From Pseudomonas tritici (lineage in GTDB: Bacteria; Pseudomonadota; Gammaproteobacteria; Pseudomonadales; Pseudomonadaceae): a stretch of DNA of 64,000 bases. This document shows positions 1 through 64,000 of the stretch, in pieces (within the stretch, counting starts at the first letter, position 1; each line of letters opens with the position of its first letter). Location of the stretch: the NCBI RefSeq assembly GCF_014268275.3, contig NZ_CP077084.1, positions 3,720,001 through 3,784,000 of the forward strand. The letters run 5' to 3'. Both the position numbers and the translations under genes were made by a program. Under the pieces are notes generated by a model that had not been told where the DNA came from, did no database searches, and worked only from the letters and a program-made list of their open reading frames with translations.

Positions 1-1
1 C

Positions 2-43
2 AAGCGCCAGGGCAATGGGTTGAGCACCCTGGAGGTCAAGTGA
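2..43 (+). CDS. C-terminal end of an upstream gene (partial)
   Basis: The frame starting at base 2 is open from the window edge and gives 13 residues ending in LEVK before a TGA at 41-43. The stop overlaps the GTG start of the next gene as GTGA, the usual sign of translational coupling. Too little is present to name the product. Confidence 0.4.
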   Translation, partial: KRQGNGLSTLEVK

Positions 44-633
44 GCGAGGCGCTGCTGTATTCGTTTCGACGCTGCCCGTATGCGATGCGTGCGCGCCTGG
101 CGTTGCGCTATTGCGGCGTGCCCGTGCGCATTATCGAAGTGAGCCTCAAGGCCAAGCCGGCCGAGATGCTGGCGCTGTCACCCAAAGGCACGGTGCCGGT
201 GTTGAGTGTGAATGGCGTGGTGATCGATGAAAGCCTGGCGATCATGCAGTGGGCGCTGGCGCAGCACGACCCGGATGATTGGCTGCTGCAGGGTGACCCG
301 GCGGTATTGGCGTTGATTGCCGAGAACGATGTGGGCTTCAAGTATCACTTGAATCGATACAAGTATGCCGAACGCTACCCGGAACAACCGATGGAACATT
401 ATCGGGCCGAGGGCGAGGTGTTCTTGCGCACACTTGAGGGATTATTGGCGAATCGCGAGTACTTATTCGCCGATCACCCAAGCCTGGCAGACATGGCCCT
501 GGCGCCGTTTGTGCGTCAGTTCGCCCATGTGGATCGGGAATGGTTTGCCGGTGCACCGTATCCCCGGTTACAGCAGTGGCTGGAACGCTTCCTGCAATCG
601 CCGCTGTTCATTGCCGTAATGGCAAAGACCTGA
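40..633 (+). CDS. Glutathione S-transferase family protein
   Basis: This 197-residue protein has the length and layout of a small cytosolic glutathione transferase. An N-terminal thioredoxin fold runs over about residues 1-75 and an all-helical domain follows. Residues 11-16 (RCPYAM) occupy the active-site position, with Cys12 as the likely catalytic residue. The TVPVL segment carries the cis-proline at about 53, and ESLAI at 64-68 is the glutathione-binding turn. The start is a GTG that overlaps the previous stop, with GGAGG at 31-35. The Cys-type active site suggests an omega-like, thiol-transfer or deglutathionylating role rather than classic conjugation. The substrate cannot be told from sequence. 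Confidence 0.85.
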   Translation: MSEALLYSFRRCPYAMRARLALRYCGVPVRIIEVSLKAKPAEMLALSPKGTVPVLSVNGVVIDESLAIMQWALAQHDPDDWLLQGDPAVLALIAENDVGFKYHLNRYKYAERYPEQPMEHYRAEGEVFLRTLEGLLANREYLFADHPSLADMALAPFVRQFAHVDREWFAGAPYPRLQQWLERFLQSPLFIAVMAKT

Positions 634-647
634 CCCGACAGGGCTCT

Positions 648-779
648 GTAGTGAGCGGGCTTGCCCCGCGCTGGGCTGCGAAGCGGCCCCATCGAAAACG
701 CCGCACGGTGTCAGGTATTCCTCGGCGCCTGGTTTTGGGGCTGCTTCGCAGCCCAGCGCGGGGCAAGCCCGCTCACTAC
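648..779. repeat. REP-type long inverted repeat
   Basis: Two arms of about 37 bases (648-684 and 743-779) are near-perfect reverse complements. They contain AGCGGGCTTGCCCCGCG and the continuing GCTGGGCTGCGAAGC. The element lies between the transferase gene and the next small ORF and can form a very strong hairpin in either transcript. Its sequence differs from the two other REP families in this window. Confidence 0.8.
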
Positions 780-790
780 TGGGATTCGGT

Positions 791-916
791 TTAGCCTTCA
801 ACCAGGTTAAGTAATCGCTCACGGGCAATCTCCGGCTCACCGTCCACCCCTTGTACGGAGGACAGGATGGGGGCGGAGTAGAGAACCAGGATGAGTGCGG
901 CGAGTCGGAGTGCCAT
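791..916 (-). CDS. Small hydrophobic peptide, 41 aa
   Basis: A 41-codon frame begins MALRLAALILVLYSAPIL and ends in an acidic, charged tail (EIARERLLNLVEG). The first 20 residues look like a signal peptide or a single membrane helix. I do not recognise a family. Support is the clear hydrophobic-then-polar pattern and the position between a REP element and a convergent gene. No strong ribosome site is visible, so it may not be translated. Confidence 0.4.
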   Translation of the reverse strand: MALRLAALILVLYSAPILSSVQGVDGEPEIARERLLNLVEG

Positions 917-1012
917 GCTGTCGATTCCAGGAATAAATGCGTCAATATTTGAGCGTCAAATTTAAACACATGGCAATGTGATATCAATCATTTTTATTCT
1001 GCAGATGCACAA

Positions 1013-1060
1013 ACGCCAAACCACTCGAACGAGCCAGGCTTCGTTCCAGTGGTTTGGCGT
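1013..1060 (-). terminator. Strong hairpin terminator after the 59-aa ORF
   Basis: A 13-base perfect stem (1013-1025 with 1048-1060) continues inward with GAACGA/TCGTTC. It lies 16 bases past the stop codon at 1076-1078. The T-run after the stem on the minus strand is short. Confidence 0.7.
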
Positions 1061-1075
1061 CTGCTTTTGTGCAGG

Positions 1076-1255
1076 TTATTGCTGAGTCTTGTGATCCAGT
1101 GCGGCGTAGAAGTTGGCACTTTGTTGCAGGTATTTCTGGGTGTAGGCGCTGGTGCTGGATTTTTTGCCGGAAACTTCCACGCTGGACGCCGCTGGCAGGG
1201 CGACAGTGGCGGAAACAGCGGAAGCGGCAATGATGGAGAAGAGATTCAAGTTCAT
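1076..1255 (-). CDS. Small secreted protein, 59 aa
   Basis: The product starts MNLNLFSIIAASAVSATVAL, a typical Sec signal peptide, with a likely cleavage near the ALPAAS segment. The mature part is about 35 residues, polar, and contains SAYTQKYLQQSANFYAALDH. AAGGG precedes the ATG at 1255 by about eight bases. A strong hairpin follows the stop, so it has the marks of a complete one-gene transcription unit. I do not recognise the family. Small exported proteins of this kind are common and mostly uncharacterised in Pseudomonas. Confidence 0.55.
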   Translation of the reverse strand: MNLNLFSIIAASAVSATVALPAASSVEVSGKKSSTSAYTQKYLQQSANFYAALDHKTQQ

Positions 1256-1385
1256 GTCGGTAACCCTTGTGTTCGTTTGGTTGGGTGGCCTGGGAAGGCC
1301 TTGGAACCCAACTTACGCCCGAGGGTTGAACCTTAGAAATGCTTTGAAACAGTAGCCGCTATTAATAGAATTAATACACCGGGTC

Positions 1386-1406
1386 AGGCCCCGCAGTGCG
1401 GGGCCT
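1386..1406 (-). terminator. Hairpin after the lactonase gene
   Basis: AGGCCCCGC at 1386-1394 pairs with GCGGGGCCT at 1398-1406 around a three-base loop. It sits five bases beyond the lactonase stop. There is no good T-run, so it may act as an RNA-stabilising stem as much as a terminator. Confidence 0.55.
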
Positions 1407-1411
1407 GTGGC

Positions 1412-2584
1412 TTATTGACGCACCAGGAATTTGAGGTCACTGGGGGCGTCGATCGCCAATTTCTGCACGGTTTTACCCAGCAGACCGGTGTTGGGGTCGC
1501 GTTCAACCACCACGATTTCGTTACTTTTCTGGTTGGCGATCAGCAAAAACTTGCCGCTCGGGTCCAGGCTGAACTCGCGCGGGTGGTCGCCTTCCACGGA
1601 ACGGCGTTGCAGTTCCTTGAGGTGCGCGGTAGCCGGGTCGATGCTGAACACCAGCAACTGATTGGCCGTGCCACGGTTGCTCACGTAGAGGAATTTGCCA
1701 TCACTGGACGCGTGCAACGCAGCGCCAGCCTTGTCCGGTACCGGTTTCCCGGCGGCGAAGTCCACCAGTTGCGTCTGGGTCAGCTGGCCATCTTTGTAGT
1801 CAAACACCGCGACCTGCGCGCTCATCTCGGTGGTCAGCCAGGCATGTTTGCCATCAGCGCTGAACAACAAGTGACGCGGACCGCTGCCCGGCGGCAGTTG
1901 CACCGAGGCCGGAGTGGCCGGGGTCAATGGCAGTTCATGATTGGCCTTGGGATCGTAGTGATAGGCAAACACCTTGTCCGCGCCCAGGTCCTGCACGAAC
2001 ACGTATTTGCCATCCGGCGACGACACCACCGAATGCACATGGTTGGACGCCTGGCGCTCCGGGTTAACGCGGCTGGCCGGGTGGCCGCTCAGTTGCACCG
2101 GGGCTGACAGCTTACCCTCGGCATCCACCGGCAGCACCGCCAGGCTTCCGCCCGGGTCTTCCACTACCGAGTAGTTGGCCACAAACAGGTAGCGCCCATC
2201 GGCGGCCACGCTGGAATGGGTGGGCTCGTTGCCCAGGCTCTGGACCTGGTTGATCAAGGTCAGCTGATGATTCTGCGGATCAATGCTGTAGCTGCTCACG
2301 CGGCCTACCGCATCCTGTTGGCCCGGCCCGTTTTCGTTGACCACAAACAGGTGCTTCTGGTCCTTGGAAACCGTCAGCCACGACGGGTTCGCGGCCTTGG
2401 CCGCCAACACCGGCGGGCCCTGGAACGTGCCGGTACGGCTGTCGAATTGCAGGCGGTAGATGCCTTCGCTGGTGCCAGCGGTGTAGCTGCCCACCAACAG
2501 TTCATAGGTGTCGGCCGGCGCGGCCTGCACCGACATCGCGCCTACACTGCCGGCCATCAGCAGGGGCCAGAATTTACGCATCAT
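1412..2584 (-). CDS. Beta-propeller lactonase family protein (YbhE/6-phosphogluconolactonase fold)
   Basis: A signal peptide of about 23 residues (MMRKFWPLLMAGSVGAMSVQA) precedes a seven-bladed propeller of about 365 residues. Blade-type motifs recur: YELLVGSYT, HSSVAADGRYLFVANY, VHSVVSSPDGKYVFVQDL, RHLLFSADGKHAWLT, HASSDGKFLYVSNRG and FSLDPSGKFLLIANQ. This matches the lactonase / YbhE family, but the signal peptide places it in the periplasm, so a cytosolic 6-phosphogluconolactonase role is unlikely. The frame is open upstream to 2626. I chose the ATG at 2584 because the signal peptide starts there and GAGG lies about nine bases before it. It overlaps the end of the preceding ORF by 11 bases, so the two are probably co-transcribed. 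The substrate is unknown. Confidence 0.87.
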   Translation of the reverse strand: MMRKFWPLLMAGSVGAMSVQAAPADTYELLVGSYTAGTSEGIYRLQFDSRTGTFQGPPVLAAKAANPSWLTVSKDQKHLFVVNENGPGQQDAVGRVSSYSIDPQNHQLTLINQVQSLGNEPTHSSVAADGRYLFVANYSVVEDPGGSLAVLPVDAEGKLSAPVQLSGHPASRVNPERQASNHVHSVVSSPDGKYVFVQDLGADKVFAYHYDPKANHELPLTPATPASVQLPPGSGPRHLLFSADGKHAWLTTEMSAQVAVFDYKDGQLTQTQLVDFAAGKPVPDKAGAALHASSDGKFLYVSNRGTANQLLVFSIDPATAHLKELQRRSVEGDHPREFSLDPSGKFLLIANQKSNEIVVVERDPNTGLLGKTVQKLAIDAPSDLKFLVRQ

Positions 2585-2867
2585 CCGCTTCATCCTCGTC
2601 GTTGTTGTTGTCGCCCTTGATCGCACTCAGGCAGACCAGACGGTGTTCACCGTCTTCGTTGCTCAAGAGCCAGCTTTGCAAGCTGCTATCAAAGGTGGCG
2701 GCGTTCAGTTGATCTGGACTGAACGTCCAACGCTTGAGTTCCCGGCCGTCCATGCTTTCGATCTGCAAGTGATGATCGAACGTGAAGTCGAAGGCGTGCA
2801 GCCCGTTGATGATCAGCATGTCGCTGTCTTTCAGGTCGGTGCTCAGGTTGGGTGCTGCGTCGGTCAT
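2574..2867 (-). CDS. Conserved hypothetical protein, 97 aa (possibly DUF5629)
   Basis: A short soluble acidic protein with a core reading DMLIINGLHAFDFTF and a very acidic tail (GDNNNDEDEADDA). It has no signal peptide and no membrane segment. It resembles a small Pseudomonas family of unknown function that I recall as DUF5629; a domain search would be needed to confirm this. It is immediately upstream of the lactonase gene and overlaps it, so the two are likely translated from one message. Confidence 0.72.
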   Translation of the reverse strand: MTDAAPNLSTDLKDSDMLIINGLHAFDFTFDHHLQIESMDGRELKRWTFSPDQLNAATFDSSLQSWLLSNEDGEHRLVCLSAIKGDNNNDEDEADDA

Positions 2868-2877
2868 GATGTGAAGT

Positions 2878-2922
2878 CACTGCGGGGGAAAAGACACATG
2901 ATAGGTCAATTCCCCCGCAGTG
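2878..2922 (-). terminator. Hairpin after the RND transporter gene
   Basis: A 13-base perfect inverted repeat (2878-2890 with 2910-2922, CACTGCGGGGGAA arm) with a 19-base loop lies just past the exporter stop at 2947. It also sits directly before the 97-aa ORF, separating the two transcription units. Confidence 0.6.
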
Positions 2923-2946
2923 CCTTGCGGCAATGGTCTATATCGG

Positions 2947-5322
2947 TCAGTGAGCAAACAAAGAATTGCCCTTCTGCCCCGCCAACTTCTCCGGTTTGAT
3001 CAGGAACCGCGCCAGCGCCGGCAGCAGCCACAGCGCACCAAACATGTTCCACAGGAGCATGAAGGTCAGCATCAAGCCCATGTCGGCCTGGAACTTGATG
3101 GCCGAGAAGATCCAGGTGCACACGCCAATCGCCAGGCACAAACCGGTGAACAGTACGGCTTTACCGGTGGACTTGAGCGTCTGGTAGTACGCCTCTTGCA
3201 GCGGCAGGCCGGCACGCAGGAAGCTTTCCAGGCGGCTGTAGATGTAGATGCCGTAGTCCACGCCAATCCCCACGCCCAAGGCCACTACCGGCAAGGTCGC
3301 GACCTTGACGCCGATACCCATGAACGCCATCAGCGCGTTGCCGAGCACCGAGGTCAGCACCAGCGGCAGCACGATGCACAGGGTCGCCGCCCAGGAGCGG
3401 AAGGTGATCATGCACATGGTCGCCACGCACAGGTACACCAGGATCAAGATGGTCAGCTCCGATTCCTTGATCACCTCGTTAGTCGCTGCCTCGATCCCGG
3501 CATTACCCGCCGCGAGAATGAATTCCAGGCCATCCTTGTTGTTTTCTTTGGCGAAGTCCTGCACCGCATGCACCGCGCGGTCGAGGGTTTCGGCCTTGTG
3601 GTCGTTGAGGAACACCAGCACGGGCGCCAGGGAGCAGTTGTTGTTGTACAGGCCATCGGCACGGGCGATGGAGTTGTTCAGCACATCCGGGTTGCGCGAC
3701 AGCGTTTCCCATTTCAGGTTGCCCTCGTTCATGCCCTTGATCATCTGCTTGGACACGGTCACCAGCGAGATCGCCGACTGCACGCCCTCGGTGTTCTGCA
3801 TCTTCCACATCAACTGGTCGATGGGCGCCATGGCTTCATAGCGCGAGCAGCCTTCGGCCTTGGTCTTGACCATCACCACCAATACGTCGGAACTAGTTGA
3901 GTAGTTGCTGATGATGAAGTTGTTGTCTTTGTTGTAGCGCGAGTCCGGGCGCAGTTCCGGCGCGCCTTGGTCCAGGTCACCGATCTTCAGGTTCTGGCTG
4001 TACCAGAGGCCGCCGCCGAAGGCGACCAGCGCGAGCAGGATCGAGACCGGCGCCACTTTGGCGCTGGCGAATTTCGACAGCAGGCGCCAGAACGGGTGGT
4101 CGCGGTGCGCGTCCTTTTTGCTCCTGGCGATGGCGCGCTGGCTGATGCCAGCATAGGAAATCGCCACCGGCAGCAGGATCAGGTTGGTGAACACGATCAC
4201 CGCCACGCCGATGGACGCGCCGATGGCCAGTTCACGGATCACGCCAATGTCGATGATCAGCAGCGTGATGAAGCCCACCGCGTCGGCGAGGATCGCGATC
4301 ATCCCTGGCAGAAACAGTTGCCGGAAGGTACGGCGGGCGGCGGTCAGCGCGTTATCCGCTTCACTGGATTGCAGGGCGATACCGTTGATCTTCTGCACAC
4401 CGTGGGAAATACCAATGGCGAAGATCAGGAACGGCACCAGCATCGAATACGGATCAAGGCCGAAACCGAAAAAGTGCATCAACCCGAGCTGCCAGACCAC
4501 CGCCACCAATGTCGTGCTCAACACCGCAACGGTGCTGCGCAGGCAGTTGGTGAACCACAGCAGCAGAATCAGCGTGATAACGAACGCGATGCCAAAGAAC
4601 AGCACCACCATCACCAGGCCATCGATCAGGTCACCGACCTTCTTGGCGAAACCGACGATGTGGATCTTGACGTTAGGGTTCTGCGCTTCGAACTTGTCGC
4701 GAATCTTGTCTTCGAGTTCATGGGAGAACTTGCGGTAGTCAAGGGCCAGCAACTTGCCTTGGTCCTGCGGATCCGGGTAAGACTCCAGCAGCGGGATATC
4801 GACAATGCTTGATTTGAAATCGTTGGCTACCAAGCGCCCGACCTGGCCGGACTTGAGCACGTTGTTGCGCAGTTGATCAAGGCTTTGCGGCGAGCCGTTG
4901 TAGCTCTGCGGAATCACTTCACCACCGGCAAAGCCTTCTTCGGTCACTTCGGTCCAGCGTACGCTGGGGCTCCACAGCGACTTGAGGCCCGAACGGTCGA
5001 CGCCGGAGATGTAGAACACTTCGTCGTTGATCTGGCGCAGGGTCTCCATGTACTCCTTTGTAAAGATGTCCCCGTCCTTGGCCTCCACCGAAATGCGCAC
5101 CGTGTTGCCCAGGTTGGCCAGGTCGTTGCGGTGCTCCATCATCTTCTCGATGAAGGGATGCTTGAGGGGGATCATCTTTTCAAAGCTGGTGGACGGGCGA
5201 ATCAACGTCGCCTGCCAGAACAGGAAAATACTCACCAGCAGGCAGATGACGATCACTGCCGGGCGGTTGTTGAAGATCAGGCGCTCAAGAAAGGTCGCTT
5301 TATCGTTGTGATGACTGCTCAT
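2947..5322 (-). CDS. RND-superfamily (MMPL-type) exporter
   Basis: This 791-residue inner-membrane protein has the RND layout: a first helix at about 18-37, a large periplasmic loop, a bundle of about five helices (around 240-400), a second periplasmic loop and a second bundle (around 640-780). The duplicated helix motifs are visible as FAIGISHGVQKING and VALGVGIGVDYGIYI. It belongs to the MMPL/HAE-3 branch rather than the drug-efflux AcrB branch and lacks an adjacent adaptor or TolC gene. It is 15 bases downstream of the YCF48-type propeller gene and surely in one operon with it. In other pseudomonads this pair usually lies next to DUF1302 and DUF1329 genes, which are absent here. Cargo is likely lipid-like or hydrophobic, by family only. 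Confidence 0.9.
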   Translation of the reverse strand: MSSHHNDKATFLERLIFNNRPAVIVICLLVSIFLFWQATLIRPSTSFEKMIPLKHPFIEKMMEHRNDLANLGNTVRISVEAKDGDIFTKEYMETLRQINDEVFYISGVDRSGLKSLWSPSVRWTEVTEEGFAGGEVIPQSYNGSPQSLDQLRNNVLKSGQVGRLVANDFKSSIVDIPLLESYPDPQDQGKLLALDYRKFSHELEDKIRDKFEAQNPNVKIHIVGFAKKVGDLIDGLVMVVLFFGIAFVITLILLLWFTNCLRSTVAVLSTTLVAVVWQLGLMHFFGFGLDPYSMLVPFLIFAIGISHGVQKINGIALQSSEADNALTAARRTFRQLFLPGMIAILADAVGFITLLIIDIGVIRELAIGASIGVAVIVFTNLILLPVAISYAGISQRAIARSKKDAHRDHPFWRLLSKFASAKVAPVSILLALVAFGGGLWYSQNLKIGDLDQGAPELRPDSRYNKDNNFIISNYSTSSDVLVVMVKTKAEGCSRYEAMAPIDQLMWKMQNTEGVQSAISLVTVSKQMIKGMNEGNLKWETLSRNPDVLNNSIARADGLYNNNCSLAPVLVFLNDHKAETLDRAVHAVQDFAKENNKDGLEFILAAGNAGIEAATNEVIKESELTILILVYLCVATMCMITFRSWAATLCIVLPLVLTSVLGNALMAFMGIGVKVATLPVVALGVGIGVDYGIYIYSRLESFLRAGLPLQEAYYQTLKSTGKAVLFTGLCLAIGVCTWIFSAIKFQADMGLMLTFMLLWNMFGALWLLPALARFLIKPEKLAGQKGNSLFAH

Positions 5323-5337
5323 TCTTTGCCCGCCTTC

Positions 5338-6393
5338 TTATTGTTTTGTCGGTTCAGCGCCGGTGGGCATGGCAACACGAACGCCACCCTGCCCGGCCAG
5401 AATCAAGTTGCCGTTGCCTGCCGCCGTGACGGCCGACAGCGAAATACGGTCCGGACGATTGAACACGCTGAAGGTCGCCCCATCGTCATGACTGACCACC
5501 ACGCTGCCACCGTTGCCGACGACAACGATGGAACCGTCATCCAGCAAAGTCGCGCCCGACAAACCAAACTCCAGCGCTCCCCGCGCCGCGTTCAGCTCAA
5601 CTTGTTCCCAGGTGCTGCCGAAATCCGTGGAGCGGTAAAGGTTGCCGCGCAAGCCATAAGCCAGCAGGGTCTGCGGCTGGGCGGTGCTGATTACGCCAAA
5701 CAGCGAGCCCTCATAAGGGCCTTCGAGTTTTTCCCAGGTCTGGCCGTCGTCGCTGGAGCGGAACATGCTGCCTTGCTCACCGACGATGAACAGGCCGGCG
5801 TCCTTGATATGGGCGATGGCGTTGAGATGGAACTGGTCTTCGTTGTCCAGGCGGTCACTGACGTCGTTCCAGGTTTTGCCGCCGTCAGTGGTTTCGATCA
5901 ACGCACCGTAGGCGCCGACGGCCAGGCCGTGGCTGGCGTCGTTGAACCACACGTCGAGCAACGGGGCTTCGCGCTTGAGGTCTTGGTATTGCTGAGTCCA
6001 GGTGGCACCGCCATCGGAACTGGCGAGAATTTGCGCATCATGGCCCACCGCCCAGCCCTGCTTTTCATCGACAAAAAACACCGCCGTGAGCAGTTGCCGG
6101 GTGGGGACTTTGGCTTGGGTCCAAGTGCTGCCCTGGTCGTCGGAATAGAGGATATGCCCGCGATCACCGACGGCCACCAGGCGCTTGCCGGCATGAACCA
6201 CGTCGATCATCAGGCCTTTGGCGGCCTTGGGGGATTCAATCGCAAACGCAGGTGTTGCGGTGGTATCGCTGGCTGCCAGTGCGGACGTGGGCAACACACC
6301 ACCGACCAGCAACGAGAGCGCTGTGGCCAACAACGCAACCTTGCGTGCGGCGCGTGGGCGGCAAACAACCCAACCCATGACAGGCTCACTCAT
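5338..6393 (-). CDS. Exported YCF48/BNR-repeat beta-propeller protein
   Basis: The 351-residue product has an N-terminal hydrophobic segment (about 15-40) and then at least six repeats of the sialidase/BNR type: SDDQGSTWTQ, SSDGGATWTQ, TTDGGKTWND, SSDDGQTWEK, STDFGSTWEQ and SHDDGATFSV. This is the YCF48 / HCF136-like propeller family. In chloroplasts that family helps assemble photosystem II; in Pseudomonas it is a periplasmic partner of MMPL exporters of unknown job. The frame opens at 6408, but GAGAAAGG lies before the ATG at 6393, so I use that start. It is the first gene of a two-gene unit with the exporter. Confidence 0.84.
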   Translation of the reverse strand: MSEPVMGWVVCRPRAARKVALLATALSLLVGGVLPTSALAASDTTATPAFAIESPKAAKGLMIDVVHAGKRLVAVGDRGHILYSDDQGSTWTQAKVPTRQLLTAVFFVDEKQGWAVGHDAQILASSDGGATWTQQYQDLKREAPLLDVWFNDASHGLAVGAYGALIETTDGGKTWNDVSDRLDNEDQFHLNAIAHIKDAGLFIVGEQGSMFRSSDDGQTWEKLEGPYEGSLFGVISTAQPQTLLAYGLRGNLYRSTDFGSTWEQVELNAARGALEFGLSGATLLDDGSIVVVGNGGSVVVSHDDGATFSVFNRPDRISLSAVTAAGNGNLILAGQGGVRVAMPTGAEPTKQ

Positions 6394-6408
6394 AGACCTT
6401 TCTCCCAT

Positions 6409-6419
6409 TTATTATTGTT
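6409..6419 (-). promoter_or_regulatory. A-rich Crc/Hfq-type motif before the YCF48 gene
   Basis: On the minus strand this reads AACAATAATAA, which fits AAnAAnAAnAA, the catabolite activity motif bound by Hfq with Crc in Pseudomonas. It lies just upstream of the ribosome-binding site. Seen motif; function inferred. Confidence 0.4.
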
Positions 6420-6685
6420 ATCGCCTGCCTTCCGGGGCCTTGAAACCTGCAATCTAGAGCGCCTGGAGGAAGCAGGGGCCATCCTATCGGGCTTTCGAAT
6501 CGTCTGACAATCGGCGCTACGTTATCTTTTGTTAACTGACGCCGTTTCCCCATGGCCTGAATATAGCTGCATTCGCTGGGGTGATCTTCGGCAGCCTAAT
6601 GAATTTTTATTCCATCTATTGAATTTAGAGAATTTTTATTCCATTAATACCCCCTCTCAAAACAATAATGCAAAGGACCACGGCA

Positions 6686-7801
6686 ATGCGCGAACTCGGA
6701 ATCGGCTTGATCGGCACAGGCTTCATGGGCCGCGCCCATGCCCTGGCATTCAATAACGCCCGCGCGGTATTCGAATTGCCAGTTACCCTCAAACTGGCTG
6801 CACTGGCCGACGCCGATACCGAACGCGCACAGCGCTGCGCCACGGCGTGGGGATTTGCCGAGGCCCACGGCGACTGGCATACGCTGATCAATGATTCCAG
6901 GGTCGATGTAGTGGCCATCACCACCCCCAACCATTTGCACTACCCCATGGCCATGGCCGCCATCGCGGCAGGCAAGGCGGTTTACTGCGAAAAACCCCTG
7001 GCGGTCAGCCTGGAGCAGGCCGACGCCATGCGCCGCGCCGCCCGTGCGGCTGGCGTGGTCACGCGGGTCGGCTACAACTATCAGCACAACCCGATGATCA
7101 CCTTGGCCCGGCAGATGATTGCCAATGGCGAGCTGGGCGAAATCATCAGCTTCCAGGGTGAATTCAGCGAAGACTTTATGGCCGACCCGACGTCCCCTTG
7201 GTCGTGGCGCTGCGAAGTGGAACATGCCGGCGGCGCGCTGGCGGACTTGGGCAGCCATCTGCTGTCGATGGCGCGCTATCTGGTGGGGGATGTCGTCAGC
7301 GTGTGCGCCGATACCCAGACCGTCCACGCCCGGCGCCCTGCCGTCAAAGACAGCACCGACTTGAAATCCATCGCCGTGGATGATCAGGTGCATGCCCTGC
7401 TGCGGTTCGCCAACGGCGCGCGCGGCACGGTCAGCAGCAGTTGGCTCAAGCATGGGTACAAGAATCACCTGAGCTTCGAGATCAGCGGGACGAAAGGCAC
7501 GCTGGCGTTCGATCAGGAGCGCTTGAATGAACTGCGCGTATGCCGTGTCGGCCAGGAGGGTTTCCAGCGTCTGTTGGCCGGTCCCGCCCTGCCCGGCTAT
7601 GCGGCGTTCAGCCCGGCTGCGGGGCACCAGTTGGGGTACAACGAGTTGAAGACGCTGGAGGTGCAGGAGTTGATTCTGGCTGTGGCTGGCCAGGGTGCGC
7701 AGGGCACTGACTTTGAGGCGGCATGGGAGGTCGAGCGCTTGGCGACGGCGATTCGCCTGGCGGCCAAGGAAGAACGCTGGGTAGCCGTGAACTCACTCTA
7801 A
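6686..7801 (+). CDS. Gfo/Idh/MocA family NAD(P)-dependent oxidoreductase
   Basis: The 371-residue protein has the N-terminal Rossmann fold with GTGFMG at 10-15 and the family signature CEKPLAV at 101-107, whose lysine is catalytic. The C-terminal domain begins near VGYNYQHNP and carries the usual beta-sheet dimer face. Members oxidise or reduce sugar, inositol or amino-sugar hydroxyls. The frame opens at 6668, but AAGGA before the ATG at 6686 decides the start. It stands alone on the plus strand between a divergent exporter operon and a REP element, so no pathway can be assigned from neighbours. Confidence 0.9.
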   Translation: MRELGIGLIGTGFMGRAHALAFNNARAVFELPVTLKLAALADADTERAQRCATAWGFAEAHGDWHTLINDSRVDVVAITTPNHLHYPMAMAAIAAGKAVYCEKPLAVSLEQADAMRRAARAAGVVTRVGYNYQHNPMITLARQMIANGELGEIISFQGEFSEDFMADPTSPWSWRCEVEHAGGALADLGSHLLSMARYLVGDVVSVCADTQTVHARRPAVKDSTDLKSIAVDDQVHALLRFANGARGTVSSSWLKHGYKNHLSFEISGTKGTLAFDQERLNELRVCRVGQEGFQRLLAGPALPGYAAFSPAAGHQLGYNELKTLEVQELILAVAGQGAQGTDFEAAWEVERLATAIRLAAKEERWVAVNSL

Positions 7802-7819
7802 AATCCACCACAGAACTTT

Positions 7820-7888
7820 GTGGGAGCTGGCTTGCCTGCGATGGCGGTGTAACGGGTACACCGCTATCGCAGGCAAGCCAGCTCACAT
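7820..7888. repeat. REP pair (GGGAGCTGGCTTGCC family)
   Basis: Two head-to-head units (TGGGAGCTGGCTTGCCTGCGA and its complement) separated by a short GGTGT/ACACC core. It separates the convergent dehydrogenase and fadD-like genes and could act as a bidirectional terminator. Confidence 0.8.
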
Positions 7889-7910
7889 TTGGATCACCTA
7901 AACCTTCGAA

Positions 7911-9614
7911 TCAGCGCAAGGCGCGGCGCAGGACTTTACCCACGGTGGTCTTGGGCAACTCGGTGGTCCGAAACTCCACATACCTGGGCACCTTGTACCC
8001 CGTCAGATACTCCCGGCAATGCACCAGGATCTGCTCCTGCGTCAGGTTCGGGTCCTTGCGCACTACGATGATCTTGACCTTTTCCCCCGTCACGCCATCT
8101 TCCACCCCAATCGCCGCCACTTCCGCCACCCCTGGGTGCAACGCCACCACGTCTTCGATTTCATTGGGGTACACGTTGAAGCCCGAGACCAGGATCATGT
8201 CTTTCTTGCGATCCACCAGACGGATATAGCCACGCTCGTCCATCACACCGATATCGCCGGTCGACAGCCACCCCTCGGCATCCAGCACCTCGGCGGTGGC
8301 TTCCGGGCGTTTCCAGTAGCCCTGCATCACCTGCGGCCCGCGCACCTGTAGTTCGCCCTGCTCGCCAATCTCGGCCAGCTCGCCGTCTTCACGGATAAAC
8401 CGCACCCAGGTCGACGGCAATGGCACGCCGATGCTGCCGGTGAATTCCATCTCGCGCATGCGCGCAATATTGATCGGGCTGATGCTCACCACCGGCGAAC
8501 ACTCGGTGAGGCCATAGCCTTCGATGATCGGCAGCCCGGTGACTTCCTTCCAACGCTTGGCCACGGCGGTGTGGGTGGCCATGCCGCCCGCAATCACCAT
8601 GCGCAGGTCGGAAAAGTCCCGCGCGCAAAACGCCTTGTTTTCCAGCAAGCCATTAAACAACGTGTTGACCCCGGCAATGCCGTTGAAGCGCTCCTTGCGC
8701 AGGATCATCTGCACCCGCTTCACGTCCCGCGGGTTGGCAATCAAGATATTGCGCCCGCCCAGGCACATGAACATCAGGCAGTTCACCGTCAGCGAAAAAA
8801 TGTGGTAAAGCGGCAGCAAGGTGACGTTGGTTTCCTGCTTTTGCTGGTCCAGTTGGTCACCGACCCAGGCCTTGGCCTGCAGCAGATTGGCGATGATGTT
8901 GCGATGGCTGAGCATCACGCCTTTAGCGTCGCCGGTGGTGCCGCCGGTGTATTGCAGGAAAGCCAGGTCGTCGAGGTGCATTTCCACCGGAAAATGATTG
9001 AGCCCGCGCCCCTGTTTCAAGGCCTGATTGAACCGCACCGAGCCGCGCAGATTGAACGCCGGCACCTGCTTTTGCACGCTACGCAGGATAAAGTTCATCG
9101 CCGCGCCCTTGAAGGTGCCGAGCAAGTCGCCGATGGCCGCGATGACCACGCGCTTGACGCTGCTGCCGGCAATGACTTTTTCCAGGGTATGCGCGAAGTT
9201 TTCGAAGATCACCACGGTCTGCGCGCCGCTGTCCTTGAGCAAATGCTTGAGTTCATGGGAGGTGTACAGCGGGTTGACGTTGACCACCACCGCGCCGGCC
9301 AGGATCGTACCCAGCAGGCAGATCGGGTACTGCAAGCAGTTGGGCATCATCAACGCCACGCGGTCGCCCTTTTGCACACCCTGGCCCTGCAACCAGGCGG
9401 CGAACGCAATGCCTTGCACCTGCCAGTCGGCGTAAGTCATTTCGGTGCCGATGCTCACATACGCCACACGCTCGTGGAATTTCTCCAAGTGTTCGAGGAA
9501 CACCTCGCGCAACGATGGGTAATCTTCAATCGCGGCATCGATATCCGCCGGGACGCCAGGCAGGTAAGCGTCAAGCCAGATCCGTTCGGTTTGTTCCAGG
9601 CTTACAGCGTTCAT
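7911..9614 (-). CDS. fadD: Long-chain fatty acid--CoA ligase (FadD-like)
   Basis: A 567-residue AMP-forming acyl-CoA synthetase. The phosphate-binding motif YTGGTTGDAKG is at 222-232, followed by EGYGLTECSP, the hinge-region GWLSTGDIGVMDERGYI, DRKKDMILVSGFNVYPNEIE and a C-terminal catalytic lysine in LPKTTVGKV. It activates fatty acids with ATP and CoA for beta-oxidation, probably at the inner face of the membrane. The frame extends to 9689, but AAGGAG directly before the ATG at 9614 fixes the start. It is the last gene of a thiolase-maoC-fabG run and the natural entry enzyme for acids made from alkanes by the nearby AlkB. Confidence 0.92.
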   Translation of the reverse strand: MNAVSLEQTERIWLDAYLPGVPADIDAAIEDYPSLREVFLEHLEKFHERVAYVSIGTEMTYADWQVQGIAFAAWLQGQGVQKGDRVALMMPNCLQYPICLLGTILAGAVVVNVNPLYTSHELKHLLKDSGAQTVVIFENFAHTLEKVIAGSSVKRVVIAAIGDLLGTFKGAAMNFILRSVQKQVPAFNLRGSVRFNQALKQGRGLNHFPVEMHLDDLAFLQYTGGTTGDAKGVMLSHRNIIANLLQAKAWVGDQLDQQKQETNVTLLPLYHIFSLTVNCLMFMCLGGRNILIANPRDVKRVQMILRKERFNGIAGVNTLFNGLLENKAFCARDFSDLRMVIAGGMATHTAVAKRWKEVTGLPIIEGYGLTECSPVVSISPINIARMREMEFTGSIGVPLPSTWVRFIREDGELAEIGEQGELQVRGPQVMQGYWKRPEATAEVLDAEGWLSTGDIGVMDERGYIRLVDRKKDMILVSGFNVYPNEIEDVVALHPGVAEVAAIGVEDGVTGEKVKIIVVRKDPNLTQEQILVHCREYLTGYKVPRYVEFRTTELPKTTVGKVLRRALR

Positions 9615-9624
9615 GGCAGTCTCC

Positions 9625-9638
9625 TTGTTGTTGTTTTT
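9625..9638 (-). promoter_or_regulatory. A-rich Crc/Hfq-type motif overlapping the fadD ribosome site
   Basis: On the minus strand AAAAACAACAACAA runs straight into the AAGGAG ribosome-binding site. It contains repeated AAnAAnAA, the pattern bound by the Hfq/Crc complex to block translation of catabolic genes in Pseudomonas. This is the clearest of several such motifs in the window. Confidence 0.55.
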
Positions 9639-9645
9639 GATAGAG

Positions 9646-10944
9646 CTACTTTTCGACGATGGCGGTAATGCCCAGTCCGCCTGCCGCACAGATGGAAATC
9701 AGGCCGCGCCCGCCGCCGTTCTCATGGATGATCTTGGCTAGCGCTGCCAATTGCCGGCCTCCGGTGGCGGCGAACGGGTGACCGCAGCCCAGCGAGCCAC
9801 CGTTGACGTTCATTTTCGCCCGGTCAATGGGGCCCAGCGGCGCGTCCAAGCCTAGACGCTCGCGGCAATAATCGGCGTCTTCCCAGGCCTTGAGCGTGCA
9901 CAGCACCTGGGCGGCAAAGGCCTCGTGGATCTCGAAAAAGTCGAAGTCATTAAAGCTCAGGCCTTCACGTTTGAGCATGCGTGGCACCGCGTAGGCCGGG
10001 GCCATCAGCAGGCCTTCGGTGCCGTCGACAAAGTTCACGGCTGCCGTTTCGCCGGTCCGCAGGTAAGCCAGCACTGGCCAGCCGTGCTCGGCTGCCCATT
10101 CTTCGCTGGCCAGCAACACCACCGAAGCGCCATCGGTCAGCGGCGTGGAGTTGCCTGCGGTGAGCGTGCCGTTCTGGCGGTCGTAAGCGGGTGACAGCCC
10201 GGCGAGTTTCTCCAGGCTGGCGTCAGCGCGTAGGTTATTGTCCCGGGCCAGGCCGCGATGGGGGCTGATCAGGTCGTCGAAGAAGCCACGTTTGTAAGCG
10301 GCATCCAGGCGCTGATGGCTGGTGAGTGTCAGCTCATCCTGGGCCAGGCGCTTGATCTGCCAGCGCTTGGCCATTTCCTCGCAGTGTTCGCCCATGGACA
10401 GGCCGGTGCGTGGCTCACCATTGCGGGGCAGCAAGGGCTTGAAAAACATCGACGGCCGAACCTTGAGCAGCGCTTTCAGCTTGTCGCCCATGCCCTTGGC
10501 GCGGTTGGCCGCGAGCAAGGTGTGGCGCAGGGATTCGTTGATGCCGATGGGGGCGTCGGAGGTGGTGTCGGAACCCCCGGCAATGCCCACCTCGATCTGG
10601 CCCAGTGCGATCTTGTTCGCCACCAGCAATGCGGCTTCCAGGCCGGTGCCACAGGCTTGCTGCACGTCGTAGGCTGGGGTGTCCGGGGACAAGGTGGTGG
10701 ACAGCAGCGACTCACGCGCCAGGTTGAAATCCCGCGAATGCTTGATCACCGCCCCGGCGGCAAACTCACCCAGGCGTTGGCCGTGCAGGTTGTAGCGGTC
10801 GACCAGCCCCTGCAAGGCGGCGACCAGCAGATCCTGGTTGCTGTCGTGGGCGTACACCGTGTTGGAGCGCGCAAAAGGGAGGCGGTTACCGCCGATAATC
10901 GCGACGCGGCGAACCGGAGCTCGGTTGAAGCTGTAATCAGTCAT
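9646..10944 (-). CDS. fadI: Acetyl-CoA C-acyltransferase (thiolase)
   Basis: A 432-residue thiolase. The acyl-accepting cysteine is Cys98 in QQACGTGLEAA. The second half has FFEIHEAFAAQVL, NVNGGSLGCGHPFAATGG with the general-base histidine, and CAAGGLG with the second cysteine. The length and NGGS-GCGHP form fit the FadI/FadA2 branch, which acts on long or branched 3-ketoacyl-CoA. It ends 32 bases before the fadD-like start and overlaps the maoC stop by four bases (ATGA), so it is translated in a coupled operon. The gene symbol is a best family match only. Confidence 0.9.
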   Translation of the reverse strand: MTDYSFNRAPVRRVAIIGGNRLPFARSNTVYAHDSNQDLLVAALQGLVDRYNLHGQRLGEFAAGAVIKHSRDFNLARESLLSTTLSPDTPAYDVQQACGTGLEAALLVANKIALGQIEVGIAGGSDTTSDAPIGINESLRHTLLAANRAKGMGDKLKALLKVRPSMFFKPLLPRNGEPRTGLSMGEHCEEMAKRWQIKRLAQDELTLTSHQRLDAAYKRGFFDDLISPHRGLARDNNLRADASLEKLAGLSPAYDRQNGTLTAGNSTPLTDGASVVLLASEEWAAEHGWPVLAYLRTGETAAVNFVDGTEGLLMAPAYAVPRMLKREGLSFNDFDFFEIHEAFAAQVLCTLKAWEDADYCRERLGLDAPLGPIDRAKMNVNGGSLGCGHPFAATGGRQLAALAKIIHENGGGRGLISICAAGGLGITAIVEK

Positions 10945-11831
10945 TTAAGGCTCTCTTTCCAGACGAACAGTCCACGCATGTGAGGCTTGTCACCTGCGAA
11001 ATTGCGTACTTCAAACTCACGGCAAGGGCCCGCTGCCGGACGGTTCCACAGCGCGACCTGGCCGGGCAGGAAGATCGGCAGCTTGAAATCGCAATGCGCC
11101 TCGGCCTGGTCCAGCCCACCGGGCGGTTGCTGCGCGGCAAGGGCGCGGCCCAAGGTCCACATGCCGTGGGCGATGGCACGGCGAAAGCCGAAGATTTTCG
11201 CGCCGATCACCGACGTGTGGATCGGGTTGAAATCCCCCGAGACCTTGGCAAAGCGCCGGCCCAGGTCGGCGGGCAGCACCCAACGTTGAGTGCGCAACAA
11301 CCCTTCTTCCTGCAACGGCAACGCGTCGTCCCAGGGCTCGCCGACCGGGTCGTTGACATCCCGGCGCAGGTACAGGCTGTCGCTCTCCCATACCAGGGTG
11401 CCAGCACTGTAGGCACGGGTCGCGATGCTCAACGCCTGCCCCTTGGGATGCGCGACCCAGCGCTCGCAATACACTTCCAGGCGCAAGGCCTGGCCTTCGT
11501 GCAGGCGTTGGTGCTGACGAATACGATTCGCCAGGTGCACCATGCCGCTGGCCGGGTACGGGAAACTCGGGCGGGTCAACAGCATCAGGTGCAGCGGGAA
11601 CGCCAACACATGGGGATAAGACAGCGGCACGCCTTGCTCGCGGCGAAAACCACAGGCACGGCCATACGCGGCAATGCCAGCGGCGGATAACTCCACTGCC
11701 GAGCGCACCAGGCGTTCCTTGGGCAATACAGGCGCACCGTCGAGCGCTGGCTTGCGCAAGGCCCGCACGCCGTCCAGCAGCAAGCGGGTGCGTGATGGCG
11801 GTGGGTCGATAATCTGTGTCACGTAGTCCAT
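10941..11831 (-). CDS. MaoC-family enoyl-CoA hydratase
   Basis: A 296-residue double-hotdog hydratase. The catalytic motif is DFNPIH at 200-205 followed by FRRAIAHGMW, where Asp200 and His205 are the active-site pair. The N-terminal half is a degenerate hotdog. Such proteins hydrate trans-2-enoyl-CoA to 3R-hydroxyacyl-CoA. The neighbours, a two-domain FabG reductase (used here as a dehydrogenase) and a thiolase, would complete the R-type beta-oxidation route. The start ATG lies three bases past the fabG stop region, and the stop overlaps the thiolase start. Confidence 0.88.
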   Translation of the reverse strand: MDYVTQIIDPPPSRTRLLLDGVRALRKPALDGAPVLPKERLVRSAVELSAAGIAAYGRACGFRREQGVPLSYPHVLAFPLHLMLLTRPSFPYPASGMVHLANRIRQHQRLHEGQALRLEVYCERWVAHPKGQALSIATRAYSAGTLVWESDSLYLRRDVNDPVGEPWDDALPLQEEGLLRTQRWVLPADLGRRFAKVSGDFNPIHTSVIGAKIFGFRRAIAHGMWTLGRALAAQQPPGGLDQAEAHCDFKLPIFLPGQVALWNRPAAGPCREFEVRNFAGDKPHMRGLFVWKESLK

Positions 11832-11834
11832 GGC

Positions 11835-13178
11835 TCAGGCTCCCAGCAGGCTTTGGCCGCACACGCGTACGACTTGGCCGTTGACCCCGCCAGACGCAGG
11901 GTGCGCCAGCCAGGCAATGGTCTCCGCCACATCGATCGGCTGCCCGCCTTGGGACAGCGAATTCATGCGCCGCCCCGCTTCACGAATCATCAGCGGGATC
12001 TTCGCGGTCATTTGGGTTTCGATAAACCCCGGCGCCACCGCATTCACGGTGACGTGCTGCGCCGCCGCACGCGGTGCCAGGCCCTGGACCAGGCCGATCA
12101 CACCGGCCTTGGAAGTGGCGTAATTGCTTTGCCCGAGGTTGCCAGCGATGCCGGAAATCGACGACACGCACACGATGCGCCCACCGGGGTTCAGCCCTTG
12201 GTTTTGCAATAACGCGTCGCTGAGTTGCAGGGGCGCCTCAAGGTTGACCGCCAGCACACTGCGCCACGCCGCCTCGGTCATTTTGGCGATGGTTTTGTCG
12301 CGGGTGATCCCGGCGTTGTGCACCACCACGTCAAAAGCGCCGTATTGACTGACATGGGCCTGCAGCAGTGCGCCGGCATCCGTTGCAGTGATATCCAGGG
12401 GCAGCGCCGAACCGCCGACACTCTCCGCCGCCTGTTGCAGCGACGCCTGGGCCTGCGGCACATCCACGCACACCACATGGGCACCGTCGCGCGCCAACAC
12501 TTGGGCAATCGCCAAACCGATGCCACGGGAAGCGCCGGTGACCAGCGCGCGGCGGCCGGCGAAGGGTTTGTCCCAGTTGACGGGAACCTGGCCGTCCACC
12601 GGTTTTTCCAGGCGCACCACCTGCCCCGATACATACGCCGACCGGCGCGACAGGAAGAACCGCAGGCTGCTGTCCAGTGCGTCTTCGGCGCCCGGCGCCA
12701 CGTAGATCAGTTGCACGGTGATCGCCCGGCGCAACTCCTTGGCCAGCGAACGCACCAACCCTTCAAGGGCGCGTTGGGCGATGGCTTGGGGCAAGTCCTG
12801 GCAGTGTTCCGGCGCGGTACCGAGTACCACCACGCGGCCGTGCTGACCGAGGCGCTTGGCGTTGGCATGGAAGAACACATACAGCTCATCCAGTTGCTGC
12901 AGGTCGGCCACGGCGCTGGCGTCAAACACCGCGCCCTGCACGTTCACCGTGGACGGCGCCTTGAGCGAGGCCGGGGTGGCGGTGACGGTGTCGGTGGCCG
13001 CGAAAATCCGCTGCACCTCAAAGGCCAGGCGCCCTGCCCCGGCGAGGATCACCGGGTTGGCCAGGCCTTGCTGGCCGCTGCGATGACGTTGCAGCGCCAA
13101 GGGTTGCGGCAGGCCAACGGCCTGGGCCAGGCGACGGCCCCAAGGGGAATTGACGAAAGAAAGGTAGCTGTCACTCAT
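11835..13178 (-). CDS. fabG: Two-domain (high molecular weight) 3-oxoacyl-ACP/CoA reductase, FabG4-like
   Basis: The 447-residue protein is about 200 residues longer than ordinary FabG. The catalytic SDR domain occupies about 205-447, with TGASRGIG at 214-221, NAG at 288-290, Ser340, Tyr353 and Lys357. The N-terminal 200 residues form a second Rossmann-like domain without the cofactor or catalytic motifs, as in mycobacterial FabG4. FabG4-type enzymes use NAD(H) and act on long-chain CoA thioesters. The order FabG-MaoC-thiolase-ligase, with FadE just upstream, mirrors the mycobacterial fadE5-fadA2-fabG4-htdX locus and supports a degradative role. Confidence 0.9.
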   Translation of the reverse strand: MSDSYLSFVNSPWGRRLAQAVGLPQPLALQRHRSGQQGLANPVILAGAGRLAFEVQRIFAATDTVTATPASLKAPSTVNVQGAVFDASAVADLQQLDELYVFFHANAKRLGQHGRVVVLGTAPEHCQDLPQAIAQRALEGLVRSLAKELRRAITVQLIYVAPGAEDALDSSLRFFLSRRSAYVSGQVVRLEKPVDGQVPVNWDKPFAGRRALVTGASRGIGLAIAQVLARDGAHVVCVDVPQAQASLQQAAESVGGSALPLDITATDAGALLQAHVSQYGAFDVVVHNAGITRDKTIAKMTEAAWRSVLAVNLEAPLQLSDALLQNQGLNPGGRIVCVSSISGIAGNLGQSNYATSKAGVIGLVQGLAPRAAAQHVTVNAVAPGFIETQMTAKIPLMIREAGRRMNSLSQGGQPIDVAETIAWLAHPASGGVNGQVVRVCGQSLLGA

Positions 13179-13222
13179 AGGTAGTTCTACTCACAACGCT
13201 GTCTTGGCTGTAAACCCGATCA

Positions 13223-13314
13223 GTGTGGGAGCGGGCTTGCTCGCGAATGCGCCGTTTCAGTCACCCGATGCAGCGACTGATCCACCGCATTCGCGAGCAA
13301 GCCCGCTCCCACAT
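13223..13314. repeat. REP pair (GGGAGCGGGCTTGCTCGC family)
   Basis: Two opposed units, GTGGGAGCGGGCTTGCTCGC and its complement, flank a 45-base core containing the complementary GAATGCG/CGCATTC ends. It separates fadE from fabG on the minus strand. Confidence 0.8.
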
Positions 13315-13330
13315 TTGGATCGTGTTTCTC

Positions 13331-15856
13331 CTAATTCACCGAGGTACTTTCACCTTGGGCGGTTCGGCGCTTTGGCATAGGCTCCAGCGCTTGCTTGCGC
13401 CGCTGCAACGCCTCCAGCAACCCGAAGTCCTGCGGGAAGTCATCCACTTGGATGCCGTGGTCGGCGTATTCCACATAGCGACCGAGCAAGGTGTCTTCGT
13501 CGTCGCTGATCAGGTCCAGCGCCCGCGCCTTGACGCGCCAGACGGTGAAGGCCGTGGCTGAGATCGGCATCGGTTCGATCAAGCCCTGCTTGACGGCGGG
13601 CTTGAGTCGGGCGTCGATCAACTCCACCTGCGGCAACAGGCGGAAGCCCAGTTCGCCGTAGGCCAATTTGTCGATTTCCGGACGTGGGATGTAGGAATTG
13701 GCCAGCAAGCGGTCGCGGGTTTCGCCTGGTGTCTGCACCACATCCGCCACCTGGGCCAGCAGACGGTCCGAAGGTTTGCGCAACGGGATACCGAACGGGA
13801 ACGTCAACGCCCGCACCACGGCCGCCGCCGCTTTTGACGGGTAGTTATCGAGCACCTCGGCCAGCGCCTCATGAGCCCGCAGCAATGCATCCTGGGCCGA
13901 CCAATGCACCAACGGCAGGTCCGCCTGGGGCCGGCCGTCATCCTCGAAGCGCTTGAGCACGCAGGACAAAATGTACAGCTGCGACAGAATATCCCCCAGG
14001 CGCCCGGTGATACTTTCCTTGCGCTTGAGTGCACCGCCCAGTACGCCCATGGAAACGTCCGAAATCAACGCCAGCACCACCGACAGACGATTGGCCTGGC
14101 GATAGTAGGACGCCAACGCGGGGTCGGTCTTGGCCGGTACGGATATCAGCCGCCCCGCTGTCAGAGAATGCACTGCCGCGCGTACGGTGTTAGCCAGCAC
14201 AAAGCTCACATGGCCGAACATCGCGCTGTCGAAGTCTTCCAGCGCCTTGCGCCGGTCCGGGTTGCTCGCTGCTTCCATCTCGCGGAACACATAGGGATGG
14301 CAACGAATCAGCCCCTGGCCATAGATGATCAGGCAGCGCGTCATGATGTTCGCGCCTTCCACGGTAATGGCGATGGGGCTTTGCTGATAGGCACGCGCCA
14401 GGAAGTTATTCGGCCCCATGCAGATGCCCTTGCCAGCAACGATGTCCATGCCGTCATTGACGATGATGCGCGCGCGCTCGGTGACGTGGTACTTGGCGAT
14501 GGCCGAGATCACCGAAGGTTTCTCACCCGCATCCAGGGACGCTACCGAGACTTTACGCACCGCATCGCAGGCATACAGGTGCCCGGCCATGCGTGCCAGT
14601 GGCGCCTGCACGCCTTCGAATTTTCCGATCGGCAAGCCGAACTGTTTACGCATGGCAGCGTAGGCCGTGGTGCCGCGCACCGCGACCTTGCCCAGGCCGA
14701 CGTTGGCCGACGGCAAGGAAATCGCCCGCCCCGCTGCCAGGCATTCCATCAACATGCGCCAGCCATTGCCGACTTGCTCGCGGCCACCGATCACCCATTC
14801 CAGTGGGATGAAGACATCCTTACCGGTGGTAGGACCGTTCTGGAACACAGCATTCAATGGCCAATGACGGCGACCGCTGTTCACGCCGGGATGGGACGTT
14901 GGAATCAGTGCACAGGTGATGCCGAGTGAGCCGGGAGCACCGAGCAAGCCGTCCGGGTCTTCAGCGCGGAATGCCAGGCCCAACACCGTGGCAATCGGGC
15001 CGAGGGTGATGTAGCGCTTGTCCCAAGTCACACGAAAACCGAGCACTTCCTCGCCTTCATGGGTGCCTTTGCAGACGATGCCCAGGTCGGGAATCGCCCC
15101 CGCATCAGAGCCGGCATAGGGGCTGGTCAGCGCGAAGCACGGGATGTCCTCACCCCGCGCCAGACGCGGCAGGTAGTAATTGCGTTGGGCATCGGTGCCG
15201 TAATGCAACAGCAGCTCCGCCGGACCGAGGGAATTGGGCACCATCACCGAAATCGCCGCCGCCGAGCAGCGCGTCGACAGCTTCATCACCACTTGCGAGT
15301 GCGCGTAGTGGGAGAACCCTTTGCCGCCGTATTGCTTGGGAATGATCATGCCGAGAAACCCGGCATCCTTGGTGTACTGCCAGCCTTCGGGTGACATGTC
15401 CTGCCACACCTGGGTGGTTTCCCAGTCATTGGCGATGTCGCACAGGGTTTCCACTTCGTTGTCGAGAAAGGCTTGTTCTTCGGCGCTCAGACTGGCTGGA
15501 GCAGCTTGCAACAGGCGCTGCCAGTTGGGCTTGCCGCTGAACAACTCGGCGTCCCACCACACAGTGCCAGACTCGATGGCGGCGCGCTCGGTGTCGGACA
15601 TCGCCGGCATGATCGTACGAAACAGGCCTAGGGCCTTGCTGGTAAGCAAGGTGCGGCGCAGGGGCTTGATCGTCATCAGCAACGCGGGCAACACCACCAG
15701 CACGGCCGCGACGGTGGTACCGAATCCGGCAACCACGTTGAACAGGTAACCCGCCGCCAGCCAGACCAGGCCGGCACCCAACCACAGGGTGGCGGCAGCT
15801 TGTCGATATGCCAGGGCAATCGCTGCTGCGAAACCCACCAGTAACCAGATAACCAT
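13331..15856 (-). CDS. fadE: Acyl-CoA dehydrogenase, FadE type
   Basis: At 841 residues this is the long FadE form. Three hydrophobic stretches at the N terminus (about 1-17, 22-40 and 44-63) anchor it to the inner membrane. The dehydrogenase core follows from about 95, with CFALTSPYAGSDAG at 240-253 for FAD binding and the catalytic glutamate Glu500 in ITVEGANIMTRC. The C-terminal 250 residues are the extra FadE domain. It performs the first oxidation of beta-oxidation. A REP element lies between it and fabG, and a terminator before it from the fadL unit, so it probably has its own promoter. Confidence 0.93.
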   Translation of the reverse strand: MVIWLLVGFAAAIALAYRQAAATLWLGAGLVWLAAGYLFNVVAGFGTTVAAVLVVLPALLMTIKPLRRTLLTSKALGLFRTIMPAMSDTERAAIESGTVWWDAELFSGKPNWQRLLQAAPASLSAEEQAFLDNEVETLCDIANDWETTQVWQDMSPEGWQYTKDAGFLGMIIPKQYGGKGFSHYAHSQVVMKLSTRCSAAAISVMVPNSLGPAELLLHYGTDAQRNYYLPRLARGEDIPCFALTSPYAGSDAGAIPDLGIVCKGTHEGEEVLGFRVTWDKRYITLGPIATVLGLAFRAEDPDGLLGAPGSLGITCALIPTSHPGVNSGRRHWPLNAVFQNGPTTGKDVFIPLEWVIGGREQVGNGWRMLMECLAAGRAISLPSANVGLGKVAVRGTTAYAAMRKQFGLPIGKFEGVQAPLARMAGHLYACDAVRKVSVASLDAGEKPSVISAIAKYHVTERARIIVNDGMDIVAGKGICMGPNNFLARAYQQSPIAITVEGANIMTRCLIIYGQGLIRCHPYVFREMEAASNPDRRKALEDFDSAMFGHVSFVLANTVRAAVHSLTAGRLISVPAKTDPALASYYRQANRLSVVLALISDVSMGVLGGALKRKESITGRLGDILSQLYILSCVLKRFEDDGRPQADLPLVHWSAQDALLRAHEALAEVLDNYPSKAAAAVVRALTFPFGIPLRKPSDRLLAQVADVVQTPGETRDRLLANSYIPRPEIDKLAYGELGFRLLPQVELIDARLKPAVKQGLIEPMPISATAFTVWRVKARALDLISDDEDTLLGRYVEYADHGIQVDDFPQDFGLLEALQRRKQALEPMPKRRTAQGESTSVN

Positions 15857-15988
15857 GGAGATACCTCTACTTGATTCAGGGTACGGCCTACGTGCGCCGG
15901 GCCGGATGACATGCGGCGTAACGTCACACTACAAAATTCGAAAACTATATTCAAATTTTGTTTTGAAATAATTATTTAACGCTAGGGC

Positions 15989-16014
15989 AAAAAAATGACG
16001 GCCGAGCGGGCCGC
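15989..16014 (-). terminator. Rho-independent terminator after fadL copy 1
   Basis: On the minus strand a GC stem (CGGCC/GGCCG with flanking pairs) is followed directly by ATTTTTTTG. It lies about 40 bases past the stop of the outer-membrane protein gene and separates it from fadE. Confidence 0.65.
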
Positions 16015-16054
16015 CTGGTCCATCAACACGCTGAGCGGATCACCCAGCGAAACA

Positions 16055-17509
16055 TCAGAACGTGTAGGTCGCCGACAGGCTGATGACATCGCCGGACGCC
16101 TTGACCTTGCCATTGAGACTCGCGCCGCCCAGCCGGTCTACGTTTTGGGTCCTCAACTTCACCTGCTCAGCGAACTGATGGGAATAGGCAATATCAAGCG
16201 TCAGGCCCTCGATTGCCTTTACGTCGTACCCGGCGCCAACGGACAGAAAGGTGCGATCACCATCCGGGATCCGCGGGTCACGGGTCGAGTTACGGGTAGG
16301 CGTCTGGTCGACGGCCACGCCCGCACGCAAGGTCAGTTCATCGGTGGCACGAAAGTCTCCACCCAGGGAGTACATCCAGGTGTTCTGGTAGTTGTAGGGA
16401 ATAGAGACGATCGTGAGGTCACCGGACTTGAGCGTCAGGTCCTTGAACGCCGACCACTGCGTCCAAACCACGCTTGCCCCCAGGGTGAATCGATCATTGA
16501 ACCTGTGCACCCAGTCCAGGCCGGCGGTGGCAGGGATATCCAGCTGGGTACTGGCATGCGCACCGTTCGGAAACAGCTCAAGTCCCGGATAAGCCGTGCC
16601 CACCAGCGTACCGCTGCCGCCAAATGGGCTCGGTTGGGTCATAAGGTTGTAGGAAAACTGATCGGCATGAATGTTGTATTTGCCGGTCATCTTGTTCTTG
16701 ATCCTGGCGTGGTAATTCAGACCCAGGGTGTCTTTCTCCGTAGGTTTCCAGACGACGCCGGTAAACCAGCCTGCTGAAATATTGTCGACTTTGACCCGTA
16801 TCAACGCGCCGCCCACGTCCGATGGGAAAGGAGTGCCGCCGAGTATGGAATCGGACACCGCCGCTGCCGACAGCAAGTCGATGTTCTGGCTGACGAAGCC
16901 CTTGCTGTGCTGAACGATCACGCCGCCACCGATGGAAAACTCGTCGTTGACCTTGAACGATAATGACCCCGTCAAACCCACGGTTTCGATTTTGGTATCC
17001 ACTGCAAAACCGCGCAGTTTCGAGTCTTCATCCCAGGTGGATCGCATGCCTTGGGGTACAACCTGGCTCAGCCCGAAGGCAAATTGGTCACCAAGCGGCA
17101 TCACCATGAAACCCGTCGGCAGCCAAGCGGAAAAACCACCTTGGCCACCGTCGTTGTTGTTCACGGTAGTCGCTGTGGGATCAGGGAAACCGCTGTCATC
17201 CAGCGGGGTACTGGAAATTGGGTTGCCTGCGTAATCAGAGGCCGCGCCTGTGTATTTGATCTTGATGCGTGCGTAGTCGACCGTGAACTGCGCAACGTTA
17301 CGGTCTGTGAACGCCATGGCAGCTGGGTTGTTGTACGCAGCGCTCGGATCGTTCTTGAACAGCGAACCACCGGCAAATGCCCTGCCCCAGCCAGGCGCAC
17401 CATAAGTCGGGGTGGAGAAACCACCGGCGTGCACAGGTGCGGCAATCATCAGCCCGCCCATAAACGCCAACCCCAGGAGAACCTGTACCGGTCGTGTCTT
17501 GTCATTCAT
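16055..17509 (-). CDS. fadL: FadL/OmpP1-family outer-membrane hydrocarbon transporter, copy 1
   Basis: A 484-residue protein with a signal peptide ending near PVHA and then GGFSTPTYGAPGWGRAFAGG, the N-terminal hatch region of FadL channels. The NPAAMAF segment (NPA motif) and a C-terminal alternating beta-strand pattern ending in LSATYTF are typical of the 14-strand barrel. Family members let fatty acids, alkanes or aromatics diffuse across the outer membrane. A second gene of exactly the same length and nearly the same sequence lies at 18747-20201. Both follow a praB gene, and the alkB context points to alkane or fatty-acid uptake. Confidence 0.92.
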   Translation of the reverse strand: MNDKTRPVQVLLGLAFMGGLMIAAPVHAGGFSTPTYGAPGWGRAFAGGSLFKNDPSAAYNNPAAMAFTDRNVAQFTVDYARIKIKYTGAASDYAGNPISSTPLDDSGFPDPTATTVNNNDGGQGGFSAWLPTGFMVMPLGDQFAFGLSQVVPQGMRSTWDEDSKLRGFAVDTKIETVGLTGSLSFKVNDEFSIGGGVIVQHSKGFVSQNIDLLSAAAVSDSILGGTPFPSDVGGALIRVKVDNISAGWFTGVVWKPTEKDTLGLNYHARIKNKMTGKYNIHADQFSYNLMTQPSPFGGSGTLVGTAYPGLELFPNGAHASTQLDIPATAGLDWVHRFNDRFTLGASVVWTQWSAFKDLTLKSGDLTIVSIPYNYQNTWMYSLGGDFRATDELTLRAGVAVDQTPTRNSTRDPRIPDGDRTFLSVGAGYDVKAIEGLTLDIAYSHQFAEQVKLRTQNVDRLGGASLNGKVKASGDVISLSATYTF

Positions 17510-17545
17510 ACGGTATTCCTAATGCCATCTCATATAGCTAAACCA

Positions 17546-17571
17546 ACAGACGCCTGGTGAAAGGCGCCTGT
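17546..17571 (-). promoter_or_regulatory. Intercistronic hairpin between praB and fadL, copy 1
   Basis: ACAGACGCCT (17546-17555) pairs with AGGCGCCTGT (17562-17571) apart from one mismatch. The equivalent place in the other copy carries a perfect stem, so the structure is conserved. It has no T-run and may stabilise praB mRNA or let part of the transcription continue into fadL. Confidence 0.5.
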
Positions 17572-17610
17572 CTTTTAACGGGCAATCAGCCCTGTGTGCT
17601 CAAGCCACCC

Positions 17611-18105
17611 TCAAGGCACAACGGTGAACGCTGGCGTTGGCTTGACACTCAGGCTCACTACCGTGCAGTTGCCGGCCAGCGGTTGATTGGTCGCCGTCAA
17701 CACACCGCCGCTGTAGTTGCCTGTGATAGTGGAAGCACCGCAATTGGAGACCGGGTACAGAATAGAACCCGCGATGGTGTACCCGACATTTGTCACAGAA
17801 CCCGCCGTGGCCCCCGTCGCCGTCAATGTCCAAGGCAAGCCGGTAATCTTGGGCAGGCTGCACAGACCACCACCGGTGATGGCTACAGCGGTAATTTTTG
17901 CAACGCCGGCGGCGTCGACATTGCCGGTAAAGGTGGCCCCGCAGTTAACAGCAGCTTGGTAGGAAGACGGGGATTTCACCGAGATCGTGCCGGGTGCAGT
18001 GAAGTTGGTGTTTACCGGGGTAATGCTGTACGCATTGGCCATGGAAGCGGTACCCATGCAAATAGCCAGGGCAGACAACGACACGAGGGTTTTAAAGTTC
18101 ATCAT
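17611..18105 (-). CDS. praB: PraB-family secreted protein (alkane oxidation activator), copy 1
   Basis: The 164-residue product has a signal peptide (MMNFKTLVSLSALAICMG, cleavage near ANA) and a threonine-, glycine- and serine-rich beta-type body with four or so cysteines (VNCGATFTG, GGLCSLPKI, SNCGAST, GNCTVVS). This matches Pseudomonas PraB, an exported protein reported to help growth on alkanes. The frame can start at a GTG (18117), but GAGG is spaced for the ATG at 18105, and this also aligns with copy 2. It lies directly upstream of fadL copy 1. Confidence 0.82.
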   Translation of the reverse strand: MMNFKTLVSLSALAICMGTASMANAYSITPVNTNFTAPGTISVKSPSSYQAAVNCGATFTGNVDAAGVAKITAVAITGGGLCSLPKITGLPWTLTATGATAGSVTNVGYTIAGSILYPVSNCGASTITGNYSGGVLTATNQPLAGNCTVVSLSVKPTPAFTVVP

Positions 18106-18124
18106 TATATTCCTCACATATAAA

Positions 18125-18139
18125 GGCGAGTTATTCGCC
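18125..18139 (-). promoter_or_regulatory. Leader hairpin before praB copy 1
   Basis: GGCGA and TCGCC flank a five-base loop about 20 bases upstream of the praB start. The same hairpin, with the sequence around it, is present before copy 2 (20845-20859). Confidence 0.5.
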
Positions 18140-18236
18140 GGGGTAATGACCAGGATCGAGAAGTTAAAGCAACATAGCGAAACCCCTTGATCCGGCCAAA
18201 CTTCAAATCAATGATCTATACATAGCTAGAATCAAT

Positions 18237-18356
18237 TCATTCGGTAATGGTGTGTGAGAGTGCAGTAGGCGCTGCCAAGCGGGCACGGCCTTGCGATAAG
18301 TGAACAGCCCCATGGGAACCTAGGCAGAGAGGGCAGAATACTTTAGGTAATTGCAT
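18237..18356 (-). pseudogene. praA: Decayed praA relic
   Basis: A 39-codon frame begins ATGCAATTACCT, against ATGCAATCACCT in the intact praA at 21450. The 36 bases before the start also match: GAATAAAAATAATTTT then GAGGGAAG here, GAACAAAAATAATTTA then AAGGGAAG there. Further upstream, AATCTGAGCGATGG here corresponds to AATCCTGGGCGATAG before praA. After codon 4 the protein sequence loses similarity and stops early, so no PraA can be made. The best reading is that a praA-praB-fadL unit was duplicated and this praA then decayed. Confidence 0.6.
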
Positions 18357-18688
18357 CGCTAGCACTCTTCCCTCAAAATTATTTTTATTCGGACATAGCA
18401 ACTTTCATACAACTAAGCATGCGCCGAAATAGGAAAAATCTGAGCGATGGAAATCAGCGTTTTATTCAGAGCGTGATTGCGTAACCCACTCCAGATACTT
18501 TGGCTTGCGTCACGGTAGGGAAGTTGTGGCGGCTCCTCAGAGCAGCGCTACGAAGGGTAATTGCGTGTCGGATTAGGATGGGCTCGGAGCAACACTGCAA
18601 CAAGTTGCTAGCGATAAGATGCGAGAGGCATGGGGCAGCAGGAATGTTGATATGAGAAGAGTTCGCTGTCGCTGAATTGAGGACGAAC

Positions 18689-18733
18689 CGCTGGTTGAAG
18701 GCAGCAAGATGCGCTTGATGCCTTCAACCAGCG
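18689..18733 (-). terminator. Hairpin terminator after fadL copy 2
   Basis: A 14-base perfect stem (CGCTGGTTGAAGGC at 18689-18702 with its complement at 18720-18733) lies 13 bases beyond the stop codon. There is no T-run on the minus strand. Confidence 0.6.
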
Positions 18734-18746
18734 GCCTCCGCAAACG

Positions 18747-20201
18747 TCAGAACGCGTAGGTTGCCGATAAGCTGACGACATCGCCCGACGACTCGGCTTT
18801 GCCGTTGAGGCTGGCGCCACCCAGGCGATCGACGTTCTGGGTCTTCAGCTTGACCTCCTGAACGAACTGGTGGGAGTACGCAACATCGAGACTCAAACCC
18901 TTGACCGCTTTGACATCGTACCCAGCGCCCAACGACAGAAAGGTGCGGTCCCCATCCGGGATCCGTGGGTCACGGGTGGAGTTGCGGGTGGGTGTCTGGT
19001 CGATGGCCACACCGGCACGCAGGGTCAATTCATCGGTGGCGCGGAAATCGCCGCCGACCGAGTACATCCAGGTGTCTTTATAGTTGTAGGGGATGGAGAC
19101 GATCGTCGCGCCTCCCGACTTGAGCGTAAGGTCTTTAAACGACGACCACTGCGTCCAGGTCACGCTGGCGCCCAGGGTGAATCGGTCGTTGAACTGGTGC
19201 ACCCAATCCAGGCCCGCAGTGGCAGGAATGTCCAGTTGGACACTGGCATGGGCACCGTCCGGCGCCAGTTCAAGGCCGGGATAAGCCGTATTAACCAGTG
19301 TGCCGCTACCGCCGAAAGGGCTCGGCTGGGTCATGAGGTTGTAGGAAAACTGATCGGCGTAAATATTGTATTTACCGGTCATTTTGTTTTTGATCTTGGC
19401 GTGGTAGTTCAAGCCCAACGTATCTCGGTCCGTGGGTTTCCACACGACGCCGGTAAACCAGCCAGCCGAGATATTGTCGACCTTGACACGCATCAATGCG
19501 CTACCGACATCCGATGGAAACGTGACCCCGCCCAGGACGGAATCCGACACGGCAGCGGCAGATAGCAAGTCGACGTTCTGGCTTACGAAGCCCTTGCTGT
19601 GCTGCACGATCACGCCACCACCGATGGAGAATTGATCATTGACCTTGAACGACAGGGACCCCGTCAAACCCACCGTTTCGATCTTGGTGTCCACGGCAAA
19701 GTCGCGCAGTTTCGAATCCTGATCCCAGGTGGAGCGCATGCCTTGGGGAACGACCTGGCTCAGGCCGAAAGCGAACCGATCCCCCAGGGGCATCACCATG
19801 AAACCGGTTGGCAACCAGGCCGTAAACCCGCCTTGCCCGCCGTCGTTGTTGTTAGCAGTGGTCGCCGCGAGGTCGGGAAACCCTCCTGCGTCCAACGGAG
19901 TACTGGAAATCGGGTTACCTGCATAATCAGAGGCATCGCCCTTGTACTTGATCTTGATACGCGCATAGTCGACGGTAAATTGCGCAACGTTATGCTCTAC
20001 AAAAGCCATGGCAGCTGGGTTGTTGTACGCCGAGCTCGGGTCATTCTTGAACAGCGAGCCGCCCGCAAAAGCCCGACCCCAACCTGGCGCGCCGTAGGTC
20101 GGCGTTGAAAAACCGCCGGCTTGCACGGGTGCGATCACAATCGCCCCTCCTATCAGCGCCAGCCCCAGCAAAACCTGCACATGTTGTTTCTTATTATTCA
20201 T
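18747..20201 (-). CDS. fadL: FadL/OmpP1-family outer-membrane hydrocarbon transporter, copy 2
   Basis: Exactly 484 residues from the ATG at 20201, the same as copy 1, and most residues are identical along the whole length. The signal peptide ends near PVQA, the hatch begins GGFSTPTYGAPGWG, and the last strand reads VSLSATYAF. The frame runs on to 20264, but AAGGAG nine bases before 20201 and alignment with copy 1 fix the start. Differences from copy 1 are scattered and mostly conservative, which suggests both copies are under selection. It is downstream of praB copy 2 and part of the alkB-side unit. Confidence 0.92.
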   Translation of the reverse strand: MNNKKQHVQVLLGLALIGGAIVIAPVQAGGFSTPTYGAPGWGRAFAGGSLFKNDPSSAYNNPAAMAFVEHNVAQFTVDYARIKIKYKGDASDYAGNPISSTPLDAGGFPDLAATTANNNDGGQGGFTAWLPTGFMVMPLGDRFAFGLSQVVPQGMRSTWDQDSKLRDFAVDTKIETVGLTGSLSFKVNDQFSIGGGVIVQHSKGFVSQNVDLLSAAAVSDSVLGGVTFPSDVGSALMRVKVDNISAGWFTGVVWKPTDRDTLGLNYHAKIKNKMTGKYNIYADQFSYNLMTQPSPFGGSGTLVNTAYPGLELAPDGAHASVQLDIPATAGLDWVHQFNDRFTLGASVTWTQWSSFKDLTLKSGGATIVSIPYNYKDTWMYSVGGDFRATDELTLRAGVAIDQTPTRNSTRDPRIPDGDRTFLSLGAGYDVKAVKGLSLDVAYSHQFVQEVKLKTQNVDRLGGASLNGKAESSGDVVSLSATYAF

Positions 20202-20211
20202 GCGGCACTCC

Positions 20212-20219
20212 TTATTGTT
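20212..20219 (-). promoter_or_regulatory. A-rich Crc/Hfq-type motif before fadL copy 2
   Basis: The minus strand reads AACAATAA, fitting AAnAAnAA, immediately before the GGAG ribosome site. Copy 1 lacks it, so the two fadL genes may be controlled differently. Confidence 0.4.
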
Positions 20220-20265
20220 ATCTGAGCCGGTCCCGCCGGTTCGTCTTGCTGCCTGGCTATTCATG

Positions 20266-20292
20266 AACTGGCGCCTGGTTCAGGCGCCAGTT
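20266..20292 (-). promoter_or_regulatory. Intercistronic hairpin between praB and fadL, copy 2
   Basis: A perfect 12-base stem (AACTGGCGCCTG with CAGGCGCCAGTT) closes a three-base loop. It sits 37 bases after the praB stop and about 65 before the fadL start. The position is the same as in copy 1. A conserved stem here could raise PraB levels over FadL by mRNA protection or partial termination. Confidence 0.6.
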
Positions 20293-20329
20293 TTCAATGG
20301 GTGATCAACCCTGTGTGCTCAAGCGGCTC

Positions 20330-20824
20330 TCAAGGCACGATGGTCAGCGCAGGGCTTGGTGTCACGCTCAGGCTCACCACGGTGCAGCTGCCGCTCAGCG
20401 TCTGGTTGGCTGCCGACAGCACGCCGCCGCTGTAGCCCACGGTAATGGTGGACGGGCCGCAATTGGAGGCCGGGTACAGAATCGAGCTGGCGATGGTGTA
20501 ACCGACGTTGGTCACAGAACCGGCAGCCGGGCCAGTGGCGGTCAAAGTCCAGGGCAAACCAGTGATCTTGGGCAGGGCGCACAGCCCGCCACCGGTCACC
20601 GCCACGCCCGTGATTTTTGCAACGCCCGTCGCATCAACATTGCCGGTGAACGTCGCACCGCAATTAACGGTGGCTTGGAAGGAGGATGGCGATTTCACCG
20701 AGATGGTGCCTGGCGCGGTGAAGCTGGTGTTAACCGGAGCGATGCTATAAGCGTTCGCCATGGAAGCAGCACCCATGCAAACAGCCAAAGCAGACAACGA
20801 TACGAGGGTTTTCAAGCTTTTCAT
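20330..20824 (-). CDS. praB: PraB-family secreted protein (alkane oxidation activator), copy 2
   Basis: 164 residues, equal in length to copy 1 and largely identical. The signal peptide is MKSLKTLVSLSALAVCMG with cleavage near ANA. The mature body carries the same cysteine positions (VNCGATFTG, GGLCALPKI, SNCGPST, GSCTVVS). GAGG lies eight bases before the ATG. It is placed after praA and before fadL, the order expected of the ancestral unit. PraA and PraB of P. aeruginosa are exported proteins tied to growth on hydrocarbons, and PraB is also reported on the cell surface and in biofilm material. Confidence 0.84.
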   Translation of the reverse strand: MKSLKTLVSLSALAVCMGAASMANAYSIAPVNTSFTAPGTISVKSPSSFQATVNCGATFTGNVDATGVAKITGVAVTGGGLCALPKITGLPWTLTATGPAAGSVTNVGYTIASSILYPASNCGPSTITVGYSGGVLSAANQTLSGSCTVVSLSVTPSPALTIVP

Positions 20825-20844
20825 TGTTTTTCCTCACATGTTAT

Positions 20845-20859
20845 GGCGAGTCATTCGCC
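20845..20859 (-). promoter_or_regulatory. Leader hairpin before praB copy 2
   Basis: GGCGA and TCGCC around a five-base loop, 21 bases before the start codon. Next to it the sequence GGTAATG-CCA-GATCGAGA is shared with copy 1, so the whole leader is conserved. Confidence 0.5.
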
Positions 20860-20955
20860 AGGGGGTAATGGCCATGATCGAGAGGTCACGGTGAAACTGC
20901 AGAACTTCCCTTTCCAGCCAAATCTCAATTCAATTACCGCAACAACATTTAATGT

Positions 20956-21450
20956 TTATTCAACCACTTTGAAGTTCGGTGGCATCTTGATCGACACCGT
21001 CTTGATCGTGCAGTCTTCGCCAATCGGTACATTCGCGGCTTCCAACTTACCGGTGGCGTTATCCCATGTTCCCTCGGCGGTAGAAGGCCCGCACTTGCCG
21101 CCTAAACCAAAGGCATGAACATCCACGCTGATTTTCGACATAGAACCACTCTTGGTGTCTTTGGCAACTAATACCCAGGGCAGGTTAATGGCTTCGACTC
21201 GGCTGCATTTGAGGCCGCCATCGAATTCAACTTTGTCGACATTCACCGATGAGCCGTCGGCCGCCACTTTGCCGGCGACCTTGATGGTGCAGTCGGCGCT
21301 GATCAGCGCACCTTTGGAAAAACTGATGGGGCCCTGGGCGGTAAACGCACTGCCGGCAGGCTCAATGCGCGCAGCTTGAGCCTGGTGATAGACGATCAGG
21401 CCCAGCGCGGCCAATACGATATGGGTGGTGAACTTGGCAGGTGATTGCAT
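20956..21450 (-). CDS. praA: PraA-family secreted protein (alkane oxidation activator)
   Basis: A 164-residue exported protein: signal peptide MQSPAKFTTHIVLAALGL with cleavage near AQA, then ARIEPAGSAFTAQGPISFSK, which parallels the start of mature PraB (SIAPVNTSFTAPGTISV). Three conserved cysteine sites (SADCTIKV, LKCSRVE, GGKCGPST) match PraB spacing, so PraA and PraB are distant paralogues. AAGGGAAGGA before the ATG at 21450 fixes the start, although the frame is open to 21573. It is 136 bases downstream of alkB. Confidence 0.8.
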   Translation of the reverse strand: MQSPAKFTTHIVLAALGLIVYHQAQAARIEPAGSAFTAQGPISFSKGALISADCTIKVAGKVAADGSSVNVDKVEFDGGLKCSRVEAINLPWVLVAKDTKSGSMSKISVDVHAFGLGGKCGPSTAEGTWDNATGKLEAANVPIGEDCTIKTVSIKMPPNFKVVE

Positions 21451-21586
21451 AGTGTACGTCCTTCCCTTTAAATTATTTTTGTTCGGGTCAAACACTGTTT
21501 TTTTGCAACTCATTTGGAGAATCCTGGGCGATAGAGACCTGCGCGATGCACAGATCCCGAGCGCACAACACATGTTTTAATTCACC

Positions 21587-22867
21587 TCAGAACGGCTTGG
21601 CACTGCCGCTGTATTTCTCCAGATACTTCAAGCGTTGTGAAGGTTGAAGATTGGTCAGGGTGATATCCCCGGCATAATGGTTCAGCACTCGATGGTCCAT
21701 GCGACGGCGCCACAAGTAAGGCACATAGGCCCAGACAATCATGCTCGCATAGCCGTAGGGAAGTTGCGGCGACTCATCAAAGTGGCGCAACGACTGATAA
21801 CTACGGGTTGGGTTGGCATGGTGATCGGAGTGCCGCTGCAATTGGAACAGAAAGATATTGGTGACAATACGGTTGCTGTTCCATGAATGCCGTGGTGAGC
21901 AACGCTCATAACGACCATTGGGCAACTTCTGGCGTTTAAGCCCGTAATGCTCGACGTAGTTCACCACTTCCAGCAGCGAGAAGCCGTAGATGCCTTGGAT
22001 GATCAGGAACGGGATCACTGACACGCCCAACCACGCGATCATCGCACCCCACAGCACCACGCTGTACATCCATGCGCTGAGTACGCCGTTCTGCCAATGC
22101 CAGGCGGGCAAGCCGAGCTTGCGCAGGCGTTCGCGCTCCAGGTTCCACGCCGAACGGGCACTGAGCCATACCGAGCGGGGCAGGAAGGCCCAGAAGCTCT
22201 CCCCCAGGCGCGAACTGGCTGGATCTTCCGGTGTAGCCACACGTACGTGATGGCCACGGTTGTGTTCGGTGTAGAAGTGGCCGTAGAAGGTCGGGGCCAG
22301 GGTGACCTTGGCCAGGAACACTTCCAACGCGTTGGGCTTGTGTCCCAGTTCGTGGGCCGTGTTGATCGCGATGCCGGTAGCGGCACCTGTCGACATGGCC
22401 ATGCCCAGGTAGGTGAACCAGCTCGCTTCGCCATGCAGCTGAGTGCGCGCAGTGATGTAGCTGGCGGCGTGGGACAACCAGTTGGACGGTTCCAGGTTCG
22501 CGGCAGCTTGCAACAAACCACCCCGGATGATCCAGTCGATACCGCCGGCGGCCAGCCAACCGGTGATCACCACCGATGAAATGACGAACAGCACGCCCGT
22601 GTAGACGATCCAGCGGTAATAGCTTTGGGATTCGAGGTGGCTGACGGCGGATTCGGGCGGGTTGCTCACATCCTCACCAAGCAAGCCGTCGATCAGCGGG
22701 ATCAGGCCGAAGATCACCAGCACGCCAACCCACCAGAGTTGCTGGATACCGGTGGAAATGGCCAGGGCACCGGAGAGCAATGGCGTGGCCAGGGGCATGA
22801 TGCCCAGCCACCACAGGTGACGCTTGCCGTCGGTCCATACGCTTGGGGCTGCCAGAGTCTGATTCAT
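21587..22867 (-). CDS. alkB: Alkane 1-monooxygenase
   Basis: A 426-residue inner-membrane non-haem diiron hydroxylase. The histidine boxes are complete: HELGH at 172-176, HNRGHH at 202-207, NYVEHYG at 303-309 and HSDHH at 346-350. Helices lie at about 17-35, 44-62, 86-105, 150-170, 264-283 and 283-300. It oxidises medium- to long-chain n-alkanes to 1-alkanols, needing rubredoxin and rubredoxin reductase, neither of which is in this window. The frame runs to 22984, but GGAGG before the ATG at 22867 sets the start. praA, praB and fadL follow on the same strand. No alkS-type or AraC-type regulator is adjacent. Confidence 0.95.
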   Translation of the reverse strand: MNQTLAAPSVWTDGKRHLWWLGIMPLATPLLSGALAISTGIQQLWWVGVLVIFGLIPLIDGLLGEDVSNPPESAVSHLESQSYYRWIVYTGVLFVISSVVITGWLAAGGIDWIIRGGLLQAAANLEPSNWLSHAASYITARTQLHGEASWFTYLGMAMSTGAATGIAINTAHELGHKPNALEVFLAKVTLAPTFYGHFYTEHNRGHHVRVATPEDPASSRLGESFWAFLPRSVWLSARSAWNLERERLRKLGLPAWHWQNGVLSAWMYSVVLWGAMIAWLGVSVIPFLIIQGIYGFSLLEVVNYVEHYGLKRQKLPNGRYERCSPRHSWNSNRIVTNIFLFQLQRHSDHHANPTRSYQSLRHFDESPQLPYGYASMIVWAYVPYLWRRRMDHRVLNHYAGDITLTNLQPSQRLKYLEKYSGSAKPF

Positions 22868-23161
22868 GGCAACCTCCGTGGCAGGGAGGCAGAAAAAAGG
22901 TTCGGGGAGCGCTGAATGCTCCGAGAAATCAACCATGCGATAAAAGGCGTTTTTTTCATTTTTATTCGCTCTTAGGCATTTCAAAAATCATTTCAAAATA
23001 AACATTGAAATATTTTTTTAAAGAAATAGCGCGGAATCGATAGGTCGTCAACTACTTTTTCGAGGCCTTTTCCGCGTGACTGGGCAGTCTGTTTTTCTGC
23101 CGTTTGGTCAGGTCTCTAGGGCAAGCATTTCGGACCGTCCACCGCGCAGTGGAGGCCACGA
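22868..23161. promoter_or_regulatory. alkB upstream region with an ATTTCAA palindrome
   Basis: No gene lies here. At 22990-23011 a perfect 7-base inverted repeat, ATTTCAA-N8-TTGAAAT, stands 123 bases upstream of the alkB start in AT-rich DNA. The spacing of one and a half turns suits a dimeric regulator. T- and A-runs nearby could hold the promoter, but I cannot pick a certain -10/-35 pair. Confidence 0.45.
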
Positions 23162-24160
23162 TTATTTGTTTGCCAAGGCAAATGGCGGATGCAGGATCGC
23201 GGCGGTTTCCGGCGGCCGGGCACGCTTGGCCAATTGCATTACCGCCTCGACCACCCGCGCCGTGGCGGTGATCGGCAACATATGGCCGCGCCCTTCCACC
23301 ACCTGCAGCTTCAGGCCGGGGACCCTGTCAGCCAGGGCCTGCCCGTGTTTGCGAAAGTCCAGGACCTTGTCACGCGCGCCATAAATCAGGCTGATCGGCA
23401 GCGTCAGTTGCGGGTAGCGCTTGACCATGTCCGGTAGGTAATCGTTGACCAGCGCGATCTCGCTGGACGCCGCATAGAAGTTGTCGGGCCGCATGCCCAG
23501 CAGCCCGCCGCCCCGGGTAGCAAAATCCTCTGGGGCAGTGTCCGGAGCGAACACGCCCTTGACCACCGAGCGGCGTGTGAGCAGGCCCATTGGCACGGTC
23601 AGGGTGTGCGAAACCCAACGCCGCAGCAGGGCCGGTCGTACCGCCAGTGACCAGAACACCAGGGGCAATGTGGGTTGGGGATGGGTCAGGGGTGCCACCA
23701 ACACCAGGCCAGACACGGCATGGGGATGGTCCAGGGCCAGCGCCAGTGAAATCGCGCCACCGAGGGAATGCCCCAGCACCAGCGGTTTGTCCAGGCCCAA
23801 CGTGCCGATAAAGGCTGCCACTTGCCGCGCCTGAGCCGGCAAGTCTGCGGCGGTGCCTTTATGGCGCGTGGAATAGCCCGACCCCGGACGGTCAAGCGTG
23901 ATCACTCGAAAGTGCTCGCGCAACTGGCCGGACAAGGCATAGGTGAGGTTGCGACTGCTGCCCATCAGCCCGTGAATCATCAACAGCGGTGGGCCCTTGC
24001 CCTCCTCGTAATAGTGAAAGCGCTCGCCATTCACTTCCACATAGCGCCCGTTGCTCGGAACGGCAGCTTCGATACGCCGCGTCATCCAGGCACTGAACCC
24101 CCACAAAGCAGCGCTCACGCCTATAAACACAGCCGCAGCGATAACCCATTCAACAGCCAT
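23162..24160 (-). CDS. Membrane-anchored alpha/beta hydrolase (lipase/esterase type)
   Basis: A 332-residue protein with one N-terminal membrane helix (about 5-24) and an alpha/beta hydrolase fold after it. The oxyanion loop is HGLMG at 63-67, the nucleophile Ser132 lies in GHSLGG, the acid is Asp in YGARDKVLDF, and the base is His in VEGRGHMLP. The start at 24160 is chosen for GAGG eight bases before it and for the helix at the N terminus. It is divergent from the monooxygenase operon. In that setting it may hydrolyse esters produced by the Baeyer-Villiger-type enzyme, or act on other lipids. Confidence 0.87.
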   Translation of the reverse strand: MAVEWVIAAAVFIGVSAALWGFSAWMTRRIEAAVPSNGRYVEVNGERFHYYEEGKGPPLLMIHGLMGSSRNLTYALSGQLREHFRVITLDRPGSGYSTRHKGTAADLPAQARQVAAFIGTLGLDKPLVLGHSLGGAISLALALDHPHAVSGLVLVAPLTHPQPTLPLVFWSLAVRPALLRRWVSHTLTVPMGLLTRRSVVKGVFAPDTAPEDFATRGGGLLGMRPDNFYAASSEIALVNDYLPDMVKRYPQLTLPISLIYGARDKVLDFRKHGQALADRVPGLKLQVVEGRGHMLPITATARVVEAVMQLAKRARPPETAAILHPPFALANK

Positions 24161-24427
24161 AGCTCGGTCCTCTGCATCCCTACTGCTGGCGACCCGACCG
24201 GAATTGATCAAGGCCTCAGCCATCGTCCACACCCTGGACCTAAACTTCGTGCCTGTCCGTCGGACAACTCGCACATGAGGAACCTGGGACTAGCGTAGGC
24301 GATATTTTCAGGTAGATTATTTAAAATCTTTTTTAAAATAAGTAATTCAATTTTTCTTTGCAATGGTGTTCTATCTAAAAGACAAAACAAGAAAGCGAGC
24401 ACACCCGATGCCCACGAAGGACTGCTT

Positions 24428-25966
24428 ATGAATGCCCAGAGTGATTCAATCGACATTGCCATCATCGGCTCAGGCTTTGCCGGCCTGTGCATGGCGATCA
24501 AGCTCAAGGAGGCCGGGTTCACCGACTTCTTTATTGCCGAACAGGCCGACACCCTCGGCGGCACGTGGCGGGACAACCACTACCCAGGCTGCGCCTGCGA
24601 TGTGCAGTCCCATGTGTATTCGTTTTCCTTTGCGCCCAACCCGGACTGGACGCGACAGTTCGCGCCGCAGGCAGAGATCCGCGCTTACCTGGAACAATGC
24701 GCCACGCGCTTTGGGTTGGCGCCCTACCTGCGCTTCGGCATGGGCCTCAAACGCGCGGTGTTCGACGACCAACAGCAACGCTGGCAGTTGAGCTTCAGCG
24801 ATGGCCGTCAGGTCAGTGCGCGGGTGCTGGTGTCGGGTATGGGCGGCTTGTCGCGCCCGGCGCTGCCGGATATTTCAGGGCTCGACAGCTTCAAGGGCAA
24901 ACGCTTTCACTCCCAACAGTGGGATCACGATTATTCCTTGAAGGGCAAACGCGTGGCGGTGATCGGCACCGGCGCCAGTGCCATTCAGTTCGTGCCGCAG
25001 ATCGCGCCGCAGGTGGCTCACCTGGACCTGTTCCAACGCACCCCGCCGTGGATCATGCCCAAGCCCGACCGCGCGGTTTCGCCCTTCGAACGCTGGCTGT
25101 TCAAGCACCTGCCCTTCACTCAGCGCCTGGTGCGCGGCGCCTTCTACTGGGCGCTGGAAGGCCGCGTGGTCGGATTTGCCCTGCACCCACGGCTGATGAA
25201 GATGGTGCAGAAAATCGCCTTGCGCCACCTGCATAAACAAGTGGCTCGCCCTTCCCTGCGCAAAACGCTGACCCCGGACTACACCATCGGCTGCAAGCGC
25301 GTGCTGATTTCCAATGACTACTACCCAGCGTTGTCGCGCAGCAATGTGGAGGTGGTCACCCACAACGTGCTGCGCATTGAAGCTGACGGTGTGATCACCG
25401 CCGACGGCATCAAGCACCCGGCCGATTGCCTGATCTTCGGTACCGGCTTCCAGGCCACCGATCCCCTGCCCCGCGATTGCATCATCGGGCGCGGTGGTGT
25501 GGACCTGATGGACACCTGGCAGGACGGCGCCCACGCCTACAAGGGCACCACCGTGCCGGGCTATCCCAACCTGTTCCTGATCGTCGGGCCCAACACCGGC
25601 CTGGGGCATAACTCGATGATCCTGATGATCGAAGCCCAGGTCACCTACATCCTCGACGCACTCCAGCACATGCAGCGGCATCGCATCGCCACTGTCGACG
25701 TCAAACCCAGTGTCGAAAGCGCCTACAACCAACAGTTGCAAGACAAGCTCAAGCGCACCATCTGGAACACCGGCGGTTGCCAAAGCTGGTACCTCGACCC
25801 GCGCACAGGCAAGAACACCACCCTATGGCCCGGCTCGACCTGGCGCTTCAAGCAGGTCACCCGGCAGTTTGCGCTCAAGGACTATGTGGCCGACCTGCTA
25901 CCGGTCAACGCGCCCAGCCGTCCAGTGCCGGCGCCCCACTCCACCGCAGAAGGCAGCCTGTCATGA
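24428..25966 (+). CDS. Flavin-containing (Baeyer-Villiger-type) monooxygenase
   Basis: A 512-residue class B flavoprotein. GSGFAG at 14-19 binds FAD, the type I Baeyer-Villiger fingerprint FxGxxxHxxxW(D) is present as FKGKRFHSQQWD at 155-166, and GTGASA at 180-185 binds NADPH. The ATG at 24428 begins the frame. It overlaps the SDR start by four bases (ATGA), so the genes are coupled. Related enzymes oxidise ketones, and the AlmA branch is linked to long-chain alkane use. With an SDR, an esterase-like hydrolase next door and alkB nearby, subterminal alkane oxidation (secondary alcohol to ketone to ester) is a reasonable guess. Confidence 0.9.
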   Translation: MNAQSDSIDIAIIGSGFAGLCMAIKLKEAGFTDFFIAEQADTLGGTWRDNHYPGCACDVQSHVYSFSFAPNPDWTRQFAPQAEIRAYLEQCATRFGLAPYLRFGMGLKRAVFDDQQQRWQLSFSDGRQVSARVLVSGMGGLSRPALPDISGLDSFKGKRFHSQQWDHDYSLKGKRVAVIGTGASAIQFVPQIAPQVAHLDLFQRTPPWIMPKPDRAVSPFERWLFKHLPFTQRLVRGAFYWALEGRVVGFALHPRLMKMVQKIALRHLHKQVARPSLRKTLTPDYTIGCKRVLISNDYYPALSRSNVEVVTHNVLRIEADGVITADGIKHPADCLIFGTGFQATDPLPRDCIIGRGGVDLMDTWQDGAHAYKGTTVPGYPNLFLIVGPNTGLGHNSMILMIEAQVTYILDALQHMQRHRIATVDVKPSVESAYNQQLQDKLKRTIWNTGGCQSWYLDPRTGKNTTLWPGSTWRFKQVTRQFALKDYVADLLPVNAPSRPVPAPHSTAEGSLS

Positions 25967-26853
25967 AGTCATTCAACGGTCGCGTAGCGGCCATTACCGG
26001 CGCGGCATCCGGCATGGGTCGCGCCCTCGCCCTGGCCCTGGCTCGGGAAGGCTGCCACCTGGCGCTGGCGGACAAAAACAGCCAGGGCTTGGAACAGACC
26101 GAGGCGTTGATCAAGACCTCGACCCTGGCCCCCGTGTTGATCACCACCCAGGTGCTGGATGTTTCCGACCGCCAGGCCATGCTGGATTGGGCCGCGCGCT
26201 GCGTTGCCGAACACGGCCAGGTCAACCTGGTGTTCAACAATGCCGGGGTGGCGCTGTCGAGCACGGTGGAAGGTGTGGACTACGCCGACCTGGAATGGAT
26301 TGTCGGCATCAACTTCTGGGGTGTGGTCCACGGCACCAAGGCGTTCCTGCCGTATCTGAAAGCCTCGGGTGACGGCCATATCGTCAACACCTCCAGCGTA
26401 TTCGGCCTGTTTGCCCAACCCGGCATGAGTGGCTACAACGCTACCAAGTTTGCCGTGCGCGGCTTTACCGAATCCCTGCGCCAAGAGCTGGATATGCAGC
26501 GCTGCGGCGTCTCTGCCACCTGCGTACACCCGGGAGGCATTCGTACCGATATCTGTCGCAGCAGCCGTATCGACGCGAACATGACCGGTTTCCTGATCCA
26601 CAGCGAACAGCAGGCCCGCGCCGACTTCGAGAAGCTGTTCATCACCGACGCCGACCAGGCCGCCAAAGTGATCCTGCAAGGCGTGCGCAAAAACAAGCGT
26701 CGTGTGCTGATCGGCCGTGACGCGTATTTCCTCGACCTGCTCGCCCGGTGCTTGCCGGCGGCCTATCAAGCCTTAGTGGTATTCGCCAGCCAGCGCATGG
26801 CCCCAAAAGCCCGCACGCCGGTGTTTGAAACCAACGACGAGCCCCGTCTCTGA
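25963..26853 (+). CDS. Short-chain dehydrogenase/reductase
   Basis: A 296-residue SDR with TGAASGMG at 12-19, NNAG at 92-95, Ser145, Tyr158 and Lys162. The C-terminal tail beyond about 250 is long and ends in a hydrophobic stretch (LDLLARCLPAAYQALVVF) that could associate with the membrane. The start overlaps the monooxygenase stop. It probably interconverts an alcohol and a ketone, giving the ketone substrate to its partner enzyme. Confidence 0.9.
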   Translation: MKSFNGRVAAITGAASGMGRALALALAREGCHLALADKNSQGLEQTEALIKTSTLAPVLITTQVLDVSDRQAMLDWAARCVAEHGQVNLVFNNAGVALSSTVEGVDYADLEWIVGINFWGVVHGTKAFLPYLKASGDGHIVNTSSVFGLFAQPGMSGYNATKFAVRGFTESLRQELDMQRCGVSATCVHPGGIRTDICRSSRIDANMTGFLIHSEQQARADFEKLFITDADQAAKVILQGVRKNKRRVLIGRDAYFLDLLARCLPAAYQALVVFASQRMAPKARTPVFETNDEPRL

Positions 26854-26868
26854 ACAGGAGCATGCACT

Positions 26869-27702
26869 ATGTTACCGATCCGCCGTGACATCCATTTTGA
26901 CCTGCCCGCCGAGCGCATCAAGGACTGGCATGAACAGGGTCCGTTCATCACGCATTTTTTCAACGCCTTGTCGCTGTTGTTCCCCCAGGGCGAGCTGTTT
27001 TTCATGGACAGCGTGCGCCACTACCGCCAGCACATCGATAACCCTGAACTGAAGAAAGAGGTCCAGGGTTTTATCGGCCAGGAGGCCATGCACAGCCGTG
27101 AGCACGTGGCCTACAACAACCTGCTGCAAGAGGCAGGATTGCCGGCACACACCCTGGACCGACGGCTTAAATTCATCCTCGACCTGCAGAAAAAACACCT
27201 GCCGCCGTCCTTCAACCTCGCGGTGACCATTGCGCTTGAACACTACACCGCGATGCTGGCGGAAATACTCCTGAGCGACCCGACACGTTTCGGCCATTCA
27301 CTCAAAGGCTACCAGCAGATGTGGTACTGGCACGCCCTGGAGGAAACCGAACACAAGGCCGTAGCCTTCGACGTGTGGAATCGCGTGATCAAGCCCGGCC
27401 CCAAGCGTTACTTGCTACGCACCGGGACCATGCTGACCACCACGTTGCTCTTCTGGCTGGTGGTATTCGATTTCCACCTGCGCCTGCTGATTGCCGACCG
27501 CAAATCGGGGGGGCACCTGAAAGGCTTCTGGCGCATGCTGAAGTTTCTGTATGGGCCCAAGGGGGTTTTCCCACGGATGCTGGTGCCGTGGTTGCATTAC
27601 TTCAAACCCGGTTTTCACCCCTGGGACCATGACAACCGGGCTCGTCTGGCTGGAATAGACAGCCTGGTCGAGGAAATCGAGCAGACCCAGCGCGGTTATT
27701 AG
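26869..27702 (+). CDS. PF10118-type 'metal-dependent hydrolase' with a ferritin-like diiron signature
   Basis: A 277-residue protein that matches the family usually labelled predicted metal-dependent hydrolase. The sequence shows the ferritin-like pattern E, ExxH, E, ExxH: Glu42 in GELFF, Glu72-His75 in QEAMH, Glu124 in LEHYTA and Glu159-His162 in EETEH. A hydrophobic stretch at about 187-207 could bind the membrane. This is the ligand set of carboxylate-bridged diiron enzymes, so an oxygenase, desaturase or reductase role is at least as likely as hydrolysis. It is 15 bases after the SDR gene, third in the operon. Its stop overlaps that of the convergent EAL gene. Confidence 0.82.
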   Translation: MLPIRRDIHFDLPAERIKDWHEQGPFITHFFNALSLLFPQGELFFMDSVRHYRQHIDNPELKKEVQGFIGQEAMHSREHVAYNNLLQEAGLPAHTLDRRLKFILDLQKKHLPPSFNLAVTIALEHYTAMLAEILLSDPTRFGHSLKGYQQMWYWHALEETEHKAVAFDVWNRVIKPGPKRYLLRTGTMLTTTLLFWLVVFDFHLRLLIADRKSGGHLKGFWRMLKFLYGPKGVFPRMLVPWLHYFKPGFHPWDHDNRARLAGIDSLVEEIEQTQRGY

Positions 27703-29774
27703 CCCTCGGCTAACGCGGCACGCGCTCGCACAAAGCCTTCCAACTGATCGCCCGGCAGCGCCTTGCTGAAATACCAGCCTTGGATAATCAATTCGGCGCC
27801 GGTGTTCAGGAAAGCCAACTGCTCGGCAGTCTCTACCCCTTCCACCACCACACCCAGGTTCAGCGCCTCACAGAAACGCAACATACCGGTCATGACCTGA
27901 GCGCCCTTGGGATCGTGCTGGGCCACCACGAAACTGCGGTCGATCTTGATGTAGTCCACCGGGAACTGGTGCAGGTAACTCAAGGCCGAAAACCCGGTGC
28001 CGAAGTCATCGATGTAAACCTTGGCGCCAATGGCTTGCAGCTTCTGGATGGTCTGGCGCGTGGCCTGGATATCACTGACCAACGCGTCCTCGGTGATTTC
28101 CACCGATACCTGCCCGTGGGCCTGGGCCAGAATCTCCACAAGGCGCTCACCATAGGCGGCGTCGGTCAGGGTCGCGCTGGAAATATTGATGGTCATCGGC
28201 AAGGCAAAGCCAAGTTTTTGCCACTTCTGGTATTGGCGAACCGCCTGGGAGGCCACCCACACATCCACGTCCGGCATCAACCGCGCCTGGGCCAGCCATT
28301 GCAGGAACTCCCACGGCGAATGCACCGTACCCTGGGCATCACGGGCACGCATCAGCGCTTCACAGCCGGTGCACAGGCCGGTGCGGGTCGAGACCTGCGG
28401 CTGGAATTCGAGGTAGAACTCGTAGTCGCTGATCTGCTGGATGCGGCTCAGCTCAGTGGCCTGGCGCGCCAAAGTCTTGTGCGAAGCGAGCACCGGGTCC
28501 AACTCGCGCAACCGGCCCTTTTCCTCAAGGCCACGGAAGGTCATGTCCAGGGACTTGAGGTAGACCGTGCCGCCCTCAGTGGCCTGGCGATGAATCGCGT
28601 GCACATACGGCGCATACACCAGCGTGCCCAGGGCCAGCAGTGCCAGTTGCAGCGCCACCGCCGCCAGGTCGCCGTGGGTGCTGAGATAGGCGTTGAGCAG
28701 CACAGGCGCCGTGAACGGTACGCTGACCACTGCCGGCGACACCCAGCCCATCTGCACCACGGTTAACGCCACCGTGGCGTTCAACGCCGGTACGATCAGA
28801 AACGGTATGAACAAGCGCGGGTTGAGAATGATCGGTAAACCGAACAGCAGCACTTCACTGACGTTGAACAGTGAGAGCGGCACGCTCGCCACCGCCAACA
28901 GGCGCATGGACTGGCTCTTGGAGAACAGCAGGATCGCCAGCAACAGGCACAATGCACCGCCCGAACCACCGATAAACGCAAAGCTGCCCAATAGGCCGCT
29001 GTTCAACACATACTTGATGGGCTCGCCCGCTGCCGACGCCGTGCTATTCAGCACTACGGCCTGGTCCAGCACATCGAACAACGGTTGCATGGCGTACACA
29101 CCGTGGATCCCGAAAAACCACAGCAGCGAATTCATCAATGTCACAAACAGGCCGCTGCCGTAGGGCGATTCCAACGCATTGAGTACCTGCGGCCCTTGGA
29201 GTTGGGCCACATAGGGCACCTGCAACAACAAGGACAGCACTGCCACCAACGCCAAGGCAGTGATCGCCCCCGGCACCACCATGTTGATCGTACCTCGCAG
29301 GTTGTGCCCCACCAGGTCTTCGTTGACCACTCGGGTCCAGCGGTAACGGTGCAGCCAGGCAATCGCCGGCACATTCAACAGCGGCGAGGCAATCGCGATA
29401 AACAGTACGAAGGTGGCCGAGGCGCGCGGGTACTCCCGCAGGACAAACGTCGCCACTACCACATGAGCCAGGCACAGGAATGCCACCGGCAGCTGCGGCA
29501 GGCGATGTTGGATCGCCAGCATGTAGCCAATGGAAGCGGCCACCAGCAGTGGGATGACGGAGCTGATCTGATTGTGGAGGCCGGCGAGGAACGCCACCAC
29601 CTGCGGGTCGAAGCCAAGCACGCGAGCACATTCAGACAGGATCAGAAAGCTCGCTGACACCAGCAGGCACGGCAGGATCCACAACAACCCTTCGCGGATC
29701 GCTCGCAGCGACTCCGTGCTGGCCAAGGCGGCCAGACGTTGGGTGAAGAAAAGCTTGAACAGCGTTTGCGCCAT
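27699..29774 (-). CDS. PTS EIIC-like membrane domain fused to an EAL phosphodiesterase domain
   Basis: A 691-residue fusion. Residues 1 to about 400 hold around ten membrane helices and resemble the EIIC permease of lactose/cellobiose-type phosphotransferase systems (FGIHGVYAMQPLF, FIGGSGGALCLLLA, NVSEVLLFGLPIILNP). The C-terminal 250 residues form an EAL domain with the catalytic set in place: CEALMR, NISSATL, VEITEDAL, IDDFGTGFSAL, YIKIDRSF and VVEGVETAEQ. It should hydrolyse cyclic di-GMP. No EIIA or EIIB gene is near, so the EIIC part is more likely a sensor or sugar-responsive input than a transporter. The start at 29774 follows AGAGGG. Confidence 0.9.
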   Translation of the reverse strand: MAQTLFKLFFTQRLAALASTESLRAIREGLLWILPCLLVSASFLILSECARVLGFDPQVVAFLAGLHNQISSVIPLLVAASIGYMLAIQHRLPQLPVAFLCLAHVVVATFVLREYPRASATFVLFIAIASPLLNVPAIAWLHRYRWTRVVNEDLVGHNLRGTINMVVPGAITALALVAVLSLLLQVPYVAQLQGPQVLNALESPYGSGLFVTLMNSLLWFFGIHGVYAMQPLFDVLDQAVVLNSTASAAGEPIKYVLNSGLLGSFAFIGGSGGALCLLLAILLFSKSQSMRLLAVASVPLSLFNVSEVLLFGLPIILNPRLFIPFLIVPALNATVALTVVQMGWVSPAVVSVPFTAPVLLNAYLSTHGDLAAVALQLALLALGTLVYAPYVHAIHRQATEGGTVYLKSLDMTFRGLEEKGRLRELDPVLASHKTLARQATELSRIQQISDYEFYLEFQPQVSTRTGLCTGCEALMRARDAQGTVHSPWEFLQWLAQARLMPDVDVWVASQAVRQYQKWQKLGFALPMTINISSATLTDAAYGERLVEILAQAHGQVSVEITEDALVSDIQATRQTIQKLQAIGAKVYIDDFGTGFSALSYLHQFPVDYIKIDRSFVVAQHDPKGAQVMTGMLRFCEALNLGVVVEGVETAEQLAFLNTGAELIIQGWYFSKALPGDQLEGFVRARAALAEG

Positions 29775-30082
29775 GACCCATCCCTCTGCCCATCGCCCAC
29801 TGTCCCTGGAAGGCAGCGCCGTAAACACGGGCTAACGCTACACGTCCAGGCACAGTGAGCGAAAGCTTTTTGCCATTCCTCCGGGTGTTTTTTCAACAAT
29901 GGATGACAGGAAATTCGCTGAATATTTCCAAATAATTGACTTTTCTAAGCTGGGCCCATCGCGGAGTCTGCTTCAATACTTACTGCCTGTGTGTTTATGG
30001 GTGCAGGCTCGCGGCGCCGGGGGCGCAACTGATCAAGGAAGGTTGTTGCAAAGGAAGCAGGCACCAGGGAGATAAGCTGGCT
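29775..30082. other. 308-base intergenic stretch
   Basis: Divergent promoter region between the EIIC-EAL gene and a small membrane protein. The plus strand is AT-rich around 29900-29950. I see no clear hairpin, repeat or small gene in it. Confidence 0.5.
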
Positions 30083-30349
30083 ATGCAAAGTAAGCTGCCA
30101 ATGAAGGGGCACCCGCTGTTTTTCAACGTGCTGCTGTGGGTGTTCGGCGTCGCGCTGCTGTTGATCAGCAGGGGCGTTATTGAACGGGCGACGGGGTCCC
30201 CCAACAATAGCTCTGTTGACTTGGCCCTCGTGCTGAGCGCGTATCTGTTATTGTTTTTACTCAACCCCATACGCGCCTGGACCCACCGCCGGCTGCGCAA
30301 ACGCGCGCGTCGCCTCTGTGCATCCCACCGACCGGAATCCGGCCCTTGA
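30083..30349 (+). CDS. Small two-helix membrane protein, 88 aa
   Basis: Two hydrophobic helices (about 11-28 and 43-60) joined by a short polar loop, then a strongly basic tail (RAWTHRRLRKRARRL). This gives a hairpin with both ends in the cytoplasm by the positive-inside rule. The ATG at 30083 is preceded by GGGAGA. No family recognised. It overlaps nothing real and ends 13 bases before the next start. Confidence 0.55.
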   Translation: MQSKLPMKGHPLFFNVLLWVFGVALLLISRGVIERATGSPNNSSVDLALVLSAYLLLFLLNPIRAWTHRRLRKRARRLCASHRPESGP

Positions 30350-30362
30350 TTGGAGCAAGCCT

Positions 30363-30692
30363 TTGTCACCACCTGGCGATAACCACCAGTTAGCACTGGA
30401 CAGGTTCCTCAACGAACACCCCGATGTGGCCACCGAACTCAATACCCTGAACCCGCTGGCCGCCCAGGCCAAGGGCGAAACCCTGGCGCAGTACCGCGCC
30501 GAGCGGCTGCATGAAGCCTTCGAAGCGGAAGCCGAACGCCAAGGCCTGTTTGCCTGGGAATTGACCCTCAAACTGACCTCCGAGTCCGCCGAAGCCTTCG
30601 AAGCCCAGCGCCTCGAGGTGCACAGGGAAGTGGCGCAGATGGCGGGCCTGGGCTGGAGCGAGTACTGCCAGCTGCATGACCTCCCCGGTTGA
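30363..30692 (+). CDS. Small acidic helical protein, 109 aa (possibly DUF6388)
   Basis: A soluble, helix-rich protein rich in Glu and Ala (ALDRFLNEHPDVATEL, ERLHEAFEAEAERQGLFAWE). I recall a similar Pseudomonas family, DUF6388, but cannot verify it. The frame opens at a GTG (30318), but GGAG at 30352-30355 is correctly spaced for a TTG at 30363, which I take as the start. It ends five bases before the convergent stop of the kinase gene. Confidence 0.6.
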   Translation: MSPPGDNHQLALDRFLNEHPDVATELNTLNPLAAQAKGETLAQYRAERLHEAFEAEAERQGLFAWELTLKLTSESAEAFEAQRLEVHREVAQMAGLGWSEYCQLHDLPG

Positions 30693-30696
30693 CGCA

Positions 30697-31542
30697 CTAG
30701 CTCAGGAACCAGCAACGACGCCGGCCCGCCAACGCATCGCGCAACTCGGCGACGCCTACCGTTCGCTGCTCGGGGTCCATCGCCAATGCTGAACACAACG
30801 AAGGCCAACAGTGCCTGGGCAGCTGCCTGGGCCGACGCAGTCGCTGATTCTGCTGGCGCTCGCCGGGGCGCCGGCCTTCGGCCAGTTCATAGAGCACGCA
30901 GGCAGCCCCGTACAAATCGGCACTGGCCGACGGCCCCCCTCCCGCTATCAGCTCAGGCGCCGCATACGCCGGCGTCCAGGCATTCAGGCGACTGCGGCTC
31001 AAGCTCGGCAACCCAGCTTTTGCCTGCGCCTCGGCATGGCCCAGGCCAAAATCGAACAAGCGTATCCCTTGCTCCCCCACCATGATATTCGCCGGTTTCA
31101 CATCCCCATGCAGGACGCCTTGCCGATGGATATAGGCCAGTGCATCCAGCAATTGCAGGGCCATGGGTTGCAGCTCCTGCCATGCCAGTCCCTGCGGACA
31201 CTCCGGGAGCATGCGATCCAGGGTCAGGCCCGGCATCACTTCCATAGTGAAAAATGCCAGTTGGTGCGTGGTGTCTACCTCGAATGAAAATGCGCGTACC
31301 ACATGGTCATGGCGCAGACTTCGGGTCAGGGCGAATTCGCTGTATAGCAACACATGAGCGTCGTCGGAGGCAGAAAGGGTCTCGCCCAACAGCTTCAGCG
31401 CCACACGGCAGTCGGGCTCGCCGAACGCCTCATGCATCAGGTCCCGGGCCCGATAGACCACGCCCATGCCCCCGGTACCCAGGATTCGTTCAAGCTGATA
31501 GCGCCCCGCCAGCAGGTTAGGCGGACCTGCCGCCGCGCTCAT
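30697..31542 (-). CDS. stk1: Type VI-associated serine/threonine protein kinase
   Basis: A 281-residue Hanks-type kinase made of the catalytic domain alone. The glycine loop is GTGGMGVVY, the ATP-binding lysine lies in VALKLL, the catalytic loop is HGDVKPANIM (HGD instead of HRD), the metal-binding site is DFGLG and the APE-like motif is AAPEL. It lacks the membrane helix and extracellular domain of PpkA, so it fits Stk1 of the HSI-II type VI locus. The start overlaps the phosphatase stop as ATGA. The reading frame is intact although most of the secretion apparatus genes have been lost from this locus. Confidence 0.86.
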   Translation of the reverse strand: MSAAAGPPNLLAGRYQLERILGTGGMGVVYRARDLMHEAFGEPDCRVALKLLGETLSASDDAHVLLYSEFALTRSLRHDHVVRAFSFEVDTTHQLAFFTMEVMPGLTLDRMLPECPQGLAWQELQPMALQLLDALAYIHRQGVLHGDVKPANIMVGEQGIRLFDFGLGHAEAQAKAGLPSLSRSRLNAWTPAYAAPELIAGGGPSASADLYGAACVLYELAEGRRPGERQQNQRLRRPRQLPRHCWPSLCSALAMDPEQRTVGVAELRDALAGRRRCWFLS

Positions 31543-32252
31543 GACTGGACCACCACGGCGGTGAGGTCATCCCGCGCCGGCCCCCGCAATACGTCGCTGA
31601 ATAGCTGCTCCACCACCTGCCGTGGCGTACCTGCACTCATGGCCCTCCCCAGTTCCCTGCAGCTGAGCCCTTGGTACAGACCATCGCTGCACAACAAAAA
31701 CACATCTCCGGGATGGGTACGCAGCTCCAGTATCTCGAGGCTCAGTGGCTGCCGGGCTCCAACTGCACGGGTCAACGCCCTTGCGCCTGGATGAGCCTGG
31801 GCCATTTCTGGACTCAGTTGCTGCTTATCCATGAGGTGTTGCTGTAGGGAGTGGTCACGCGAGAGCTGGTACAGGCGCTGCCCACGCCAAAGGTAGCATC
31901 GACTGTCTCCTGCCCAGATACAGGCCGCACGGTCGTGTTCGAGTAACAGCACCACCACCGTACTGCCCATGATGCCCGCCACGCCATCGGCAGGTTGCAA
32001 CTGACTGTCGAGGCCTCTCAGGCAGCGTTGCACAGCCCCGATCCGTTGATCGAAGCCGCCTTGGCCCGGCAGCGCAGCAAGGCTGCTGACCACCCATTGG
32101 CTGGCGACATTGCCTGCTTGATGGCCACCCATTCCATCGGCGACCGCCCAACAACCACCTTGCGGGCAATCCAGGAACGCGTCCTCATTGCGCGCACGGC
32201 GCTTGCCTTGCGCCGTGCGCCCGGCACTTCGCCAAGGGTGCGCCCTGCTCAC
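31539..32252 (-). CDS. stp1: Type VI-associated PP2C-type protein phosphatase
   Basis: A 237-residue PP2C phosphatase. The metal-binding motifs are complete: RARNEDAF, AVADGMGGHQAG, WAGDSRCYLW, LLCSDGLYQGL and ARDDLTAVVV. It is the partner of the Stk kinase and would reverse its phosphorylations. A frame is open to 32282, but a GTG at 32252 overlaps the stop of the tssM remnant as GTGA, the expected coupling, so I prefer it. It has survived intact directly beside the tssM remnant. Confidence 0.87.
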   Translation of the reverse strand: MSRAHPWRSAGRTAQGKRRARNEDAFLDCPQGGCWAVADGMGGHQAGNVASQWVVSSLAALPGQGGFDQRIGAVQRCLRGLDSQLQPADGVAGIMGSTVVVLLLEHDRAACIWAGDSRCYLWRGQRLYQLSRDHSLQQHLMDKQQLSPEMAQAHPGARALTRAVGARQPLSLEILELRTHPGDVFLLCSDGLYQGLSCRELGRAMSAGTPRQVVEQLFSDVLRGPARDDLTAVVVQS

Positions 32253-32848
32253 AGTTGCTCCGGCAGGCGGAAGGTGCGCCATGTCGCCATCTGGAACGGG
32301 CTTGGGTTGCGTTGACTGGTGAGCAGGTAATTAGCACGCAGGCCAGCCAGGTCGGCTTTGAGTATCTGCGCATTCCTTCCACTGGCAGGCTCGCTTTGCA
32401 TCAGGTCGAAAAACCGGAACAACGACCAGGCGCCACTGTCTTTTTCAATCCCAAGGGGCCGCTCCGCACCGCGCTCCAGCACCAGGCTGCTGCGACCGCT
32501 TTCTGCCTCGTTCGGCCAATGAAACGCCATCGGCACGATTGGGCCGTGACGGTACTCCAGCTGCTGGTCGCCCACTCGCAGCGTCGCCCGGCTGACGGCC
32601 TGGTCCAGGCTGTAGGGCGCCAGCGTAAAACGCACGGCCCAATCACCCTGGTCCTCAGTGAAAAACCCCTGGCGAATGGTCTGTGCCTTGGTCAGTTGGT
32701 CGAGGAGCGAGCGCGCCATCGGCAGGCTGCGGCCTTCCAGGGCCCGCATGCGATAACGGGAGCCCTCGACACTGACAAATGGCCGCAGGTAACCCTCATA
32801 AAAGCGCGCCATGGCGCCCCGTGGTTTGAAGAACTCCTGGAAATCGCT
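32249..32848 (-). pseudogene. tssM: tssM (icmF) remnant: C-terminal region only
   Basis: About 200 residues match the extreme C terminus of TssM. Homology begins at DFQEFFKPRGAMARFYEGYL and continues through LEYRHGPIVPMAFHWP, GAWSLFRFFDLM and the closing NPFQ-type segment (RNPSPFQMATWRTFRLPEQL). A normal TssM is over 1,100 residues with N-terminal membrane helices, so more than 80% is missing. The 5' end of the remnant abuts tssE in a different frame, with no start or ribosome site of its own at the junction. An internal ATG at 32812 exists but would give only 187 residues. The loss of the inner-membrane part makes it non-functional for secretion. Confidence 0.87.
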
Positions 32849-33216
32849 AGCCGCGCGGTGAACACCACGGGCTGGCGGATGCCCTTGACCATCAGCGTGG
32901 CTTCGATAGCGAACGCCAGGGCCAATGGGTCATGATCCCGTGGCAGTGTTGTGACCCGCACATGCTTCAAGCGCGGCTCGTAGGCTCGGATAAATCGCTC
33001 GATCAACAGACGCGACTGACTCAATGATTCATGCAGGCTCTGATTCATATCATTGAGGTCGGGCAAACCGTAGTCCGGCAGCGTCTGTACGCTGCCTGCA
33101 CGGATACTGAGCATTTTCCCGAGATGGATGGCGACGGATGTCACTCCACATGCGGGGGCAGCCGCGAGGCGCTCGAAAAGATTTTGGTGGTGGGGCATTC
33201 CCTGGCCTCTGCTCAT
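32692..33216 (-). pseudogene. tssE: tssE, truncated at its 3' end by a deletion and fused out of frame to tssM
   Basis: The first roughly 125 residues are TssE, the gp25-like baseplate wedge protein: LFERL near the N terminus, LPDYGLPDLNDM, and RLKHVRVTTLPRDHDPLALA with the family core. Similarity ends at about VVFTARLA, where the last strand or so should follow. From there the DNA is tssM read in the wrong frame (RSSSNHGAPWRAFMRV onward), giving some 45 foreign residues to the stop at 32692. The protein might still fold, since only about ten native residues seem lost, but its partners TssF, TssG and TssK are absent here. The start overlaps the tssC stop. Confidence 0.83.
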
Positions 33217-34688
33217 TCTTTGTCGAGCTTGCCAACCAGGGACAGCGTGAAGTCTGCCCCCATGTACTTGAAGTGCGGCCGTACACTCAGGTTGACGCGA
33301 TACCAGCCGGGCTCGCCGTCGACGTCACTGACAACAATGCGCGCTGCGCGCAAGGGGCGCCGCCCACGCACCTCGGCGCTGGGGTTTTCCTGGTCGGCCA
33401 CGTACTGGCGAATCCATTTATTGAGTTCCAGTTCAAGGTCGGTGCGTTCCTTCCACGCCCCCAGTTGCTCGCGCTGAAGGACCTTGAGGTAGTGGGCCAG
33501 GCGATTGACCACCATCATGTAAGGCAACTGGGTACCCAAGCGGTAATTCAGCTCGGCTTCCTTGCCTTCGGGACTGAGGCCAAAATATTTCGGCTTTTGT
33601 ACCGAGCTGGCGGAGAAAAACGCGGCATTGTCGCTTCCCTTGCGCATTGTCAAGGCAATGAAGCCCTCTTGTGCCAGTTCGTATTCACGACGGTCGGACA
33701 CCAGTACTTCAGTCGGAATCTTGGTTTCGATTTCGCCCATGCTGTGGAAGTGATGCAAAGGCAAGTCTTCCACTGCCCCACCGCTTTGCGGGCCGATGAT
33801 GTTCGGGCACCAGCGAAACCGCGCGAAACTGTCAGTCAGGCGCGTGGCAAAGGCGTAGGCAGTATTGCCCCACAGGTAGTGCTCATGGCTGTTGACCACG
33901 TTTTCATGGTAGGCGAAGGTCTTGACTGGACATTCAAGGGGATCGTAGGGCGTACGAAGCAGGAATCGCGGTACCGTCAACCCGACATAACGCGCGTCTT
34001 CGCTTTGGCGGAAGCTTTGCCATTTGGCAAATTGCGGGCCTTCGAAATGGTCTTTCAGATCCTTGAGGTCCGGTAAACCGGTGAAACTTTCCAATCCGAA
34101 GAACGCCGGCCCGGCGGCAGCGATAAAAGGCGCATGGGCCATGCAAGCCACACTGGATGCGTACTGCATCAGCTTCACATCGGGCGCGCTGGGTGACAGG
34201 AAGTAGTTGGCGATAATCGCACCCACAGGCTGGCCACCAAACTGACCGTATTCAGCACTGTAGATATGTTTGTACAACCCGGACTGAGTCACTTCCGGTG
34301 AGTCTTCGAAGTCTTCCAGCAGGTCTTGACGGGAGACGTTCAGCAGCTCGATCTTGATGTTCTCGCGAAAGTTGGTGCGGTCGACCAGCAATTGCAGCCC
34401 TTTCCAGGAGGCTTCCAGCGCCTGGAAGTCCGGGTGGTGCAAAATTTCGTCCATTTGCAGGCTGAGCTTTGTGTCGATCTCGGCAATCATGCGGTCGACC
34501 AAGCGTTTCTTGACGGGCTCGCCACGGTTTTGCGGCTTGATCAACTCTTCGATAAACGCTGAGACGCCACGTTTGGCAATGCCATACGCCTCGTCGTCCG
34601 CACTCAGTAGTGTCTGCGCAACTATGTTGTCGAGGATGCTGTACTGGTCAGCGGTTGGTGCAGGTAGCGGGTGCTGTTGTGTAGTCAT
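33213..34688 (-). CDS. tssC: Type VI secretion sheath large subunit TssC
   Basis: A full-length 491-residue TssC (VipB/HsiC). Hallmarks are the N-terminal ILDNIVAQTL and RMIAEIDTKLS region, HHPDFQALEASWKGL, GVIANYF-like GAIIANYFLSPS, the RFLLRTPYDP segment, and the C-terminal ENPSAEVRGRRPLRAARIVV with the final sheath domain. It polymerises with TssB around the Hcp tube and contracts to drive it out. The gene is 28 bases downstream of tssB. It shows no frameshift or internal stop even though the rest of the machine has been lost from this locus. Confidence 0.94.
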   Translation of the reverse strand: MTTQQHPLPAPTADQYSILDNIVAQTLLSADDEAYGIAKRGVSAFIEELIKPQNRGEPVKKRLVDRMIAEIDTKLSLQMDEILHHPDFQALEASWKGLQLLVDRTNFRENIKIELLNVSRQDLLEDFEDSPEVTQSGLYKHIYSAEYGQFGGQPVGAIIANYFLSPSAPDVKLMQYASSVACMAHAPFIAAAGPAFFGLESFTGLPDLKDLKDHFEGPQFAKWQSFRQSEDARYVGLTVPRFLLRTPYDPLECPVKTFAYHENVVNSHEHYLWGNTAYAFATRLTDSFARFRWCPNIIGPQSGGAVEDLPLHHFHSMGEIETKIPTEVLVSDRREYELAQEGFIALTMRKGSDNAAFFSASSVQKPKYFGLSPEGKEAELNYRLGTQLPYMMVVNRLAHYLKVLQREQLGAWKERTDLELELNKWIRQYVADQENPSAEVRGRRPLRAARIVVSDVDGEPGWYRVNLSVRPHFKYMGADFTLSLVGKLDKE

Positions 34689-34716
34689 GTGGTCAGTGTC
34701 CTTTTACTGAAAAATG

Positions 34717-35214
34717 TCAGGTGTCGGGGGTGTCCAGCCCCAGCTCCGCCAATACCCGGGTGCGGGACTCGTCATCGGCCAGGGCCTGTTCGATAGCCTT
34801 GCGAAAGCTCGGGGTGTTGCCCAATGGTCCTTTCAGCGCCATAAGTGCCTCGCGCAACGCCATCAGCTTGTGCAGCTCGGGAACCTGTTCAACCAGGTTC
34901 GCGGGATTGAAATCCTTCATGGAATTAATGCGGACCTGAATGGCCAGTTCCCCAACGTCTGCCTCCTCCTGCAGGCGGTTGGGCACGTTGAGCGTCAAGC
35001 TCAACGCCTGTTTGGCCAACACGTCATCCAAGGTGTTCTTGTCGATCGCGATAGGCTTGCGATCTTCGAGCTTGCGCACATCCTCACGCTGGGTGAAATC
35101 GCCCAGCACCAACAATTTCAATGGCAGTTCGACGTCTTCCTGCGCGCCGCCGATGGCGGGTTTGAACGTGATATTGATACGTTCCTTGGGGGCTACCGAA
35201 CCTTCTTTGGCCAT
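34717..35214 (-). CDS. tssB: Type VI secretion sheath small subunit TssB
   Basis: A 165-residue TssB (VipA/HsiB). It begins MAKEGSVAPKERINITFKP and contains the conserved ELPLKLLVLGDFT, the INSMKDFNPANLVEQVPEL segment and a C-terminal helical hairpin. It is the expected length. The frame is open to 35550, but AAGGAGA before the ATG at 35214 settles the start. It partners TssC in the contractile sheath. Confidence 0.94.
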   Translation of the reverse strand: MAKEGSVAPKERINITFKPAIGGAQEDVELPLKLLVLGDFTQREDVRKLEDRKPIAIDKNTLDDVLAKQALSLTLNVPNRLQEEADVGELAIQVRINSMKDFNPANLVEQVPELHKLMALREALMALKGPLGNTPSFRKAIEQALADDESRTRVLAELGLDTPDT

Positions 35215-35245
35215 GGTGTATCTCCTTTTTAAGTGGCTCGAAAGC

Positions 35246-36799
35246 CTATTCAAGTACCGCTTCCAGATCGAAGAGGCACAGCCTGCGGTGGGTGTCTTCC
35301 TTGCGTTCGCGCACGGCGTGGTTTTGTGGCAGCAGATCGCAGCAGCGATACAAAAGCTGGGTGACTTGAAGGGCCAGCTCCGGCTCCCAGCGTTCCAGGC
35401 CCGTACGTTGCAATTCGTGGTCGAGGTGTTCGAGCTGGATCTTCGCCAGCTCATGTTTGCCGGCCTGTACACACAGGCGCGCCTGGGCCAGCCGCCAATA
35501 AAAACGCGCGCGATCACTGCGAGCGGCGTGCATGCCTTGCTTGAGTTCATGGATGGCGGCCTTGAGCCCGTCCTTTAGCAGCCGGGGCGCCACGCCTTGC
35601 AAGGCGATCTCCCAGGGCTCGGCTTCAGCATCAACCACCGCTGCAGGTGATTCGGGCATTTGTAGATGACGCGCAACCTGCAGCGTGATCCAGTCGCGCG
35701 TGACGGCATCGGCAAAAGGGGCGCCGTCGTGAAAGCGAAAGGCCGGCAGCTCAGGCAAGCGTTGCAACAACAGAGCGAAGGTCACTTCCAGCTCGGTCAT
35801 GGCCTGTTCGGCCTGCAAGGCCTCCAGGCATTGCCAGAGCATGCGCAACCCATCGAACCAGAACATCGCACCGCAGAGACTGGCGTCGAGTTCAAGCACC
35901 AGGTCGGCGTGATGGCCTTGGGCAAAACGTTCGTGATAACGCTTGAGCTTGTCGGGGGCTGGCCCGCGCAAGGCGGTGACCCGCTCATTATCGGCATCCG
36001 GGTAGCTGGCGAGTGCCAGCCATGTCAATGTTCGATTCAGGCGCAGCGCGCGCAGGTCAGTAGCGTTCTGGCGCAACCACCAGGCACACAGGGAACGGGC
36101 TTGTTCCTGCAACGTACGCAGCAACTTGCTGGCGTCTTTTTCGTTGTCCACCACCCCTTCGGGTTTGAGCAATTGGCTGGTCGCCTGCTTGACCTGCGCA
36201 ATGACGCCATTCAACCCCACCGCCGGGGCGTCGCCCTGCGCAGCCCGCTCCAATCGCTGGGCCAATTGCCTGCGTATCGGCAGCAGCAACGGCGCGTCAT
36301 CGCCCAAGTGCTTGGTCCACAGCTCATCGAGGCATATCAGGTGCTCAAGCACGGCACGGAATAGAGGCTGCTGGTTCTGCAGCGGCGGGCCCTGCATAAA
36401 CAGGGGCTCAAGGCGCAACACCAACCATCCGAATGCCGCGCCACGGGTGCGCGGTTTTTCAGGGTAGACCGCCGACCAATGATGCTCGCAGAGATAACGC
36501 AGCAACCCGAGCCCGGCCAGTAAGCCTGGGAAGGATTCACGCTGGTGCAGCGCCCAGGTCAGCCAGACGGCCACCTTCAGATCCTTGGACTGCTGGCGTA
36601 ACAGGATCTCGCTGGTTTCCAGGACCTTATGCCAATCGGGCTGGCCGTTGCCATGAATCGACTGCACCTTGGCCAGCTCTGATTCCAAGACTTCATACTC
36701 ACTTGAAAAGCGCATATCGCTGCCCGCAAAACGTGTTTGCGTACACGGCGAACGTGCAACTTCAAGCCAATAATCACAAAGCTCGTCCGAATAAGACAT
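35246..36799 (-). CDS. tssA: Type VI secretion protein TssA
   Basis: A 517-residue TssA with the N-terminal ImpA domain (about 40-140; HWSAVYPEKPRTRGAAFGWL is typical) and a long helical C-terminal part. TssA caps or recruits the sheath during assembly at the baseplate. The start at 36799 opens the minus-strand operon tssA-tssB-tssC-tssE. The protein appears complete. Confidence 0.88.
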   Translation of the reverse strand: MSYSDELCDYWLEVARSPCTQTRFAGSDMRFSSEYEVLESELAKVQSIHGNGQPDWHKVLETSEILLRQQSKDLKVAVWLTWALHQRESFPGLLAGLGLLRYLCEHHWSAVYPEKPRTRGAAFGWLVLRLEPLFMQGPPLQNQQPLFRAVLEHLICLDELWTKHLGDDAPLLLPIRRQLAQRLERAAQGDAPAVGLNGVIAQVKQATSQLLKPEGVVDNEKDASKLLRTLQEQARSLCAWWLRQNATDLRALRLNRTLTWLALASYPDADNERVTALRGPAPDKLKRYHERFAQGHHADLVLELDASLCGAMFWFDGLRMLWQCLEALQAEQAMTELEVTFALLLQRLPELPAFRFHDGAPFADAVTRDWITLQVARHLQMPESPAAVVDAEAEPWEIALQGVAPRLLKDGLKAAIHELKQGMHAARSDRARFYWRLAQARLCVQAGKHELAKIQLEHLDHELQRTGLERWEPELALQVTQLLYRCCDLLPQNHAVRERKEDTHRRLCLFDLEAVLE

Positions 36800-36986
36800 T
36801 TGGCACCGCGCGCAACTAACCGAGACAAAAAGGCCAACTAATCACATTTAAAACTGCACATCAGAAAGCCATCTGTACTTTGCAGAAACCCCTGCAAAGC
36901 TCCCAAACCTTAGCCACACCTATAACATTCAGCAAGCGACGGAATTACACTTAATCCTTTTCCTACAAAAATCCTAAATCGACGAA

Positions 36987-37093
36987 TGCGCAGCTTTTTG
37001 CGCACTTAAACAACTGTAGATGCTCGACCTCTTCGAAAACTGTAAGTTTTACCAAGCGATCTATCTGAGCAACTAAATGCGCACCGCTGCGCA
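36987..37093. promoter_or_regulatory. Paired TGCGCA sites, candidate activator-binding sites
   Basis: TGCGCA occurs at 36987, 36999, 37078 and 37088, giving TGCGCA-N6-TGCGCA and TGCGCA-N4-TGCGCA. Each hexamer is itself a palindrome. They lie about 100-205 bases upstream of the sigma-54-like promoter, a distance typical of enhancer sites. Confidence 0.45.
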
Positions 37094-37191
37094 ATCAAAT
37101 ACCGTCCAAAGCAATTAAAACTCGCCTATCTCATAGAAATTCCATGCACATATAACGCTGCCCCCCTAATTTTATTGGGCGACGTACTTTC

Positions 37192-37207
37192 AGGCACGCT
37201 TCTTGTT
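37192..37207 (+). promoter_or_regulatory. Sigma-54-type promoter before hcp
   Basis: AGGCACGCTTCTTGTT fits the consensus TGGCACG-N4-TTGCW except for the first base and one C-to-T change at the GC element. It ends 69 bases before the hcp start. Type VI genes of this group are known to be under sigma-54 control through Sfa-type activators. Confidence 0.6.
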
Positions 37208-37276
37208 ATAGGTATTTGCCCAGCCGGCACATTTATCGGTTGGGACTACCTCATTAATCAGGCAAGGAAACCCGTC

Positions 37277-37792
37277 ATGCCAACACCCGCGTATCTCTCC
37301 ATCACCGGTGTCAAACAAGGTTTGATTACGGCAGGCACGTTTACCCAGGACTCGGTAGGTAACATTTATCAGGAAGGCCATGAGGACCAGATCCTGGTCC
37401 AGGCCTTTGCTCATCAGGTGATCATTCCCCGCGATCCGCAGTCGGGCCAGCCAACGGGCCAGAGGGTCCATAAGCCCTTGATGATCAGCAAGGTCTTCGA
37501 TAAGTCTTCGCCATTGCTGTTCAGCGCATTGACCAGCGGCGAAGAGGTCAAGTGTCGGCTGGAATGGTTGCGCACCTCGTCGGCCGGCACCCAGGAACAC
37601 TACTTCACCATTGAGTTGGAGGGGGCGACCATCGTTGACATCCAGTCACGCATGCCCAATTGCCAGGACCCGGACAACGCCCATTTCACGCACCTGGAAG
37701 ATGTGTACTTCACGTATCGCAAGATCGTGTGGACCCATGAAGTGTCCGGGACATCGGGGTCTGATGACTGGCGCAGCCCGGTTGCGGGCTAG
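37277..37792 (+). CDS. hcp: Hcp tube protein of type VI secretion
   Basis: A 171-residue Hcp, full length. Typical segments are the N-terminal PAYLSITGVKQGLI, QVLVQAFAHQV-like ILVQAFAHQVIIP, and the C-terminal HLEDVYFTYRKIVWTHE. Six subunits form the hexameric ring of the inner tube that is fired with VgrG at its tip. AAGGAA precedes the ATG at 37277. No vgrG or effector gene follows it here. It could be exported by another type VI machine in the same cell if one exists. Confidence 0.94.
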   Translation: MPTPAYLSITGVKQGLITAGTFTQDSVGNIYQEGHEDQILVQAFAHQVIIPRDPQSGQPTGQRVHKPLMISKVFDKSSPLLFSALTSGEEVKCRLEWLRTSSAGTQEHYFTIELEGATIVDIQSRMPNCQDPDNAHFTHLEDVYFTYRKIVWTHEVSGTSGSDDWRSPVAG

Positions 37793-37804
37793 GGAGAATT
37801 GATA

Positions 37805-37836
37805 CAGGAACGGCGCCAAGGAAGACGCCGTTCCTG
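37805..37836. terminator. Bidirectional hairpin terminator between hcp and the aldo/keto reductase
   Basis: An 11-base perfect stem (CAGGAACGGCG with its complement) around a ten-base loop, 12 bases past the hcp stop and 8 before the convergent stop. Confidence 0.65.
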
Positions 37837-37844
37837 CCAGTTGG

Positions 37845-38666
37845 CTAAACCATCGCCAACGGGTGCTTGCGCTTGGGCGCGCCAAACACGCGATCGATAG
37901 CGTCCAAGTCGTGCTCATCCAGTACCAGCTTGGCGGCCGCTGCGTTGAGTCGCACGTGCTCGGGGGTGACGGCCTTGGGTATCGCGATAACACCGTCCTG
38001 GCGCAACACCCAGGCCAGGGAAACCTGGGCGGGCGTAACCTCGTGGCGCCGCGCTATCTGCTTGAGGGTCGGGCTGGCCAACAGCTCGCCACCCTGGGCG
38101 ATCGGGCAGTACGCCATCAAGGGCAAGTGATGCTGTTGCCACCAGGGCAGCAGGTCGAATTCGATACCACGCTCCTCGATGTTGTAGAGCACTTGGTTGG
38201 TGGCGCAGGCTGGAGATGCGAGCTCCTGCAGGTCGGCCACGTCGAAATTGGAGACGCCCCAGCGGCCAATCTTGCCGGCTTCGCGCAAGCGCTCAAAGGC
38301 GTCGACGGTTTCTTCAAGAGGATATTGGCCGCGCCAGTGCAACAGATATAGATCAATGTAGTGCGTGCCCAGGCGTTGGAGGCTGGCTTCACAGGCACGG
38401 GGAACGCCTTTGTGACTGGCGTTGTGCGGGTAGACCTTGCTCACCAGGAACACCTGGTCACGCCGACCGCGAATGGCTTCGCCGACGACTGTTTCAGCAC
38501 CACCCTCGCCATACATTTCGGCGGTATCGATCAGGGTCATGCCCTCATCAATGCCCAGTTGCAACGCCGCGACTTCGGCGCGGTGCTGGTCGGGGTTTTC
38601 GCCCATGCGCCAGGTTCCCTGGCCGATGACAGGGACGGGAACGCCCGCCAGATCAATGGTACGCAT
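37845..38666 (-). CDS. Aldo/keto reductase
   Basis: A 273-residue NADPH-dependent reductase of the AKR fold. The catalytic tetrad is visible as Asp and Tyr in LIDTAEMYGEG, Lys in VFLVSKVYP and His in YLLHWRGQY. The substrate-side segment GVSNFDVADLQEL and the cofactor segment IPKAVTPEHVRLN are also present. AGGAGG before the ATG at 38666 selects this start over an open frame to 38717. The substrate is unknown. It is a single-gene unit, convergent with hcp. Confidence 0.9.
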   Translation of the reverse strand: MRTIDLAGVPVPVIGQGTWRMGENPDQHRAEVAALQLGIDEGMTLIDTAEMYGEGGAETVVGEAIRGRRDQVFLVSKVYPHNASHKGVPRACEASLQRLGTHYIDLYLLHWRGQYPLEETVDAFERLREAGKIGRWGVSNFDVADLQELASPACATNQVLYNIEERGIEFDLLPWWQQHHLPLMAYCPIAQGGELLASPTLKQIARRHEVTPAQVSLAWVLRQDGVIAIPKAVTPEHVRLNAAAAKLVLDEHDLDAIDRVFGAPKRKHPLAMV

Positions 38667-38772
38667 GACAACCTCCTGATAAGTTCGCGGATTAACAGTG
38701 TGGCATTGACCGGACAAAAGGGTTCAATCGAAGTATGGTTAGCCTTTGCCAAGTCGCCAGGAAGAACCTGCA

Positions 38773-39267
38773 ATGCTGTTTGTCGTCATGCTCGGGGGTA
38801 AGCACCCACGCGCAAAGATTGAAGTGCACGATGTGGTATTCGCTGTGGCGGACACGCTGGAAGCGGCCTACCCGCAATTACGCGCTGACTGGTTCGGCAG
38901 CCCCAAGGGCGTGCATATCGATTCGTGGATGGCAGTGGACGGCGTCGACGGCTGGAAAGTCGAGATAAGCCACTTGGCACCGTCTGCCGGCGCGCATCAC
39001 CTGTATTTCATCAACCTGGGCGGTTATGAAGCCAATAGCTTTGGCGAGGCCCACCACTATCTGCTGGTGGTCGCACGCAACAAGCAGGAAGCGATGAGCA
39101 AAGGCAAGCAACAGATGCTGCGCCACTGGTCCCAGGCCCATACTGACGCCGTGATGGACATAGACGACTGCCTCCCCATCGATCTGGTGGACGGCCGTTA
39201 TGTGCATTTAGTGCAAGGCCCGCACCGGCCCATCCTCCAGCAAAACGACTATATCGTCTTGCTTTGA
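38773..39267 (+). CDS. DUF1543-family protein
   Basis: A 164-residue soluble protein beginning MLFVVMLGGKHPRAKIEVHD, with HLYFINLGGYEANSFGEAHHYLLVVA in the middle. This fits DUF1543, whose members have two similar halves and no known function. The start at 38773 is taken from the conserved N terminus; the frame opens nine codons earlier. Confidence 0.8.
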   Translation: MLFVVMLGGKHPRAKIEVHDVVFAVADTLEAAYPQLRADWFGSPKGVHIDSWMAVDGVDGWKVEISHLAPSAGAHHLYFINLGGYEANSFGEAHHYLLVVARNKQEAMSKGKQQMLRHWSQAHTDAVMDIDDCLPIDLVDGRYVHLVQGPHRPILQQNDYIVLL

Positions 39268-39416
39268 ACGGGTATGAACGCTACGCCGAAGCAGCTTAAC
39301 GATGGATAGATGCCTGCTCAGGTTTAGTGCAGTACCCAAAATCCAGTGGAACTTTGCCAGGAAATAACCGACTGAATCCGGTAGGCTCACCCTTTTTACT
39401 CAAGGAGTTACTTCCC

Positions 39417-39698
39417 ATGGCCAAAGCCACCGCCCGTCACATCCTCGTTTCCACTGAAGACAAGTGCAACGAACTCAAGGCCCAAATCGAAGGCGGCGCC
39501 GATTTCGCAGAAATCGCCAAAGCCAACTCCAGCTGCCCGTCCAGCCGCGACGGCGGCAACCTGGGCTCGTTCGGTCCAGGCCAGATGGTAAAAGAGTTCG
39601 ACACTGTCGTATTCAGCGCCCCGGTCAACACCGTGCAAGGCCCGGTGAAAACCCAGTTCGGCTACCACCTGCTGGAAGTCACCAGCCGCCAGGACTGA
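39417..39698 (+). CDS. ppiC: Parvulin-type peptidyl-prolyl isomerase (PpiC-like)
   Basis: A 93-residue single-domain parvulin with ARHILVSTED, CPSSRDGGNLGSFGPGQM and QFGYHLLEV, the motifs lining the prolyl-binding pocket. It has no signal peptide, so it is cytoplasmic like E. coli PpiC. AAGGAG precedes the ATG. A second parvulin of similar size lies at 54128. Confidence 0.92.
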   Translation: MAKATARHILVSTEDKCNELKAQIEGGADFAEIAKANSSCPSSRDGGNLGSFGPGQMVKEFDTVVFSAPVNTVQGPVKTQFGYHLLEVTSRQD

Positions 39699-39722
39699 TC
39701 CAGTCTGCGCTGATGCTATAAA

Positions 39723-39750
39723 CAACGGCCCGCCTTTTGGTGGGCCGTTG
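39723..39750 (+). terminator. Hairpin terminator after ppiC
   Basis: A 12-base stem (one G-T pair) around TTTT, 24 bases after the stop codon. No T-run follows, so it may work with Rho. Confidence 0.6.
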
Positions 39751-39828
39751 TGCATGTGATGACTGGCGACGCTGATGCCGTTAGCGTACAAATCCCTTTT
39801 CTACTTCACACGGCGTTCAAGGCTGACA

Positions 39829-41688
39829 ATGCGATTGGCTTTTTCCTACCTGTTTAGCTCGACCCTGGCCCTGCTGCTGGCCAGCACCGCCGTGATTGCG
39901 GCGCCCCAACCTTACCTGACGGTATACGGCGAACCGGCCAAGTACCCCGCCGGCTTTAGCCATTTCGACTACGCCAACCCGAATGCCCCCAAGGGCGGCA
40001 GCCTGCGCCGCTCGGCCATTGAGATCGGGCGTTTCGACCATGTGCTGCCGTATATCGACAAGGGCATCGGCGTTTCCCAGGTCGACGGCTGGCTATACGC
40101 GCCCCTCGCCCAGCGCTCCCTGGATGAGCCCTATACGGTCTACGGCCTGGTCGCCGAAAAAATGGAACGCGCCGAGGACGGCCTGTCGCTGCGCTTTTTC
40201 CTCAACCCCAAGGCACGTTTTGCCGACGGCAAGCCAATCACCGCCGAAGACGTGCGCTACAGCTTCGACCTGTTGATGACCCAGGGCAGCCTGCGTTTTC
40301 GCACGCTGTTCGCCGACGTCAAGCACGTCGAAGTCGAAGGCGAGCGCCAGGTGCGTTTTGACTTCTCCAGCAATGAAAACCGCACCCTGCCCCTGGACAT
40401 TGCCACCCTGCCCGTCTTCCCCGAGCACTGGTGGAAAACCCGTGATTTCGCCAATGGTGGCGGTTACGAGGCCCCACTGGGCAGCGGTCCGTACACGATC
40501 ACCAAGATCGACTCCGGCAGCACCATCACCTTTACCCGCGACCCGAATTGGTGGGGCAAGGACTTGCCTGTCAGCCGCGGCCTGTACAACTTCGATCACT
40601 TGAGCCTGGAATATTTCGGTGACACCGAAGTGGCCCGCCAGGTCTTGCGCGGCGGCGCCTACGATTTCAACCGCGAATTTTCCGCCACCGGTTATTCCAT
40701 CGGCTACAACGGCCCGGCCCTCGATGATGGCCGCCTGCAACGCGCTCATTTGGCCAAGCAGATGCCGCAAGCGGCCCAGGGTTATGTGTTCAACGTGCAA
40801 AAGCCGATGTTCAAGGACCGCCGCGTGCGCCAGGCGCTCGCGATGCTGTGGGACTTCGAATGGGCCAATCGGCAGATGATGCGCAACATGTACATCCGCC
40901 AGCAGAGCTTCTTCTCTAATAGCCCGCTGGCTGCCAGTCAGTTACCCAGCAAAGAAGAGCTGGCGATTCTTGAGCCCTTGCGCGGCCAGATTCCCGACGA
41001 GGTCTTCACCCAGGTCTTCAAGGCACCGGTGACCGATGGCAGCGGCATGATCCGCGACAAGCAGTTGCAAGCCCTGGCCTTGCTGGAAGAAGCCGGCTGG
41101 AAACCTGAAGGCGATAAACTGGTGAACGCCGAGGGCGAGCCGCTGGAGTTCACCTTCCTCAATACGCAGAACGGCCTCGAGCGTCTGCTGCTGCCGTACA
41201 AACGCAACCTGGCCCAGATCGGCATCACCTTGAATATCCGCCGTATCGACTCCTCGCAGTATGTAAACCGAATCATGACGCGAGATTACGACATGATCGT
41301 AATCGGCTTCCCGGTTACCACGTCGCCCGGCATGGAGCTGTACAACTACTTCGGCTCGGCGGCGGCCTATGACCCCGGCGCCAATAACTACATGGTGCTC
41401 AAGGACCCGGCCGTCGACACCTTGATCAAGGGCTTGGTCAAGGCCGATACCCAGGCGCAGATGCTCACCTACGCCCACGCGCTGGACCGGGTACTGCAAT
41501 GGAATTACCTGTGGATCCCCAACTACTACCCACCGGGCACCTCGGCCGCGTGGTGGAACCGCTTCGGTCGCCCGGCCATCGAGGCGAAGAACGACGAAGC
41601 CTTGGAAACCTGGTGGGAAATCAGCCCCACGCCACTGACGAATGAACAAATGACAGCCGAGCTGAAAAAACGCGGAGGTTCGCGCTGA
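39829..41688 (+). CDS. yejA: Peptide ABC transporter periplasmic binding protein (YejA-like)
   Basis: A 619-residue family-5 solute-binding protein with a signal peptide ([18 protein letters not shown], cleavage near VIAA). Typical segments are [38 protein letters not shown] [13 protein letters not shown] and [10 protein letters not shown] near the end. It captures oligopeptides or peptide-like compounds in the periplasm. The frame opens at 39775, but the signal peptide begins at the ATG at 39829. The stop overlaps the next start (TGATG), opening the four-gene yejABEF-type operon. Confidence 0.9.
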
Positions 41689-42749
41689 TGTTTGCCTATA
41701 TCGTGCGGCGCTTGTTGCTGATCATCCCGACGCTGGTGATCATCCTGCTGGTAAATTTTGTGATCGTACAGGCCGCCCCCGGCGGTCCGGTTGAGCAAGC
41801 CATCGCCCACCTGCAAGGCATCGGCGGCGGTGGTGTCGGGGGTTCATCCGGCGAAGGCATCAGCAGCGGTTCCCGCGCCAGTCGTGGCCTGGACCCGAAG
41901 TTGATCAAGGACATCGAAAAACAATACGGTTTCGACAAGCCCGCGCCGGAACGCCTGTGGCTGATGCTCAAGAGCTATGCCCAGTTGGATTTTGGTAACA
42001 GCTTCTTTCGCGGCAAAACAGTGATCGACCTGATCCTGGAAAAAATGCCCGTGACCATTTCACTTGGTTTATGGGCAACGCTGATCACCTACCTGGTGTC
42101 GATCCCCCTGGGCATTCGCAAGGCCGTGCGCCACGGCAGCAGCTTCGATGTGTGGAGCAGCACCGCGATCGTCATCGGCTATGCCATGCCAGCCTTCTTG
42201 TTTGCGATGTTCCTGATCGTGGTTTTTGCCGGCGGCACCTCGCTGAACTGGTTCCCGGTGCGCGGGCTGGTCTCGGAAAACTTCGAAGAACTGAGCACCG
42301 TGGGCAAGATCGCCGATTATTTCTGGCACCTGGTATTGCCGGTGACGTCGTTGGTGATTGGCGGTTTCGCCACGCTGACGATCCTCACCAAAAACTCGTT
42401 CCTCAATGAAATCACGCGCCAGTACGTGGTTACCGCACGCGCCAAAGGTTTGAGCGAAAGACGCGTGCTGTACGGTCATGTATTCCGCAACGCCATGTTG
42501 CTTGTGATCTCGGGCATTCCCCAGGCGTTTATCAGTGTGTTCTTCGCCGGTTCCTTGCTGATCGAAGTGATCTTCTCCCTCGACGGCCTGGGCCGCATGA
42601 GCTACGAAGCCGCCGTATCGCGGGACTATCCGGTGGTATTCGGCTCGTTGTTTATCTTCACGTTGTTCGGCCTCTTGATAAAACTGATCGGTGACCTCTG
42701 CTACACCTTGGTGGACCCGCGTATCGACTTCGCCGCGAGGAACGCCTGA
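41688..42749 (+). CDS. yejB: Peptide ABC transporter permease (YejB-like)
   Basis: A 353-residue permease of the DppB type with an N-terminal helix (about 9-28), a long periplasmic insert rich in glycine and serine (about 45-70), and five further helices. The EAA loop is [23 protein letters not shown]. Together with YejE it forms the membrane channel. Start and stop both overlap neighbours, showing tight coupling. Confidence 0.92.
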
Positions 42750-43771
42750 TGCTTAATTTGTCTCCCGTTGCCCGTCGGCGTTTCGAGCGGTTCAAGAAGA
42801 ACCGTCGCGGCTGGTGGTCGCTGTGGCTGTTTATCGGCCTGTTTATCCTGACCCTCGGCGGCGAGTTGATCGCCAATGACAAGCCTTTGGTGCTGAGCTT
42901 CAAGAACGAGCTGTATTTCCCGGTATTCAAGCGTTACACCGAGCAGCAATTCGGCGGCCAGCTGCCGTTCCAGGCCGACTATCGCAGCGATTACGTGCAA
43001 AAGCTGATCAAACAAGACGGCGGCTGGATGCTGTTCCCGCCGATCCCGTTCAGCGATGACACGCCCAACTACGAACTGACCCGCCCTGCCCCCAGCCCAC
43101 CTTCAACGGTGAACTGGCTGGGCACCGATGACCAGTCGCGGGATGTGTTGGCGCGGGTGATCTTTGGCGCACGGGTGTCGATCCTGTTTGCCTTGGCGCT
43201 CACGGCGATCAGCGCCGCCATCGGCATTGCCGCGGGTGCCTTGCAGGGCTACTACGGTGGCTGGGTGGATTTGATTGGCCAGCGCGTTCTGGAGGTGTGG
43301 TCGGGGCTGCCGGTGCTGTACCTGCTGATCATCCTGTCCGGCTTTGTCGAGCCGAATTTCTGGTGGCTGCTGGGGATCATGGCGCTGTTTTCCTGGCTGG
43401 CCCTGGTGGATGTGGTGCGCGCCGAGTTCCTGCGCGGGCGCAACCTGGAATACGTCAAGGCCGCCCGAGCGTTGGGGTTGGGTGACGGCAAGATCATTCG
43501 CCGGCATATCCTGCCCAACGCGATGACCGCGACGTTGAGCTACCTGCCGTTTATCTTGACGGGGGCGATTTCGACCTTGAGCGCCCTGGACTTCCTGGGC
43601 TTTGGCATGCCGGCAGGCAGCGCCTCGCTGGGCGAACTGATCGCCCAGGGTAAACAGAACCTGCAAGCGCCGTGGCTGGGCCTGACGGCGTTTTTCACCT
43701 TGGCGCTGATCCTGTCGCTGCTGGTCTTTATCGGCGAGGCATTGCGTGATGCCTTCGACCCCCGTTCATGA
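42749..43771 (+). CDS. yejE: Peptide ABC transporter permease (YejE-like)
   Basis: A 340-residue DppC-type permease with a cytoplasmic N-terminal arm, a first helix (about 27-45), a large periplasmic loop and five helices. The sequence LGTDDQSRDVLARVIFGARVS and the EAA loop YVKAARALGLGDGKIIRRH are typical. It is joined by overlap to YejB and followed after ten bases by the ATPase gene. Confidence 0.92.
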   Translation: MLNLSPVARRRFERFKKNRRGWWSLWLFIGLFILTLGGELIANDKPLVLSFKNELYFPVFKRYTEQQFGGQLPFQADYRSDYVQKLIKQDGGWMLFPPIPFSDDTPNYELTRPAPSPPSTVNWLGTDDQSRDVLARVIFGARVSILFALALTAISAAIGIAAGALQGYYGGWVDLIGQRVLEVWSGLPVLYLLIILSGFVEPNFWWLLGIMALFSWLALVDVVRAEFLRGRNLEYVKAARALGLGDGKIIRRHILPNAMTATLSYLPFILTGAISTLSALDFLGFGMPAGSASLGELIAQGKQNLQAPWLGLTAFFTLALILSLLVFIGEALRDAFDPRS

Positions 43772-43781
43772 GTGCTCCCGT

Positions 43782-45353
43782 ATGAACCTGATCGAAATCC
43801 GCGACCTCAGCGTCGCGTTCACTGGCCAGACCGTGGTGCGCAACCTGAGCCTGGATGTGCGCCCCGGCGAATGCCTGGCGCTGGTCGGCGAGTCGGGCTC
43901 GGGCAAGTCGGTGACGGCCCATTCGATCCTGCAATTGCTGCCCGAAGCCGGTACGCAAACCACAGGTTCGGTGAAGTATCGAGGCCAGGAATTGATCGGT
44001 GCCTCAGCGGCTACCCTGCAAAAGCTGCGCGGCAACCGCATTGCGATGATCTTCCAGGAGCCGATGACCTCCCTCAATCCACTGCACAGCATCGAAAAGC
44101 AGATCGGCGAAACCCTGCTGCTGCACAAGGGCCTGGGCGGCAAGGCGGCGCAGGCGCGCATCCTCGAATTGCTGGAGCTGGTGGGTATCCAGAAACCCCA
44201 GGAGCGGCTTAAGGCCTACCCGCACCAGCTCTCCGGTGGCCAACGCCAGCGGGTGATGATCGCCATGGCCCTGGCCTGCGAGCCGGAGTTGCTGATCGCC
44301 GACGAACCCACCACCGCCCTGGACGTGACCGTGCAGCGCAAGATCCTGCTGCTGCTCAAGTCCTTACAGCAACGCCTGGGCATGTCGCTGCTGCTGATCA
44401 GCCATGACCTCAACCTGGTGCGCAGCATTGCCCAACGCGTGTGCGTAATGCGCGCCGGGGAGATTGTCGAACAGGCCGACTGCCAGACCCTGTTCAATTC
44501 GCCTCAGCACCCTTACAGCCGCCTGCTGCTGGATGCTGAACCGGCCGGTGATGCGCTGTGCAGCGATGAGCGCGAGACGGTGTTGCAGGTCGACGACCTG
44601 AGCGTGCAATTCCCGCTGAGCAGCGGCCTGTTTCGGAGCAAAACCTATCTGCGTGCGGTGGATGGCATCAGCCTCAGCGTGCAGCGCGGCAAGACCCTGG
44701 GGATCGTCGGCGAGTCTGGCTCGGGTAAATCCACCTTGGGCCAGGCGATCCTGCGTTTGCTCGACTCCAGCGGCAGCATCCGCTTCCAGGGTGCAGCCCT
44801 CGACCCGCTGAATAACCAGCAAATGCGCCCATGGCGCAAGCAGATGCAGGTGGTGTTCCAGGACCCTTACGGCAGCCTCAGCCCGCGCATGACCGTGGAG
44901 CAGATCATCAGCGAAGGCCTGGAAGTGCACGCACCGTGCAGCCTGGCCGATCGCGATGCACAGGTGGTTCAGGTGCTCAAGGACGTGGGCCTTGACCCTG
45001 CCAGCCGGCACCGTTATCCGCATGAGTTTTCTGGCGGTCAGCGCCAACGTATCGCCATCGCCCGCGCCCTGGTGCTCAAGCCGGCGCTGATGCTGCTGGA
45101 CGAACCCACCTCGGCCCTCGATCGTACGGTGCAGAAACAAGTGGTGGCACTGCTGCGTGAACTGCAAGAGAAATACGGCCTGACTTACCTGTTTATCAGC
45201 CATGACCTGGCGGTGGTGCGCGCCATGGCCCACGACATGATCGTGATCAAGGACGGCAAGGTGGTGGAGGCCGGCGCGAGCCACCAGGTGTTTGATTCGC
45301 CGCAGCATGCCTATACCAAAGAGCTTTTAGCCGCGGCGCACATTCCCCTGTAG
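43782..45353 (+). CDS. yejF: Peptide ABC transporter double ATPase (YejF-like)
   Basis: A 523-residue protein with two complete ABC domains in tandem. Each has a Walker A GESGSGKS, an ABC signature (LSGGQRQRV in the first half, FSGGQRQRI in the second), a Walker B ending in DEPT and an H-loop (ISHDL). It powers the YejABE importer. In E. coli this system takes up peptide antibiotics such as microcin C; the close Npp system of P. aeruginosa imports peptidyl nucleosides. The ATG at 43782 agrees with the conserved start. Confidence 0.93.
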
Positions 45354-45412
45354 GCGCTGGCTGCCTGCGATAGCGATCTGAAGGGCGCCATCGCAGGCAA
45401 GCCAGCGCCCAC
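45353..45412. repeat. REP pair (GGCGCTGGCTTGCC-like)
   Basis: Opposed units with TGGCTGCCTGCGA and TCGCAGGCAAGCCAGCGCC directly after the yejF stop. It belongs to the same family as 7820-7888 and probably ends the yej transcript. Confidence 0.75.
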
Positions 45413-45454
45413 AGGACCGCGATCCTATCTATATTTTGTGTGGGTGGCATGAGC

Positions 45455-46864
45455 ATGAACATCACCGATAACCTCAAGGATTACCAACAGGTTCGCGGCC
45501 TGGCCATCCAGTCGCTGTTCGAGATTATCGAGCAGTCCAGCGAGGGCACGGTGATTGTCGACCGCGACGCCAATATTGTCTGGATGAACGAGCGTTACGC
45601 CAAGCGTTTCGGCCTGAAAAGCGCCGATGAAGCCATCGGCCAGCCCTGCGAACAGGTGATTTCCAACAGCCTGCTGCGCCAGGTGGTGCGCAATGATCAG
45701 CCGATCCTGCTGGATATCCAGGACACGCCCAAAGGCCCGCTGGTGGTGATGCGCCTGCCGATCCACAACGACGCAGGCGCGGTGATCGGGGCGATTGGTT
45801 TTGCCTTGTTTGATGAGCTGCGCAACCTGTCGCCATTGATCGAACGTTACCTGAGCATGCAACAGGAGCTGGCCTCCACCCGCTCATTGCTGCGTTCGCG
45901 CCAGAGCAAATACAACTTCGCGCACTTCATCGGCACCAGCGCCGCCAGCCTTGAAGTGAAACGCCGGGCGCGGCGCAGTGCGAGTGCCGAATCGCCGGTA
46001 TTGTTACTGGGGGAAACCGGCACGGGTAAGGAGTTGCTCGCCCAGGCGATTCACGGCGCCTCCACGCGGGCGCACAAGGCCTTTGTCAGCGTCAACAGCG
46101 CGGCGATTCCCGCAGACCTGTTGGAAGCCGAGTTCTTCGGCACCGCACCGGGCGCGTTTACCGGTGCTGACCGCAAGGGCCGTCCCGGTAAATTCCAGAT
46201 CGCCCAAGGCGGCACGCTGTTCCTCGACGAGATCGGGGACATGCCCCTGCCGCTGCAAAGCAAATTGCTGCGGGTATTGCAGGAAAAAGAATTTGAGCCA
46301 GTAGGCTCCAACGAGATGCTGCACAGCGATGTGCGGGTAATAGCCGCCACGTCGATGGACCTGGAAGCGGCAATCAAGCGCGGTGAGTTTCGTGCGGACC
46401 TGTATTACCGGCTGAATGTGCTCCCAATCCACGTGCCGCCGTTGCGTGAGCGGTTGGAGGATATCCCGGCGTTGAGTGAGGCGATCCTTGAGGAACTGCG
46501 CAGCCAGCATGAACTGGATCATGAAGCGTTAGCGTTGTTGGCGCAGCATGCGTGGCCGGGGAATATCCGTGAGCTGCGTAACGTGCTGGAGCGCGCGGCG
46601 TTGTTGAGTGATGACTTGGTGTTGGATGCCCGGGAAATTCGTGCGGCGATTGGTACGTTCACCCCGGTGCAGCGTGGCAGTGCGGTGGTGCCGGTCGAGG
46701 GGGAGAGTTTCAGTGTGGCGCGGGAGCGGTTTGATCGGCAGGTGATTGGGGCGGCGTTGGAGGCGTGTGAGGGGAATGTGGTGGAGGCGGCGAAGCGGCT
46801 GGGGCTTGGGCGGTCGACGTTGTATAAGAAAATGGTGGCGTTGGGGATCAACGAGTCTCAATAA
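45455..46864 (+). CDS. hbcR: Sigma-54-dependent activator of 3-hydroxybutyrate catabolism (HbcR-like)
   Basis: A roughly 469-residue enhancer-binding protein. It has a PAS domain (about 18-120; EGTVIVDRDANIVWMNERYA), a central AAA+ domain with Walker A GETGTGKE, the sigma-54 contact loop GAFTGA and Walker B LFLDEIGD, and a C-terminal Fis-type helix-turn-helix (VVEAAKRLGLGRSTLYKKM). The genes downstream (permease, 3-hydroxybutyrate dehydrogenase, acetoacetyl-CoA synthetase) match the regulon of HbcR in P. aeruginosa. GGTGG is correctly spaced for the ATG at 45455; an in-frame ATG at 45449 is possible. Confidence 0.88.
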   Translation: MNITDNLKDYQQVRGLAIQSLFEIIEQSSEGTVIVDRDANIVWMNERYAKRFGLKSADEAIGQPCEQVISNSLLRQVVRNDQPILLDIQDTPKGPLVVMRLPIHNDAGAVIGAIGFALFDELRNLSPLIERYLSMQQELASTRSLLRSRQSKYNFAHFIGTSAASLEVKRRARRSASAESPVLLLGETGTGKELLAQAIHGASTRAHKAFVSVNSAAIPADLLEAEFFGTAPGAFTGADRKGRPGKFQIAQGGTLFLDEIGDMPLPLQSKLLRVLQEKEFEPVGSNEMLHSDVRVIAATSMDLEAAIKRGEFRADLYYRLNVLPIHVPPLRERLEDIPALSEAILEELRSQHELDHEALALLAQHAWPGNIRELRNVLERAALLSDDLVLDAREIRAAIGTFTPVQRGSAVVPVEGESFSVARERFDRQVIGAALEACEGNVVEAAKRLGLGRSTLYKKMVALGINESQ

Positions 46865-46870
46865 AGAGAC
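46855..46870. promoter_or_regulatory. GTCTC-N6-GAGAC palindrome, site 1
   Basis: GTCTC AATAAA GAGAC, overlapping the stop codon of the activator gene. A second copy with the same arms and spacing lies at 47001. Candidate activator-binding site. Confidence 0.55.
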
Positions 46871-46898
46871 ACCGATCTACATATAAAGACATTACACT

Positions 46899-46985
46899 GT
46901 GGGAGCGGGCTTGCTCGCGAATGCGGTGTACCAGTAAAGAATCCTTTGACTGACACACCGCATTCGCGAGCAAGCCCGCTCCCAC
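46899..46985. repeat. REP pair (GGGAGCGGGCTTGCTCGC family)
   Basis: Opposed units flanking a core with GAATGCGGTGT and ACACCGCATTC. It separates the two GTCTC-N6-GAGAC sites. Confidence 0.8.
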
Positions 46986-47000
46986 ATTGGATCTTCATCT

Positions 47001-47016
47001 GTCTCAAAATAGAGAC
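47001..47016. promoter_or_regulatory. GTCTC-N6-GAGAC palindrome, site 2
   Basis: GTCTC AAAATA GAGAC, 62 bases upstream of the sigma-54 promoter element. Same arms and spacing as site 1, with an AT-rich spacer. Confidence 0.58.
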
Positions 47017-47077
47017 TCAGTTCAAGATCGCCATCAAAAAAACATGAATTATCTATATATTTCAATCAGTTAAAATC

Positions 47078-47094
47078 TTGGCACACATCTCGCT
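47078..47094 (+). promoter_or_regulatory. Sigma-54 promoter of the 3-hydroxybutyrate genes
   Basis: TTGGCACACATCTCGCT has GG (47080-47081) and GC (47092-47093) separated by exactly ten bases, and the full TGGCAC element. It ends 56 bases before the permease start. The activator gene just upstream contains GAFTGA, as needed for sigma-54. Confidence 0.7.
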
Positions 47095-47125
47095 ATAGCC
47101 CTCCTCCAAAGCCTCACCCCACAAA

Positions 47126-47133
47126 AATAACAA
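47126..47133 (+). promoter_or_regulatory. A-rich Crc/Hfq-type motif before the permease gene
   Basis: AATAACAA, within AAAAATAACAA, lies about six bases upstream of the GGAG ribosome site. It matches AAnAAnAA, suggesting catabolite repression at translation. Confidence 0.42.
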
Positions 47134-47150
47134 TCCGATGGAGACACACC

Positions 47151-48542
47151 ATGAGTGTGATCATTGCCCTGGCAGCCCTGGCGCTGCTGATGCTGGCTGC
47201 CTACCGTGGCTATAGCGTTATCCTGTTCGCCCCCATCGCCGCGCTCGGCGCTGTCCTGCTCACCGACCCGTCCGCCGTCGCCCCTGCCTTTACCGGGGTG
47301 TTCATGGAGAAAATGGTCGGCTTTATCAAACTGTATTTCCCGGTGTTCCTGCTCGGTGCGGTGTTTGGCAAGCTGATCGAGTTGTCGGGCTTCTCGCGCT
47401 CTATTGTCGCCGCCGCGATCCGTTTGCTCGGCACGCGCCAGGCGATGCTGGTGATCGTATTGGTCTGCGCCCTGCTCACCTATGGCGGCGTGTCGCTGTT
47501 CGTGGTGGTGTTTGCGGTGTACCCGTTTGCGGCGGAGATGTTTCGCCAGAGCAATATTCCCAAGCGGCTGATCCCGGCAACCATCGCCCTAGGTGCGTTT
47601 TCGTTCACCATGGACGCCCTGCCCGGCACGCCGCAGATCCAGAACATCATCCCCAGTACTTTCTTCAACACCACAGCCTGGGCCGCGCCGTGGCTGGGGT
47701 TGATCGGCACAATCTTCGTGTTCTGCGCCGGCATGCTCTACCTGGCGCGTCAGCGCAACAAAGCCCAGCGCGCGGGCGAAGGCTATGGCACCGAGCTGCG
47801 CAACGAGCCCGAAACCGCTGAAAACCTGACCCTGCCCAACCCATGGATCGCGCTGTCGCCGCTGATTCTGGTGGGGGTGATGAACCTGTTGTTCACCCAC
47901 TGGATCCCGCAGTGGTACGGCAAGACCCACAGCCTCAGCCTGCCGGGCATGAGCGCGCCGGTGACCACCGACATCGCCAAGCTGACCGCAATCTGGGCGG
48001 TGCAGGCGGCGTTGCTGGTGGGCATCATCATGGTGCTAGTGTTTGGCTGGAAGGCGATCAAAAGCAAGCTCGCCGAAGGCAGTAAAAGTGCGGTCAGCGG
48101 TGCGCTGCTGGCGGCGATGAACACCGCCTCGGAATACGGTTTTGGCGCAGTGATTGCCTCGTTGCCAGGCTTTTTGGTACTGGCAGACTGGCTCAAAGGC
48201 ATTCCCAACCCGCTGGTCAACGAAGCAATTACCGTGACCCTGCTGGCCGGTATCACCGGCTCCGCGTCGGGCGGCATGAGCATTGCCTTGGCGGCAATGT
48301 CCGAGAGCTTTATTTCGGCGGCCCATGCGGCCAATATCCCCCTTGAAGTGCTGCACCGGGTGGCTGCCATGGCCAGCGGCGGCATGGACACCCTGCCCCA
48401 CAACGGCGCGGTGATCACGCTGTTGGCGGTGACTGGCCTGACCCACCGCGAAGCCTACAAGGACATTTTCGGCATCACGATCATCAAGACCCTCGCGGTG
48501 TTCGTGGTGATCGGTACTTTCTACGCCACCGGCATTGTGTGA
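47151..48542 (+). CDS. GntP-family permease, probably for 3-hydroxybutyrate
   Basis: A 463-residue transporter with about 12 helices and the GntP/short-chain fatty acid look: TYGGVSLFVVVFAVYPFA, TMDALPGTPQIQN and the C-terminal HRVAAMASGGMDTLPHNGAV. It likely imports 3-hydroxybutyrate or acetoacetate with protons. It is the first gene after the sigma-54 promoter and is followed after seven bases by the dehydrogenase gene. The substrate is inferred from the operon and from the matching P. aeruginosa locus. Confidence 0.9.
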   Translation: MSVIIALAALALLMLAAYRGYSVILFAPIAALGAVLLTDPSAVAPAFTGVFMEKMVGFIKLYFPVFLLGAVFGKLIELSGFSRSIVAAAIRLLGTRQAMLVIVLVCALLTYGGVSLFVVVFAVYPFAAEMFRQSNIPKRLIPATIALGAFSFTMDALPGTPQIQNIIPSTFFNTTAWAAPWLGLIGTIFVFCAGMLYLARQRNKAQRAGEGYGTELRNEPETAENLTLPNPWIALSPLILVGVMNLLFTHWIPQWYGKTHSLSLPGMSAPVTTDIAKLTAIWAVQAALLVGIIMVLVFGWKAIKSKLAEGSKSAVSGALLAAMNTASEYGFGAVIASLPGFLVLADWLKGIPNPLVNEAITVTLLAGITGSASGGMSIALAAMSESFISAAHAANIPLEVLHRVAAMASGGMDTLPHNGAVITLLAVTGLTHREAYKDIFGITIIKTLAVFVVIGTFYATGIV

Positions 48543-48549
48543 GGTTTTC

Positions 48550-49323
48550 ATGACGACATTGAACGGCAAGACCGCCCTGGTCACCGGCTCCACCAGCGGC
48601 ATCGGTCTGGGTATCGCGTTGAGCCTGGCAAAGGCCGGGGCCAATTTGATCCTCAACGGCTTTGGCGACGCCAGCGCGGTGATCGCGCAAGTGCAAGCGT
48701 TTGGCGGCAAGGTCGGCCATCACCCGGCGGACGTCAGCGACCCGGCGCAGATCGCCGACATGATCGCCTACGCCGAGCGTGAATTCGGCGGCGTGGATAT
48801 CCTAGTGAATAACGCCGGCATCCAGCACGTCGCGGCGGTGGAAGACTTCCCGGCTGAGCGCTGGGACTCGATCATCGCGATCAACCTGTCCTCGGTGTTC
48901 CACAGCACGCGCTTGAGCTTGCCAGGCATGAAAGCCAAGGGCTGGGGGCGCATTGTCAATATCGCGTCGGTGCATGGGCAAGTCGGTTCAGTGGGCAAGG
49001 CGGCGTATGTGGCGGCCAAGCATGGCGTGATCGGGCTGACCAAAGTGGTCGGCCTGGAGACCGCGACCAGTAACGTCACGTGCAACGCCATCTGCCCAGG
49101 CTGGGTGCTGACGCCGCTGGTGCAGAAGCAGATTGATGATCGCGCCGCCAATGGCATCGACCCGCAGCAGGCGCAGCATGATTTGTTGGCGGAGAAGCAG
49201 CCGTCACTGGAGTTTGTCACGCCGCCGCAGCTGGGTGAGTTGGTGCTGTTTTTGTGCAGCGAGGCGGGTAGCCAGGTGCGCGGTGCGGCGTGGAATATCG
49301 ACGGCGGTTGGCTGGCACAGTAG
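48550..49323 (+). CDS. bdhA: 3-hydroxybutyrate dehydrogenase
   Basis: A 257-residue SDR with TGSTSGIG near residue 12, NNAGIQHV, the serine in VNIASVHGQVGS and Tyr-x3-Lys in AYVAAKHGVIG. CPGWVLTPLVQKQID and the insert rich in QQAQHDLLAEKQPS are characteristic of bacterial D-3-hydroxybutyrate dehydrogenase. It oxidises 3-hydroxybutyrate to acetoacetate with NAD. It is co-transcribed with the permease. Confidence 0.93.
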   Translation: MTTLNGKTALVTGSTSGIGLGIALSLAKAGANLILNGFGDASAVIAQVQAFGGKVGHHPADVSDPAQIADMIAYAEREFGGVDILVNNAGIQHVAAVEDFPAERWDSIIAINLSSVFHSTRLSLPGMKAKGWGRIVNIASVHGQVGSVGKAAYVAAKHGVIGLTKVVGLETATSNVTCNAICPGWVLTPLVQKQIDDRAANGIDPQQAQHDLLAEKQPSLEFVTPPQLGELVLFLCSEAGSQVRGAAWNIDGGWLAQ

Positions 49324-49354
49324 ACCCCCATCGTGCACACACAGGAGATCTAAA

Positions 49355-49442
49355 TGTGGGAGCGGGCTTGCTCGCGAATGCGGTGGGTCAGTAACAAATT
49401 TCTGGCTGACACACCGCATTCGCGAGCAAGCCCGCTCCCACA
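49355..49442. repeat. REP pair (GGGAGCGGGCTTGCTCGC family)
   Basis: Opposed units with a GAATGCGGTG core, between the dehydrogenase and the acetoacetyl-CoA synthetase genes. It could lower read-through or protect the upstream message. Confidence 0.8.
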
Positions 49443-49472
49443 TTGGGTCGATTTTGTTGGATAGATTCGTAG

Positions 49473-49480
49473 AAGAATAA
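49473..49480 (+). promoter_or_regulatory. A-rich Crc/Hfq-type motif before the acetoacetyl-CoA synthetase gene
   Basis: AAGAATAA fits AAnAAnAA and overlaps the weak ribosome site (AAGAG) 12-19 bases before the ATG. Confidence 0.4.
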
Positions 49481-49491
49481 GAGACTTGCGT

Positions 49492-51450
<1,959 letters not shown>

Positions 51451-51588
51451 AAGGTTTCAGCCTTGGCGCACGGTTTTGAAGACAAACCCCGAATGCATGC
51501 TATTTTTCGGGGGTAGTCACTCATTCCCAAGTCACGGGATAATGGGTGTTGTCATCTTTCAAAGCGTTACGCTCAGGGCTTTTACATC

Positions 51589-54084
51589 ATGAAGGGAACA
51601 TCCACCGGTAGCGAAGCCGCCGCTTTAATTGCGCGGCTGGACTGGGCGCAAAGCCCACTCGGTGAGGCCAATGATTGGCCACAAAGCCTGCGCACTGCCG
51701 TGGATATCGTCGTGCACTCGCCGATGCCGATGCTGCTGCTGTGGGGCAGCCAACTCACGCAACTCTATAACGACGGCTTCGCGCTGCTGGCGGGTAACAA
51801 ACACCCCGACGCCATGGGCAAGCCCGCGCACCAGACCTGGCCGGAGCTGGAAAGCTTTGCCGCGCCGGTCTACGACGCAGTGCTCAGCGGCGAGGTGCGC
51901 ACGTTCAGCGAGCAGCGCTTCGTGCTGCAACGCAATAATCGCGACACCGAGATCTGGCTGGACCTGACCTACAGCCCGGTCCGCGATGAAAGCGCCAAGG
52001 TGGCTGGCATCCTGGTCACCGCCATCGAAACCAACGAACGCCGCCGGGCCCAGCACAACACTGAACAACGCCTGCAACTCGCCTTGGCGGCCACTGACGC
52101 CGTAGGCACCTGGGACTGGGATATCGGCGAAGACCGCTTTATTGCCGACGCGCATTTCGCCTACCTGCACGGCGTCGCCCCCAGCGATGCAGGCCTGCTG
52201 CCGATCAGCGACTACTTGCAAGGCGTGCACCCCGAAGACCGCGGCACGGTGACGCGCAGCATCAAGCATTGCATCACCTTCGGCACCGAATACGCTGAGG
52301 AATACCGCCTGCTGCAGGCCGACGGCAACGTGCGCTGGGTGTTTGCCCGGGGCCGTTGCTACAAGGACCATCAAGGCCGCCCGGCGCGGTTCCTCGGCGC
52401 CGCATTGGACCTCACCGAACGCAAGCACACCGAGCAAGCCCTGCGCCAAAGCCAGACAGAGTTGCAGCTGATCATCAACGCCATGCCGGTGCTGATCGGC
52501 TATGTCGACCACGAGCAGCGTTTCCGCCTGAACAACAGCGCGTACCTGGAGTGGTACGGCAGGACGCCCCAGGAGCTGTATGGCAAGACCATCCGCGAAG
52601 TGCTCGGCGACGAGGTATATGCCGGGCGCGCGGACAAGATTGCCGCCGCGCTCGAGGGCAAGGCCTGCAGTTTCATGACCGTCACGCCGCACCGCGACGG
52701 CCGGCCGCGGCATGCCTTAATGAAGTACCTGCCGCGCTTCAGCAATGACGGTTCGGTGAATGGTTTCTACATCTTTGTGATCGATGAGACCGAACGCAAA
52801 CTCACCGAAGAAGCCCTGCGCCACCTCAACGAAAACCTCGAGGAACGCGTGGCCCAGCGCACCCAGGCGCTGGCCGAGGCCAACCAGCGCCTGCAAAACG
52901 AAATGTACGAGCGCGAGCGCGCCGAAGACGCCCTGCGCCATGCGCAGAAAATGGAAGCGGTCGGCCAACTCACCGGCGGTATCGCCCATGACTTCAACAA
53001 CATGCTCACCGGCATCATCGGCAGCCTGGACCTGATGCAGCGCTATATCGCCGCCGGGCGCAGTGATGAGATCGGGCGTTTTACCGATGCCGCCGTGTCG
53101 TCCGCCCATCGTGCGGCCGCCCTCACCCACCGCTTGCTGGCGTTCTCACGCCGCCAGTCGCTGGATCGACGCCCGCTGAACCCAAACCAATTGGTGACGT
53201 CTCTGGAAGATTTGTTCCGGCGTACCAAGGGCGCGCATATCGCGCTCAAGGTGCAACTCGGCCACGACATCTGGCCGGTGAACACCGATGCCAGCCAGCT
53301 GGAAAACGCCTTGCTCAACCTGGTAATCAACGCCCGCGATGCCATGCCCGATGGCGGTGAAATCCTGATTGAAACCGCCAACAGTTACCTGGACGGCACC
53401 GACATCACCACCCTTGAACCGGTCAAGGCTGGCGACTACGTGATGCTCGGCGTGTGCGACAACGGCACCGGCATGGCGCCGAAGATCCTGGCAAAGGCAT
53501 TCGACCCGTTCTTCACCACTAAGCCCATCGGCCAGGGCACCGGCCTCGGGCTGTCGATGATCTACGGGTTCGCCCAGCAGTCCGGCGGCCACGTGACCAT
53601 TCAAAGCGAACCGGGCCACGGCACGTGTGTGCGCCTGTACCTGCCGCGCCTGTACGGTACGTCGCTGGAAAGCAGCCAGCCGCCGCACCTAAGCGAAGCC
53701 CCGTTGGCGCTGGAGGGTGAGGCGGTGGTGGTGGTCGAGGACGACCCGGCGGTGCGCATGCTGGTGGTCAATGTGCTCGATGAGCTGGGCTACACCGCGC
53801 ACCAGGCGGCGGACGCAAGGGCGGCACTGCCGCTGCTGGAGTCGGACCTGCGCGTGGATTTGCTGGTCACCGATGTCGGCCTGCCGGGCATGAACGGCCG
53901 GCAGTTGGCGGAAATTGCCCGTCAGCAGCGGCCCGGTCTCAAGGTCCTGTTCATGACCGGGTACGCCGAGAAAGCCGCTGAGCGCCAGGGCTTTCTGGAA
54001 GACGGCATGGACATGGTTGCCAAACCGTTTTCCATCGACCTGCTGGCCACGAAAATCCGCAGCATGATCAGCGTGGACGAATGA
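51589..54084 (+). CDS. Soluble PAS-containing hybrid histidine kinase
   Basis: An 831-residue signalling protein without membrane helices. Three PAS-like sensor domains (about 35-150, 160-280 and 290-400) are followed by a short coiled coil, the phosphoacceptor His in [11 protein letters not shown] (about 467), an ATPase domain with [17 protein letters not shown] and GQGTGLGLS, and a C-terminal receiver with acidic VVEDD, phosphoacceptor Asp in [13 protein letters not shown] and KPFS. This is the HWE-like/NtrB-like class that senses cytoplasmic ligands or redox state. No partner regulator is adjacent, so its output is unknown. Confidence 0.92.
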
Positions 54085-54127
54085 GTTCAGGCATAATCGC
54101 GCGCCGTCGCACACTTGGTAGAGATCA

Positions 54128-54403
54128 ATGAAAGCCCAAGCCCGTCATATCCTGGTGAAAACCAGCGAAGAAGCCGAACAACTCAAGCAACGCATTGCCA
54201 AGGGCGAGGCGTTTGACGTGCTGGCCAAGAAGTACTCCACCTGCCCGTCTGGCAAGCGTGGTGGCGATCTGGGTGAAGTGCGGCCTGGGCAGATGGTCGG
54301 GGCGATTGATGCGGTGATTTTCAAGAAGCCCGTGAAGGTGGTTCACGGGCCGATCAAGAGTAAGTTTGGGTATCACTTGGTGCAGGTGTTTTACCGGGAT
54401 TGA
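54128..54403 (+). CDS. Parvulin-type peptidyl-prolyl isomerase, second copy
   Basis: A 91-residue parvulin with ARHILVKTSEEAEQL, CPSGKRGGDLGEVRPGQMV and KFGYHLVQV. Same fold and size as the protein at 39417 but clearly a diverged paralogue (more basic, CPSGK rather than CPSSR). No signal peptide, so cytoplasmic. It stands alone 43 bases after the histidine kinase gene, with a CATAAT-like -10 element in between. Confidence 0.92.
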   Translation: MKAQARHILVKTSEEAEQLKQRIAKGEAFDVLAKKYSTCPSGKRGGDLGEVRPGQMVGAIDAVIFKKPVKVVHGPIKSKFGYHLVQVFYRD

Positions 54404-54419
54404 GGGGTTGGCTTTAGAC

Positions 54420-54508
54420 CGCTTTCGCGAGCAAGCCCGCCCCCACATTCGACTGCATTCTTTCAGTTAAAACGCTGTCAACTGTGGGAGGGGGCTTGCT
54501 CCCGAACC
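54420..54508. repeat. REP pair, imperfect (GGGGGCTTGCTC family)
   Basis: A left unit (TTTCGCGAGCAAGCCCGCC) and a right unit (GTGGGAGGGGGCTTGCTCCC) oppose each other around a 36-base spacer that is not itself palindromic. The arms have diverged more than in the other pairs. Confidence 0.7.
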
Positions 54509-54523
54509 GCCGCAGGCGGCCAT

Positions 54524-55429
54524 TCACCTGGGAATCAAAGCCCCCGACACCTGGATAACCCGGCTCGCCAACCGATGCCCAGCCAAGGCAGCCTCCTCGG
54601 GTGACCCACCCTTGAGCCGACCAGCCAAATACGCCGCACTGAACGAATCCCCCGCCGCCGTCGTATCCACGACCTTCTCCACCTTCAGCGCCGGCACGGC
54701 AAAGCGCTCCCCGGCACAACGGATCAAACACGCATCCGCCCCGCGCTTGAGCACCACCTCAGCAATTCCCGGATACGCCGCGAACACCTGCTCACTGTCG
54801 GCATAACCAAACAGCGCGCGCTCGTCATCCTCGGTCAACAAGGCAATATCCACCTCGGCCAACACCAAGTGATACGCCGCCCGTGCCGCCTCGACACTGG
54901 CCCACAGGCGCGGTCGGTAGTTGTTGTCGAACACCACCTTGCCCCCGCGTCGACGGGTTTCGATCAGGGTTTGCAGCAAACGCTCACGGCCGAGTTCACC
55001 CAGTACCGCCAGGGTGATGCCGCTGAAATACACCACGTCGTAGTCCGGCAAGGCGGCCAGGATCGGCTCGGCCGCAGGCGTGGTGAAGCACTCGCGCACG
55101 GCGGCTTCGTTACGCCAATAGAGGAATTTACGCTCGCCATTGGCATCGGTCTGGATGCAATACAAACCTGGCAAACGCCCGGGCAGGCGCTGGACCCTGC
55201 CCAGGCCCAGGCCTTCTTGCGCCCACTGTTGGCACATGGCGTCACTGAAGCTGTCATCGCCCAGAGCGGTGACGTAGTCGACGTGAGCGGTGTCGCCCAG
55301 CTCGCGGCGCAGGTAGACCGCCGCGTTCAGGGTGTCGCCGCCGAAGCTTTGGTGCAGGCTGCCGTCGGCGCGGTGTTGCAGTTCGATCATGCATTCGCCG
55401 ATGAGGGCGATGTGGGGTTCGGGGGGCAT
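54524..55429 (-). CDS. kdgK: PfkB-family sugar kinase, probably 2-keto-3-deoxygluconate kinase
   Basis: A 301-residue ribokinase-fold enzyme. It has the N-terminal GGDTLNAAVYLRREL (PfkB signature 1 region), LLTEDDERALFG, VVLKRGADACLI and the anion hole with catalytic Asp in DTTAAGDSFSAAYLAGRL. The start at 55429 is chosen from the conserved MxxxGExMIEL pattern (ALIGECMIEL); the frame continues into a REP element. Phosphorylation of 2-keto-3-deoxygluconate to KDPG would link the cluster to the Entner-Doudoroff pathway. Confidence 0.85.
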   Translation of the reverse strand: MPPEPHIALIGECMIELQHRADGSLHQSFGGDTLNAAVYLRRELGDTAHVDYVTALGDDSFSDAMCQQWAQEGLGLGRVQRLPGRLPGLYCIQTDANGERKFLYWRNEAAVRECFTTPAAEPILAALPDYDVVYFSGITLAVLGELGRERLLQTLIETRRRGGKVVFDNNYRPRLWASVEAARAAYHLVLAEVDIALLTEDDERALFGYADSEQVFAAYPGIAEVVLKRGADACLIRCAGERFAVPALKVEKVVDTTAAGDSFSAAYLAGRLKGGSPEEAALAGHRLASRVIQVSGALIPR

Positions 55430-55455
55430 GGCGGGTTCTCGGGTGTTGTTCAGGG

Positions 55456-55535
55456 CCCCATCGCAGGCAAGCCAGCGCCCACATTTGAAGGTATTCACAA
55501 TTCAAAATGTGGGAGCTGGCTTGCCTGCGATGGCC
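55456..55535. repeat. REP pair (GGGAGCTGGCTTGCC family)
   Basis: Opposed units TCGCAGGCAAGCCAGCGCC and TGGGAGCTGGCTTGCCTGCG, between the kinase and deaminase genes. The order of arms is inverted compared with 7820-7888. Confidence 0.78.
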
Positions 55536-55545
55536 GCAACTCGGT

Positions 55546-56754
55546 CTAAAAGCAAGTACGCAAAGACTCAATCACCTGCAACTGCTCATCCACCAGACAA
55601 CCCACTTGCCACTTGTCAAAGGTCAGGCACGGGTGCGAAGTGCCGAACGAGATAATGTCGCCAATACGCAACTCCACCCCCGGCGCCACGGTCATGAATG
55701 CGTGCTGGTCCATCACCGCCGTGACCTTGCACGCCCCCACGTCATCACCTTCCGCCGGCAGGATACCGGCCTTGTAGCGCTTGAGCGGCACCGGCAAACC
55801 GGCGTCATAGGCGACGTCACGCTTGCCCAGGGCGATCACCGCAAAACCCGGCTCGGGCATCGATTGCACATGCGCCCAAACTTCCAGCGCCGGGCGCAGG
55901 CCTTCGCTGAGGTCGCTGCGACGGTCGAGCACGCAGCATTGCGCCTCTTTGTAGATGCCGTGGTCGTGGGCCACATAGCTGCCCGGGCGCAACACGCTGA
56001 GGAAGCGGCCGGCGGCGTTTTGCGCCTCGAACGACTCGGCGATCAAGTCGTACCAGGCCGACCCCGACGCGGTGACGATGGGCTTGGGCAGGTCGAAAGA
56101 GCCGTTGTTCTGCAGGTCCACCGCCAAGCGCACCAGGCTGGCGGCGAACTCACGGATGCCGCTGATGGCGTGCTCGCCATGGATCACGCCTTCATAGCCT
56201 TCGATACCGGTAAGGGCCAGGGCGGGCTGGGCCTTGATCGCCTTGGCCAGATCACGGACCTCCTGCTCACTGCGGCAACCGCAACGGCCACCGACCACGC
56301 CGTATTCGATCATTACGTTGAGGCGCAAACCACGAGCGGCGAAAAACAGGCCGAGGTCGGCGACGTTGTCCGGGTGGTCGACCATGCAGTGGAAGTCGAA
56401 ATCCTTGTCGGCCAACAGGTCAGCGATCAGCGCCATGTTTGGCGCCCCCACCAGTTGGTTGGCCATCAACACACGGCGCACGCCGCCAGCGTAGGCAGCA
56501 CGGACCTGTACGGCGTTGGCCAGGGTGATGCCCCAAGCACCCGCTGCGATCTGGCGTTGAAACAGTGCCGGCATCATGCTGGTCTTTCCATGGGGCGCGA
56601 GTTCGGCGCCGCTCTTGCTGACAAAGTCCTGCATCCAGCGGATGTTGTGTTCCAGGGCGTCACGGTGCAGCACCAGGGCGGGCAGGCTGACGTCGCGAAC
56701 CAGGTGGGCACCGACGGCGGCGGCGCCCTTTTCAACGGCATTGATGGCAGACAT
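55546..56754 (-). CDS. PLP-dependent amino acid deaminase (DSD1 / D-threonine aldolase fold)
   Basis: A 402-residue protein of the alanine-racemase-like barrel family that includes eukaryotic-type D-serine dehydratase. PALVLHRDALEHNIRWMQDF begins the barrel, HGKTSMMP holds the PLP lysine, and SAWYDLI, GSYVAHDHGIY and SFGTSHPCLTFDKW lie in the C-terminal metal-binding domain with its His and Cys ligands. It should remove ammonia from a D-amino or 2-amino acid. The neighbouring kinase and RidA suggest D-glucosaminate, which would give 2-keto-3-deoxygluconate directly; D-serine is the alternative. Confidence 0.85.
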   Translation of the reverse strand: MSAINAVEKGAAAVGAHLVRDVSLPALVLHRDALEHNIRWMQDFVSKSGAELAPHGKTSMMPALFQRQIAAGAWGITLANAVQVRAAYAGGVRRVLMANQLVGAPNMALIADLLADKDFDFHCMVDHPDNVADLGLFFAARGLRLNVMIEYGVVGGRCGCRSEQEVRDLAKAIKAQPALALTGIEGYEGVIHGEHAISGIREFAASLVRLAVDLQNNGSFDLPKPIVTASGSAWYDLIAESFEAQNAAGRFLSVLRPGSYVAHDHGIYKEAQCCVLDRRSDLSEGLRPALEVWAHVQSMPEPGFAVIALGKRDVAYDAGLPVPLKRYKAGILPAEGDDVGACKVTAVMDQHAFMTVAPGVELRIGDIISFGTSHPCLTFDKWQVGCLVDEQLQVIESLRTCF

Positions 56755-56763
56755 GGAAAACTC

Positions 56764-57528
56764 CTATTCGTTGATGCGCCGGGCCAGGTGGTTGGCGCTG
56801 TCGATCAACACCCGGCGATAGTCGTTGTAGTTTTTGACCGCGTCGGCGCGTGGGGCGACGATGCACAGGGTCGCAATGCTGATGCCTTGGGCGTCCCGTA
56901 CCGGGGCGGCAAAGCAATGGGTAAAGGTGTCGGCCACACTGTCGAAGGAAAAGAAGCCATCGAGGGTGGCCTGACGGATTTGCGCCAGGAAGGTCTCCAG
57001 CGGCAGGCGCTGGCCATCCGGCAGGATGAAGTCGTCGGGATCGATCAGGTCGATGATCTGCTGGTCGCTCAAGTGCCCCAGCAGCAGGCGTCCGGAGGCG
57101 GTCCAGGGGATCGGTGCGTTTTCGCCGATGTCCGAGGAAATCCGAAAATGCCGCTCACCTTCGCGCATCAGCGCCACCGTGTATTTGCGCCCGTTGAGCA
57201 GGCACATCTGCGCGGTTTCGTGGGTCTGGCTGACGATCTCCTGCAAGGCGTGGTCGGCCTCGCGGGTCAGGTCGAAATGGCGCAGGTGCGCCTGGCCAAG
57301 AAAGTACAGTTGGCGGCCGAGGTAGACGTGACCGTCCTTGCCCACCGTTTCCAAGATGCGTCGTTCAAGCAGGGACGCGACCAATTCGTAGATGGTGGAT
57401 TTGGGGCTGCCGATGCCGCTGGCAATATCATTCGGGCGCAGGGGCTGGCCGATTTCCTTGAGGAAGTCGAGGATATCGAATGCACGGTCCAGGCCCTTGG
57501 CGCGGCGTTTGATGGTGTCTTCGGTCAT
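56764..57528 (-). CDS. IclR-family transcriptional regulator
   Basis: A 254-residue regulator with an N-terminal winged helix (about 12-70; GLDRAFDILDFLKEIGQPL and GSPKSTIYELVASLLER) and a C-terminal GAF-like ligand domain (about 85-250; WTASGRLLLGHLSD, GISIATLCIVAP). It most likely controls the flanking transport and deaminase genes in answer to the substrate or a breakdown product. The frame runs through a REP element to 57729, so I use the ATG at 57528. It is nine bases upstream of the deaminase. Confidence 0.92.
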   Translation of the reverse strand: MTEDTIKRRAKGLDRAFDILDFLKEIGQPLRPNDIASGIGSPKSTIYELVASLLERRILETVGKDGHVYLGRQLYFLGQAHLRHFDLTREADHALQEIVSQTHETAQMCLLNGRKYTVALMREGERHFRISSDIGENAPIPWTASGRLLLGHLSDQQIIDLIDPDDFILPDGQRLPLETFLAQIRQATLDGFFSFDSVADTFTHCFAAPVRDAQGISIATLCIVAPRADAVKNYNDYRRVLIDSANHLARRINE

Positions 57529-57574
57529 GGCGGTTTTCGGTCCGGTCAAAATGTTGCTATCAACACATATCCCC

Positions 57575-57663
57575 TGTGGGAGCGGGCTTGCTCGCGAATG
57601 CGGTGGATCAGTTATAGATGCATTTACTGACACACCGCTTTCGCGAGCAAGCCCGCTCCCACA
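57575..57663. repeat. REP pair (GGGAGCGGGCTTGCTCGC family)
   Basis: Opposed units with a GAATGCGGTG/CACCGCTTTC core, between ridA and the IclR gene on the minus strand. Confidence 0.8.
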
Positions 57664-57697
57664 TTTGATCTCGGGTGGTCTCAAGAGTGGGGGGCAT

Positions 57698-58087
57698 TTA
57701 GCCTTTTTTCTTGTAGGCCACGCAATCAATCTCGACCTTGCAATCGACCATCATGTTCGCCTGCACACAGGCACGTGCCGGGGCGTGTTCCGGGGTGAAG
57801 TATTCGCCGAATACCTTGTTGAAACTCCAGAAGTCCCGGGGGTCCTCCAGCCATACGCCGACGCGCACGACATCTTTGAGTTCGTAGCCGGCTTCTTCGA
57901 GGATCGCCACCACGTTGCGCATCGTCTGGCGGGTTTGCTCGATGATCCCGCCCGTGATGATTTCGCCGTCCACCGCAGGCACTTGGCCTGAGACGTACAG
58001 CCAACCGTCCGCTTCCACCGCGCGGGCGAAAGGACGTGGCTGGCCACCACCGGCTGTGCTGCCGGCACCGTAACGAGTGATACTCAT
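57698..58087 (-). CDS. RidA-family enamine/imine deaminase
   Basis: A 129-residue RidA/YjgF protein: ARAVEADGWLYVSGQVP, TRQTMRNVVAILEEAGYEL, HAPARACVQANMMVDCKVEID. The arginine in PARACV is the residue that binds the substrate carboxylate in active members. It speeds hydrolysis of the reactive enamine released by PLP-dependent deaminases, such as the one encoded two genes downstream. The start at 58087 agrees with the family N terminus. Confidence 0.92.
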   Translation of the reverse strand: MSITRYGAGSTAGGGQPRPFARAVEADGWLYVSGQVPAVDGEIITGGIIEQTRQTMRNVVAILEEAGYELKDVVRVGVWLEDPRDFWSFNKVFGEYFTPEHAPARACVQANMMVDCKVEIDCVAYKKKG

Positions 58088-58103
58088 AAAAATAGGCTCC
58101 TGA

Positions 58104-58886
58104 TTAAAAACGAATGTTCTTGAGAAATTCCGCCAGACGCGGCGATTGCGGACGTTCGAAAATATCCTTCGAGGTACCCTGCTCTTCAATGCGGCCCTGG
58201 TTCATGAAAACGATTTTGTCCGAGACTTCATAGGCAAAACGCATCTCGTGGGTAACCAACAACATGGTCATGCCCTCTTCCGCCAGGCCCTTGATCACGC
58301 TGAGCACTTCGCCCACCAACTCGGGGTCGAGGGCCGAGGTGACTTCGTCGAACAGCATCAGGCTCGGGTTCATGGCAATCGCACGAGCAATCGCCACACG
58401 CTGTTGCTGGCCACCGGAAAGCTGGCCGGGGAAGTGGTTGCGACGCTCTAGAAGTCCCACGCGATCCAGCCATTTTTCCGCCAGCGCGATGGCTTCGTCC
58501 TTGCCCATTTTCTTGACCTTGAGCAGGCCGAGGGTAACGTTCTGCAACGCCGTCAAATGTGGGAAAAGGTTGAATTGCTGGAACGCCATGCCGGTCATCG
58601 CACGGTGCTGGGCGATCACCCGTTCAGGATGACGCACGCGCTTGCCGGCAATCTCGCTGTAACCGATAGACTCGCCATCCAGGGTGATCTGGCCGCCCTG
58701 GAACTCTTCGAGCAGGTTGACGCAGCGCAACAGCGTGGTCTTGCCCGAGCCGCTGGAGCCGATCAAGGTCACCACATTGCCGCGCTGCATGGACAGGTCG
58801 ACGCCCCTGAGCACTTCGACTTCGCCGTATTGTTTACGCAGCCCGCGAATGTTCAGCAGCGGGTGGGTTGTTTGAGGTTGGTTCAT
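58104..58886 (-). CDS. Polar amino-acid-type ABC transporter ATPase
   Basis: A 260-residue ABC protein of the GlnQ/HisP group: Walker [11 protein letters not shown]-loop in [13 protein letters not shown], signature [14 protein letters not shown], Walker [13 protein letters not shown] and switch VTHEM. The insert [18 protein letters not shown] is slightly longer than usual. It overlaps the permease stop by four bases and energises the import system of this cluster. Confidence 0.94.
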
Positions 58887-59545
58887 GGCAAGGCCACCCG
58901 CTTTTCAATGTAGCGACCGAATAATTCGATGGCGTAGTTGATGACAAAGAACAGAAACCCGGCGAACAGGTAGAACTCCAGGGTCATGAAAGTGCGTGCG
59001 ATCACTTGCTGGGTGCTCAGCAACAGCTCGGCCACGCCGATCACCGAGAGCAAGGTCGAGGCCTTGACGATTTCTGTCGAGGAGTTGACCCAGGTCGGCA
59101 GAATCTGGCGCAACGCCTGGGGCAACAGCACGTAGGCCAGGGACTGGTAGAACGTCAGGCCAATCGCCCTGCCCGCTTCCAGTTGCCCACGGGGAATGGC
59201 TTGCAGCGCGCCGCGCACGATTTCCGAGACGTGGGAGCCGCAGAACAACGTCAGCCCGACCGCACCGGCCTGAAACGCGCTGATTTGCCAGCCGAGCGCC
59301 GGCAGCATGTAGAAACACGCCAGCACCAGTACAAATACCGGTGTGCCACGGATCAAGTCGACATACAGACGAAACGGCGCACGCATCCAGAATTTGCCGT
59401 AGGTGAGGATCAACCCGGCGACAATGCCGATCAGGGTGCCAAAGATAATGGCCAACGCCGAGACATACACGCTGGCCTGGAAGCCCGCCCAGAGCGTCTC
59501 CCGGGCGATCCACAACTCATGCAGCCAGCTTGGGGATTCGTACAT
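58883..59545 (-). CDS. Polar amino-acid-type ABC transporter permease (second)
   Basis: A 220-residue HisM/GlnP-type permease with about five helices, the [10 protein letters not shown] motif and the EAA-type loop [19 protein letters not shown]. It pairs with the other 220-residue permease 11 bases upstream. Both are required to form the heterodimeric channel. Confidence 0.93.
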
Positions 59546-59556
59546 GGAAACCTCGC

Positions 59557-60219
59557 TTAACGACGGATCGCCAGGCGCTGTTCCAGGTAACGGAGCAGCA
59601 TGGCGATGAGGTAACAGGCAGCCACGTAGAGCGCAGTCGTGACCATCCAGGTTTCAATCACCCGATAGCTTTCGACGTTGATCTTGCGGGCGTAATAGGT
59701 CAGCTCCGGCACCGCGATGGCGGCGGCGAGCGAGGTGTCCTTGAACAGCGAAATGAAGTTGTTCGACAGCGCAGGCAGCACGTTGCGCAGCATCACCGGC
59801 ACGGTGATGTAGGCGCGGATACGCCATTCACCCAAACCGATCGCCAACCCGGCTTCACGCAAGCCCTTGGGAATATTCAACAGCCCGGCGCGGAACACCT
59901 CGGTCAGATAGGCACCGGCGTAAAGCGACAAGGTGATGATGAACGAGGGGATCTTGTCCAGGCGGATGCCCAGGCTGGGCAAGGCGAAGTAGATCAACAG
60001 GATCAGTACCAGGATCGGTGTATTGCGCACCACCGTCACATACACCGAGGCGAAGATTCGCAGCGCACGGTGCCTGGACAGCATGGCAAACGCCATCAGC
60101 AGGCCGATCACGCAGCCGATGGCGATCGACAGCAATGCCAGTTCCAGGCCCAGGCCGAGCCCCAACAGCAAGGTGTCGAAATCGCGCCAGACGGCGGCAA
60201 AGTTCAACTGATAGTTCAT
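59557..60219 (-). CDS. Polar amino-acid-type ABC transporter permease (first)
   Basis: A 220-residue permease with VVRNTPILVLILLIYF and the EAA loop NIPKGLREAGLAIGLGEWRI. Five hydrophobic helices are visible. It follows the binding-protein gene after a short gap holding a strong hairpin. Confidence 0.93.
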   Translation of the reverse strand: MNYQLNFAAVWRDFDTLLLGLGLGLELALLSIAIGCVIGLLMAFAMLSRHRALRIFASVYVTVVRNTPILVLILLIYFALPSLGIRLDKIPSFIITLSLYAGAYLTEVFRAGLLNIPKGLREAGLAIGLGEWRIRAYITVPVMLRNVLPALSNNFISLFKDTSLAAAIAVPELTYYARKINVESYRVIETWMVTTALYVAACYLIAMLLRYLEQRLAIRR

Positions 60220-60237
60220 GGTCGACAGTACCTGAAT

Positions 60238-60259
60238 GGGGCGCCGTTCGCGGCGCCCC
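60238..60259 (-). promoter_or_regulatory. Intercistronic hairpin after the binding-protein gene
   Basis: A nine-base perfect GC stem (GGGGCGCCG with CGGCGCCCC) closes a four-base loop, 12 bases beyond the binding-protein stop and 18 before the permease start. Without a T-run, it more likely protects the upstream message than ends transcription, as is common for transporter operons that need excess binding protein. Confidence 0.6.
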
Positions 60260-60271
60260 GGCTTTCACGAA

Positions 60272-61120
60272 TTACTTGAACTCAACCGGGAAACCGATCG
60301 CCGGCTCCGGCAGATCAACGCCGAACCACTGCTTGAACGAGGCCTTGTAGGTGGGGAATTCCACACCGGTCATGGCTTCATGCAGCGCGGTGTTGACGAA
60401 GTTCAGCCAATCCTGGTCGCCACGCTTGACGGCGCACGCGTAGGTCTGCGGGCTCCAGGCGTAGGCCGGGCTGCGGTAGCGGCCGGGGTTCTGCACCATC
60501 AGGTATTTGACCGAGGACTGGTCGGTGGCGGCGGCGTCGGCGCGGCCGGAGTTCACGGCCTGGTACATCAGGTCGACGCTGTCGTACTGGTCGACCTTGG
60601 CCTTGGGCAGGGCCTGATGCACCAGCTCTTCGGCGTACACGTTTTGCAGCACCGCCACGGTCACGCCATCGCCGCCTGCCTGCAGGTCTTCAATCTCTTT
60701 GTACTTGCTGTTGTTCGGCAGCAGCAGGCCCACACCTTCGCGGTAGTACGGCAGGGTAAACGCGACTTGCTGCGCGCGGCTGGCAGTGACGGTAATGAAC
60801 TGGCAACTCATGTCGACCTTGTCGGTCAGCAGGTTGGGAATGCGTGCGTCGGACGACTGCACCACAAACTCGACCTTGCTCGGGTCGTTGAATAAACCCT
60901 TGGCCACAATGCGGCCGATGTCGATATCAAACCCCTGCAACTTGCCATCCGCTCCCTGGAAGTGCCACGGCGCATTGGTACTGCCTGTACCCACGATCAG
61001 GTGCCCACGCTTGAGCACGTTATCGAGCTTGCTGTCCGCCGCTTGCACGAGGCTGGCGAGGGAAGCCGATGCGGCGAAGAGAAAAACACACGCTTTAAAC
61101 ACGGAAGGTCGGTGATGCAT
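60272..61120 (-). CDS. ABC transporter periplasmic binding protein (family 3)
   Basis: A 282-residue binding protein with a signal peptide (MHHRPSVFKACVFLFAASAS, cleavage near VQAA) and the two-lobe family-3 fold: HLIVGTGSTNAPWHF, LQGFDIDIGRIVAKGLF, VDMSCQFITVTASRAQQVAF and RADAAATDQSSVKYL. The start at 61120 is set by the signal peptide. It heads the minus-strand operon. By context the ligand may be glucosaminate or another polar amino acid. Confidence 0.92.
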   Translation of the reverse strand: MHHRPSVFKACVFLFAASASLASLVQAADSKLDNVLKRGHLIVGTGSTNAPWHFQGADGKLQGFDIDIGRIVAKGLFNDPSKVEFVVQSSDARIPNLLTDKVDMSCQFITVTASRAQQVAFTLPYYREGVGLLLPNNSKYKEIEDLQAGGDGVTVAVLQNVYAEELVHQALPKAKVDQYDSVDLMYQAVNSGRADAAATDQSSVKYLMVQNPGRYRSPAYAWSPQTYACAVKRGDQDWLNFVNTALHEAMTGVEFPTYKASFKQWFGVDLPEPAIGFPVEFK

Positions 61121-61452
61121 GACAAGCACTCCAGGAGTTGTGTATTCCGCTATACCGGAACTTAGTATGTAACAACGGAATAGACAGCAGAAAGTGTGCC
61201 ACACGCGCTAACAGAAAAATATGCTTGGAATAAATTCGTTAGGAATCAGTTGGATGAATGTTTTCGGCGATGAGGCGTTGCGCCATCACTTGGAATGAGC
61301 GTGCTACCCAAGGCCCCACACAGCGGTGATCGGCCCCACTTGAGTGCGCCATAACAGTGTTACCGCGCACCCGTGCAGTTCACGCCCAACCTGGAAAAAT
61401 CCCTGCCCTGGGCTAGCCTTGGCACATTCATGCCGATAAGGACCCCGCCCTG
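61121..61452. other. 332-base divergent intergenic region
   Basis: Lies between the binding-protein gene and a small secreted-protein gene on the other strand and should hold both promoters. AT-rich near 61205-61245. I see no strong hairpin, repeat or small gene. Confidence 0.5.
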
Positions 61453-61701
61453 ATGAAGCTACGTCTCAGCCTGTTTTTGCTGGCCTTCCTGGTGGCCGCC
61501 GGCGCCTCTGCCAGCAACGATCGTCGTGACTGCAAGGAAGAACTGCGCAAGCTCAACGAAGCCTTGAGCACCCACTACACGAGCCAGAATCACCACGGCT
61601 ATCGCGAAGCGAAGGCCTCCAGGGACAACTTGGAATACAAGAAATGTGCGAGCCAGGCACGCAAGGCGCGGGAACGCGTGGAACGTGAGGGGGACCTGTA
61701 A
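61453..61701 (+). CDS. Small secreted basic protein, 82 aa
   Basis: A signal peptide (MKLRLSLFLLAFLVAAGASA) and a mature part of about 60 residues that is rich in Lys, Arg and Glu and contains two cysteines (RDCKEELRKL and YKKCASQARKA). The pattern predicts two helices tied by one disulfide, as in small periplasmic YqjC/DUF1090-like proteins, though I cannot match the family motif. AAGGA precedes the ATG at 61453. Confidence 0.65.
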   Translation: MKLRLSLFLLAFLVAAGASASNDRRDCKEELRKLNEALSTHYTSQNHHGYREAKASRDNLEYKKCASQARKARERVEREGDL

Positions 61702-61773
61702 AGGTTGACAGTAGACGGTAGTGACCTTCCGGCTTAGCGTTGGCCAAACACCGCCGCCGATAGGGAGATCACC

Positions 61774-62133
61774 ATGGGAAGCGCCAAAGACGTCATCACC
61801 AGCATCGAGGACTACCAGTCGGTGCTGGCATCGAATCGGATCGTTTTCTTACTGTTTGTTATGCCGGACTGCGCGCCGTGCGCAAAGGCCGTGAAGCTTT
61901 TCGAGCCCATCGCCGACACCTATGACTCCACTATAAAAAGCATGGTGCTCGAGACAGCCAAGACCCCCAAGCTGCCACTGGAAATCAACAGCACGCCCAC
62001 ACTGGTCACGCACGTGGAGGGCAAAGTCATGGAAGTCTTCAAGGGGTTCGACTCCTGGGAAACCCAGGAGCAAACACTCACAGAAATCTTCAGACGTTAT
62101 GCCCGGCAGCGGGCTCCAGGCGAACCTGCGTGA
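61774..62133 (+). CDS. Thioredoxin-like protein
   Basis: A 119-residue thioredoxin fold with the active-site pair Cys33-Ala-Pro-Cys36 and the cis-proline Pro75 in NSTPTLV. The intervening residues AP differ from the GP of true thioredoxin, so the redox potential would differ. No signal peptide, so cytoplasmic. The last 44 bases overlap the 3' end of the convergent terC-like gene. Confidence 0.85.
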
Positions 62134-63658
62134 CCCGCCGCTCCTCCACCGCCGCGACAGTCAGGCGCCAGCCCTCATGCACAAGGCTGTCGCCCACCAC
62201 CGGCAAGCGGTCCAGCAGGCTGATCACCAAGCCTGCCAGGGTCTGATAATCCTCAGTTGCAACCGCGTTGAAGCCTGTGCGCTGGCGCACGTGGTTAAGG
62301 TTCAACGCGCCATTGGCGCGGAAACCCGCTCCCTCTTCGACGATATCCGGCCCCTCGATCTCGCTGGCATCCGGCAACTCACCGGCGATGGACTCGAGAA
62401 TGTCGGTCATGCTCAACACCCCCATGAAGTCACCGAATTCGTTGATCACGAACGCAATGTGCGTGGACTCCTGACGCATCTGCTCCAAGGCGTTAAGGAT
62501 CGAAAAACTCTCCAGCAGGTTGATCGCGCGGCGTGCCAAGTGCTCCAGGTTGGGCTCGTTGCCGGCCAGGTACTCCTTGAGCAACTCCTTCTTGTGCACA
62601 AAGCCTAAGGGCTCATCGACGGCACCGTTGCGGATCAAAGGCAGGCGCGAATAGGACGAATGCATCAGTTTCAAGCGGATAGTGTCGGGATCGTCCGCCA
62701 GATCGATACAGTCGACCTTGGCCCGCGGCGTCATCAGCGTGCGAATCGGCCGTTCGGCCAGTTGCAGCACGCCACTGATCATCACGCGTTCACGTCGGTC
62801 GAACAGCGGACCTTGTGCAGCATCCGACTCGCCAAGCAAATCGGCCACGTCTTCGCCCACCTCTTCCACTGCCAGGCTGCGGCCGCCGAGCAAACGCATC
62901 ACCGCGTGAGCAGTGCGCTCACGCACCGGCAACACACCTTGCGCCGATTTTTTGCGGCGGGCGCGGGCAATCTGGTTGAACACTTCGATCAGGATCGAGA
63001 AACCAATGGCCGCGTACAAGTAGCCCTTGGGAATATGGAAGCCCAGGCCTTCGGCGGTCAGCGCGAAACCGATCATCATCAGGAAGCCCAGGCACAGCAT
63101 GATCACGGTCGGGTGTGCATTGACGAAGCGGGTCAACGGCTTGCTCGCCACGATCATCAGGCCGATGGACACGATCACCGCGATCATCATCACCGCCAGC
63201 TCGTCCACCATGCCCACGGCGGTAATCACCGCATCCAGGGAGAACACCGCGTCGAGCACCACGATCTGCGCCACGATTGGCCAGAACATCGCGTAGGCCA
63301 CGTTGCCGGTTCGCTGTGCGACATGGCCCTCCAGGCGCTCGTGCAATTCCATGGTGGCCTTGAACAGCAGGAACACACCACCAAACAGCATGATCAGGTC
63401 ACGGCCGGAAAAGCTTTTGTCGAACACCTCGAACAGTGGCTGGGTAAGGGTCACCAACCAGGAAATACTCGCCAACAGGCCCAGGCGCATCAGCAGTGCC
63501 AGGGACAAACCGATCAAGCGCGCACGATCACGCTGCTCCGGCGGCAACTTGTCCGCCAGGATCGCAATAAACACCAGGTTGTCGATGCCCAGAACCAGTT
63601 CCAGCACAATCAAGGTCAACAGGCCGAGCCAGGCCGTTGGATCCGCTAACCATTCCAT
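62090..63658 (-). CDS. TerC-family membrane protein with CBS and CorC domains (YoaE-like)
   Basis: A 522-residue protein with a TerC membrane domain of seven or so helices (about 8-240; the acidic [14 protein letters not shown] and [19 protein letters not shown] carry the conserved Asp pairs), a pair of CBS domains (about 300-430; [32 protein letters not shown]) and a C-terminal CorC/HlyC domain. E. coli YoaE and Alx are relatives; Alx and MeeF/MeeY-type TerC proteins export manganese. A metal-export role at the inner membrane is the best guess. Confidence 0.9.
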
Positions 63659-64000
63659 TTATAGAGTCTCTTCAATCGAATTCAGAATGCCAGACACGGC
63701 AACGCACGGTCAGGGGACCGGGACAAGACTAGCAGTCGGAATACGGGGTGCTTCAGCGGGAACAGCGGCAGCGGTTGTCTTGAGGAAAGACGACTGGGAG
63801 GCTCCGAGAGGGTGTTCATGCAAATCCTGCGATGACAAAAGGACCTGAATCGTACAGGCGAAAGCGAAATCTCCTACAACGCAAAACTATTACAAAATCT
63901 GTAAACCCCGACAAAACCAAACGATCATATGATCAATGTATGAAATTAATATCATGGCAAAAAATCACTAATAACGGGCTAATGATCGGAATAGAATCCT
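63659..64000. other. 342-base intergenic end of window
   Basis: No gene seen. The last 120 bases are AT-rich and hold two short palindromes: TTACAAAATCTGTAA at 63890-63904 and GATCATATGATC at 63923-63934. They may belong to the promoter of a gene beyond the window or of the terC-like gene. Confidence 0.45.

Follow-up and report, generated by a model that had tools for sequence, protein, structure and literature searches.

A recent deletion probably left a young null remnant of an HSI-II-type type VI secretion locus in Pseudomonas tritici

One recent, non-homologous deletion of ~13.6 kb has very probably (a probability of about 0.9) reduced an HSI-II-type type VI secretion system (T6SS) locus of Pseudomonas tritici to a young null remnant with no function of its own. 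The deletion took out the baseplate (tssF, tssG, tssK) and the membrane complex (tssJ, tssL and most of tssM). Also gone are tssH/clpV, for the ATPase that recycles the sheath, and the genes of the FHA protein and of the sigma-54-type activator (sfa). A sheath and tube without TssF, TssG, TssK, TssJ, TssL and TssM cannot fire across the envelope. The leftover hcp, tssA, tssB, tssC, most of tssE, tssM tail, stp and stk should be unable to build a secretion machine, since any remnant sheath would have neither a baseplate nor a membrane anchor of its own kind, and the secretion function of the locus is presumed lost. The cell still has an HSI-I-type system, and the null allele is presumably either drifting or under positive selection, given the cost of an antagonistic weapon that is not used. 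The names HSI-I, HSI-II and sfa follow P. aeruginosa, as does the gene order.

Results

Locus and junction

The window, the whole stretch of 64,000 nucleotides analysed, comprised positions 3720001-3784000 of Pseudomonas tritici NZ_CP077084.1 (GCF_014268275.3). The source genome, designated G000 in the comparisons, is one contig of 6,240,195 bases listed as 100% complete, and its relatives belong to the fluorescens group of Pseudomonas. The minus strand of the window carries tssA, tssB, tssC, a shortened tssE, the tail of tssM, stp and stk, with hcp divergent on the plus strand (Table 1). This is an HSI-II-type layout, with tssA-B-C-E in a row, hcp nearby, and stp and stk closing the locus beyond tssM. 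Reading was open over 99-100% of the reference length for tssA, tssB, tssC, hcp, stp and stk (reference, G017; for hcp, the window itself), so that the sheath genes, tssA, the kinase and the phosphatase are free of stops and frameshifts, as originally predicted. The start of hcp was picked by eye at the methionine of MPTPAY, and that of tssB was set at MAKEGS from comparison with G017. The longest ORF of tssM' itself is 32249-32812 (minus strand, 187 aa).

Table 1. Features of the remnant locus, with positions in the window
Feature	Position	Strand	Family match or basis
hcp (tssD), divergent from tssA; 171 aa, open	37277..37792	+	PF05638 / TIGR03344
tssA, long form, intact	35246..36799	-	TIGR03362
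tssB, sheath small subunit, intact	34717..35214	-	PF05591 / TIGR03358
tssC, sheath large subunit, intact	33213..34688	-	PF05943, PF18945, TIGR03355
tssE', first 122 codons; ~16 last of 138 residues gone	32849..33216	-	PF04965, TIGR03357
Deletion junction, 3 bases fitting neither side	32846..32848	.	alignment to relatives
Fused ORF, 174 aa: TssE' plus ~50 residues out of tssM frame	32692..33216	-	
tssM', last 198 codons (IcmF_C domain)	32249..32845	-	PF06744, TIGR03348 positions 984-1168
stp, PP2C-type phosphatase, intact	31539..32282	-	PF13672; NF033484 below its cut-off
stk, Ser/Thr protein kinase, intact	30697..31542	-	PF00069

TssE family matches cover the N-terminal part of the fused ORF (PF04965 at residues 27-110, TIGR03357 at residues 25-126), and ORF 32249-32812 matches the C terminus of TssM only (TIGR03348 positions 984-1168 of 1168). 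The window was aligned to five relatives and subsequently to more. Similarity on the tssM side stops at 32845 and similarity on the tssE side begins at 32849; the three bases between, AGC in the gene sense, match neither side in the 13 relatives inspected. Genes are thus truncated on both sides of the junction. The original prediction, that tssE is fused to the tail of tssM in another frame with a junction near 32840-32855, was borne out by the ORF, the family matches and the alignments, which resolve the boundary to 32845, 32846-32848 and 32849. TssE' retains 122 codons against a 138-residue TssE in G017, and since only ~16 residues are lost most of its domain survives.

A total of 33 related loci were fetched, of which 24 had both sides placeable 10-16 kb apart. 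Six broken loci and those of G143, G145 and G417 were left out of the spacing measurement. Both flanks of the window are collinear with relatives that hold the missing genes between them. The two breakpoint positions were separated by 13,569-13,767 bases in 23 of the 24 measurable relatives, and by 11,159 bases in G279, where the spacing is shorter because tssH is absent. No repeat was found at the breakpoints: the longest word shared within 50 bases either side was 6-8 in the 24 loci, and random 100-mers of the same loci gave 5-11. Micro-homology had been suggested as something to look for; in-register identity was 0-2 bases either side in the 24 loci, indistinguishable from chance, and it was rejected as a mechanism. 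The lack of a shared repeat at the ends, together with the one-contig genome, makes a non-homologous deletion likely and an assembly collapse unlikely. Removal in one event, rather than stepwise, is the simplest reading.

Missing genes and the second system

Intact HSI-II-type loci (G017, G290, G381 and other members of the fluorescens group) have the same flank order at 82-89% DNA identity and likewise end in stp and stk, but have tssF to tssL and a full tssM where the window has only the junction. The stretch absent from the window encodes, as in G017, TssF, TssG, TssH, the sigma-54-type activator (sfa), an FHA protein, TssJ, TssK, TssL and most of TssM; the TssH family assignment was made on the G364 protein. 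The relatives confirm the expected order E, F, G, H, sfa, fha, J, K, L, M, stp, stk, and they support the proposal that a deletion from the end of tssE into tssM took out the core of the locus, tssM being cut at its last sixth. At the window locus there was no match to the baseplate genes tssF, tssG and tssK, no tssH/ClpV, and nothing of the membrane complex genes tssJ, tssL and tssM save the last 198 codons of tssM.

A genome-wide search for the missing core had also been called for, and searches with TssM, TssK, ClpV, tssF and the 8.6 kb of DNA described below found no second copy of these parts. G000 has one full TssM (PF06761), one TssK (TIGR03353) and one ClpV above the TIGR03345 cut-off (C1:67560-70142), all three located in its other T6SS. 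When 8.6 kb of DNA from the G017 equivalent of the missing stretch was searched against G000, only 17 weak matches were found, 16 in the sigma-54 activator domain and one to the tssK of the other system. The best G000 match to tssF DNA reached only 5.3e-6.

The second T6SS locus of G000 (C1:50.5-70 kb) is HSI-I-type, with TssA-H, TssJ-M, TagF, TagH and a phosphatase matched. Its proteins were compared with those of the window: TssC is 42% identical over 433 residues, TssB 30% over 118, Hcp 33% over 51 and TssA 28% over 104. There was no match between TssE' and the HSI-I TssE, and the HSI-I TssA belongs to a different family model from that of the window. Cross-supply between the two systems was considered and set aside, the identities being too low to suggest sharing.

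Breakage in other genomes

With a 968-base query, matches were found in 45 of 115 relatives and in 240 of the 398 genomes of the genus. Among the matches listed from these two sets (for the genus genomes, down to E of about 1e-44), both halves of the junction were spanned by the window's own match only. No fused protein was present in the best 120 of 866 protein hits, from which the window's own fused protein was also absent. The junction is known from one genome of one strain of the species; the allele may be either fixed or peculiar to this strain.

DNA at least 80% identical to tssBC was found in 51 of the 398 genomes, G000 included. A nearly full-length tssF match adjoined it in 48, and the three without were G000, G163 and G277. 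G163 retains hcp, tssA-C, tssE, 212 codons of tssF and stk, the core being gone. G277, likewise without the core, retains hcp, tssA-C, tssE and stk, together with stp from residue 20 onwards and fragments of tssF, sfa and fha. Four further broken loci, without tssB and tssC, were found through tssM tails (G253, G215, G230, G183), which does not amount to a systematic survey of such loci. In G253 tssA' is joined to tssM', the G230 locus is rearranged, and that of G215 is broken otherwise. The G183 locus (C1:1234000-1260500; L140-L141) has tssF, tssG, part of sfa, tssK, tssL and a whole tssM; being without tssA-C, tssE, tssH, stp, stk and the usual flanking genes, it is broken or moved.

A tree was made from ten genes of 32 loci, omitting G402 (many frameshifts) and G183. 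Each of the six broken loci on this tree is a single tip. G253 falls beside G134 (support 100), G163 beside G403 (100), G215 beside G209 (79) and G277 beside G349 and G395 (73); G000 lies next to G381, and G230 sits on a long branch. Judged from these sequences, the HSI-II-type locus is inactivated repeatedly and separately in several related species. ClpV was above the cut-off in 12 of 12 genomes checked, a count of presence anywhere in the genome.

TssM-tail proteins of 156-322 aa gave 49 hits in the protein collection, and 11 were compared. Ten of these 11 begin either inside TssM or at a position plausible as an internal start. P0121, from an 82-contig assembly, is a TssM tail of 273 aa with 94% identity to that of the window, a closer match than was seen in any genome. 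Its 37 N-terminal residues show no alignment to TssM, so a broken tssM in a near relative may be its source. Separately, tssM and stk of G364 (loci L090-L091, on one contig) each match in two frames, reflecting either a lesion or sequencing errors.

Selection on the remnant

Omega was estimated with a codon model allowing a separate value on one terminal branch, per gene and tip, with relative branch lengths fixed from a nucleotide tree. The comparison tips were all those except the six broken loci and include G143 and G279 (without tssH) and G364 (tssM in two frames). A locus was omitted for a given gene if its tblastn match fell into two or more pieces, if coverage was low or if there was a stop, and G402 and G183 were excluded throughout.

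On the G000 branch, omega was 0.019 for tssE' and 0.040 for tssM', values reached or exceeded by 26/26 and 24/26 comparison tips, respectively. The two fragments combined gave 0.04 (grid interval 0.015-0.07). Inclusion of five columns past the break raised tssE to 0.119, those codons being non-homologous. Among the whole genes, omega was 0.023 for tssC (17/26 tips at or above), 0.070 for tssB (11/26), 0.158 for tssA (14/25), 0.012 for hcp (12/26), 0.066 for stp (25/26) and 0.098 for stk (17/25). The flanking controls gave 0.033 for the EAL gene (17/21) and 0.024 for the aldo/keto reductase (21/24).

TssE' and TssM' cannot work and yet show no excess of amino-acid changes, and the deletion therefore appears young. 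Of the two alternatives in the original prediction, a recent loss is thus supported by mutilated fragments without relaxed selection. At most ~7% of the G000 branch would postdate the deletion, if the fragments have been unconstrained since. The kept genes are constrained, but their dead neighbours are likewise undecayed. Because the fragments are equally constrained, the low omega values of tssA-C, hcp, stp and stk are no evidence that these genes were kept for use; the proposed dN/dS check on them did return low or normal values but had no power to tell retention.

Fragments in other broken loci were treated in the same way. In G163, tssF' gave 0.082 (comparison median, 0.101). In G277, fha' gave 0.166 (median, 0.166), 65 tssF codons gave 0.0 (median, 0.025), and the 40-codon sfa fragment gave 0.282 against a median of 0.026 (likelihood-ratio 8.4). 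The stk of G253 gave 0.327, above 25/25 comparison tips; its branch is short and the value was not significant against background (likelihood-ratio 2.85). The broken alleles tested mostly appear young. G277 sfa and G253 stk do not fit a reading in which all are young, which draws mainly on G000, G163 and G277 fha'.

Discussion

The retained genes are all open with normal omega, resembling that of intact relatives, and this counts against a dead remnant, as it is what a kept module would show. Under such an alternative, a minimal sheath/tube module (hcp, tssA, tssB, tssC and tssE with stp and stk) would have been retained to feed the HSI-I system or as a non-secreting contractile structure. It would also account for three separate deletions (G000, G163, G277) that end at or after tssE and leave hcp, tssA, tssB, tssC and tssE open. 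However, the dead fragments show no less constraint than the kept genes, including tssF' of G163 and fha' of G277, which deprives the omega comparison of power; four other broken loci (G253, G215, G230, G183) have lost tssB and tssC; the HSI-I partners are distant (TssC 42%, TssB 30%, Hcp 33% over 51 residues, TssE without a match); and the putative activator gene sfa is gone. Nothing here supports the prediction's second alternative, a module kept for another use, and we consider it very improbable.

It is slightly less probable still that the core genes are in the strain and were dropped by the assembler. In favour of this, the window is the sole copy of the allele seen, and the fused protein did not appear among the best 120 of 866 protein hits. 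The genome is nevertheless a single 6.24 Mb contig listed as 100% complete, no breakpoint repeat would let an assembler skip 13.6 kb, and the core parts sought genome-wide were not found. An old deletion whose tssE' and tssM' fragments have since acquired a separate function, perhaps as the 174 aa fused protein, would fit two open fragments of low omega and a TssE' that retains most of its gp25-like domain. We regard this as the least probable reading of all, since the fused ORF reads its tssM' part out of frame, TssM' is without its membrane part, and nothing shows the deletion to be old, the junction occurring in no other match among those listed for the 398 genus genomes. A recent deletion leaving a null remnant is accordingly the preferred explanation.

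Losses of T6SS loci in Escherichia coli and P. aeruginosa are on record, so this kind of event is already known. In E. coli ST410, a 21.0 kb deletion inside the T6SS locus, ending in tssM, is reported (PMC10711316). The T6SS of ST410-B/H24 was thus cut by a single deletion that ends in tssM, as in the window, leaving rhsG and tssM remnants and intact tssA2 and tssD2, with no mobile element reported at the site. The ST410 junction is common to 941/969 genomes of the clone, whereas that described here is from one genome and has its other end in tssE (PMC10711316). For P. aeruginosa, 38 putative loss events are reported among the H1-H3 T6SS apparatus clusters (PMC11751169). The H2-T6SS apparatus deletion hits almost only T6SS genes, which is a likeness to the window; it is a loss within one species (PMC11751169). 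In the window, both ends of the deletion lie inside core genes. In bee-gut bacteria, T6SS loss is described as typically a whole-locus deletion, or a partial deletion followed by pseudogenization of the rest (PMC8125069). The window resembles the stage just after partial deletion in that scheme, although the cases concern other bacteria, namely Snodgrassella, Gilliamella and others (PMC8125069).

In a literature search we noticed no report of this junction, nor of HSI-II being lost repeatedly within the fluorescens group. It is tentatively suggested, at slightly less than even odds, that HSI-II nulls in this group arise often by separate deletions and do not last, while the HSI-I-type ClpV stays. 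In this fast-turnover reading, broken alleles that are young and sit on single tips would mean that HSI-II nulls are frequent but short-lived. If so, selection on a weapon locus would fluctuate, and broken copies would be purged, replaced by recombination or swept out entirely before they could decay; the dead fragments could serve as a clock for the turnover of HSI-II nulls.

There is nothing unusual about the window junction in itself. What it offers is a clear and dated example of an antagonism locus dying by one cut through its operon, after which the surviving genes still look healthy. It is also a warning that intact, low-omega sheath genes without a machine are no proof of a retained module, for which truncated neighbours provide an internal control, showing in this case that no time has elapsed. 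Pipelines that score tssB/tssC as evidence of a T6SS would miscall G000 and at least two others in the sample.

Intergenic region and loci without tssH

The hcp-tssA intergenic region is kept (477 bases, with 476-501 in nine other loci), so that some transcription is possible, though the linked sigma-54 activator gene is gone. A -24/-12-type pattern for a sigma-54 promoter had 30 matches in the window against 30.03 expected, and no promoter is claimed. At 36800-37276 of the window, TGCGCA repeats (TTGCGCA..TGCGCAtTTAgTTGCTC; TGCGCAAaa..TGCGCA) are conserved across ten loci. These repeats are possibly activator sites.

G143, G279, G281 and G306 (L142-L143, L146-L147, L150-L153) form a clade (support 100) in which the HSI-II locus is complete except for tssH/ClpV. 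Of tssH, only the first few codons remain, joined to sfa. The remaining genes of the locus are open in G279, G281 and G306, while in G143 tssA contains a stop and tssG is split. The tip omega of tssC, tssF and tssM in this clade was 0.008-0.236. Each of the four genomes has one ClpV above the cut-off elsewhere, and the T6SS of this clade may borrow the ClpV of another system.
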